A model generated the notes under the pieces. The model searched no databases, was not told the origin of the DNA, and saw only the letters and a program-made list of their open reading frames with translations. Shown piece by piece: positions 1-38,965 of a stretch of 38,965 nucleotides of DNA. The position numbers and the translations under genes were made by a program. Within the stretch, counting starts at the first letter, position 1. Every line of letters starts with the position of its first letter. Location of the stretch: NCBI GenBank assembly GCA_014728215.1, contig WJLZ01000162.1, positions 1 to 38,965 on the forward strand, given 5' to 3'. The stretch comes from Chitinivibrionales bacterium. GTDB taxonomy: Bacteria; Fibrobacterota; Chitinivibrionia; Chitinivibrionales; WJKA01.

Positions 1-1874
1 AACCGACCGTCTTTGGTATAATACTTTTGTACACCCTTTAATTTATCGTTATTATAGTGAAGTTTTGCCTGGACTTTCCCATTGGAATAGTACCGCAGAT
101 GGGTACCTTCTTTCTTGCCCTTTCGAAAGTTCATTTCAAGCTTTGGTTCTCCATTTTCGTAGTAGGTGATAACTTCAGTCTCTTTGCCGTCCCTGTTCCG
201 CTTGATTTTCTCTTTGATTTCACCCTTTGGGTACCATGATATCTGTTTGCCGGCAATCTCGCCCTTTCTGTATTTTGTTCTGCTTTTTAAAGAACCGTTC
301 TCATAATATTCTGTGCAAGGGCCATGTCTGACACCGTCCTTGTAATTGTAAATATACTCGAGTTCTCCGTTTGGATAAAATCCCTTCACTTTGCCGTCAA
401 TTTCTCCATTATGATACATTTCGATCTTTTCGGCCAGACCGTTTGCATAATAGATGGTAGTCGGCCCTTCACGAATTCCCTTTGTATGAAAGGTCTCACT
501 TTTCAGTTGGCCGTTGTCGTAAAAGAGCCTCGAAACACCGTCGGGTTTATTATTATGATAGCTCAACCTGGCTTTCGGCTTCCCGCTTTCATAATAAAGA
601 AAGGAATTTCCGACGAGTTTCCCGTTTTCATAGGTGGCCTTCTGCTTGATTTCACCATTTTTATAATAATGCTCTGTTTCTCCATGCGGTTTTCCCCTTC
701 TAAAGGGAATAATACTTCGGGGAGCACTGTCGGGATAATACGTTCTACTGATTCCTTCCCTTCGCCCCTTGACGTATAAGACTTTGGACATAGTCGCGCC
801 GTTTTCGTAATAAAGACGGCAGACACTGTCGGGAATATCAGCCTGGTAATATATTTCTGCTTTCAGGCTGCCGCCCGGATAAAAGTGTCTGGTGAGTCCA
901 TCCCGTTCGTCGTCTTTATATCGCGCTTCTTCCTTGAGTGTGCCGTCGCTGTAATAAGTCCGGACAATTTCATATTCGACAGTATCTTCTTCCGATACCG
1001 GCTTTTGCTGTACCGGTCCGGCAATATCGTGCTCCAGCGTGTCTGTTGAATCCTTTTGGGTTGCCGAATCCGCCGGAAGTTCCATAATTTCCTTTTCGGC
1101 CGGAAGGGCCTCGGAAAAATCGAGCGAATCTATTTCCGGTTGGGGCGTTTCCCTTTCTTCGATTTCCGGAAGGTCCTCTCCGAGTTCTGGGGCAATGAGT
1201 GCGCGGTAGGAACGGGCCAGATCGAAATCAGTATCTTCCCTCAATGCTGCAGAGTAATGTTTATATGCTTTGCGATAATCGATTGAATCGCTTATCCCCA
1301 TGTGAGCGTCGAACCCAAGACCGAATTCGGTGAGCGCCTCGATATTGCCGCTTCCCTGCTTTTCGATAGCGGTAAGCGCCTCGGATAATTGGGAGAGGTT
1401 GAGGACCGATGCGGTTCCACTAACAATATCATTGAGTACTTTGATTATTTCACTCCCCTTTGCAGGCACGAGTTTCTCGATAGTCTTTATTATCAACCCG
1501 GATTCGGCGTCGATAACCTTCCCTGTGATATTGCATTTCCCCATGGAAAAGAGGAATTCACCCTTAACGACGACGGTAATTCCATATCGGCCGGATGTTT
1601 CACGAAGCTTGGTTTTATCGAAATACCCGGTAGAGGGAAAATCGATATCGGTGATAAATGAATTGATACGTCTCCTGTCGAGAATCTGAAGACCGGTATG
1701 GGAAAGCTTTGCCGCGCAGATCTCACCCAGAGCAGGACCTATCCCATCCCATTCGGGAGGAGTCAGAAGCGTCGAGAAGGGGAGGACCGCCGCCTTTTCC
1801 GCAGTCGCCTGCTCCTGGGCTCCAATTATCTGAAACCCAATCAGGATAAGAAGTATCGTTATTGCTCTATTCAT
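1..1874 (-). CDS. Exported FlgO/CsgG-like protein with MORN-like repeats (3' end cut by window)
   Basis: The minus strand reads open from an ATG at 1874 to the left edge with no stop, so the C-terminus lies outside the window. Residues 1 to about 20 form a signal peptide (hydrophobic core ending in IIGAQ). Residues about 27-165 resemble the FlgO/CsgG/TolB-N type of outer-membrane assembly domain (a VLPF strand, then GLQILDRRRI). A charged linker runs to about residue 300. From there at least 13 tandem units of about 23-24 residues follow the pattern YYxNGxxKxxxxYxxGxxxG, the MORN-like/YwqK-family repeat. Such repeats usually build an extended beta sheet; the function of this protein is not known. 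The gene is divergent from the AbiEii gene and has its own sigma-70-like promoter. The translation is continuous, with no frameshift seen. Confidence 0.85.
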   Translation of the reverse strand, partial: MNRAITILLILIGFQIIGAQEQATAEKAAVLPFSTLLTPPEWDGIGPALGEICAAKLSHTGLQILDRRRINSFITDIDFPSTGYFDKTKLRETSGRYGITVVVKGEFLFSMGKCNITGKVIDAESGLIIKTIEKLVPAKGSEIIKVLNDIVSGTASVLNLSQLSEALTAIEKQGSGNIEALTEFGLGFDAHMGISDSIDYRKAYKHYSAALREDTDFDLARSYRALIAPELGEDLPEIEERETPQPEIDSLDFSEALPAEKEIMELPADSATQKDSTDTLEHDIAGPVQQKPVSEEDTVEYEIVRTYYSDGTLKEEARYKDDERDGLTRHFYPGGSLKAEIYYQADIPDSVCRLYYENGATMSKVLYVKGRREGISRTYYPDSAPRSIIPFRRGKPHGETEHYYKNGEIKQKATYENGKLVGNSFLYYESGKPKARLSYHNNKPDGVSRLFYDNGQLKSETFHTKGIREGPTTIYYANGLAEKIEMYHNGEIDGKVKGFYPNGELEYIYNYKDGVRHGPCTEYYENGSLKSRTKYRKGEIAGKQISWYPKGEIKEKIKRNRDGKETEVITYYENGEPKLEMNFRKGKKEGTHLRYYSNGKVQAKLHYNNDKLKGVQKYYTKDGR

Positions 1875-1917
1875 TACACGAAAAAGAGAAAAAATTCATT
1901 ACAGCATTGAATACATT

Positions 1918-1945
1918 ATTATACTATCGGTGTTTTGAAAATCAA
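1918..1945 (-). promoter_or_regulatory. Sigma-70-like promoter of the MORN-repeat gene
   Basis: On the minus strand a -35-like TTGATT (1945-1940) and a perfect TATAAT (1923-1918) are separated by 16 bases. They lie about 45 bases upstream of the ATG at 1874. Predicted from sequence only. Confidence 0.5.
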
Positions 1946-2108
1946 GCGTTAGTATTTTTAAAAGAATAACTTCTTATTTTCCTCCACCATCCCAATCCAT
2001 TATCCTCTTCTCTTGACCTTCGACTTTCATTTTAACCGTGATTATCTTTTTCAATAAATATATACTATTAATAATGATATATTGAATAATGCATAATGCG
2101 AGGATTTC

Positions 2109-3176
2109 ATGACGATTGCCGATCCTGTCTATTTTGAAAAAAGTCATATTGAAACATGCCGATTCGATGCTCCGGCTGAGCTTGCCGAACAGGCGGTGCA
2201 CTGTCTTGAGCTGGTCGCCGAGCTTTCCGATGCCGGGCTTTCGTATCAGTTCAAAGGAGGAAATTCACTCCTTCTCATTCTAAAGAAACCTTACCGGTTT
2301 TCCATCGATGTTGATATTGCCACGGATATTCCTGTCGGGGACATTGAAGAAATCCTTGACCTTTGTATACAAAAATACGGCGCCTTTACCCATTGGGAGC
2401 CCCGCCGCCACAAAACAAAGCCCTGGATACCTATTTCGAGCTATTACCTCTATTATAACTCAATGTTCACCGATCCACCCATGACCTCGATTATGCTCGA
2501 TATCCAGCTTCGGAGAAGTCCTTATGAAACTCGTTTTATTCCCGTGGTGTGTGGAGAGCTTTATCAGGCAACCGTTAAGGCGGAGCTCCCGACGCCGGCA
2601 AGTATTATCGGCGACAAACTGCTCACCCTTGGTCCCGATACGCTCGGAATCCCCACCGGTAAAGGCAAGGACGCTCAGCGGCTCAAGCATGTATGCGATG
2701 TATCCACCTTGCTCGATACCGAGCCCGATCTCGATGAAATCAGAGCAAGTTTTTTTGCCTGCATGGAGCATGAAAATGAACTGCAGGAAACCGCCAGCTC
2801 TGCCGGGGACGTTCTCGATGATACGCTCTTCTATTGCGCCACTGCAGCGCAGTATGCCCAAAAGCCCGAACCAACTGAGGAGATGCCTCGGCGGCTGATC
2901 GAAAATATCACTGGAATCGGTCCCTTTGCCGGGCACCTCTTTTCAAAGGATTACTCCTGGAGCAAACTTCAGGTCGATACCGCCCGGGTTGCCCTCTGCA
3001 TAACGGCTGTTTGTACCAATAAAGTGAATACACCGCTTTTTCTGGATGCCCTGTCCGGTAAATTGCAGCCGGATCAAGAGCTGATACAAAACAATCAGCT
3101 TGCCGAAACCAACGATGAAGCGTATCGCCTCTGGAATAGTGTCGCCGAATGGCTGGGCAGGAACCCACTGAAATAA
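2109..3176 (+). CDS. AbiEii/AbiGii-type nucleotidyltransferase (toxin family)
   Basis: The protein has 355 residues. Residues about 48-70 carry the signature of the AbiEii/MNT-like nucleotidyltransferase fold: a KGGNSLLL segment, then RFSIDVDIAT, in which the two aspartates of the S-x-D-x-D motif would bind metal. A later IIGDKLLTL segment and an RLKHVCDVSTLL segment match the helical part of the family. Known AbiEii toxins transfer nucleotides to tRNA acceptor ends and pair with an AbiEi antitoxin encoded just upstream. Here no AbiEi-like gene is present: upstream is a 234-base gap and a divergent gene, and downstream is only a small unknown ORF. The ATG at 2109 follows CGAGG with good spacing. 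It may be a true toxin with an unusual partner or a domesticated enzyme. Family confidence is high; biological role is not known. Confidence 0.8.
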   Translation: MTIADPVYFEKSHIETCRFDAPAELAEQAVHCLELVAELSDAGLSYQFKGGNSLLLILKKPYRFSIDVDIATDIPVGDIEEILDLCIQKYGAFTHWEPRRHKTKPWIPISSYYLYYNSMFTDPPMTSIMLDIQLRRSPYETRFIPVVCGELYQATVKAELPTPASIIGDKLLTLGPDTLGIPTGKGKDAQRLKHVCDVSTLLDTEPDLDEIRASFFACMEHENELQETASSAGDVLDDTLFYCATAAQYAQKPEPTEEMPRRLIENITGIGPFAGHLFSKDYSWSKLQVDTARVALCITAVCTNKVNTPLFLDALSGKLQPDQELIQNNQLAETNDEAYRLWNSVAEWLGRNPLK

Positions 3177-3187
3177 ATGTTACATCA

Positions 3188-3358
3188 ATGCTTATGAACC
3201 AGAACGACAGCCTCCCAATCGACCGGGAATTTGAGCGGATGCTCGCTGAAGCTCGCTGCAAATTGGACAAAGAGATGCTGACCGATGAGGATCTTCTCGT
3301 GCTGGCGGCCGCGGAGATCGCCCGGACGTATACCTATGGCGAAAAGGGGTATAAATAA
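3188..3358 (+). CDS. Small hypothetical acidic protein
   Basis: A short ORF (56 residues from the ATG at 3188; 54 from 3194; 69 if an ATG at 3149 inside the preceding gene is used) sits between the AbiEii-type gene and the glycosyltransferase. It is rich in Glu, Asp and Leu and probably helical, with the segment REFERMLAEARCKLDKEM and then LTDEDLLVLAAAEIARTY. No signal peptide, membrane segment or known motif is visible. No start has a strong ribosome-binding site. Its stop is one base before the proposed GTG start of the next gene, suggesting translational coupling. It might be a partner of the AbiEii protein or an accessory to the glycosyltransferase; neither can be shown here. Confidence 0.5.
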   Translation: MLMNQNDSLPIDREFERMLAEARCKLDKEMLTDEDLLVLAAAEIARTYTYGEKGYK

Positions 3359-3359
3359 C

Positions 3360-4901
3360 GTGGACCGGTTGAAAAAAAATCCCCGAATCCTGATAATCCT
3401 CCCCAACAACCTCGGTGACGTTATCATGGCCACGCCGGTTCTGGAGGGACTTAAGGCCCGCGATCCCGATTGCTCGATCGACTTTCTTGTCGAACAGGGA
3501 TTCGAGGCGGGAATCGAAAACAATCCCCGGTGTGACCGAATAATCCGGTTTTCCCGGAAAGAAATTCGGGATTGGATTAACAGCGGGAAAGGCGCTGCCG
3601 GTCTCGATAGCCTGAAAGAACAGCTGCAGGCAATTAACAGCGTTGAGTATGATACCGTCTATAACCTTTGTCAGCATTCCTATGTATCCTCTTTGATGCC
3701 ACTGATTGCGGCAAAGGAAAAAAGAGGACGGCAGTACCTCCGGGAAGGAAATCATGCTGTTCCCGACACCTGGTCGCAGTATCTCTATGCCATCCCCTGG
3801 TATCGTCCGGCAAATAACCTTCATGCAACCGATGTTTACCGGAGGATTGCATCGGTAAAAGAACATGGGGGAGGATATTCGATTTTCCTGACCAGGGACG
3901 AAAAAGAGGATGCCACTCGGTGGTTAGACGCCCAAGGTATCGATTGCGAGCAGGAGAAAATTATGATTTTTCAGCCGGGAGCCGCTTTTTCGGCGAAGCG
4001 CTGGCCGGTGGAGCATTTTGTTGCCCTTGGAAGGATGCTGGTGAAAGACGGATGGCGCATTGTTGTCACCGGCGCTCTGGCGGAATTGGACAGCGCAACA
4101 GGAGTGCAGCAGGGAATAGGCGAGGGGTGTACGCTTGCTGCGGGAGCGACAACATTCCGCAAGTCAATGGCGATCATCTCTTTTGCAAAGGGGTGCATTA
4201 CTGGTGATACGGCCGCCATGCATGCCGCAGCCGCGTTGAACGTTCCCCTTTACGCTCTCTTCGGACCGACGAATCCTGTTGAAACCGGTCCCTGGGGAAA
4301 GGGTCATTATGTGTTTTCGTCACACTGCACACGACGGCCATGTTTCTGCACCAAATGCAAATCCATGCTCTGTATGAAATCTATTCTTCCCGAAACGATC
4401 TATTCCTGTATACGCCGCGGCACCCCCGGCAATGCTCCCACCTGTGATATCTACATAACAAAGCTTCATCCCCACGGTGATTACCGGTGTGTCCCTACTT
4501 CACCGGATTGCTATTCCTATTATGACACCGGCACCGCAGCGCTGACACGAGCCATGTGCGGAGACAGGGTGGATTATTCTGCAGCCGACAATGAAGAACC
4601 GGGAGAGGAAATAAAAATAACCGGAGAAATTGCCAAAAAAACAGAATCCATGGCACAGGAACTAAAAAAATATCTGCTCGACAGGGATACCGCTCATATA
4701 AAGGAGTATGAGGCGCTGAAGAGCAGTGTGGGCCGATATGAGCATATCGGTGCGTTCTGGTTTGCACTTCTTAATATCCGCCTCAACAGCGTTCCGCTTC
4801 TGGATCCGGTCGCGGGCGTAGAAAAAAGCAGCCGGATCTGCCGTAATTACACCGCAGAACTTCGCCGACTCGCCTCTCCGGATTCCAATCCTGCAGGTTG
4901 A
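3360..4901 (+). CDS. Glycosyltransferase family 9 (ADP-heptose:LPS heptosyltransferase-like)
   Basis: The N-terminus has the GT9 signature PNNLGDVIMATPVLEGLK, followed by the first Rossmann half. The C-terminal half has the donor-binding region: FQPGAAFSAKRWPVEHF, then GDTAAMHAAAALNVPLYALFG and TNPVETGPWG. Enzymes of this family (WaaC/WaaF-like) add heptose or related sugars to lipopolysaccharide core at the inner face of the cytoplasmic membrane. About 513 residues is longer than the usual 340-350. The extra length is a C-terminal extension that begins with a cysteine cluster (CTRRPCFCTKCKSMLC, about residues 322-337) and ends in a charged helical segment. The GTG at 3360 follows AAAAGGGG at about ten bases; an in-frame ATG at 3336 is possible. 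The exact sugar and acceptor are not known. Confidence 0.85.
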   Translation: MDRLKKNPRILIILPNNLGDVIMATPVLEGLKARDPDCSIDFLVEQGFEAGIENNPRCDRIIRFSRKEIRDWINSGKGAAGLDSLKEQLQAINSVEYDTVYNLCQHSYVSSLMPLIAAKEKRGRQYLREGNHAVPDTWSQYLYAIPWYRPANNLHATDVYRRIASVKEHGGGYSIFLTRDEKEDATRWLDAQGIDCEQEKIMIFQPGAAFSAKRWPVEHFVALGRMLVKDGWRIVVTGALAELDSATGVQQGIGEGCTLAAGATTFRKSMAIISFAKGCITGDTAAMHAAAALNVPLYALFGPTNPVETGPWGKGHYVFSSHCTRRPCFCTKCKSMLCMKSILPETIYSCIRRGTPGNAPTCDIYITKLHPHGDYRCVPTSPDCYSYYDTGTAALTRAMCGDRVDYSAADNEEPGEEIKITGEIAKKTESMAQELKKYLLDRDTAHIKEYEALKSSVGRYEHIGAFWFALLNIRLNSVPLLDPVAGVEKSSRICRNYTAELRRLASPDSNPAG

Positions 4902-4935
4902 TTTTTCCGGGAGAAAACAAATACAGGGAGCAGTA

Positions 4936-5925
4936 TTACAACAGCTTTCGAATCCTGTCCCATCCTGCATCGGGAATCGATGCTCCAATCACCTGGCACA
5001 CTTCATAGCCGCATGCAGCACCCAGTTCACCACATTTTTCAACAGGATAGCCGTTGACCAGGCCATAGAGGAATCCCGATGCCCACAGGTCACCGGCGCC
5101 GGTCGTATCAACCGCGGAGCCGTCACCGTTAATACCGATTTTCGTTACCCTTTCGCCTGAAGCGATATAGCTTCCCCGTTTACCGACTTTGAGGACCGCA
5201 ACGTCCGCTTTCTGTGCCATAGCTTCAAGTGCGCCGCTTTCATCGTCAATACCGGTAAAGGCTCGTGCCTCGTCTTCGTTGGCAATGAGAATATCAACAT
5301 AGTTGGAGATCAGGCTTTCGAGAATATTTTTTGATGCTTCAACCACGGTAAAGCTGGCCAGATCCAGTGAAACGAGGGCGCCGGCATTTTTTGCAGCCGA
5401 AAGTGCTGTTGTTATCAATGGTTCATTAAATAACAGGTATCCTTCGATATGGACAACCGCCGCCTCGGAATACTGATCTTCCAGAATCTCTTCCGGGGTA
5501 GCTTCGGAAGATGCACCTAAAAAGGTAAACATGGTCCGTTGGGCATCGGGAGTGATTACTGAAAGCACTCTTCCGGTTGATGAATCCGATTGGAAGAGTA
5601 TCGGGTCGACATTGCATGTTTTCAGTTGTTTTTCGAAAAGCCGGCCAAGATCATCGTTACCTCGTTTGCCCACAAAACAGGCCGGACCGCCCAGTCTTCC
5701 TGCTCCCATGATAGTATTACATGCAGAACCGCCGGGCACGATTTCAGGTGAATTGCCCGATTTTGAGAGAAGATCGTCGATTACTTCACGATCCACCAGG
5801 GTCATTCCACCTTTGGGTGCGCCGGATTTCTCAACAAAATCGTCACTTTCCTGTAAAAGTATATCAACAAGCGCTGATCCGATGCCTGATATACACTTTT
5901 TTCCATTCATTTTTGTTTCAAGCAT
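4936..5925 (-). CDS. PfkB-family carbohydrate/nucleoside kinase (adenosine kinase-like)
   Basis: About 329 residues, the usual length for PfkB (ribokinase) family kinases. The first PfkB signature is present as the glycine-rich GGSACNTIMGAGRLGG segment. The second is DTTGAGDLWASGFLYGL near residue 285, which contains the anion hole and the catalytic aspartate (GAGD). The N-terminal GIGSALVDILLQ strand and SSTGRVLSVITPDAQRTM lid region resemble the adenosine kinase-like branch, but the substrate cannot be set from sequence alone. The ATG at 5925 has a GGAG about eight bases upstream; the ATG at 5931 is too close to that site. It converges with the glycosyltransferase gene, with a 34-base gap, and is divergent from the secreted protein gene. 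Confidence 0.85.
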   Translation of the reverse strand: MLETKMNGKKCISGIGSALVDILLQESDDFVEKSGAPKGGMTLVDREVIDDLLSKSGNSPEIVPGGSACNTIMGAGRLGGPACFVGKRGNDDLGRLFEKQLKTCNVDPILFQSDSSTGRVLSVITPDAQRTMFTFLGASSEATPEEILEDQYSEAAVVHIEGYLLFNEPLITTALSAAKNAGALVSLDLASFTVVEASKNILESLISNYVDILIANEDEARAFTGIDDESGALEAMAQKADVAVLKVGKRGSYIASGERVTKIGINGDGSAVDTTGAGDLWASGFLYGLVNGYPVEKCGELGAACGYEVCQVIGASIPDAGWDRIRKLL

Positions 5926-5931
5926 TCGCAT

Positions 5932-6215
5932 ATCTCCTTTTTTTTGAATGCTAAGAAATATAGTATTTTTTCATCCGCATACGATAACTAAAGGCGTTGC
6001 AGCAGAATTGCTTCAAGCAATGGGCTGCAAAAAAAATCATGCAAAACAAAAAATATTTGGATATATTATTGAAGAATCGAAGAATTGATAGGAACTCAAT
6101 TTTTTGATAAAAAAACCCGCAGGCAGTGGCAGTAGATCTTACCCCTTAGAAGAGGGATATTTCCCCTTAATAGCTTTGTTTTCCATTTTTTAACCTTCTG
6201 GTAATTCAATTGGTT
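5932..6215. other. Divergent intergenic region
   Basis: AT-rich gap of 284 bases between the divergent kinase and secreted-protein genes. It holds no convincing ORF. Its main structure is a nested inverted repeat at 5997-6030. No strong promoter match was found for either gene. Confidence 0.5.
5997..6030. repeat. Nested inverted repeat (possible hairpin)
   Basis: Outer arms TTGCAGC (5997-6003) and GCTGCAA (6024-6030) enclose perfect inner arms ATTGCTT (6007-6013) and AAGCAAT (6015-6021). This could form a two-tier stem. It is followed by A residues on the plus strand and would be preceded by T residues on the minus strand, so it is not a standard intrinsic terminator in either direction. Confidence 0.5.
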
Positions 6216-8792
6216 ATGCGATTATTAATTGTTGCATTCATAGTGGTTCTTACTGTTGGTATCGCCCCGCCGAAGGCCTTCGACGGTATTGCCGTAAGCG
6301 TTCATAACAATACATATCTCCGGCATAAGCCATTTTATGGAGCCATAATGCGGCACACAATTAAAAATGATCTGATTGTCCAAAGCACCCAAATACATCC
6401 CGGTCCGGTACGTTGTGCTGTTATAAGTCCGCAGGGTAATGAACTGGCTTATATAAAAAAAGACGGAAGCCTCTGTATTGCCGGCATTTATGGTTCCGGC
6501 AAAGAAATTGTTCTACTGGAAAATCTACCCGAAAATTCCTGGATAGACTGGCCCCATAAAAACTGGATCTACTACACAACAGTCGATGACTGCAGCAAAT
6601 TAAAAAGAATTCAAACATATCTGAAATCAAAGGAATCGGTTGCCCAGTTTCCTTATCGAGTTTCTCAGTTCAGCATGACGTCGGAACTGAGTCATGGCAG
6701 TGTTGTTGTTCTCCACAACGACGAATGGCATGCCGCTGTTTTTGAGCTTGAGGATGGAAAGGCGAGCATCTTCAATGAGCGCCCGGGTATGGGAGGAGAG
6801 ATATCACCGGATGGCTCATTTTTCGCTCATAATCAGGACGGTTATACTATTACTCGGGTGCGGAGAAGCGATGATGCTACTATTGTTAATGAGTGGGGAA
6901 TCAGGAAGGCGAATGTTGCGGGAAGCTCATGGGGAGTTATGCGCTGGGCAACCAATTCCAATGACTGGCTGACAATAACTCAGGGGGCGCGTGTCGGCGC
7001 TCCCAGAGACAGTGTTGTCCTGTTTCAGAATCAGATGGTGTATAAGAAGGATGGAAGCGAGACTATACAGGTCACCGCTAATTCGCCAATTGAAGGCGGC
7101 TTTGATGAAGCCGGGGATTTATGGCTTGGAGATCCGGATATCCTTCTAAAAAAAAAAGCTTTCCTTCGTTTGGAAGAAATACCGCCGACATTAGATGACC
7201 GGCATAATAAAAACGATGAACTCCTGGCAACAACAATAAAACCGGTAAACGCCGGAGCGCCCGGTTCGACACTTCCGAATCTCGAAGCCCGTGCAGATGC
7301 GCCCTGGTTGACCACACAGATTCTCGGGAAAGGCACCGATCAGAATGTCGTCTGTATTGTCAATAAGGCTAAAGCCCCCTTTAACAAACAGACTGCCCAG
7401 GTAACGTTATGGGGTGAGGGCTGTGATACCCTGATATTTCCCATTACCTATACTGCCGAAGACGGCCTGGTTTTTTCTTCTCTGAAAATCGAACCCGACC
7501 TGGTAGCCGTCAATCCGGGCAACCCCCTCCAGTTCAGAGCGCTTCCCTGTGACCGGAATGGAGATATTATTGATATTGAGCCTTCTATTGAATGGACCCT
7601 TGATGGCGATGGTAAAATCGATTCTACCGGCCTTTTTACCGCCGATTCCTCAGTTGGTGAAATAACAATTTCAGCAAGCGCAACCATAAACGGCACGACC
7701 AGAACCGGAATTCTGAAAACATCGGTCCAGTATCCGTCGCTGAAGGCCAATGTAGGCGGAGGACTGGTTGATGGGAAATGGCTCGATGCATCTCCTTTTA
7801 TTTCTGGCGGCATAGAGGTTGAATCAAACAAGGAATATAATACTACCCGCGTTTTTGCCCCCGGACCTCACGCTATCTATAAAAGCGCCCGGAAAGGTGC
7901 AATGACAATAACCTTTCCTTCTTCCCTGGTACCCGATGGTCATTATAAGCTTCGCTTACACTGCATTGAAACCTTTGGTGATCGTTCATCAGCGACTATT
8001 ATCGTGGAAAATGATACTGTTTTCACTTCTTCTCAGAATGAGGCCACCATTCAGGGGCAAGCAGACATTCGGATTATCGAAACGGATGCAATGGTTGATG
8101 ATGGCAATGGTCTGGAAATTCGCTTCATCCCGGTTTCCGGAAAGGAACCGGGCATCTCGGGAATAGAAATCCTCGATCATCATCTCTACAATTCGGCTGT
8201 AACACTTCTTTCTCCCAACGGCAACGAACGTTTTCGGGTGGGTGACCAGGTAACGGTTCGCTGGAGCGCCGATGCTGATGCCGTCGATTCGGTGGAACTT
8301 CTTTTATCGCTGGATGACGGCAGACAGTGGATACCAATCGGGGAAAACAGCACAGGACATGCCGACCGGATTCCATCGCATAAAGACTCTTATACCTGGG
8401 CTATTCCCCTTGAACTTCAGGGTATACCAATCGCATGCTCTCATTGCCAGCTGATGGTCCGTCATCCTGAGGCGCTGGCGCTCGACCGTTCGGATGAGTC
8501 TTTTTCCATCTATTCACTTTCCCAAACTGCTGTCGACAATGATCCCGAACTTGTTGATCAATCCTTCGGAATCCATATCCATAGTCCCGATAATATTGCC
8601 GTCTCTGTTCCCTTTGATGGTCTTTTTAATATCGATATTGTGGGTATTGACGGTTCTGTTGTATCCAAAATCAAGGCATTTGGTCCTCAGGATTATTTGC
8701 TCACCAGTAACGATCTTACCTCAGGCATTTACCTCGTTCGGGTTTCCGCCCATAATCGTCAGGCATCCCGAATTGTAATGATCGGTAACTGA
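6216..8792 (+). CDS. Large secreted protein with propeller-like, Ig-like and T9SS-type C-terminal domains
   Basis: About 858 residues. A signal peptide covers residues 1 to about 22 (LLIVAFIVVLTVGIA core). Residues about 45-330 contain TolB/WD40-like strands (for example CAVISPQGNELAYIKKDG and GGEISPDGSFFAHN), suggesting a beta-propeller. Residues about 425-510 form an Ig-like (Big-type) domain with IEWTLDGDGKIDSTGLFTA. A further domain near residue 670 has LLSPNGNERFRVGDQVTVRW, typical of a secreted beta-sandwich. The last 80 residues end in LTSGIYLVRVSAHNRQASRI, like a type IX secretion sorting domain. It is probably exported and surface-anchored or released; no catalytic motif was recognised. 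An in-frame TTG lies at 6210, but the ATG at 6216 directly precedes the signal peptide and is preferred. Its architecture resembles large Fibrobacter paralogous proteins, but I cannot confirm this. Confidence 0.8.
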   Translation: MRLLIVAFIVVLTVGIAPPKAFDGIAVSVHNNTYLRHKPFYGAIMRHTIKNDLIVQSTQIHPGPVRCAVISPQGNELAYIKKDGSLCIAGIYGSGKEIVLLENLPENSWIDWPHKNWIYYTTVDDCSKLKRIQTYLKSKESVAQFPYRVSQFSMTSELSHGSVVVLHNDEWHAAVFELEDGKASIFNERPGMGGEISPDGSFFAHNQDGYTITRVRRSDDATIVNEWGIRKANVAGSSWGVMRWATNSNDWLTITQGARVGAPRDSVVLFQNQMVYKKDGSETIQVTANSPIEGGFDEAGDLWLGDPDILLKKKAFLRLEEIPPTLDDRHNKNDELLATTIKPVNAGAPGSTLPNLEARADAPWLTTQILGKGTDQNVVCIVNKAKAPFNKQTAQVTLWGEGCDTLIFPITYTAEDGLVFSSLKIEPDLVAVNPGNPLQFRALPCDRNGDIIDIEPSIEWTLDGDGKIDSTGLFTADSSVGEITISASATINGTTRTGILKTSVQYPSLKANVGGGLVDGKWLDASPFISGGIEVESNKEYNTTRVFAPGPHAIYKSARKGAMTITFPSSLVPDGHYKLRLHCIETFGDRSSATIIVENDTVFTSSQNEATIQGQADIRIIETDAMVDDGNGLEIRFIPVSGKEPGISGIEILDHHLYNSAVTLLSPNGNERFRVGDQVTVRWSADADAVDSVELLLSLDDGRQWIPIGENSTGHADRIPSHKDSYTWAIPLELQGIPIACSHCQLMVRHPEALALDRSDESFSIYSLSQTAVDNDPELVDQSFGIHIHSPDNIAVSVPFDGLFNIDIVGIDGSVVSKIKAFGPQDYLLTSNDLTSGIYLVRVSAHNRQASRIVMIGN

Positions 8793-8854
8793 CCATTCTA
8801 AGTTCTGCAGTTTTTTAGCCCCGGACAGCGGACAATTAGTTTATATTTATCTAT

Positions 8855-9901
8855 ATGAACAGGAACCCGAAAAACAAAAAGACGTATCCTTCATCCGAAT
8901 ACGCCCTCCTAGAAAAACTCAAACCTCTTTGTAACTATAAACCATCAAAAACCTATCCTTTCGGTGTCGGTGATGATGCTGTTGTTCGTCATTGCAGCAA
9001 TAAGGAAAAACTGGTTTTTACCGGTGATTCGCTGGTAGAGGATATCCATTTTTCTCTGGATTATATGACCCTCAAAGAGATCGGCTATAAGGCAATGGTA
9101 TCCAATGTCAGTGATTGTGCTGCGATGGGTGCTGTTCCTGAAGCGGCTCTTGTTCAGATTGTTTTTCCTAAAAAATTGAAGGATCTGGAAAACCGGTTGA
9201 AAAAGATATATGCAGGATTTAATGAAAGCTGCAGAAAATGGGATATCAAACTGATTGGTGGTGATATTGTTTCTGGGCCGTGCTGGATGATTTCTCTTAC
9301 ACTGATCGGACGGGCTTTTGGAAGGGTTTTACGGCGGGATAAGGCGAAACCCGGTGATTTCCTGTGGGTAACCGGTGCACCTGGAGAGAGTGCCGCCGGA
9401 CTTGCTGCCATTAAAAAATGGGGAAGAAAAAAAGCAATGGCGCGATTCAATCCTCTGATAGATCGTCATGTTCGACCGGAACCACGGGTTGACTATGGAA
9501 CATGGTTGGCGGGAAACCGGTATGTGCATTCCTGTATTGATGTTTCCGATGGGATCTCCAAAGAATGCGCTACGCTGGCCTACGAAAGCAGGTGTGGGAT
9601 ATTACTTGACATTCATGCTTTACCTTTTTCATCTGAAATGATACAATTAGGTAATGCTCTCAAAAGAGATCAGCAACAGTGGTTTCTGCATGGCGGAGAA
9701 GATTACGAGCTTCTATGGAGTGCAGATCCCCGCTTTACTCCGGCCTTTGATTTAGGGACCGCTACCCGCATTGGATATTTTAGTGATAAGGTAAAGGGAG
9801 TATATCTGCAGTACCCCGATGAAAAGAAAGTTCGGCTTTCTTCGCAGGGTTGGGACCATGTAGAAAAGAATGACGACTCCGCTCAAAAGTTGCAAAAGTA
9901 G
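8855..9901 (+). CDS. thiL: Thiamine-monophosphate kinase
   Basis: ThiL phosphorylates thiamine monophosphate to the active cofactor thiamine diphosphate in the cytoplasm. The 348-residue protein has the family motifs in order: FGVGDDAVV near residue 30, a TGDSLVEDIHF metal and substrate segment, NVSDCAAMGAVPEAAL, LIGGDIVSGP, the glycine-rich WVTGAPGESAAGLAAI, CIDVSDGISKE, and HGGEDYELLWS near the end. It is slightly longer than E. coli ThiL because of basic N- and C-terminal tails. No clear Shine-Dalgarno sequence precedes the ATG. It opens a long plus-strand run of genes with short gaps. No other thiamine gene lies in the window. Confidence 0.93.
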   Translation: MNRNPKNKKTYPSSEYALLEKLKPLCNYKPSKTYPFGVGDDAVVRHCSNKEKLVFTGDSLVEDIHFSLDYMTLKEIGYKAMVSNVSDCAAMGAVPEAALVQIVFPKKLKDLENRLKKIYAGFNESCRKWDIKLIGGDIVSGPCWMISLTLIGRAFGRVLRRDKAKPGDFLWVTGAPGESAAGLAAIKKWGRKKAMARFNPLIDRHVRPEPRVDYGTWLAGNRYVHSCIDVSDGISKECATLAYESRCGILLDIHALPFSSEMIQLGNALKRDQQQWFLHGGEDYELLWSADPRFTPAFDLGTATRIGYFSDKVKGVYLQYPDEKKVRLSSQGWDHVEKNDDSAQKLQK

Positions 9902-9955
9902 TAATTCGATTAGTAGTTTTAAGCTCATTTTTTCAGAGAGGAACAGATTAAACGA

Positions 9956-11848
9956 ATGCTGGGGCGAAGACGGAAGAAGATCGGTGAAATTCTTCTTTCC
10001 CAGGGCCTGATCACCCACGAGCAGCTTCTCAAGGGGCTTGAAGAGCACCGGAAAACCGGCGTCAGTCTGGGGACTATCCTGGTAAAGCTCGGTTTCATTG
10101 GCGAAGATGATCTGAGCAGTGTTCTCGGACGTCAGATTCAACTCGAGCAGAAGAAAAGAATTGGTGAAGTACTCATCGACCAGGGGCTTATCACTCAGGA
10201 CCAGCTCAGTACCAGCCTGCAGGAACAAAAGCATTCGGGATTGCTTCTGGGTAAATGCCTGGTAAAGCTCGGTTTTATTACCGAAGAAAAGCTTATTGAT
10301 GCTCTAAGCGCTCAGTTGGATATCCAACATGTAGTGCTGGAAAATTTTTCTTTCAATAAAGATCTTATTAAAGTATTTCCCGAAGAGATGCTTCGGAAAT
10401 ACAAGGCTATTCCTCTTTTTGAACGAGAAGGTATCATTACCGTCGCCATGGCCGATCCGACCAATCTTCGGACTATCGACCATCTGAAATTCAAAAGCGG
10501 CAGAGAGATCGAGCCGGTCATTGCCACCGAAAATTCAATTATGGGCGCCATCGAGCGGAATTACTCGCTCAAGCTCGAGCAAATGACCGAACTTTTAGAC
10601 CATGCTCCTCATCAGGATATCGATCTTGTAAAAGAAGAGTATGACGATGTTAAATTGACTGATGAAGAGGGCGCTCAGGTCGTTAAAATAGTCAATGTCA
10701 TTGTCGCTCAGGCGGTTAACGAACGGTCGTCGGATATCCATATCGAACCGCTCGAACAATATGTCCGCCTTCGCTATCGTATTGATGGTGAACTGGTGGA
10801 AAAGAACCCCATTCCACTCCAGATGCGGGCGCAAATCGTGTCACGAATAAAAATTATGGCAGGGATGGATATTGCCGAACGGCGAAAACCTCAGGATGGT
10901 CACTTTCAAATACGGCATCAGGGGCGGGAAATCGATCTTCGGGTCTCAACATTTCCATCAATGACCCGGTCCAGAGGAGTTAACGAAAAAGTCGTACTCC
11001 GTGTAATCGATCAGTCCGGTAATATGATGCAGCTCAAAGATCTCGGATTTCTTCCCGGTACACTCGCTCGTTTTGATGATGTCATTCGCCATCCCGACGG
11101 TATTGTTCTGGTAACCGGGCCTACCGGAAGTGGTAAGAGTAGTACGCTCTATGCCTGTCTCAGGCGACTCAGTGCTCACTACAGCAATAAAAAGAATATC
11201 GTTACTATGGAAGATCCGGTGGAGTATAATCTTGAAGGAATCAGTCAGGGCCAGATTAATCCCAAGGCCGGGTATACGTTCGCCGAGGGAATGCGGGCCA
11301 TATTACGTCAGGACCCCGACATCATTATGGTTGGTGAGATGCGCGATGCGGAAACGTGTGATATGGCTATCCGGGCGGCGCTTACGGGTCACTTAGTATA
11401 TTCTACACTTCATACCAATGATGCCGCCAGTGCATTTACCCGGCTTATTGATATGGGTGTCGAACCGTTCCTGCTTTCTTCTACCATAATCGGCATTCTG
11501 GCGCAGCGGCTGGTACGAAAAGTCTGCTCTAAGTGCCGGGAACCCTACAATCCCGAACCGGAATTCCTACAACGGTTAGGCCTCAAGCCGGGGGTTGTAT
11601 TGTATAAGGGAAAAGGGTGTCGTCAGTGCAACGGAACAGGCTATCGGGGACGGTGCGGAATATTTGAACTTCTGGTGCCCGATGATGAAGTCCGGCGGCT
11701 GGTGCTGCAACGAGGATCTTCCGATGAAATAAAGAAGCATTTAGTTACAACAGGTACATTCGATACATTGAGAAAAGACGGCTTGAGAAAAGCCATAGAT
11801 GGTCTTACGACAATAGAACAGGTTTTGGGAGCCACACAGGATGATTAG
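9956..11848 (+). CDS. pilB: Type IV pilus assembly / type II secretion ATPase (PilB/GspE)
   Basis: The 630-residue cytoplasmic hexameric ATPase powers pilus or pseudopilus extension. The N-terminus has four successive MshEN-type half-motifs (starting at about residues 6, 40, 63 and 97: KIGEILLSQGLIT, LGTILVKLGFI, RIGEVLIDQGLIT, LGKCLVKLGFIT), a cyclic-di-GMP-binding module in related ATPases. A T2SSE_N-like region follows (residues about 120-210). The motor domain has Walker A GPTGSGKSS near residue 388, the Asp box MEDPVEYNLEGISQGQI, Walker B DPDIIMVGEMRD and the His box HLVYSTLHTNDA. A four-cysteine zinc site (CSKC and CRQC) lies near the C-terminus. The stop overlaps the start of the helicase gene. 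PilM- and PilN-like genes lie about 5 kb downstream, but no pilC, pilQ or pilin is in the window, so PilB and GspE cannot be separated with certainty. Confidence 0.93.
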   Translation: MLGRRRKKIGEILLSQGLITHEQLLKGLEEHRKTGVSLGTILVKLGFIGEDDLSSVLGRQIQLEQKKRIGEVLIDQGLITQDQLSTSLQEQKHSGLLLGKCLVKLGFITEEKLIDALSAQLDIQHVVLENFSFNKDLIKVFPEEMLRKYKAIPLFEREGIITVAMADPTNLRTIDHLKFKSGREIEPVIATENSIMGAIERNYSLKLEQMTELLDHAPHQDIDLVKEEYDDVKLTDEEGAQVVKIVNVIVAQAVNERSSDIHIEPLEQYVRLRYRIDGELVEKNPIPLQMRAQIVSRIKIMAGMDIAERRKPQDGHFQIRHQGREIDLRVSTFPSMTRSRGVNEKVVLRVIDQSGNMMQLKDLGFLPGTLARFDDVIRHPDGIVLVTGPTGSGKSSTLYACLRRLSAHYSNKKNIVTMEDPVEYNLEGISQGQINPKAGYTFAEGMRAILRQDPDIIMVGEMRDAETCDMAIRAALTGHLVYSTLHTNDAASAFTRLIDMGVEPFLLSSTIIGILAQRLVRKVCSKCREPYNPEPEFLQRLGLKPGVVLYKGKGCRQCNGTGYRGRCGIFELLVPDDEVRRLVLQRGSSDEIKKHLVTTGTFDTLRKDGLRKAIDGLTTIEQVLGATQDD

Positions 11849-14048
11849 AACCGGTGCTCCCGGGCGTGCTACCGACAAAATTCCCCTTAATGATATTCAA
11901 CGACAGGCGGTCTTTTATGATGATGGGCCGGAGTTGGTATTTGCCGGAGCAGGCACGGGTAAAACACGAGTACTTACAGCAAAAATAGCATTTCTTATAC
12001 AGGAAAAAGGCATCTATCCTAATCGGATATTTGCAGCGACTTTTACAAACAAAGCCGCTCGGGAAATGAAAGAGCGGATCGAAGCGCTTATCGGGATTCC
12101 CTGTGAGGGCCTGTGGATAGGAACATTTCATTCTCTCTGCGTCCGTATTTTACGCAGAGAGGCGCCTAGTCTTGGTTATAAGTCTTCCTTTTCGATCTAC
12201 GACAGGAATGATCAGACAGCGCTGATTAAAAAAGTCCTTAAGGAGCTGCAAATCGATGAGCGCGGGATCGCTCCCCGTCAGGCTATCCAGGCGATTGGAC
12301 GGTTTAAAAGCCGCTGTCTCTCGCCGGAGGAAGTCGAAAAGCGAACCGGCGGATACTATGACGAACAGATTGCGCGCATATATCGCAGTTATACATCCAG
12401 CCTCATCTCGCTCAATGCCATGGATTTTGACGATCTTATCACCAATACGGTATCTCTTTTCCGGAAAGAAGCATCGGCCCGGGACTTTTATCAGAATAAC
12501 TTTTCCCATGTTCTTGTGGATGAGTATCAGGATACCAATATTTCACAATTTAACCTTGTAAAGATTCTCAGCGAATCACATAATAATATTTTTGCGGTTG
12601 GGGATGATGATCAGAGCATTTACGGCTGGCGGGGTGCGCATATCGAAAATATTCTCAACTTTGAAAAACATTTTAAAAACACCAGAATTTTTACTCTCGA
12701 ACAGAATTACCGTTCTACTCAACCGATTCTCGATTTTGCCAATGCAGTTATTGTTTCGGGCAAGCAACGGGCATCAAAACGTCTCTGGTGTCAAAAGGCA
12801 AAAGGCCTCCCCATCGAAATCGTTCGCTATCAGAACGACCGTCATGAAGCAGAGGCAATTTATTCCAGAATTAAAGAGCATACGAATAAGGGTATTAAAC
12901 CCGGGGAAATCTGCGTGCTTTTCCGCACCAATGCCCAGTCGAGGGCTTTTGAAGAAGAATTCCGAAAGAGAAATCTTCCCTATATTCTCGTGGGCGCCAT
13001 GAGTTTTTACGAGCGAAAAGAGATTAAAGACTGTATGGCCTATCTCAGGCTGGTCGTTAATCCATCGGATGATATCTCTTTTGAACGTATAATGAATACT
13101 CCTGCCAGAGGTCTTGGTGAGAAATCAAAGCAGGCGCTGCAGAAACTCGCCCGGTCAACCAGACGTTCCCTTCTTGGAACAGTGTTGAGCCAGGATCTGA
13201 CACCCCTTGGAGCACGGGCTCAAAAGGGACTGGAAAAAATTAAAACCCTCTTTAACACCCTTATTCAATTGAACGATGAAGGGCAGTCTCCCCAGACAAT
13301 TCTCGAGCATATGCTTGAAAATTCCGGATACATTGCCATGCTTGAAGCGGATGAGAGTGAAGAATCGGTGGCGCGGCTCGAAAATATCAACGAACTTCAT
13401 AATACACTCCGTTTCTGGTCGGGTGAATGGCCCGACAAAAACCTGGGTCAGTTTCTTGAAGAGGTTTCACTTGCCACCGATGTCGACCGGTGGGAGGAAC
13501 AGGATGAAGCGGTAAATCTGATGACGCTCCATTGTGCCAAAGGACTCGAATTCGATGTCGTTTTTATTGCTGGATGTGAAGACGGGATTCTGCCTTCAGC
13601 ACTCAATTTCGAAGACCCCGAGCGGCTGGAAGAAGAGCGGCGGTTATTATATGTCGGAATAACCAGAGCCAGAAAATCACTCCATTGCTCATTTACCGAA
13701 CAACGGTGGCGATTCGGCAGTGTTATGCGCATGAAAAAAACCCGTTTTTTCGAAAGCATTGCAGAAGAATTGTACGAATTTTGCGATAAAGGTACGGCCC
13801 AGCTCTTTCGACGGCGTGAAATGGGCATCGAAGAAAAGAGAGAACCACAAAAAAGTCTTGAACATGACAATTTTTCTCAGGATACGGTAGAGTACCGGCT
13901 TGGCCAGTTTGTTGTTCATGAGAAATTCGGACGAGGCCGGATTGTTAATCTGAGCGGATTCGGCGGTGATTTGCGGTTGACTATTCTCTTTGACGACAGC
14001 GTACGCAGAAAAATGATTGCCCGGTTAGCAAAACTCGAACCGGCCTGA
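11841..14048 (+). CDS. pcrA: UvrD/PcrA-family superfamily 1 DNA helicase
   Basis: The 735-residue protein is an ATP-dependent 3'-5' helicase used in excision repair and removal of proteins from DNA. All superfamily 1A motifs are visible: Q motif LNDIQRQAV, Walker A AGAGTGKTRVL, motif Ia ATFTNKAAREM, motif II VDEYQDTN, motif III VGDDDQSIYGWRGA, motif IV EQNYRST, motif V MTLHCAKGLEFDVVF and motif VI LLYVGITRAR. The C-terminal tail (VHEKFGRGRIVNLSGFGGD) is the Tudor-like PcrA/UvrD domain that contacts RNA polymerase. The start overlaps the pilB stop by eight bases, implying translational coupling. UvrD and PcrA cannot be told apart here. Confidence 0.94.
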   Translation: MIRTGAPGRATDKIPLNDIQRQAVFYDDGPELVFAGAGTGKTRVLTAKIAFLIQEKGIYPNRIFAATFTNKAAREMKERIEALIGIPCEGLWIGTFHSLCVRILRREAPSLGYKSSFSIYDRNDQTALIKKVLKELQIDERGIAPRQAIQAIGRFKSRCLSPEEVEKRTGGYYDEQIARIYRSYTSSLISLNAMDFDDLITNTVSLFRKEASARDFYQNNFSHVLVDEYQDTNISQFNLVKILSESHNNIFAVGDDDQSIYGWRGAHIENILNFEKHFKNTRIFTLEQNYRSTQPILDFANAVIVSGKQRASKRLWCQKAKGLPIEIVRYQNDRHEAEAIYSRIKEHTNKGIKPGEICVLFRTNAQSRAFEEEFRKRNLPYILVGAMSFYERKEIKDCMAYLRLVVNPSDDISFERIMNTPARGLGEKSKQALQKLARSTRRSLLGTVLSQDLTPLGARAQKGLEKIKTLFNTLIQLNDEGQSPQTILEHMLENSGYIAMLEADESEESVARLENINELHNTLRFWSGEWPDKNLGQFLEEVSLATDVDRWEEQDEAVNLMTLHCAKGLEFDVVFIAGCEDGILPSALNFEDPERLEEERRLLYVGITRARKSLHCSFTEQRWRFGSVMRMKKTRFFESIAEELYEFCDKGTAQLFRRREMGIEEKREPQKSLEHDNFSQDTVEYRLGQFVVHEKFGRGRIVNLSGFGGDLRLTILFDDSVRRKMIARLAKLEPA

Positions 14049-14095
14049 TCATTATCGAGCTACGGTTCCAAACCGGATTTAGAAAGGATTAGGGG

Positions 14096-14383
14096 ATGAT
14101 TGACAGAAAAGATGTTGAGCATGTGGCGGCGTTGGCGCGATTGAAATTATCCGAAGAGGAAATAGAATCTTTTACCGAACAGCTGGGCTCGGTGATCGAA
14201 CATGTCGATCAGTTGAATAAAGCGCCGGTCGATGATGTCGAACCCACATGCTTTATGGTGCCGAAACACGATCCCCTCAGAAATGATGTCGCAATGGAGT
14301 CTTTGCCCCGGGAAAAAGCTCTGGCAAATGGCCCGAAAGTCAAAAAAGGACATTTTGCGATTCCCAAAGTGATTGCTTCATAA
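14096..14383 (+). CDS. gatC: Asp-tRNA(Asn)/Glu-tRNA(Gln) amidotransferase subunit C
   Basis: The 95-residue protein is typical GatC: an N-terminal segment DVEHVAALARLKLSEEE, a central EHVDQLNKAPVDDVEPT linker and the C-terminal LRNDVAMESLPREKAL. GatC wraps around GatA and stabilises the GatCAB complex that converts Glu-tRNA(Gln) and Asp-tRNA(Asn) to the amide forms. The ATG follows an AGGGG sequence. gatA and gatB are not in the window, so the operon is split. A tRNA-Gln gene lies at 37578-37648, consistent with use of this pathway, though that does not show it. Confidence 0.92.
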   Translation: MIDRKDVEHVAALARLKLSEEEIESFTEQLGSVIEHVDQLNKAPVDDVEPTCFMVPKHDPLRNDVAMESLPREKALANGPKVKKGHFAIPKVIAS

Positions 14384-14405
14384 TTATCTCGTATACACTG
14401 CTGCA

Positions 14406-15161
14406 ATGGAAAACAAATCGGTAAATACCGGAAAGATTCTTTGCGTTGTCCCGGCACGATATGCTTCGGTGCGGCTTCCGGGAAAACCACTCGCCAAAGT
14501 AAACAAACTTCCCCTGGTTATGTGGACGTATAAACGGGCATATGAATCCCATGCTTTCAGTAACGTCGTCGTTGCCACCGACGATGGACGGATTTATGAT
14601 GCTGTAAAGTCCCATGGGGGCGAGGTTATCATGACTTCGACGCAGCATAAGTCCGGTACCGACCGCATGATGGAGGTCGCCCGCTCGATGCCCTTTGAGT
14701 ATCTCGTGAATCTTCAGGGCGATGAGCCGGAAACCCCGGTACGGATTCTTCAAGACTTTTCTCAAAATCTTCACAGATTAGATAATAATAGCTTGCTTAC
14801 CTGTGTATCAAATGCTACAATAAAAGAAAAAATGGATCCGAATGTAGTTAAAGCGGTGCTCAATTGCCGGAAAGAGGCGCTCTATTTTTCTCGTGCTCCC
14901 ATACCTTTTGAACGGGATGGTGACGAAAAGGGCGCGTATAAACATATCGGTATTTATGGGTTTACCAGGGAAGGACTCGAACGGTTTTGCTCATTTCCAA
15001 GGGGTACGCTTGAGATGCAGGAAAAACTCGAACAGCTCAGGGCTCTCGAATTCGGGATGAATATCCACTGTCTTGAGTATGACTATACATCACAGGGAAT
15101 CGATACACCCGAAGATCTTGAGGAATTTCGCCGACGGGTCGGTTCTCAGGTAAAATTCTGA
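14406..15161 (+). CDS. kdsB: 3-deoxy-manno-octulosonate cytidylyltransferase
   Basis: KdsB activates Kdo as CMP-Kdo for lipid A-Kdo synthesis, which marks an outer membrane containing lipopolysaccharide. From the ATG at 14406 the protein has 251 residues, close to the E. coli enzyme. The nucleotide-binding N-terminus VVPARYASVRLPGKPLAKV, the VATDD segment, STQHKSGTDRMMEV, the catalytic VNLQGDEPE and the FSRAPIPFERD segment are all present. The C-terminal GIDTPEDLEEFRR is also typical. An upstream in-frame TTG at 14373 overlaps gatC and adds residues not seen in the family, so the ATG was chosen although its ribosome-binding site is weak. Confidence 0.94.
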   Translation: MENKSVNTGKILCVVPARYASVRLPGKPLAKVNKLPLVMWTYKRAYESHAFSNVVVATDDGRIYDAVKSHGGEVIMTSTQHKSGTDRMMEVARSMPFEYLVNLQGDEPETPVRILQDFSQNLHRLDNNSLLTCVSNATIKEKMDPNVVKAVLNCRKEALYFSRAPIPFERDGDEKGAYKHIGIYGFTREGLERFCSFPRGTLEMQEKLEQLRALEFGMNIHCLEYDYTSQGIDTPEDLEEFRRRVGSQVKF

Positions 15162-15177
15162 AAAGATAGTGACATCA

Positions 15178-16629
15178 ATGCCGGAAGAATCTCATTTTAA
15201 TCCTCACTTGCTTATTGTCGATGATGAAAGATCGATATGCGATATTCTCAGCCAGTATCTCAATAAAGTCGGCTATACCACATCAGTAGCCCGAAGTGGT
15301 GATGAGGCTGTTCGGATACTCGAAGCCAATTCGATCGATATGGTGCTGACCGATATCAAAATGCCCGGTATGTCGGGAGTCGATCTGCTCAAATGGATCA
15401 AAGAGAATAAAAACGCTCTTCCGGTTCTGCTTACGACAGGATTTCCCACTCTGGATACCGCTATCGAGGCCCTGAAACTCGGCGCCTACGATTATCTCAC
15501 CAAACCCTTTCATCTGGAAGAAATCGGGGAGAAAATAAAGCGTGCTCTGGCAAATAAGGAGCTGCAGGAAGAAAACATTGTTTTTTCAAATCTGGTTTCG
15601 CTCCATGAAGTGACCAAGGAGTTGGCTTCAACTCATGATATTCACGAATTACACCTCAAAATACTCGATTATTGCGTAAAACTTTCCAAAGCCGATGGCG
15701 GTTCGTTGATGTTTTTTGACAGTAAATCCCGGCTGACGGTGTTTGAAACACTGGGAGAATCCACGAGAAAGGAATTCTGGGAAGACACACTGTTTTCCAA
15801 CGGCGCCAGATCGACTGTGGATAGAAATGAACCGATAATTCTGCCCGACGAATCGAACTCAAACCTTCCCGATTCGGTGGAATGCTATATGGCTTTTCCC
15901 CTGAGTACATCCAAAAAAATGCTCGGTGTTCTCAATCTGGTCAGAAAGAAAGGGCGGGCGCACTTCTCAAATCTTGATTTTGAAATAATCAAAGTTCTTG
16001 CTCCTCAGGCAAGTATTTCCATTGAAAATGTCAGGCTTTATCAGAATATTCGCGACAATTATCTGAAAACAATCCGTGGATTTGCCCTTGCGGTTGAGGC
16101 AAAAGACAGATATACCCACGGGCATTCGGAAAATGTGATGAAATACACTATTGTCCTTGCCCGGAAACTGGGGCTTTCACCCGCAGAAATCGAACGGGCC
16201 AAATATGCCGGTCTTTTGCATGATGTTGGAAAAATCGGCGTGAGTGAATTGATACTCAATAAGCCTGGAAGGCTTTCTCTTCCCGAATTTGAAGAAATTA
16301 AAAAACATCCGGAGCTTGGCGCACGTATTATTGAAGATGTTCCTTTTCTTAAATCACTGGTACCGCTGGTTCTTCACCACCATGAATTTTACAATGGAAG
16401 CGGATATCCCGGAGGACTCGACGGTGAGAATATTCCCTATGGGGCGCGTATATTATGCGTGTGTGATGCATTTGAAGCCATGACTTCAGACCGGCCCTAC
16501 AGAAAAGCGATGACTATCGAAAAAGCCGCCGGAATATTAAATGAAAATAAAGGCGAGCAGTTTGATCCGGCAATTGTTGAAGCATTTCTGGCAATGCTGA
16601 AGTCGGATTTTAAACGAGATGAACCATAA
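15178..16629 (+). CDS. Response regulator with REC, GAF-like and HD-GYP domains (c-di-GMP phosphodiesterase)
   Basis: About 483 residues. Residues 9-125 form a receiver domain with IVDDE, the phosphoacceptor D59 in LTDIKMPG and the conserved lysine in LTKPF (K109). Residues about 145-290 are GAF-like. Residues about 300-475 form an HD-GYP domain: HGHSENV, the metal-binding LLHDVGKIG, HHHEFYNGSGYPGGL (GYP motif) and CVCDAFEAMTSDRPYR. HD-GYP enzymes hydrolyse cyclic-di-GMP; all key residues look intact. No partner kinase is adjacent. The gene overlaps the ComEA-like gene by 11 bases and lies between pilus genes, so it could tune c-di-GMP sensed by PilB; that is an inference. A GTG at 15169 is an alternative start. 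Confidence 0.92.
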   Translation: MPEESHFNPHLLIVDDERSICDILSQYLNKVGYTTSVARSGDEAVRILEANSIDMVLTDIKMPGMSGVDLLKWIKENKNALPVLLTTGFPTLDTAIEALKLGAYDYLTKPFHLEEIGEKIKRALANKELQEENIVFSNLVSLHEVTKELASTHDIHELHLKILDYCVKLSKADGGSLMFFDSKSRLTVFETLGESTRKEFWEDTLFSNGARSTVDRNEPIILPDESNSNLPDSVECYMAFPLSTSKKMLGVLNLVRKKGRAHFSNLDFEIIKVLAPQASISIENVRLYQNIRDNYLKTIRGFALAVEAKDRYTHGHSENVMKYTIVLARKLGLSPAEIERAKYAGLLHDVGKIGVSELILNKPGRLSLPEFEEIKKHPELGARIIEDVPFLKSLVPLVLHHHEFYNGSGYPGGLDGENIPYGARILCVCDAFEAMTSDRPYRKAMTIEKAAGILNENKGEQFDPAIVEAFLAMLKSDFKRDEP

Positions 16630-17056
16630 GGCAGTACTAATAGCGATTATGAGTGCGGCAACCGCAATGTGGTTGCTGTTATGGCGAGTGACAGCCTCCG
16701 ATCAACCGCAAACACGAATAATCGAGCCAAAGAAGAATTCAGAGAGCACGTTGCCGGCGGTAATTTCTGCCGAAGATCTGGACAGCATTGTTACGAATGA
16801 TACAATGCCTTCCTCAACCGATGTGCCTCAGCATGAGAGAGAAAAGCGCACAAAAACAGAACAACCGTGCATAAATATTAATGTTGCTTCATGGGAAAAA
16901 TTGACCGAATTACCGGGGATAGGGCCGGTACTGTCACAGCGAATAACAGCCTACCGCAAGCAAAACGGATCTTTCAAAAAAGCGGCGGATATTATCAATG
17001 TAAAAGGTATCGGACCGGCAAAGCTTGAAAAAATAGCAAAACTTATTTGCTTCTGA
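16619..17056 (+). CDS. comEA: ComEA-like helix-hairpin-helix DNA-binding protein
   Basis: The 145-residue protein has an N-terminal membrane anchor or signal (residues about 5-23), a polar linker rich in Glu, Ser and Thr, and a C-terminal tandem helix-hairpin-helix domain (residues about 82-143). The domain contains INVASWEKLTELPGIGPVLS, then KAADIINVKGIGPAKLEKI. ComEA proteins bind double-stranded DNA in the periplasm or at the membrane during natural transformation. The position just upstream of pilM- and pilN-like genes fits a pilus-linked DNA-uptake role, but no comEC or comF is in the window. Short ComEA-like proteins also occur without competence. Confidence 0.8.
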   Translation: MNHKAVLIAIMSAATAMWLLLWRVTASDQPQTRIIEPKKNSESTLPAVISAEDLDSIVTNDTMPSSTDVPQHEREKRTKTEQPCININVASWEKLTELPGIGPVLSQRITAYRKQNGSFKKAADIINVKGIGPAKLEKIAKLICF

Positions 17057-17081
17057 TCGGAAAATTACGCATTTTTTAATT

Positions 17082-17110
17082 CATTAACGAAATTATATTA
17101 TAGTTATAAT
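17082..17110 (+). promoter_or_regulatory. Possible sigma-70 promoter of the pilM-like gene
   Basis: A perfect TATAAT at 17105-17110 lies 18 bases before the ATG at 17129. The -35 element is weak (an AT-rich TTCATTAACG segment), so only the -10 is convincing. The implied leader is very short. Confidence 0.35.
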
Positions 17111-17128
17111 ATAGAGGAACAGGATATC

Positions 17129-18043
17129 ATGGCGTCTCGAAATCAAAGTATTTACGGTCTCGATCTTTATAAAGACGCTGTCTGCATGGCCCAGTATTTT
17201 CCCGAAGAGCGCTCAATTGCCAGCGTGGTGATTAATCCTCTTCCGGAAAATGAGAGCGATTGGTGGGAAAGTCTTTCTACAGAACTGACAAAACTTGCTG
17301 CAGAGCTGAAAATTTCGGGACAGGATGTAATCTGTTCTCTTCCTTCAGAATGGGCGGTTATCAAAAAAATCGCCTGTGATAAAAATGAACCGGACATCGA
17401 GGATACAATCCGCTGGGAAATCAGCCAGCAGGTACTGGGCTCATTAGATGATTATGCCTTCGATCACCAGGAAATATTGTCCTCCGATGAGCTTTTCCGC
17501 TATTTTCTTGTTGCGGCCTTTCGAAGTAGTGCCGTAAAACGGGTTTCAAAACTGATGCGATCTACAAAATTGAACCCCGTGGTAGTAGATATTGATATTT
17601 TTGCTCTTATAAACGTACTTGAAACCAATTATGAAGAAAAAACAGCCGTCCCTTCGATTATCATTATGGGCGACAACGAAAAACTAAAACTGGTCCTGAC
17701 ACGTAACGGCGAATTTATAGATTTCCAGATTGTGAATTTCCAGAACGAGACTGAAGATTTCAGCCCATGTCTTACAGCAATTCAAAATGCGGTAGCTGCA
17801 TTGTCGAAGGTTAATAAATCTGTCGTTGGAGACGGCACGGTCGATCTATACTGTACAGGTCCTCTGTTTTCGAATACCGAACTACTGGCATATCTTCAAC
17901 AGAATTTGCCGAATATCGAAATTTTAGACCCCTTTCGCACAATTGCATGTCATGCTGAGATTCCTGAAGAAGATTTAAGGCGTTATGCACCGCAGCTTGC
18001 CGTAGCAGTTGGACTATCGGTCCGGGGAGCAATGGAAGTATAA
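17129..18043 (+). CDS. PilM-like actin-fold pilus assembly protein
   Basis: The 304-residue protein begins with the strand SIYGLDLYKDAVCMA, like the phosphate-1 loop of PilM, then has the CSLPSEWAVIKKI segment, IRWEISQQVLG, VVDIDIFALINVLE and a C-terminal PQLAVAVGLSVRGA, which corresponds to the nucleotide-binding GLA-LR end of PilM. PilM is a cytoplasmic actin-like protein that binds the PilN N-terminus and links the inner-membrane platform to the motor. The next gene, three bases downstream, encodes a PilN-like protein. The family match is by pattern and order; overall conservation looks low, so a PilM/GspL-like call is appropriate. Confidence 0.78.
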   Translation: MASRNQSIYGLDLYKDAVCMAQYFPEERSIASVVINPLPENESDWWESLSTELTKLAAELKISGQDVICSLPSEWAVIKKIACDKNEPDIEDTIRWEISQQVLGSLDDYAFDHQEILSSDELFRYFLVAAFRSSAVKRVSKLMRSTKLNPVVVDIDIFALINVLETNYEEKTAVPSIIIMGDNEKLKLVLTRNGEFIDFQIVNFQNETEDFSPCLTAIQNAVAALSKVNKSVVGDGTVDLYCTGPLFSNTELLAYLQQNLPNIEILDPFRTIACHAEIPEEDLRRYAPQLAVAVGLSVRGAMEV

Positions 18044-18046
18044 GTC

Positions 18047-18967
18047 ATGGTTAGAATAAATCTACTCAAAGAAGTATCCCGGAAAACAAAAAAAGAGTTC
18101 CATGTCTCGCCCAAAATGGTCATTTTCGGCAGTTCCGGAATCGGTCTGGTGCTTGTTATATCACTCGTGGTGTTTTTTGTTCGTAATCGTCCGGTTTCCC
18201 AAGCTCCAGAGGAAAAGCAGGTCGTTTCGGAACACACACCTTCAAGTTTTGCACAATCCGATATTATTGAAGATGTAGTCAAAGATATTCACGATAATAA
18301 GGACCTTCAGCAACGTTCAGGATATATCGATCTTCCTTATGAACAGCTTTCCTTTGCCGGCAAACTCAATTATGAGGCACTCTTTGCAAAAAATGTCTGC
18401 GATATGCTGATCCGGACTATTCCCGAAGAAATCGGATTACGGAGCTTGGAGGTTGAGAATTTTCAGACCATTTATGCCCTGGGATTCAGTTCATCAAAAG
18501 TACTGATTGATGAGCTGTTTACCAGCTTGAAAGAGGAAGAAATTGAGCTTCTTCCCAAACCTCTCACGTTCATTCGTCCAAATAAGGGGAGCGGATATCG
18601 TTTTGCGTTCACCTGTGAGGCCGGGTGGGGTCTTCACACGGCAGACCCTTTTGTGGATCTCTCGCTTTCAAATCTTCCTTTACGCTCGACGCTTAATTCG
18701 TCGCTGAAAAAATTTAAACAGTCTGCAGGCAAGAGTTCATTGGAATTCACCAGAAACCTTTCCAAAATCGATGCAGAGAAGATTGGTGACTGTCGCAGAT
18801 TTACCTATGAGTTTTCCGGAAAATCATCTTTTGCCAATTTCGTAAAATTTCTCGAAAACCTTTACGATGCCCGTATTCATTGCGCATTTAAAAAGATAAC
18901 TCTTGTTGCAAAAAACCGCAACGAAGTCGCGATAGATGCCGAAGTGATTTTTACTACAATGGATTAG
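18047..18967 (+). CDS. PilN-like inner-membrane pilus assembly protein
   Basis: The 306-residue protein opens with MVRINLLKE, matching the INLLP-type cytoplasmic tail by which PilN docks onto PilM. A single transmembrane helix spans about residues 24-44. The rest is periplasmic, with a coiled segment and then ferredoxin-like alpha/beta repeats, the second near residues 225-305 (KSSFANFVKFLENLYDARIH). Length exceeds usual PilN (about 190-210), so it may carry PilN- and PilO-like parts in one chain. It is directly downstream of the pilM-like gene. No separate pilO, pilP or pilQ follows. Confidence 0.65.
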   Translation: MVRINLLKEVSRKTKKEFHVSPKMVIFGSSGIGLVLVISLVVFFVRNRPVSQAPEEKQVVSEHTPSSFAQSDIIEDVVKDIHDNKDLQQRSGYIDLPYEQLSFAGKLNYEALFAKNVCDMLIRTIPEEIGLRSLEVENFQTIYALGFSSSKVLIDELFTSLKEEEIELLPKPLTFIRPNKGSGYRFAFTCEAGWGLHTADPFVDLSLSNLPLRSTLNSSLKKFKQSAGKSSLEFTRNLSKIDAEKIGDCRRFTYEFSGKSSFANFVKFLENLYDARIHCAFKKITLVAKNRNEVAIDAEVIFTTMD

Positions 18968-18977
18968 GTGGGCAGCT

Positions 18978-19553
18978 ATGAAACTGCGCATAGTTGCCGG
19001 CAAGTATAGAGGACGGTATATCACTGCTAAGGGGCAGTCAGAAAAGTTCCGTCCAACACTCGAGCGTAATCGGCGTGCAGTGGCCGATACATTACAACCT
19101 TTCCTTGCAGGAGCACGAGTAGGAGATTTCTGCGCAGGTTGCGGCGCCATGGGATTTGAATTCCTGAGCCGGGGTGCAAAAGAGGTGGTTTTTGTCGAAA
19201 ACAATCGGTCTCGCGTCCAGTGTATCCGCGATCAATGCAGGAAATGGGATATTCAAGGTTCGTGTAGAATAATTTCCAGTGATATTCGTTCATTTGTTAA
19301 AAAATGCCCCGATAGATTTGGTGTTATTTATTTTGATCCACCATACGACTCCGAAGAGCTTGCCAGCCTCGTACCGGAAATTATGTCTCTGCTCCATCCT
19401 GAAGGGATTCTTGTCTATGAGAGGAGACGCATGAAAGGAGAAAAAAAAAGCACTCAAACAAGAGAGAAAAACCTTATTAAACGCAAAATTTCCGGTGATT
19501 CGGTTATGGAGTTCTATAAAAATAACAATATGAGTCTTTTCGAGGAGCAATAA
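18978..19553 (+). CDS. rsmD: 16S rRNA (guanine(966)-N2)-methyltransferase RsmD-like
   Basis: The 191-residue protein has RsmD features: an N-terminal RIVAGKYRGRYI strand, KFRPTLERNRRAVADTL (the usual RPTxxRVRE region), the AdoMet-binding loop DFCAGCGAMGFEFLSRGAK and the catalytic FDPPYDSEEL motif. RsmD uses S-adenosylmethionine to methylate G966 in the small-subunit rRNA. The usual DLFAGTGALG loop is changed to DFCAGCGAMG, with two cysteines. The C-terminal tail is basic. The ATG at 18978 follows AGGTGG. It is directly followed by coaD, a common bacterial pairing. Confidence 0.9.
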   Translation: MKLRIVAGKYRGRYITAKGQSEKFRPTLERNRRAVADTLQPFLAGARVGDFCAGCGAMGFEFLSRGAKEVVFVENNRSRVQCIRDQCRKWDIQGSCRIISSDIRSFVKKCPDRFGVIYFDPPYDSEELASLVPEIMSLLHPEGILVYERRRMKGEKKSTQTREKNLIKRKISGDSVMEFYKNNNMSLFEEQ

Positions 19554-19556
19554 TTT

Positions 19557-20039
19557 ATGGCTGCTGCAATTTATCCGGGCACCTTTGATCCCATTACCTA
19601 TGGTCATATAGATATTGCAAAAAGGGCATCAAAGATATTCCGGAAAGTAATAGCAGTTATAGCAGTCAATCCTAATAAAAATCCCATGTTCAATGTTAAT
19701 GAACGAGTTGAAATGGCAAGAGAATCGCTTCATGATATCCATAATATCGACGTAATTTCATACAAAGGACTCATTGCCGACTGTATTCGTGAGTATAAGG
19801 CCTCGGCAATTATTCGTGGATTGAGGGCTATATCCGATTTTGAATACGAATTCCAAATGGCTTTCACAAACAGAAAGATGAACAGCCGGGCTGAGACAGT
19901 GTTTCTTATGCCCAACGAAAAGTATACCTATTTAAATTCGACGATGGTCAAGGAGATAGCCAAGCTGGGTGGCGATATTTCAAAATTCGTTCCCCAGTGT
20001 GTCGAAAGGCACATGTTGAAAAAATTGAAACATAAATAA
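19557..20039 (+). CDS. coaD: Phosphopantetheine adenylyltransferase
   Basis: CoaD makes dephospho-CoA from 4'-phosphopantetheine and ATP, the penultimate step of coenzyme A synthesis. The 160-residue protein has the usual length and motifs: YPGTFDPITYGHIDIAKRA (the TxGH nucleotidyl-transfer motif appears as TYGH), VNPNKNPMF, IIRGLRAISDFEYEFQMA and the C-terminal LNSTMVKEIAKLGGDISKFV. Its ATG follows GAGGAGCAATAATT, whose GAGGAG is inside the end of rsmD. Confidence 0.95.
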   Translation: MAAAIYPGTFDPITYGHIDIAKRASKIFRKVIAVIAVNPNKNPMFNVNERVEMARESLHDIHNIDVISYKGLIADCIREYKASAIIRGLRAISDFEYEFQMAFTNRKMNSRAETVFLMPNEKYTYLNSTMVKEIAKLGGDISKFVPQCVERHMLKKLKHK

Positions 20040-20074
20040 TATGTATTGATACTGAAGACTGGTGGTAGGCAAGA

Positions 20075-20899
20075 ATGATGATGCATGGTGGAAGAAGTAT
20101 AGGGAAAGCACTGAAATGGCTGCTTATTGCAAATATCGGTATATATGTTCTGCAAATTCTGCCTACAATGGGGAATTATGTAACCTATTGGGGAGCGCTG
20201 ATACCCTTTAAAGTATTCACCCAGGGGCAGGTATGGCGCCTGGTGACCTATATGTTTTTGCATGGTCAGGATGCTATCTGGCATCTGCTTTTTAATATGC
20301 TTGCTCTATGGATGTTCGGGACGGAACTCGAGCAGATGTGGGGCACGAGGCGCTTTGCTGTTTTCTATTTTCTTGCCGGGATTCTTTCGGGGCTGTTCAG
20401 TGTACTGATGTGGAAGTCTTTCATAATCGGAGCGTCTGGAGCGGTTCTTGCTGTTCTGACAGCTTATGCCTATTATTTCCCTCATAGGCAGGTGTTGTTC
20501 TTTTTTATCTTTCCCATGCCGGTGCGTCTGGCCGTGGCGATTATCGGATTTATATCGATTGCCGGTTCACTCAGCAGTGCAGGAGGCATTGCTCATCTGA
20601 CCCATCTGGCCGGAATCGCTATCGGACTGGTGTATGTAAAATACTACGACCAGATAGTGGCGCTTAAAGATCATATTGTCGACGTGAAAAAAGAGAAACA
20701 GCAGCGGAAAAATGCCGAAGAGTATCTCAGGAAACGACGATATTTTGAGGATGTTATCGATCCGATTTTGAAAAAAATTCATGAGCAGGGCATGGAATCC
20801 CTGACCGGAGAAGAAAAAAGAATCCTCAAGCACGCATCAAAGCAGAATAAAGAGCGAATCAAAAAGAGCAAAATCATACCCTTCGATATTTTCAAATAA
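20075..20899 (+). CDS. Rhomboid-family intramembrane serine protease
   Basis: The 274-residue protein has about six transmembrane helices in residues 14-195. The conserved WRLVTYMFLH turn, HLLFNMLALWMFG (H70 and N74, oxyanion side), GASGAV with nucleophile S121 and AHLTHLAG with catalytic H177 are all present, so it is predicted active. Rhomboids cleave transmembrane segments within the membrane; the substrate is not known. The cytoplasmic C-terminal tail (about 75 residues) is highly charged, rich in Lys and Glu and probably helical. Three consecutive ATG codons open the gene. It converges with bioB, 30 bases away. Confidence 0.92.
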   Translation: MMMHGGRSIGKALKWLLIANIGIYVLQILPTMGNYVTYWGALIPFKVFTQGQVWRLVTYMFLHGQDAIWHLLFNMLALWMFGTELEQMWGTRRFAVFYFLAGILSGLFSVLMWKSFIIGASGAVLAVLTAYAYYFPHRQVLFFFIFPMPVRLAVAIIGFISIAGSLSSAGGIAHLTHLAGIAIGLVYVKYYDQIVALKDHIVDVKKEKQQRKNAEEYLRKRRYFEDVIDPILKKIHEQGMESLTGEEKRILKHASKQNKERIKKSKIIPFDIFK

Positions 20900-20929
20900 T
20901 ATCCATACCCCCGCACTCAGCGCTCAGGT

Positions 20930-21907
20930 CTATTTGTTATCCTCATCCACCATCCCCTTCCTCAACCCCAATCCCTCAACCATCTTGTCGTCGGATTCGA
21001 CGCTATCGCCTTTGGTGGTAAGGTAATCACCCGAAATATACCCGTTAGCTCCTGCATAAAACATAAGTCCCTGGAGTTTACCCAGATTTATTTCACGACC
21101 GCCGCATACTTTGATAATTTTATCCGGCAGTATTATGCGGCAGAGCGAGATGATTTTTAAAAATTCCAGGGATGATTCTCCGGGTGGCGCTATTTTTGTA
21201 CCGGGTATCGAATTGATGAAATTGATTGGAATGGTATCGACATCAAGACGGTGTAGTTCCGCAAAGAGGTCGGCACGATCATTCCAGGATTCACCCAAAC
21301 CGAAAATGCCGCCGCAGCAGGTGCGCATACCTGCAGTCTTGGCTTTCTTAATAGTAGAAACCCGGTCGTCATAGGTGTGGGTGGTGACAATTTGAGAGAA
21401 AAAATTCCGGCTGGTTTCCAGGTTGTGGTTGTAACAGACTACTCCGGCTTTTGTGAGGATGTCAAATTCCTTTTCGGAAAGTATTCCCAGCGAGGCATGC
21501 ACCGGTCCGTCGCATTCCCTCAACGCATCGGCCAGTTTGATGATATCCCTTGATGATAATCGCTTTCCGCTGGAGACTACCCCGAATTTGAGTCCCTTTG
21601 AGGTTGCCTGGTGATAATGGGTGAGTATTTCTTCTTTGCCGGAAAGTGCCTGAACCGTAACCGATGCATCGTTATGGGCAGATTGAGAACAGAATGCACA
21701 GTCTTCACTGCATCCTCCCGATTTTATGTTCATTATGGCACAGGGCTCTACGGCATCGGCAAAATAATGACGGCGTACCCGGTCGGTGACTGCAAAGAGG
21801 AGGGAAAGATCTTCCCCGGGCCATGAAATAACCGTTTCAACGTCTTCTTGCGTGATTTTTTTTCCGATTGCCCGCTCAAGCAGCTTTTCGGCTCTGCTGA
21901 AACTCAT
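20930..21907 (-). CDS. bioB: Biotin synthase
   Basis: BioB is a radical S-adenosylmethionine enzyme that inserts sulfur into dethiobiotin, the last step of biotin synthesis. The protein has about 325 residues. The CSEDCAFC motif near residue 57 binds the [4Fe-4S] cluster. Ligand regions for the second cluster are visible at ALREC, GVVCYNHNLET and MRTCCGGIFGLGE, with PINFINSIPGT and VCGGREINLG after them. The ATG at 21907 follows AAAGGA with good spacing; an upstream in-frame ATG at 21925 lacks this. No other biotin gene is nearby. Confidence 0.95.
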   Translation of the reverse strand: MSFSRAEKLLERAIGKKITQEDVETVISWPGEDLSLLFAVTDRVRRHYFADAVEPCAIMNIKSGGCSEDCAFCSQSAHNDASVTVQALSGKEEILTHYHQATSKGLKFGVVSSGKRLSSRDIIKLADALRECDGPVHASLGILSEKEFDILTKAGVVCYNHNLETSRNFFSQIVTTHTYDDRVSTIKKAKTAGMRTCCGGIFGLGESWNDRADLFAELHRLDVDTIPINFINSIPGTKIAPPGESSLEFLKIISLCRIILPDKIIKVCGGREINLGKLQGLMFYAGANGYISGDYLTTKGDSVESDDKMVEGLGLRKGMVDEDNK

Positions 21908-22217
21908 TATTTCCCGTCCTTTCATTCAAATACTTTGTCCCGGTTTCAGTATAAAATATTTTACTAACAGTTTCCGATGTCGAAATGGTATCTGCATTTC
22001 CTTATTAAGGAGGGGGTGTAAGTATTTCGATAATATAAAAGAACATACCAAAGAGCTTGGTTCCAGGTTGACTGGTCCTCCCACGATAACGTTGCCGTGG
22101 GTGTTATCGCCGATTATCTCGCCTTTGATACAAACGCTATTAATGTGCTCTATTCGCTCAAGACGAACAGCGTCTGTGTTCCCGCGGAGGGGAAGAGGGT
22201 TGTTGATAAAAGTGGAT

Positions 22218-22433
22218 TTAAAAGTGTTGTAATAATGCACATTTATCAATCCTCTGTAATTGATTTTCATCGAGCCTGGTTGCATCATGATGATCGACAT
22301 AGGCCCGGGCCGCCTGTGCAGGCGGGGTGTTTGGTACATACTGGGTGCCGGCTTTACGTTTTTTTCTGTCGGTCGAGTTCTTTTGTTCATCAGTCAGGAG
22401 ATGCCATGCTCGTTCAGGAAGATATCGTTTCAT
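22218..22433 (-). pseudogene. Probable remnant of a small basic conserved protein
   Basis: The minus-strand frame from an ATG at 22433 encodes about 71 residues that look protein-like: KRYLPERAWHLLTDEQKN, then TDRKKRKAGTQYVPNTP, ending after LDENQLQRIDKC. The frame stays open upstream of this ATG for about 18 codons (including GKAKTGEEM) but has no earlier ATG, whereas another frame there starts with ATG and reads MANQKGLWEG before a stop. This pattern suggests a frameshift near the N-terminus. GAGGAG abuts the ATG with no spacing, also unlike a real start. I do not know its function. It could also be an intact small gene. Confidence 0.35.
22310..22325. repeat. Perfect short palindrome
   Basis: Arms CCGCCTG and CAGGCGG separated by TG form a GC-rich hairpin within an AT-richer stretch. 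It has no T-run. It lies inside the probable gene remnant on the minus strand. Confidence 0.5.
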
Positions 22434-22585
22434 CTCCTCACCGGTTTTTGCCTTCCCAGAGCCCTTTCTGGTTTGCCATAAAATAAATCATCATTATTTA
22501 CTGTTTCTTTTGTATGTCAAATATTTATATTGCAAACTTAATGCCATTCGGGGAAATTTTATTGAGTATCTGCAGAGGAGAATGT

Positions 22586-23465
22586 ATGAATAAAAACGCT
22601 TTTTATCATTTATTAATTCTTGCTCTATTAATGAATACCTTTTCACTTAGTGCAACAGATGATTTCAAGTGGCGTATCGGTCCCTCCGCCGGACTGAACG
22701 TAGCAAGGATGTATGGTCCCGGTATTCAAAATATTGAAGATGATTATGACGTCTTGCCGCGTATGAGCGGTAACTGCGGCCTTTTTGTCGAATATATGCC
22801 GTCAAAGTATATCGGCACGGAAATAGGGATTCAGGTTAACGGTAAAGGCTATACCTATCATGATCCTCAGTATATTAACGGTATGGACGTTAAATATAAA
22901 ATCCGGTATAAAAACGGATTTGTAGATTTCCCTTTTGTTATCAAACCGACACTGCCCTTCAATAATAAAAAGCTGTACCTTATGTTTGGTGGCGCCTATG
23001 GGCGTATTTTTATAGCTAAAAGGGAAGTCGTGGCAGATTTAAGTTATAGTGGACAGGATACTACTGTTGATATTGTCGACAATGACTTGTTGCGCTATGG
23101 TGTGCCTTTTTATGTGGATACATTCGGAACCCAAGAAACGGTGCCCTATAAAGACCTTTATCGTCTGGAAGATTTTGCTCTGGTAGTAGGAATAGGGTAT
23201 GAAGGCGCGCCCGGTTCAAAAGAAAACCCGGTATCGCTTTTTTTTTGATATCCGATACTATATTGGATTGCTGGACAACAGCCGGGTAACCAATGAGGGA
23301 GCAAAAAAACTTGATGCAATATACGATCAATTATTCCGGTTTTTTGAAGAGCAGAACATCGATCCGGCTGAAATGGGATATGGTCCTGATGACGTTCCTG
23401 ACCGGGAGCCGATACATAAATTCGGGGTGCTGATTATGAGTATGGGTTTTAAGTTTTGCTTTTAG
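22586..23465 (+). CDS. Outer-membrane beta-barrel protein, interrupted by a frameshift in a T9 tract
   Basis: From the ATG at 22586 (AGAGGAG six to seven bases upstream) the protein has a signal peptide (to about residue 24, ending LSLSA) and amphipathic strands typical of PorT/OmpA-like small barrels (IGPSAGLNVARM, GLFVEYMP, GTEIGIQVNGKGY, LYLMFGGAYGRIF, FALVVGIGYEG). The frame stops at TGA 23246-23248 right after the T9 run at 23238-23246. Dropping one T continues the barrel: FFDIRYYIGLLDN, ending at GVLIMSMGFKFCF with a terminal Phe, as in outer-membrane barrels. The full product would have about 292 residues. The shift could be real (phase-variable or decayed) or a homopolymer sequencing error. 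Confidence 0.75.
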
Positions 23466-23476
23466 TGAAACAGAAA

Positions 23477-23497
23477 GCTGTTCCCGGGCTGAACAGC
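23477..23497 (+). terminator. Hairpin downstream of the outer-membrane protein gene
   Basis: Perfect arms GCTGTTC (23477-23483) and GAACAGC (23491-23497) flank a 7-base loop, 11 bases after the stop codon. Only AGAAATTT follows, so termination would be weak. Confidence 0.4.
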
Positions 23498-23665
23498 AGA
23501 AATTTACAAGCGAATACACTCCTCCTGCTATTTTATCGGCAACCAGACCAATAACTTTAGTTCTTTTTTGGGGGGGTAAAAATGTTCCCTCCACCCGGGA
23601 GTTTTTTGCCTCGTCCCGCCCACCGCCTTCCTTTCTAACTCATTGAAAAATAACAACTTAAATTT

Positions 23666-23681
23666 TGGCATTTCTCTTGCT
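23666..23681 (+). promoter_or_regulatory. Sigma-54 promoter of the flgJ operon
   Basis: TGGCA (23666-23670) and TTGCT (23677-23681) match the -24/-12 consensus with the required ten bases between GG and GC. The predicted transcript starts near 23692, which places the TTG at 23690 outside the message and supports the ATG at 23726. Confidence 0.75.
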
Positions 23682-23725
23682 AATATCTGTTGCCGAACGG
23701 ATTCGAGAAAGGACTCATACTCTGG

Positions 23726-24535
23726 ATGAAAATCAATTCTGTTAATCCTCAGGTCCCTGCAAGGGGAACACACAAACCCGATCCCCGCAAAGTCGCCCGG
23801 GAATTCGAAGGCCTTTTTTGTCAGATGATGCTCCGTCAAATGCGCAAAACTGTTCCTGATGGCGGACTTTTTGAAAAGAGCCTCGGTGAAAAAATTTATA
23901 CCGATATGCTCGATGAAAAATATGCTGAGCAGATGGCAAAACACGCATCTCTGGGACTTGCCGAACTCATCCTCGAACAGGTCGATAGCGATGAATCCCG
24001 GGGACTACAACAGCTTCAGGATTTGAATTCATCATCATGGATGATCGATAACCGATTTATTCCCCGGCGAGTTTCAATGAATACCAAAAATATTGAAGAA
24101 CGTCTTTCATCGTACAATTCTATAATTTCCGAAGCCGCTGCACGGCATGATGTCGATCCGGTACTCATACGGTCGGTCATTGCCCAGGAGTCTGCCGGAA
24201 ATCCCTATGCCGTTTCTCATGCCGGTGCCAAAGGACTCATGCAGCTTATTGATTCTACGGCAAAGGATATGGGGGTAACGTCGGTTTACAACCCTCGTGC
24301 CAATATTATGGGTGGAACAAAGTACCTGAAAATGATGCTCGATAAGTTTAACGGTGATGAACGCCTGGCCCTGGCATCCTATAACGCAGGACCTGCAGCA
24401 GTACAGAAATACAATGGAATACCGCCATACCGCGAAACACAGGAATATATCGAGCGGGTTCTGGGGTATAAGGAACAATTTTCACAAAAGGTAAACATGG
24501 AAGGGAAGGAGACCGGCAATGGACGGGAAGATTAA
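23726..24535 (+). CDS. flgJ: Flagellar rod-binding protein FlgJ fused to a lytic transglycosylase domain
   Basis: The 269-residue protein has an N-terminal rod-binding domain (residues about 20-90: VAREFEGLFCQMMLRQMRKT, then LGEKIYTDMLDEKYAEQMAK) and a C-terminal SLT domain (residues about 125-255) with the catalytic glutamate in AQESAGNPYAVS near residue 154, GLMQLIDSTA and ASYNAGPAAV. FlgJ caps the growing rod and cuts peptidoglycan so that the rod can pass. In enterobacterial FlgJ the hydrolase is a glucosaminidase; an SLT-type lysozyme domain is a known variant. No typical secretion signal is seen. The gene heads the flgJ-flgN-flgK-flgL cluster behind a sigma-54 site. The 34-base leader contains three GGA triplets, the last overlapping the start codon. 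Confidence 0.88.
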   Translation: MKINSVNPQVPARGTHKPDPRKVAREFEGLFCQMMLRQMRKTVPDGGLFEKSLGEKIYTDMLDEKYAEQMAKHASLGLAELILEQVDSDESRGLQQLQDLNSSSWMIDNRFIPRRVSMNTKNIEERLSSYNSIISEAAARHDVDPVLIRSVIAQESAGNPYAVSHAGAKGLMQLIDSTAKDMGVTSVYNPRANIMGGTKYLKMMLDKFNGDERLALASYNAGPAAVQKYNGIPPYRETQEYIERVLGYKEQFSQKVNMEGKETGNGRED

Positions 24536-25019
24536 GGAATTATTGACAATCCTCAAGCAGGAAAATGAAATTCATGATCGATTGATCGAATGTGCACAAA
24601 TAATGAACAAGGCCCTGAAGGAAAACGACACCAATAAAATTCAGCAGACATCGATGAAATATGATGAATTGACATGCAATATCGAAAGCGTTGAAGAAAA
24701 AAGGTTGGAGATATGTGATTCAATTGGTAAGAAAACAAAAATGAAGAGTCGTCATCTTAATCTGACATCGATAACCGAAGCACTTCCCCCCGAAGATACC
24801 GGGCCGCTCGGAGAGGTACGGCAGGATCTCAAGAAGAAAATTACCAAACTGACGAAAATAAATACCTCTAATCAGGTTCTTCTCGAAAATGCCCTTGCCA
24901 ACATTGCTAAAGCGGTTGAACTGATTGCCTGTGAGAAAAAGAAATATTCGGGTTATAAGCAGTATGGAAAAAAGGACTCCGATTTTATCTTTCGAAACAT
25001 CGTCAATAAAGTAGCATAG
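24519..25019 (+). CDS. flgN: FlgN-like flagellar export chaperone
   Basis: The 166-residue, all-helical, Lys- and Glu-rich protein has the FlgN pattern: an N-terminal LTILKQENEIHDRLIECA helix, a central coiled region (IESVEEKRLEICDSIGKK) and a C-terminal helix (KITKLTKINTSNQVLLENAL). FlgN binds the hook-filament junction proteins FlgK and FlgL and delivers them to the export apparatus. The gene overlaps flgJ by 17 bases and lies immediately before flgK, the expected place. Sequence conservation in this family is low, so the call rests on pattern and context. Confidence 0.82.
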   Translation: MDGKIKELLTILKQENEIHDRLIECAQIMNKALKENDTNKIQQTSMKYDELTCNIESVEEKRLEICDSIGKKTKMKSRHLNLTSITEALPPEDTGPLGEVRQDLKKKITKLTKINTSNQVLLENALANIAKAVELIACEKKKYSGYKQYGKKDSDFIFRNIVNKVA

Positions 25020-25029
25020 CGAGGAAACT

Positions 25030-26736
25030 ATGGGCTTATTTTCAACACTCGGAATTGGTACACGGGGCCTGTTTGCCGCTCAGCTTGGTATGGATGTAGC
25101 GGGACAGAATATCTCGAATGCCGATGTCGAAGGATACAGCCGGAAACGGTTGAACATGACCGCCGATTACCGGTATGACGGCAAGTTCGGTCAGATGGGA
25201 TTCGGTGTTGATGTTGTCAATATCGACCGGCTACGCGATGCGATGATTGACCAACAAATCCGGCGTCAGAATAAGGAAGTCGGTTTTTATGAAGAGATCG
25301 ATTATGCTCTCGAACAGATAGAAAACATTTTCACCGAGCCCAGTGATACAGGCGTTATGCATTTTGTCGATCAGTTTTTCGACAGCTGGGAAAACCTTGC
25401 AAATAATCCCTCAGATATTTCCGCACGTACGATGGTCAAGGCAAATGCGGTAATTATGAATGATGTTTTTCATAATCTCAGCGCCGAGATGCGTGACCTC
25501 CGCCTAAACACAAATGATAAAATCGCCCGTCATGTAGACCGCATTAATGAAATATCAAAGAAAGTTCATAATTTAAATTCCGAAATCGGTATTGTTGAAA
25601 TCGGTCAGCAGAATGCAAACGACAGCCGTGACCAGCGTGATCAGTTGCTAAAAGAACTCGCGAAAATTATCGACATCGATACCATCGAGAATGAGCAGGG
25701 ACAGGTAACGGTGACGACTGCAGGAAATATTCTCGTTTCGCCTGCAGAATTCCGTCAGCTCGAAACCACCACCGCCACTTTTACGCGTACCGACGGCACC
25801 AGTGATGTGGATGTGGGTATTCGCTTTGCCGATTCCAAAACTACCTTTATCCCTGTCAGCGGCGCAATCAGGGGACTGATGGAATGCCGGGATACGCTTA
25901 TCCCCGAATATGAGAGTCGTCTCGATTCACTCGCTACAGGACTGGTTGAGAAGGTGAACACAAATCATGTGCAGGGATATAACCTTCTGGGATATTCGGG
26001 AGTTTACTTTTTCAACCCTGAAACAACCGGTGCATCCGACATCAATATATCGGCATCGATCCGGGCAGATGTCCAGAATATCGCAGCAGCAACCGGTGGA
26101 GCGGCCAATATGGGATCCCAGATTGTCGTTCCGGCAGGATCCGGCCAGCTCGATTTCGGCAATGCTCCACAGCAGTTCAGTAAAACCCTGGGACGCTTTT
26201 TTAATTCCGCTACAGACCCGATCAGTGAGCGGGCGCGCAATATAATCAACGGATCGGTCGTGGTAACTGCCGGTGCAACAACCCTTCAGGAAGGGGCCGA
26301 TTATCATATCGATTATGCCAGCGGTACTATCCAGATGCTTCATGGAGGCTACGATGGACAGGCGATTGCGATTGATTTCCAGTATAGAAGCGGCGATTTT
26401 GCCGGTCCCGGAGACAACGCAAATGCCATTGCCATTGCCGAACTCAGACACCAATTAACAATGGCGCCCGATCCTATCGGAAATGACACAAATACCTTTA
26501 CCCAATACTACAGTGCAATGATCGGACAACTCGGGCTGGAACGAAATGAGGCTTCCGCGAGTCTGGAAACAAGGGAATTTCTCATTCAACAGTATGAGAC
26601 TCACCAGGATTCAATATCCGGAGTTTCACTGGATGAAGAAATGGCTGAAATAATAAAATACCAGCACACGTTTTCGGCAGCAGCCAGGGTAATTACAACA
26701 ACCGGCCATATGCTTGAGGTCTTAATGAATATGTAG
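25030..26736 (+). CDS. flgK: Flagellar hook-associated protein 1 (FlgK)
   Basis: FlgK forms the first hook-filament junction ring. The 568-residue protein has the N-terminal rod/hook signature GLFAAQLGMDVAGQNISNAD followed by VEGYSRKRLNM, and the matching C-terminal helix SLDEEMAEIIKYQHTFSAAA with VITTTGHMLEVLM. Residues about 402-460 hold an inserted beta-rich module (TLQEGADYHIDYASGTIQML) that recurs in the neighbouring FlgL. The ATG follows GAGGAAACT. Export requires no cleaved signal and probably FlgN, encoded directly upstream. Confidence 0.95.
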   Translation: MGLFSTLGIGTRGLFAAQLGMDVAGQNISNADVEGYSRKRLNMTADYRYDGKFGQMGFGVDVVNIDRLRDAMIDQQIRRQNKEVGFYEEIDYALEQIENIFTEPSDTGVMHFVDQFFDSWENLANNPSDISARTMVKANAVIMNDVFHNLSAEMRDLRLNTNDKIARHVDRINEISKKVHNLNSEIGIVEIGQQNANDSRDQRDQLLKELAKIIDIDTIENEQGQVTVTTAGNILVSPAEFRQLETTTATFTRTDGTSDVDVGIRFADSKTTFIPVSGAIRGLMECRDTLIPEYESRLDSLATGLVEKVNTNHVQGYNLLGYSGVYFFNPETTGASDINISASIRADVQNIAAATGGAANMGSQIVVPAGSGQLDFGNAPQQFSKTLGRFFNSATDPISERARNIINGSVVVTAGATTLQEGADYHIDYASGTIQMLHGGYDGQAIAIDFQYRSGDFAGPGDNANAIAIAELRHQLTMAPDPIGNDTNTFTQYYSAMIGQLGLERNEASASLETREFLIQQYETHQDSISGVSLDEEMAEIIKYQHTFSAAARVITTTGHMLEVLMNM

Positions 26737-26819
26737 CATGAGAAAGGTAAGAGGCGGGTACAGAATCACCCGAGAGCGGTTGATTGATTGGCGCCCCAAC
26801 GTAAACAGGAGAAATAACA

Positions 26820-28043
26820 ATGGGCATGCGGATAACCTTCAGAGAAATTAACAATCACATGCAGCATGTGATTAACGACCGGTTTTCTGATCTGGCTAAA
26901 GTTCAGGAGCAATTGGCAACCGGTAAACGCCTCCTGAGGCCTTCAGACGATCCCGTTGATGTGGCTAACGATTTGAAACTCCGTTCAAAGCTCATGCAGA
27001 TATCACAATACAAAAGTAATATCGAAGACGGCACGGGCTTTATGAGTGTTACCGATACGGCCATGGTAAGTATGAACGATCTGCTACAGCGAATGCGGGA
27101 ACTGGCAATCCAGGCGTCGAGTGATACTCAATCTACCAACGAACGGGCATTCATTCTTAAAGAAGTCGAACAATTGTTTCGTCAGGTCGTTACGCTGGGC
27201 AACTCCAAGTTTAAAGGGGAATATGTATTCGGCGGGACTCAGACAAAAATTGCACCGTTCCCCATGAAAGAATCTTCGGCGGCGTCGCAGGAAGATTATG
27301 ACAATTACAATATGGCGTGGTATGACGGATCTGGTGGAGTAGGGGGAAATTATTATCTCTATGATGCATTTACTCAGGAAAGGATTACCAAAATCCTACC
27401 GGGCACGTTCTCAATCAGCAGGGGAGGAACGCAGTTTGTTGAAGGACAGGATTATACTGTTGATTATGTCAACGGCGCCATTACCCCACTCAATCCGCTT
27501 CTTGCAGATGATGTTTCGGATGGTCAGACTTTCACCGGCCCTAATTACAGCACAGGCGGATTTACTCTCTCTTTTGATTATATAGGCAGGGGAAGAGATA
27601 TTTACGGTGATCCTATTGCAAGTGACGGTGATATTTTACGGGAGATTGAATCGGGTATCACCATGCCGATCAATATTCCCGCCGATGAGCTGACCCGTGA
27701 CAGCGCAACAGGACTCGATGCGCTGGATGTTGTTATCAGGCTTGGACAGCGGCTGATCGAAAGCGATACGCAGGGAATACAAAGTCAGATAGGTGAAATC
27801 GATGTTGTTTTCAAAACACTGCTTGCCGCTCAGACAAAAAACGGTGCACGGATGAATCGCTTTGATACCACCCTTGACAGAAATGAAGCACAATTCAACG
27901 AAACAACCCGACTTCAATCATCGTTGGAAGATGCCGAATATGCTGATACGGTAATGAAATTTTCTTTAATGGAAACAGTATACAATGCAGCATTGAAATC
28001 TGCTGCAAAAATTATACAGCCATCACTGGTAAATTTTCTCTAG
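26820..28043 (+). CDS. flgL: Flagellar hook-associated protein 3 (FlgL)
   Basis: FlgL forms the second junction ring and is flagellin-like at both ends. The 407-residue protein has N-terminal QEQLATGKRLLRPSDDPVDV and MNDLLQRMRELAIQASSDTQ, and the C-terminal segment SLEDAEYADTVMKFSLMETV with ALKSAAKIIQPSLVNFL. It is longer than many FlgL proteins (about 300 residues) because of an insert at about residues 188-257, with FVEGQDYTVDYVNGAITPL, that resembles one in FlgK. It has its own 83-base leader with AGGAGA before the ATG but no obvious promoter, so it is probably cotranscribed with flgK. Confidence 0.94.
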   Translation: MGMRITFREINNHMQHVINDRFSDLAKVQEQLATGKRLLRPSDDPVDVANDLKLRSKLMQISQYKSNIEDGTGFMSVTDTAMVSMNDLLQRMRELAIQASSDTQSTNERAFILKEVEQLFRQVVTLGNSKFKGEYVFGGTQTKIAPFPMKESSAASQEDYDNYNMAWYDGSGGVGGNYYLYDAFTQERITKILPGTFSISRGGTQFVEGQDYTVDYVNGAITPLNPLLADDVSDGQTFTGPNYSTGGFTLSFDYIGRGRDIYGDPIASDGDILREIESGITMPINIPADELTRDSATGLDALDVVIRLGQRLIESDTQGIQSQIGEIDVVFKTLLAAQTKNGARMNRFDTTLDRNEAQFNETTRLQSSLEDAEYADTVMKFSLMETVYNAALKSAAKIIQPSLVNFL

Positions 28044-28123
28044 TAAAAAGGAAACTTTTGCCGGGCTGTTGGAACACCGGAATGAAAATTTAACAATAGA
28101 AACAGATTTAAGCGGTTTTTGGT

Positions 28124-28139
28124 TGGCATATCTTTTGCA
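28124..28139 (+). promoter_or_regulatory. Sigma-54 promoter of the flagellin gene
   Basis: TGGCA (28124-28128) and TTGCA (28135-28139) match the -24/-12 consensus with ten bases between GG and GC. The site is nearly identical to the one before flgJ. The predicted start is near 28150, giving a leader of about 95 bases. Confidence 0.8.
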
Positions 28140-28153
28140 ATTGAAAACAGCAC

Positions 28154-28238
28154 GCAAGGAAGCAAGAGTCGTCAGGATGACGTATGGAGCGCAGTCAGGA
28201 TAAGTACCGGCTGCAAGGAAGCATACTCATCATAAGGA
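28154..28238 (+). promoter_or_regulatory. Flagellin leader with six GGA motifs (candidate CsrA-binding region)
   Basis: GGA triplets lie at 28158, 28175, 28186, 28198, 28217 and 28236; the last is the ribosome-binding site AAGGAGG. Two 11-base copies of GCAAGGAAGCA (28154-28164, 28213-28223) and two copies of GTCAGGAT (28171-28178, 28194-28201) make it a repeated array. CsrA binds GGA in loops and would block ribosome access. csrA and its antagonist fliW lie downstream. Confidence 0.6.
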
Positions 28239-28245
28239 GGGTACT

Positions 28246-29091
28246 ATGTCTCGTATCAACCATAACATACCCGCAATGGTAACGGGTACTGCGTTGCGTC
28301 AGGTAGGACGAAAAATGTCGAAGTCACTGGAGAAACTCTCAACCGGCCTTCGTGTTAACCGTGCTGCTGATGATGCTGCCGGACTGAGTATTTCGGAACA
28401 GTTACGCACCCAGTGTCGCGGTCTGGCAATGGGCATCAGAAACGCTCAGGACGGCATCTCACTTCTGAATATCGCCGAAGGTGCTTTGATTGAAGTTGAA
28501 GATATGTTGCAGCGGTTGCGTGAACTCAGCATACAGGCGGCCAATGATACCTTGACATCGAAAGAACGCGCTTATGTACAGATCGAATTCGATCAACTTC
28601 GGACGGAAATCGATCGTATTGTTAACGGTACACAATACAACAGCATGAAACTTCTTAACGGAAGTGATGTCTGGGCTAACGGCGGAATTCTTCATGTCGG
28701 CCCTAACGATAACAGCGACGGCGCCGATGTCGTTACCATTACGATTACCGGTGTGGATACTACCGCCATGGGTATCAGCACTGCCGATAACGTGTATGTC
28801 ACCAGCCAGACCGACGCCACCGGTGCCATTTCTGCGCTCGATATAGCATTGAGCAGTGTAAATGCCCTTCGAGCCGATCTCGGTGCGAAGGTTAACCGTC
28901 TGGAACATGCGCTGGTTAACCAGGAAAATCAGGAACAGAATATGACTGCTGCCGAATCGACCATCCGTGATACCGACTTCGCAAAGGAAACAACCACCTT
29001 CACACGGAACCAGATTATTCAACAGTCGGCCACAGCCATGCTTGCCCAGGCGAATATGGTGCCCCAGAGTGTTCTTGGATTGCTGCAATAA
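28246..29091 (+). CDS. fliC: Flagellin
   Basis: Flagellin is the filament subunit. The 281-residue protein has complete conserved ends: N-terminal SRINHNIPAM, SLEKLSTGLRVNRAADDAAG and IRNAQDGISLLNIAEGAL, and C-terminal VNRLEHALVNQENQEQN, RDTDFAKETTTFTRNQI and MLAQANMVPQSVLGLL. The variable central D2/D3 region is very short (about residues 140-200), so this is a minimal flagellin. The ATG follows AAGGAGGGTACT. It is transcribed from the sigma-54 site and probably controlled by CsrA. Only one flagellin gene is in the window. No fliD or fliS follows. Confidence 0.97.
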   Translation: MSRINHNIPAMVTGTALRQVGRKMSKSLEKLSTGLRVNRAADDAAGLSISEQLRTQCRGLAMGIRNAQDGISLLNIAEGALIEVEDMLQRLRELSIQAANDTLTSKERAYVQIEFDQLRTEIDRIVNGTQYNSMKLLNGSDVWANGGILHVGPNDNSDGADVVTITITGVDTTAMGISTADNVYVTSQTDATGAISALDIALSSVNALRADLGAKVNRLEHALVNQENQEQNMTAAESTIRDTDFAKETTTFTRNQIIQQSATAMLAQANMVPQSVLGLLQ

Positions 29092-29155
29092 TGCGGTAAT
29101 GAAATTGCTGTATTTCATTTCTCTATCGGTAAAAGAAATATATGAGGCATAGTAC

Positions 29156-29182
29156 AGGCATTCGTCTTTCTGGCGAATGCCT
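29156..29182 (+). terminator. Hairpin downstream of the flagellin gene
   Basis: Perfect 9-base arms AGGCATTCG and CGAATGCCT flank a 9-base loop about 65 bases after the flagellin stop. No T-run follows, so it may terminate weakly or protect the 3' end of the message. Confidence 0.5.
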
Positions 29183-29295
29183 TACAAGCAGCCTCGGAAA
29201 AATGCCGGCCGATTTCTTGACAGCTATTCAGGCTTAAAAGCATTTTATTACAAAACTGTTATTCCTAGTATGCCCGTGTGAGGAGCTGTTATTGT

Positions 29296-29715
29296 ATGGG
29301 TGATTTCTTTAAAGAGCTGGTCTACGAAAAAGAAGATGTCATCACTTTTCCGTCCGGCATACCGGGTTTTGAAAATAATAAAGAATTTATTCTTCTTCAA
29401 ATCCCCGAGTATGCTCCCTTTGAGTGGCTGGCTTGCACAGACGGTTCCCGGCTCAGATTTGCCATACTCAATCCCATGTTATTCAGACCCGATTATAATC
29501 CTAACATGACAAAAGAGCAGCTCGAAGAGCTCCATATCGAAAAACCCGAAGATATCCTGTTGTATTCGATTATAACTATCAGCGAAAATCCTGCCGAATC
29601 AACGGCGAACCTTATTGGGCCGATCATTATCAATAAAACAAAACGTCTGGGAAAGCAGGTCGTTGTTGAAGATGACCGTTATACCACACGGGAACCAATT
29701 TTGAGGAAGAAATAA
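29296..29715 (+). CDS. fliW: Flagellar assembly factor FliW
   Basis: FliW binds flagellin or CsrA. When flagellin is exported, freed FliW sequesters CsrA and relieves repression of flagellin translation. The 139-residue protein has family motifs ITFPSGIPGFENNKEF near the N-terminus, FEWLACTDGSRLRFAILNP, DILLYSIITISENP and the C-terminal NLIGPIIINKTKRLGKQVV. The ATG at 29296 follows GAGGAG by ten bases; a GTG at 29278 is in frame but lies before that site. csrA follows three bases downstream, the standard arrangement. Confidence 0.95.
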   Translation: MGDFFKELVYEKEDVITFPSGIPGFENNKEFILLQIPEYAPFEWLACTDGSRLRFAILNPMLFRPDYNPNMTKEQLEELHIEKPEDILLYSIITISENPAESTANLIGPIIINKTKRLGKQVVVEDDRYTTREPILRKK

Positions 29716-29718
29716 CGC

Positions 29719-29955
29719 ATGCTTGTATTAACTCGAAAATTGGGTGAATCAATCCGAATTGGCGATAATATTGTTGTAAAAGTTGTCGATCTCGATAACC
29801 GTCATGTAAAACTCGGTATCGACGCCCCGAAGAATATTGCCGTGAACCGTGAAGAAATCTATGAGAGAATTCAAAAGGAAAACAAAGCTGCCTCTGAAGC
29901 TCAGGATTCAAAACTCAAAGATATTGCAAACGCCCTTCGGCAATCAAAAGAATAA
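29719..29955 (+). CDS. csrA: Carbon storage regulator CsrA
   Basis: CsrA is a dimeric RNA-binding translational regulator. The 78-residue protein has the full family pattern MLVLTRKLGESIRIGDNIVV with VKLGIDAPKNIAVNREEIYE, then a charged tail longer than that of E. coli CsrA (61 residues). R6 and R44-type RNA-binding positions look conserved (TRK and NREE). It is next to fliW and downstream of a flagellin leader with six GGA motifs, so flagellin translation is the probable main target. Confidence 0.96.
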   Translation: MLVLTRKLGESIRIGDNIVVKVVDLDNRHVKLGIDAPKNIAVNREEIYERIQKENKAASEAQDSKLKDIANALRQSKE

Positions 29956-30062
29956 CCAGCTTTTTATCTCGTCTTACCACATTTCTCCTTAATCCTGTAG
30001 TCGGAAATATTTTCCCCTCTACGGGTCATTTTATTCCTTTCCTGTATCTATGAACTTTGCCA

Positions 30063-30081
30063 AAACAACAGTGTGTTGTTT
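30063..30081. promoter_or_regulatory. Dyad symmetric element upstream of the merR-like gene
   Basis: Arms AAACAACA (30063-30070) and TGTTGTTT (30074-30081) are perfect and separated by GTG. This may be an operator, possibly for the adjacent MerR-type protein or for a sigma-54 activator. It lies about 30-50 bases upstream of the -24/-12-like site. Confidence 0.4.
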
Positions 30082-30112
30082 GCCCGAGAGTATATAACAC
30101 TATTTGTTGTAT

Positions 30113-30128
30113 TGGTCCGGTTTTTGCG
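30113..30128 (+). promoter_or_regulatory. Possible sigma-54 promoter of the merR-like gene
   Basis: TGG (30113-30115) and TTGC (30124-30127) have the ten-base GG-GC spacing. The interior (TCC, GGTTT) matches the consensus less well than the flgJ and flagellin sites. Confidence 0.45.
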
Positions 30129-30176
30129 CAAAATTCCTCCAGTAGAACTTAAAGTAAATTATCAAGGGGAAGCTGT

Positions 30177-30491
30177 ATGCAACAAGGAAATAATGTTAGG
30201 GGTATTTCTATCGGTGATGTTTCTAAAATCTGCGGTGTGCCGTCACATACAATACGCTACTGGGAAAAAGAGTTCGGATGCTTTCTTGCTCCAAAACGTA
30301 CGGCAGGGAAGCAGCGGCGGTATACCGAAAATAATATTCAATGCCTGCTTCATATAAAAAAACTACTCTGGGATGACGGATTCACAATTACAGGAGCTAA
30401 AAGAATGATTAAAAACAATTCACTATTCCCCTTGCTGGCCGCAGACAAAGACATAAAGGAAATTCTCAATCCATTAAGCAATGCAGCATAA
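30177..30491 (+). CDS. Small MerR-type helix-turn-helix regulator
   Basis: The 104-residue protein is a MerR-family DNA-binding domain: GISIGDVSKICGVPSHTIRY forms the helix-turn-helix, followed by WEKEFGCFLAPKRTAGKQRR (wing) and a LHIKKLLWDDGFTITGAKRM helix. It lacks the C-terminal effector domain of classical MerR proteins, so it resembles the short MerR/MlrA-type regulators. ATG 30177 follows AAGGGGA. It lies between csrA and a glycosyltransferase gene, 62 bases upstream of the latter, and may regulate filament or surface genes; the target is not known. Confidence 0.88.
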   Translation: MQQGNNVRGISIGDVSKICGVPSHTIRYWEKEFGCFLAPKRTAGKQRRYTENNIQCLLHIKKLLWDDGFTITGAKRMIKNNSLFPLLAADKDIKEILNPLSNAA

Positions 30492-30553
30492 ATGAATTCG
30501 GTAAAAATATCTACCAGGTATCTTAAGAAGGGAAACGACAGAGGAGAAATATA

Positions 30554-32341
30554 ATGAAAACTTACAATTTTTCAGATTACATTAAAAAATACGGCGCCGC
30601 CAATTATTTGAAAAACCTTCGCCAACGTTGTCTTAATGGTGTGTACAGTACCTGTGAATTCCGCTACTATGCGGCCAAAACGTATTTGGCGATTGGTTTG
30701 CACCGACGTGCTCTTGCCTTGCTCGGTGGCCTGGATCCCCAGTATGCGCCTTCGGATGATCATCCCGAGGTCCTCTCACTATGTGAGCAGGCCGGGGAAA
30801 TGAATACTGGTTCGGAAAGTACCTGTTCGTTGAATATGATCGTTCGTAACGAAAGTGAACTGATTGAAAAAGCCCTGGACTCGGCTGATGACATTATGGA
30901 TGAAATAGTAATCTGTGATACAGGTTCGACCGACAGCACCCCTGAGCTTGCTCAGCTCTATGGCGTAACGCTGATTTCGCATACATGGGCGGGTAGTTTC
31001 AGCGAGGCGCGAAATGTGGCAATCGATGCCAGTACATGTGATTGGATTTTCTGGATTGATGCCGACGATCAGATTGATGCTGCCTGTAAAAACAAACTTC
31101 GTAACCTCTGGCGACGGGGCAAAAAACAGACGGCATCATTTTGTATAATCAATGAGCAGCCGGGTGGCCACGGACCTGAATTTATGCAGTTCCGTCTCTT
31201 CCCCCGTATGGATGATGTACGATTTAAAAGGCGAATTCATGAACAGATTGTATTCAGTGCACAGAAGAAAAACATTCAGGCAGTTGCTCATAAAGAAATT
31301 CGAATACACCATTCCGGCTATAACCAACCGAGGTTGCATAAAGAGAAAGCACAGAGAAATAAAACCCTCATAATGGCGGAAATTGAAGATAATCCGAACG
31401 ACATTTCTCTCCAACTCAGCTTGGGAGAATGCCATACAATTTTGGGGGAAATCGATGACGCCATTATAATTTTCACTCGTATTGCCGAAAATAAAGAGGT
31501 CTATGCTACCCATCGCGATACCTATGTTCATGCCCATTTTGATCTTGGATGGCTTTATAAAACAAAGAAAAACTTTCACCAGGCAAAACGGTACCTGGCA
31601 CGGTGTCTTTATCTGGATCAGACTGTTATTGAGGCTCATTATATGCTCGGTCTCATATTCTTTGCAGAAAAGTCATTTCAAAAAGCATTCAATTTCTTTG
31701 TCCGCACGCTTGCGCATCAGCCAAAACAACGGTATGTCGCGGCCGTTGATATCCGGGGTATAAAAATGAACGCCTTTTATTATGTCGGGGATATTCTTCT
31801 TCGATGGAAAAAATACAAGGAGTCCGAAGAACTTCTTGCCCGGGCAATGAAATTCTATCCCGATGTTGTCGAATATTATACTCAGATGGGGGAAGCGCTT
31901 ATGGGAATGAATCGGCTCAAGGAAGCTGCATTGTTCTTGTCCCATTCGGTTAAAGTATGTCCTCAAAAGAATCCTAAAGCATACGGAGGAATTGCCGCTC
32001 TCTATATACGGTTGAATGATCCTCACAGAGCAGCTGATTTTCTCCTCAAAGCCCTCGAAAACGACTCTTCATCACCCGAAATATTTGCTCTCATCGGAGA
32101 TATCCATTTCAATCTTCGAAATCCGGAAATTGCCCTGAATGCCTATGAGGTTGCACTTTCTTCCCTTGATGAGTATGACAGCGAAATAGATCAACTTCTC
32201 TGGAAAGCGACATCATCTGCCCTGGATTCTTCTGATGTCAAAAAAGCAAAAAGCTTTCTCAAACGAATGCTTCAGGAGAAAACCGCAAATCCACAGGCGG
32301 AATATGTGTTGAAACGAATAGAGTTGGAAGACGCTGCCTGA
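30554..32341 (+). CDS. Family 2 glycosyltransferase with TPR repeats (candidate flagellin glycosyltransferase)
   Basis: The 595-residue protein has a short N-terminal helical region, then a GT2 (GT-A) domain at about residues 90-270: SLNMIVRNESELIEKAL, EIVICDTGSTDSTPELAQLY near residue 121 and the metal-binding DXD in FWIDADDQI near residue 167. The C-terminal half (about 275-590) is a series of TPR-like helical repeats (SLGECHTILGEIDDAIIIFT, HFDLGWLYKTKKNFHQAKRY, PEIFALIGDIHFNLRNPEIA). GT2-TPR proteins near flagellar genes often glycosylate flagellin, and this one sits just past flagellin, fliW and csrA. No transmembrane segment is seen. Its sugar and acceptor are not known. AGAGGAG precedes the ATG. 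Confidence 0.85.
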   Translation: MKTYNFSDYIKKYGAANYLKNLRQRCLNGVYSTCEFRYYAAKTYLAIGLHRRALALLGGLDPQYAPSDDHPEVLSLCEQAGEMNTGSESTCSLNMIVRNESELIEKALDSADDIMDEIVICDTGSTDSTPELAQLYGVTLISHTWAGSFSEARNVAIDASTCDWIFWIDADDQIDAACKNKLRNLWRRGKKQTASFCIINEQPGGHGPEFMQFRLFPRMDDVRFKRRIHEQIVFSAQKKNIQAVAHKEIRIHHSGYNQPRLHKEKAQRNKTLIMAEIEDNPNDISLQLSLGECHTILGEIDDAIIIFTRIAENKEVYATHRDTYVHAHFDLGWLYKTKKNFHQAKRYLARCLYLDQTVIEAHYMLGLIFFAEKSFQKAFNFFVRTLAHQPKQRYVAAVDIRGIKMNAFYYVGDILLRWKKYKESEELLARAMKFYPDVVEYYTQMGEALMGMNRLKEAALFLSHSVKVCPQKNPKAYGGIAALYIRLNDPHRAADFLLKALENDSSSPEIFALIGDIHFNLRNPEIALNAYEVALSSLDEYDSEIDQLLWKATSSALDSSDVKKAKSFLKRMLQEKTANPQAEYVLKRIELEDAA

Positions 32342-32356
32342 GATGGCGGCAGCTTC
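32327..32356 (+). terminator. Weak hairpin at the end of the glycosyltransferase gene
   Basis: GCTGCC (32333-32338) pairs with GGCAGC (32348-32353), extended by GAAG with TTC. It spans the stop codon. No clear T-run follows. Confidence 0.3.
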
Positions 32357-32461
32357 CTATTGTCAAATCATCCTGTTCTCCGGTTTATTTAATAGCGGTA
32401 ACCGTTCGAATGGCTGCATTTCAGCTTCGATTCCATTAGTGCGGAAGAGGATCGGGGGCTG

Positions 32462-32635
32462 TTAAAATTCTGCCGTTAAAATATGTGTGGAGGCATCGAG
32501 GGTATTGAACCAGAAGAGAATTCTGTCGTTCTCTACTGTGAAGCAGTCATCCAGGTTGGATCTTGTAGTACAGGGGAATATATCCTGGTATTGTTCCCGC
32601 GCACGTTTGATTAATTCTCTTTTCCGCTCATTCAT
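32462..32635 (-). CDS. Short hypothetical protein
   Basis: Minus-strand ORF of about 57 residues from the ATG at 32635; the frame remains open up to 32800 but the upstream part is AT-rich and not protein-like. The sequence starts MNERKRELIKRAREQYQDIF and continues with CTTRSNLDDCFTVENDRILF and WFNTLDASTHIL, which looks like a compact folded domain with two cysteines. No good ribosome-binding site is visible. I do not recognise its family. It lies in a gap of more than 500 bases between the glycosyltransferase and pdxA, convergent with the first and divergent from the second. Confidence 0.55.
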   Translation of the reverse strand: MNERKRELIKRAREQYQDIFPCTTRSNLDDCFTVENDRILFWFNTLDASTHILTAEF

Positions 32636-32878
32636 ATTTAATATATCGGTAAAAATATTTTGCAGGTTTATATTTAAATTTATTAAATAGAATATTGTAT
32701 AACGCATTGAAAATAAAGAAAATATGTGATTTGTATCGTCTTTTTGACTCAAGCGCTTAATTCCTCCTGGATCAGATTTCCTCATAAAAACCACCTTCAT
32801 ATTGCTACGGCTACTTTGTACAAAGGCTGCTGAAAATTATATTGTTGACGGTTTTTGAAATGTATACAGGTAAAACTA

Positions 32879-33886
32879 ATGCAAAAAACATATAACACGA
32901 TTGCAATCACCCTTGGAGATCCGGCAGGGATTGGTCCCGAAATCGCTTTAAAAGCGCTTATCTTAAGAAACCATACCCTGGATACCCGTCTGTTTATTAT
33001 CGGTGATCTCACGGTTTTGGAGGAAGCGGCGAAAAAACTGGAAATCGATATAGATTTCAATTGCATTGAATCACCCGCCGGGATAATTGTGGGAAAAGTA
33101 AATGTATTGGACATGAAACAGATCTCTATAGAAGATTTTGAGACAGGGAAGGCGTCTGCTCGCTGCGGGAAAGCATCCTATGCCTATATTCTCAAAGCAA
33201 TAGAGCTTGCAAAAAGTGGTACGATCGATGCTGTAGTAACCAATCCAATTAATAAAGCTTCGTTGAAAGACGCAGGAATTAATTTTCCCGGGCACACCGA
33301 GATATTTGCTTCCGAAACCAGGACTAAAAAATATTCGATGCTTTTTATGCTGGATGATATCGCTGTTGTGCATGTTACAACACACGTTTCGTTGCGCAGG
33401 GCGATTGAGCTGATTTCCTGGGAACGGGTTTTTAATACTATTGTGTTACTTGATAAATTTTTGAAAAATATTGGAGTAGAATCCCCGCGTATTGCCGTAG
33501 GCGGACTTAATCCCCACGCTGGCGAGGGGGGACTTTTTGGTGATGAAGAGATCCGGTATATTATTCCTGCGGTCGAAGAGGCCTCCTCTCGCACGATCAA
33601 TGTCACCGGCCCTTATCCTCCGGATACGGTTTTTATGCGTGCTTTTAAAGGTGAATTCGATGGTGTTGTTGCGATGCTGCACGACCATGGATTTGTTGCG
33701 TTGAAGTCGCGCAATTTCGATGAAGGCGTGAATATTACTATCGGATTACCGATTATTCGAACATCGGTGGGGCATGGTACTGCATTCGATATCGCCGGAA
33801 AAGGCATCGCCTCCGAAAAGAGCCTGCTTTCAGCAATACGGATTGCCGGACTCCTTGCCGGCAAAAAACAGAAGCTTCTTACTTGA
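32879..33886 (+). CDS. pdxA: 4-hydroxythreonine-4-phosphate dehydrogenase
   Basis: PdxA oxidises 4-phosphohydroxy-threonine in the DXP-dependent pathway to pyridoxal phosphate. From the ATG at 32879 the protein has 335 residues, the usual length. Motifs: ITLGDPAGIGPEIALKAL, VTNPINKASL, FPGHTEIFA (first metal-binding histidine), HVTTHVSLRRA, VGGLNPHAGEGGLFGDEE, MLHDHGFVALK and GLPIIRTSVGHGTAFDIAG. All three metal-ligand histidine regions are present. The TTG at 32855 is also in frame, but the ATG has an AGG ten bases upstream and fits family N-termini. No other B6 gene is in the window. Confidence 0.94.
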   Translation: MQKTYNTIAITLGDPAGIGPEIALKALILRNHTLDTRLFIIGDLTVLEEAAKKLEIDIDFNCIESPAGIIVGKVNVLDMKQISIEDFETGKASARCGKASYAYILKAIELAKSGTIDAVVTNPINKASLKDAGINFPGHTEIFASETRTKKYSMLFMLDDIAVVHVTTHVSLRRAIELISWERVFNTIVLLDKFLKNIGVESPRIAVGGLNPHAGEGGLFGDEEIRYIIPAVEEASSRTINVTGPYPPDTVFMRAFKGEFDGVVAMLHDHGFVALKSRNFDEGVNITIGLPIIRTSVGHGTAFDIAGKGIASEKSLLSAIRIAGLLAGKKQKLLT

Positions 33887-33909
33887 CATGAGAAATTAGG
33901 AACGTGAAG

Positions 33910-33939
33910 CCCGGCATTTTTTAATCCGCAAATGCCGGG
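33910..33939. terminator. Strong hairpin between convergent pdxA and FKBP genes
   Basis: Perfect 10-base arms CCCGGCATTT and AAATGCCGGG flank a 10-base loop. It lies 24 bases after pdxA and 14 bases after the FKBP stop on the other strand, so it can serve both genes. There is no separate T-tail beyond the stem. Confidence 0.65.
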
Positions 33940-33952
33940 AATAAGGAGTATA

Positions 33953-34438
33953 TCAGAAATCAACCAATTCGACATCAAATACCAGTGTGGCATTGGGAGG
34001 AATAACTCCGCCTGCTCCACGTTCACCGTAGCCGAGCTCAGGAGGAATAATCATCCGGCGCGCTTCGCCTTTTTTCATATCCAGAAAGGCTTCATCCCAG
34101 CCCTTGATAACCATGCCTCTGCCGACATTGAACATGAACGGCGTGCCACGGTCAACTGAAGAATCGAATTTTTTGCCGTTAAGAAGGTAGCCGGTATAGT
34201 GGGCACTGATCCGTGTTCCTTTTTCCGGCTTTGTCCCTGAGCCTTCTTTGGTAACGATATATTTAAGTCCGGATTCCGTGGTTACGGTATCCTTGCCGGC
34301 TATCGACTTTTCAGCCTGTGATACCTTCCGGGATTGTGCCGAAGTTTTCTGCTCGTCTGTTTCTCCCGCTTGTGCCGAGTCCTTTTGAGAACATCCGATG
34401 AATGCAATGCTTAGTAAAAGTAACATTATGAGTTTCAT
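33953..34438 (-). CDS. FKBP-type peptidyl-prolyl isomerase lipoprotein
   Basis: The 161-residue protein has a lipoprotein signal peptide with lipobox AFIGC (Cys16), a polar linker and an FKBP domain (residues about 55-161): [35 protein letters not shown], the active-site [33 protein letters not shown] and [15 protein letters not shown]. It should catalyse proline isomerisation in the periplasm, anchored to a membrane. AGGAGG precedes the ATG. A cyclophilin gene lies 44 bases upstream on the same strand, so the two may form a periplasmic folding operon. Confidence 0.93.
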
Positions 34439-34482
34439 TGTACCTCCTGATAATACACCGGAATGGGTATCGGTTGAGATTA

Positions 34483-35070
34483 TTATTTTTCGCTGCTTTT
34501 TTCGATAAGGGTTACTTTTTCGATAACAACCGGTTCGACCGGAACATTCCGGTAAGGTCCTTTCCTACCGGTTTTTACATTCTCAATGGTATCAACTGTA
34601 TCCATGCCGTCAATTACTTTGCCGAATACGCAATACCCCCATCCCCGAACATCTTTTGATCTGAAATCGAGATTTTCATTGTCAACAGTATTAATGAAAA
34701 ATTGAGCAGTGGCTGAATGGGGATCGTTGGTTCGGGCCATTACAATGGTGCCTCGTTTGTTCGATAGACCATTATCAGCTTCATTTTGAACAGGTGCTTT
34801 TGTCTGTTTTTTCTTCATCGCCGGTGTAAAACCGCCGCCCTGGATCATGAATCCGGGGATCACCCGGTGAAAAATTGTCCCATCGTAGAATGCATCATTA
34901 ACATAGGAAATGAAGTTTTCCACCGTTTTGGGTGCAGCTGCGGCATCGAGTTCAATAATAATCGTCCCCGTACTCGTCTCCATTTTTACCTGCGGATTAG
35001 CGGCTTCAGCAGATTGTGTCATTACCACTCCTAACATTAGAAAAGATATAGATTGTATGAGTTTGTTCAA
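34483..35070 (-). CDS. Exported cyclophilin-type peptidyl-prolyl isomerase
   Basis: The 195-residue protein has a signal peptide (residues 1 to about 23, AEAA cleavage region) and a full cyclophilin domain: [72 protein letters not shown] and [16 protein letters not shown]. The catalytic arginine is in FHRV, and the QFFI and GKV segments are conserved. It is PpiA-like and periplasmic. The start is TTG at 35070: AGGAGG lies six bases upstream and the first ATG is already inside the signal peptide. Confidence 0.93.
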
Positions 35071-35168
35071 AAGAGTCCTCCTTTATAGTACCGAAAAAGG
35101 GTGATTACATTTTTAATTCCTGAAATTGACTTAACCAATGCAAGCAAGACACGGGTGAATAATTCTGT

Positions 35169-35450
35169 TCACTCCCACTGAAATGGAGACCGGTAATCGT
35201 CTTTCAGGTCATCGGGTGATTCTTTGGCCTTTTTGAATTTTTCTTCCCATTCTGCTTTTTTTCGTGCATCCTCGTCTTTGGCTTTCTTCAGTTTATCTTC
35301 CCAGTCTTTTCCTTTCTGGTTACTTTTCAAAAATTCGTTAAAGTCGGCTTTTTTATGATCGGCCGATTGATGATCTACAACTTTCCCATTCGCGGGATCA
35401 ATCCAGAGAGACCCCTTACACATAGGACATTTTATTTGTAATAACGACAT
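35169..35450 (-). CDS. Small zinc-ribbon protein with charged helical tail
   Basis: From the ATG at 35450 (GGGAGG nine bases upstream) the protein has 93 residues. The N-terminus IKCPMCKGSLWIDPANGKVV has one CxxC knuckle, half of a typical zinc ribbon; HQSADHKK follows and could supply histidine ligands. The remainder is a lysine- and glutamate-rich helix with repeated DWEDKLKKAKDEDARKKAEW-type segments, ending in YRSPFQWE. No function is known to me. It is a monocistronic-looking gene 98 bases upstream of the cyclophilin gene on the same strand. Confidence 0.75.
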   Translation of the reverse strand: MSLLQIKCPMCKGSLWIDPANGKVVDHQSADHKKADFNEFLKSNQKGKDWEDKLKKAKDEDARKKAEWEEKFKKAKESPDDLKDDYRSPFQWE

Positions 35451-35719
35451 AATAGGTATCCTCCCGGCAGAACCTGATGTATTCAATAGAAAATAAATTA
35501 CACGAAGTATATTAAGGAGTGCAAGTAATTATGTAACGCTTTTGGGCATTTTTTGTTGTTCGGGTTATCGTTTTTTTAAGTGAAAACAACAAGAATAGAC
35601 CAAACTATTGAATCTCCTTGAGAAATTAATTAGTTTAGGCAGTAGAAATCGGTGCATTCGAACAGGAATTTTGAAGCTTGTTTTTACTGCAAATAAGCAG
35701 GGAGTGTTATAGGAAAACA

Positions 35720-36550
35720 ATGAATCACCAGCAGAATAGCAACTTAGATTTTAACGGATATCAGGAACTGATCGAGGAGCCTCTGGCCAAAAGCGACCAA
35801 TTATCACTTAAGCGCATAAAAAAACTGCTCGCAGATTCTTCCCGCCCGGTAATAACCCCCTTTTCTTTTCTTTTGCAACGGATTTGCGGCAAAAAAATGC
35901 CCGAGGATATTGCCCGTGAGAAATGGCGCAAAATTATTCGTCATAAATCCGTTATCGAATCAAGACTCGAGAGAACCATAAACATTCAAACAGCGGCAGT
36001 CGATTATTTTGACATGATTCAGCGGACAAAGGAATCTCCCGAAAGCGTATCCCCCTTTCATCGCGGCAATGGTCATGACAAAGACCAGTTTGTTGAACAG
36101 ATTTCATCTCCGGGTTTTTATCTCGAAAAACTCAAGGAAGAACTTCGCCGGGCACGACGGTATAGGCATGCCCTTTCGGCAATCCTGCTGAATATCGATA
36201 ATTTCAATGAGGTCATTCCTGATGCAAGCAATAATGCATTAAGTTCTCTTGTGAAAATTATAAAAAAGACTATCAGGACCGTCGATATTCTTGCCCGGTA
36301 TTCTGAAGAAAAATTTGTTGTCATATTGCCCAACACCAATAAACGGGAGGCACAGGAGTTGGCAGACCGATTATGCAAGGATATCCAGGACCGGTCCAGT
36401 CGAATAGCCAGTATAACAGGAAAGGTTAAAGTAACCGCGTCGGTAGGGCAATGCGCTCCGGAAGATAAATCGGTAGAATTTATGAAACGACTCGATAACA
36501 TGTTGAAACGGGGGATAAAACAAGGACAGGATCAAGTATATGTGCCCTAA
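35720..36550 (+). CDS. GGDEF-domain protein with degenerate active-site motif
   Basis: The 276-residue protein has a helical N-terminal region (about 1-125) of unknown fold and a C-terminal GGDEF domain (about 135-276): EKLKEELRRARRYRHALSAI, LNIDNFNEVIPDASNN, RTVDILARYSEEKFVVILPN and VKVTASVGQCAPEDKSVEFM. The signature GGDEF/GGEEF is replaced by SEEKF, so both glycines that bind GTP are lost and diguanylate cyclase activity is unlikely. Such domains often bind GTP or c-di-GMP, or act as scaffolds. The ATG at 35720 follows AGGA closely. It lies 85 bases before the STAS gene. Confidence 0.85.
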   Translation: MNHQQNSNLDFNGYQELIEEPLAKSDQLSLKRIKKLLADSSRPVITPFSFLLQRICGKKMPEDIAREKWRKIIRHKSVIESRLERTINIQTAAVDYFDMIQRTKESPESVSPFHRGNGHDKDQFVEQISSPGFYLEKLKEELRRARRYRHALSAILLNIDNFNEVIPDASNNALSSLVKIIKKTIRTVDILARYSEEKFVVILPNTNKREAQELADRLCKDIQDRSSRIASITGKVKVTASVGQCAPEDKSVEFMKRLDNMLKRGIKQGQDQVYVP

Positions 36551-36635
36551 ATTATTGCCCTATACTTTCCTTTTTTATCACTTCTTAATTATATTAATTT
36601 AAGTGGCACATTATAAATAAAGGGGTTGTGCATTA

Positions 36636-36980
36636 ATGGATATTGGTGGAAGAGAATTAAACGATTATCATATCATTGATGTGGTCGGCAAGATTGACCG
36701 CTTAAAGGATTCAATTGTGCTGAAATCGTATATTAATACGCTTCTTGAAAAAAACGTTTCTCACATTGCTCTTAACCTCGGTCAGGTAACTTACCTTGAT
36801 AGTGGTGCCCTGAACGTTCTAATCTATTGCCACAACGCACTCAAGAAAAAAGGGAAGAATTTTGTGCTTATCGAACCCAACGAATATGTACGTGATGTGC
36901 TTGAAGTTGTTGGGCTGGATAAGCTTGTTAAGATTTATTCAAAAGAAGAGGAGTTCGAAAATGATACGAAGGGCTCTTAG
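36636..36980 (+). CDS. STAS-domain protein (anti-sigma-factor antagonist-like)
   Basis: The 114-residue protein is a single STAS domain: IIDVVGKIDRLKDSIVLKSY, the strand HIALNLGQVTYLDSGALNVL with the conserved Asp-Ser phosphorylation site near residue 54-55, and KKKGKNFVLIEPNEYVRDVL. SpoIIAA/RsbV-type proteins are phosphorylated on this serine by an anti-sigma kinase, but no such kinase or phosphatase is nearby, so a partner-switch role is inferred. ATG 36636 follows AAAGGGG. The stop overlaps the next gene's start region. Confidence 0.9.
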   Translation: MDIGGRELNDYHIIDVVGKIDRLKDSIVLKSYINTLLEKNVSHIALNLGQVTYLDSGALNVLIYCHNALKKKGKNFVLIEPNEYVRDVLEVVGLDKLVKIYSKEEEFENDTKGS

Positions 36981-37296
36981 TCTCGCTCTTGCTATTCTGG
37001 TTATAGCTATCGGTTGTTCGAGTTCTAAACAGATGGTCAAACCTGATATGGCTGCAATTGATTCCTACATAAAAGCAAATCCCGACCTTCCGGAACTTGA
37101 CAAATCCTGCATCTATGACGGCCGTTTTGAAGTCGGTATGCAAAAAGAAACGGTCAAGTTCCTTCTCGGAGAACCTAAAAAGATCGAAATTGTCCATCAG
37201 CCATGGGCAACACAAGAAAACTGGGTCTATACAAAGGGCGGCAAAAAAGTTTTCATTATTGAAGACGATGGTGTGGTAGGTATTCTGCAGGATTAA
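36961..37296 (+). CDS. Small lipoprotein with SmpA/OmlA-like fold
   Basis: The 111-residue protein has a lipoprotein signal ending in AIGC (lipobox Cys at about residue 19), a Ser-rich linker and a C-terminal region FEVGMQKETVKFLLGEPKKI, followed by ENWVYTKGGKKVFIIEDDGV, that resembles SmpA/BamE-type domains (GM-x4-V-x2-LLGEP then a W-Y turn). BamE helps assemble outer-membrane proteins, but short SmpA-like lipoproteins are diverse, so no symbol is given. The ATG overlaps the STAS gene by 20 bases and follows GAGGAG, implying coupling. Confidence 0.8.
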   Translation: MIRRALSLALAILVIAIGCSSSKQMVKPDMAAIDSYIKANPDLPELDKSCIYDGRFEVGMQKETVKFLLGEPKKIEIVHQPWATQENWVYTKGGKKVFIIEDDGVVGILQD

Positions 37297-37372
37297 ATTC
37301 GCTGCTTTTTACCGGCGGTCCTATTCCTGTTTTAATTTGGTCCCTATCGTTCCATCGATTGTTGAGAAATTA

Positions 37373-37406
37373 AAAAAGGTCCCTTTCCGACACAAGGGAC
37401 CTTTTT
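37373..37406. terminator. Bidirectional intrinsic terminator
   Basis: Perfect 13-base arms AAAAAGGTCCCTT (37373-37385) and AAGGGACCTTTTT (37394-37406) flank an 8-base loop. T-runs follow in both directions, so it ends the lipoprotein operon on the plus strand and the tRNA transcript on the minus strand. Confidence 0.85.
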
Positions 37407-37409
37407 CTA

Positions 37410-37481
37410 TAGCGCTACGGGGAGTCGAACCCCGGTTGCAGGAATGAGAATCCTGAGTCCTAACCACTAGACGATAGCGCC
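37410..37481 (-). tRNA. tRNA-Glu (anticodon CTC)
   Basis: The cloverleaf folds on the minus strand: acceptor GGCGCTA with TAGCGCT, a D arm of the GTCTAGTGGTTAGGAC type, anticodon stem CAGGA/TCCTG with loop TTCTCAT (anticodon CTC), and T arm CGGGG-TTCGACT-CCCCG. The discriminator is A. CCA is not encoded. Confidence 0.95.
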
Positions 37482-37577
37482 GAATGGAAATTCTAAATCT
37501 CAAAGCCAAAATCACAAAAAGAAGTCCGGATAAATTATTATTTGAGACTTGCCATTTGTGATTTGAAATTTATTAAG

Positions 37578-37648
37578 CTGGGGTACAAGGATTCGAACCT
37601 CGATAGCCAGAGCCAGAATCTGGAGTCCTGCCATTGGACGATACCCCA
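37578..37648 (-). tRNA. tRNA-Gln (anticodon CTG)
   Basis: The minus strand folds as acceptor TGGGGTA with TACCCCA, D arm GTCCAATGGCAGGAC, anticodon stem CCAGA/TCTGG with loop TTCTGGC (anticodon CTG), and T arm CGAGG-TTCGAAT-CCTTG. The discriminator is G. CCA is not encoded. It lies 96 bases upstream of tRNA-Glu on the same strand, probably in one transcript. Confidence 0.95.
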
Positions 37649-37662
37649 GTATATGTGGCTCT

Positions 37663-37691
37663 AAAATACAAGATATAACCCAATATATCAA
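37663..37691 (-). promoter_or_regulatory. Sigma-70-like promoter of the tRNA pair
   Basis: On the minus strand TTGATA (37691-37686) and TATTTT (37668-37663) are separated by 17 bases and lie 14 bases upstream of tRNA-Gln. Confidence 0.5.
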
Positions 37692-37743
37692 GATTTGCAG
37701 AAAAAAACAGGCATTTTTAAGGGAATGACTGGTTCTTTAGTCT

Positions 37744-38685
37744 TTATTCATCGAAAACATCCAGCTCCATCTCTTTGATGGAATCGACAAAAGCCAACGA
37801 GTGAAATGGCTTCTGAAGGACTTTTCTGACGAATTTTTTTTGAGGAATAATCTCCCGGTCACCGGCATAATCCGCTGGTTTGGGGATATGCTCATCAAGC
37901 TCTTTCATGAGCAGAATTTCGACATTAAGATTGCGGTCGTAGAGTTCATTCACAAGCTCGTAACCGTTGGTTCCCGGCATGTCAACATCAACCACGACAA
38001 GCCCGCATTGTTTATCTGCTATTTTGAAGAGACTGAGTGTGTCTAATGCTTTGTAGCCGTTATCGACGGTTTCGATTTTATCGCCCTGGTAATGGAAAAA
38101 GAGCTCAAATGAGTTTTTGCAAAAATCCCGTACCGCCCGATCATCATCGACAATAAGTATATAATCACCTCGTTTTTCCGGGCGATATCTGCATTGGTGA
38201 GGAAGCTTCCGCTGCTTGACATCTTCACCCACAGCATACTGTTCCCGGTCTCCACATCGTATGAAAAGTGCCGAACAGGCGCCTTTTGGGGTAGTATGCG
38301 GACACGGCTCTCCTTTTCGTTTGAGCGTGCGCACTTTTGATTCCATCTGCTGTCGAATAGTCAGGGACGGTCCGATACCACTTCCAACAATGTATTTGAA
38401 CGCAGAGTCAGGATACCAGGTATCCTGTTTTTCTGCAGTTGGCTGCACCAGATTGCGAGTATCGTCAGGTTGTTCTTTCCGGGGTTCATCAGTAACGGCA
38501 TGTTTGTATTCGCCTATTCCCTGTGGTGCCGGGGGCGTTTCAGTGTTGGGGTTTCGTGATATATACAGATCGGTAAACAGAACGTCGGGACGGGCATTAT
38601 TAGCTGCCTGCCGTCGTGCCCGGTCAGCGAGTATCTGACGAAACCTCAGACGATATAAATTAGTGATTATCGGATCAACTTCCAT
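37744..38685 (-). CDS. Protein with cysteine cluster and atypical C-terminal receiver domain
   Basis: About 313 residues from the ATG at 38685. The N-terminal part (residues about 1-100) is Arg-rich, then low-complexity and Pro-rich. Residues about 125-170 carry four cysteines (CPHTTPKGAC, IRCGDREQY, HQCRYRP) that could bind a metal. The C-terminal part (about 173-313) is a receiver domain: ILIVDDDRAVRDF, phosphoacceptor region VVVDVDMPGTNG and the conserved lysine in LQKPF. The strand that normally ends in Thr/Ser reads ILLMKELDE, so the switch residue is missing, and the loop after it is expanded. There is no output domain. An in-frame TTG at 38697 is a weaker start. It may be a signalling adaptor; the role is unknown. 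Confidence 0.8.
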   Translation of the reverse strand: MEVDPIITNLYRLRFRQILADRARRQAANNARPDVLFTDLYISRNPNTETPPAPQGIGEYKHAVTDEPRKEQPDDTRNLVQPTAEKQDTWYPDSAFKYIVGSGIGPSLTIRQQMESKVRTLKRKGEPCPHTTPKGACSALFIRCGDREQYAVGEDVKQRKLPHQCRYRPEKRGDYILIVDDDRAVRDFCKNSFELFFHYQGDKIETVDNGYKALDTLSLFKIADKQCGLVVVDVDMPGTNGYELVNELYDRNLNVEILLMKELDEHIPKPADYAGDREIIPQKKFVRKVLQKPFHSLAFVDSIKEMELDVFDE

Positions 38686-38965
38686 GTTTCCGCCCAATCC
38701 TTTTAACAGGGCTGATAATTCGATGGTGACTACTATTAGTTAAAATAGTTCATTTTATCAGTACTGTCCAAAATAAATTGAAATATCGAAAATAACTGAC
38801 ATTGCAGTCAATATAGCCCGATATTTTTTTTATCGTAATTGAATCGAAGTTTACGTTATACAATTATTTTGATTGTTGAACGCCGATGACGCTAATTTGG
38901 CTGATTATCGCTGTATTTTTTTAATTTTTAGTTTTCTGACCAGCGAATATCAGCATGATCAGCGT
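38686..38965. other. Intergenic region at the right edge
   Basis: AT-rich, no ORF. The last 86 bases are a palindromic repeat described separately. No convincing promoter for the receiver-domain gene was found. Confidence 0.5.
38880..38965. repeat. Imperfect palindromic intergenic repeat, possibly cut by the window end
   Basis: The left arm (from 38881) starts ACGCCGATGACGCTAAT; the reverse complement of the right end starts ACGCTGATCATGCTGAT, matching at 13 of 17 positions. Both arms are built from CGCTGAT-like units and flank an AT-rich centre. This is the layout of dispersed palindromic intergenic repeats seen in many genomes; more copies elsewhere would confirm it. Confidence 0.5.

Follow-up and report, generated by a model that had tools for sequence, protein, structure and literature searches.

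A conserved flagellin leader of the Chitinivibrionales with candidate sites for two CsrA dimers

Introduction

Flagellin mRNAs are described targets of the RNA-binding protein CsrA. The Bacillus subtilis hag leader carries two CsrA sites (PMC7652899, PMC6529632), CsrA limits the level of the hag transcript, and flagellin homeostasis in this organism depends on a ratio of roughly one CsrA dimer to each flagellin transcript (PMC6529632). The flaA leader of Campylobacter jejuni contains two hexaloop sites, 21 nt apart, that are bound by CsrA, and this leader also titrates CsrA (PMC4894983). Bridging of two sites by CsrA works at distances of 10–63 nt, with an optimum of about 18 nt (PMC7652899, PMC4894983), and the flhDC mRNA is protected from its 5’ end by CsrA (PMC7652899).

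Here, we analyze a flagellin leader in a 38,965-nt contig (hereafter the window) from a 5.0-Mb genome (G000) of the order Chitinivibrionales, phylum Fibrobacterota, whose relatives are titled Chitinivibrionales or Chitinispirillaceae. Our best reading of the sequence is that the leader is a variant of the known CsrA-FliW flagellin system built for two dimers, not one. Literature searches found no prior description of a CsrA-FliW circuit in Fibrobacterota, a phylum to which this locus would extend the circuit.

Results

The flagellin gene (28246–29091, 281 aa; all features are on the forward strand) matches flagellin models, has identifiable relatives, and is followed by fliW (29296–29715), encoding the CsrA antagonist, and then by csrA (29719–29955), which starts 3 nt past the fliW stop. 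The original prediction had named both downstream genes, and profile matches above the cut-off confirm them (NF009793 for FliW, TIGR00202 for CsrA). FliW aligns with the FliW partner in structure 5dmb, and the 78-aa CsrA aligns through residue 75, C-terminal part included, with 5dmb_D, the CsrA chain of that FliW-CsrA structure. The arginine in its NREEIY stretch lines up with the one in CsrA and RsmE chains already known; by sequence, with a conserved RNA-binding core and a C-terminal extension, this CsrA is of the FliW-binding kind. The predicted sigma-54 leader also stood: a -24/-12 element matching the consensus (TGGCATATCTTTTGCA) lies at 28124–28139, placing the predicted +1 near 28150, and a sigma-54 DNA-binding domain is encoded in the genome.

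Six GGA triplets start at 28158, 28175, 28186, 28198, 28217 and 28236, upholding the count first proposed for 28158–28238. The repeats noted with them are likewise present, as two exact 11-base copies of GCAAGGAAGCA (28154–28164 and 28213–28223) and two copies of GTCAGGAT (28171 and 28194), and the last GGA lies, as described, inside the Shine-Dalgarno (SD) sequence AAGGAGGG (28234–28241). By itself the count is weak evidence, being only modestly unusual: shuffling the leader with its dinucleotide composition kept yields six GGAs in 0.3% of cases and a pair of CANGGANG motifs in 0.24%, six GGAs within 83 nt recur at several further places in the window, and the whole leader showed no unusual overall folding stability against shuffles (z −0.63). 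We instead accept the array as a real feature because it is conserved across relatives.

A flagellin search recovered the same leader between the sigma-54 promoter and the flagellin gene in 22 genomes of the order, including G000, that fall into six family groups. In every one of the 22, the promoter agrees with the 12-position consensus at 11–12 positions. Two of these genomes (G006 and G027) carry fliW-csrA on another contig, because the contig bearing the flagellin comes to an end. Of 40 genomes in the order, 19 matched a spaced DNA pattern that hit nothing in controls, and a covariance model run on 168 Fibrobacterota genomes returned the same 22 at E ≤ 1.7e-13, with the next match at 0.003. 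Each genome has one strong copy, always immediately 5’ of this flagellin, and the model found no second strong copies that might act as sponge RNAs in the 168 genomes; Spirochaetota loci examined with it gave weak matches only. Column identity is 88–93% in the sites, or 88–95% with the stem arms included, versus 35–51% in spacers. The tree for the order in which the array was gained or lost is poorly resolved and is compatible with one origin. Several genomes have fliW-csrA and lack the array, which is therefore dispensable for CsrA-FliW control.

Four of the six GGAs belong to conserved candidate CsrA sites. Site 1 (28154–28163), near the mRNA 5’ end, is a GC-AAGGAA-GC hexaloop (CANGGANG) with the consensus GC-ANGGAN-GC, and its GGA and C-G closing pair are present in 22/22 leaders. 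Site 2 (28170–28182) is a pentaloop hairpin, CGTC-AGGAT-GACG, also conserved in 22/22, with an alignment consensus of GTC-AGGAN-GAC plus a variable outer pair. Its 4-bp stem is 97.7% paired across the 22-leader alignment, and the outer pair occurs as five standard types (G-C, C-G, G-U, U-A and U-G) with both sides changed in six rows, a covariation backed by shuffle and slid-window controls. In the small RNA RsmZ, hexaloop sites are combined with A-GGA-X pentaloop sites of lower affinity (PMC4005645), which suggests that site 2 binds less well than an ideal hexaloop would. Site 5 (28212–28223) is a TGC-AAGGAA-GCA hexaloop, again CANGGANG; UGCA.GGA.GCA is found in 22/22 leaders, and CTGC-ANGGAN-GCA is invariant outside the N positions. 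The SD GGA is present in 21/22, G025 being the one relative without it. The remaining two triplets, at 28186–28188 (missing in many relatives) and 28198, vary or vanish, reducing the six proposed sites to four. A short reading frame of 8 codons at 28176, upstream of the flagellin, was rejected, as it is not conserved in relatives.

The four sites form two pairs, each within the spacing suited to one CsrA dimer. GGA-to-GGA spacing between sites 1 and 2 is 17–19 nt in 22/22 leaders, despite divergent spacer sequence, and between site 5 and the SD it is 15–23 nt. The recent duplication that had been suggested is dismissed, because both GCAnGGAnGC sites span the order and their N positions vary independently; in the congener G001 the two read GCACGGAAGC and GCATGGAAGC. 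On this evidence the exact 11-mer match is a shared CsrA consensus plus chance.

Between the site pairs lies a conserved stem, H3 (28191–28214, GCAGTC...GGCTGC), which holds the unconserved fourth GGA (28198) partly inside the stem. The H3 arms GCAG/CUGC are almost invariant, 93.9% of alignment cells are paired, and the local fold has a z of −2.87. The 3’ arm CUGC also serves the site 5 hairpin as its 5’ arm, and because UGC is shared the two structures are mutually exclusive. Predicted energies favor H3 by about 3–6 kcal/mol in most relatives, so that site 5 is usually predicted to be single-stranded, a context in which a lower CsrA affinity is expected. Sites 1 (whose stem is a short 2 bp) and 2 form unevenly in predicted folds, G000 included. 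The f7 genomes that lack the array have a longer site 5 hairpin (e.g. CUGC-ACGGAA-GCAG), and in array genomes the base 3’ of the site 5 GCA is never G. We infer a shift from a plain site 5 hairpin to a competing pair.

The 22 array leaders contain three C-G-closed GGA hairpins in 16 cases, two in 3 and four in 3. In 58 flagellin leaders taken from other phyla, chiefly Bacillota and Spirochaetota, such hairpins upstream of the SD number one in 44, none in 11 and two in 3, and 94% of random windows have none. A single hairpin and the SD also make up the leaders of fliW-linked flagellins from a family beyond the order. Three paralogous flagellins of the window’s genome (L002, L003 and L004) each have their own GGA hairpin and SD GGA, and the whole flagellin set of the genome may be under CsrA.

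Discussion

The conserved hairpin sites, the linked fliW-csrA pair and the C-terminal extension of CsrA back the FliW-CsrA control that the original prediction had put forward, and on sequence grounds the assignment to the family of CsrA-FliW-controlled flagellin leaders is strong. Both csrA and fliW are present in the genome and linked to flagellin, and a hairpin GGA site stands upstream of a GGA at the SD as in hag- and flaA-type leaders. We consider it very probable that CsrA-FliW control acts through these leader sites. CsrA would bind the 5’ leader at its conserved GGA hairpins and block the SD, and FliW, freed upon flagellin export, would take CsrA away and relieve repression. As each pair is at dimer-bridging spacing, two CsrA dimers can load on the leader, and we think it somewhat probable that they do: one dimer on site 5 and the SD would repress translation at the ribosome site, and a second would assist it from sites 1 and 2, at the mRNA 5’ end. 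Repression could be graded or cooperative, as originally proposed.

The leader apparently doubles the usual two-site design, giving a new layout to an already known mechanism. It shares with hag the placement of CsrA sites 5’ of and over the SD, the adjacent fliW and csrA and the CsrA C-terminal extension, but where hag has two sites and about one dimer, the present leader, predicted to be transcribed from a sigma-54 promoter, has four conserved sites with a conserved stem between the pairs. With C. jejuni flaA it has in common ANGGA hexaloop hairpins that are spaced for a dimer and conserved through compensatory changes (PMC4894983); the flaA leader, however, is 45 nt long with two hairpins, one over the ribosome-binding site, and is thought to bind one dimer, whereas here a leader of about 96 nt carries three upstream hairpin-type sites plus the SD. 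Hexaloop and pentaloop GGA hairpins in series are also found in RsmZ/CsrB, which take up several CsrA/RsmE dimers (PMC4005645). Those are free small RNAs, in contrast to this mRNA 5’ leader, and an independent sponge RNA of that type was rejected, the leader being contiguous with the flagellin start codon and without a match to any Rfam family. Site number exceeds that of described flagellin leaders, but six is not unprecedented: the E. coli pgaA leader has six CsrA sites extending over the SD (PMC7652899), on another gene and without FliW, whereas the present architecture is conserved order-wide.

The 5’ pair might mainly be a CsrA sponge, titrating the protein from other flagellar mRNAs, or a 5’-end clamp that shields the end of the mRNA from decay or opens it to decay, with site 5 and the SD controlling translation; we give this less than even odds. 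In most relatives about 9 nt separate the site 1 GGA from the predicted +1, the start site itself being a prediction, and titration by flaA (PMC4894983), protection of the flhDC 5’ end (PMC7652899) and limitation of the hag transcript (PMC6529632) provide precedents, with the paralogous single-hairpin leaders of the same genome as potential titrated targets. This explanation is compatible with the two-dimer reading on CsrA binding and differs on the purpose of the 5’ pair, which may lie in titration or mRNA stability. A fuller version, which we regard as tentative, has the 5’ clamp setting mRNA lifetime or titrating CsrA while the second dimer controls translation by way of a toggle: the identical GCA strands 28191–28193 and 28221–28223 would compete for UGC 28212–28214 and H3 would tune site 5.

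It is rather unlikely that repression is of the ordinary two-site kind, with site 5 and the SD alone mattering and sites 1 and 2 redundant or raising local CsrA. Leaders of Bacillota, Spirochaetota and array-less Fibrobacterota (f7, f11) do consist of essentially one hairpin plus the SD, but sites 1 and 2 and their 17–19-nt spacing are conserved to the same degree as site 5. That the block is instead a DNA element (an activator or enhancer site, in keeping with its position directly 3’ of the sigma-54 promoter) or some other RNA element with incidental GGAs is very improbable, given that hairpin 2 covaries, the conserved parts are CsrA-type loops, Rfam returned no match and the upstream reading frame is unconserved.

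If the two-dimer reading is true, the leader would give a different set point or a sharper response than in B. subtilis, and its conservation across Chitinivibrionales offers a natural test of the effect of CsrA site number.

Across the order, fliW and csrA co-occur without exception, both being present in 33 genomes and neither in 7 (G005, G010, G015, G033, G035, G036 and G038). Some of these seven encode flagellin-like proteins; either flagellin control must differ in them or the assemblies are incomplete. Within the window, the flagellin-fliW gap contains a hairpin-forming sequence (29157–29183, GGCATTCG...CGAATGCC) without a T run, which may uncouple expression of flagellin from that of fliW-csrA or stabilize the flagellin 3’ end, and a small MerR-type regulator (30177–30491) lies immediately 3’ of csrA.
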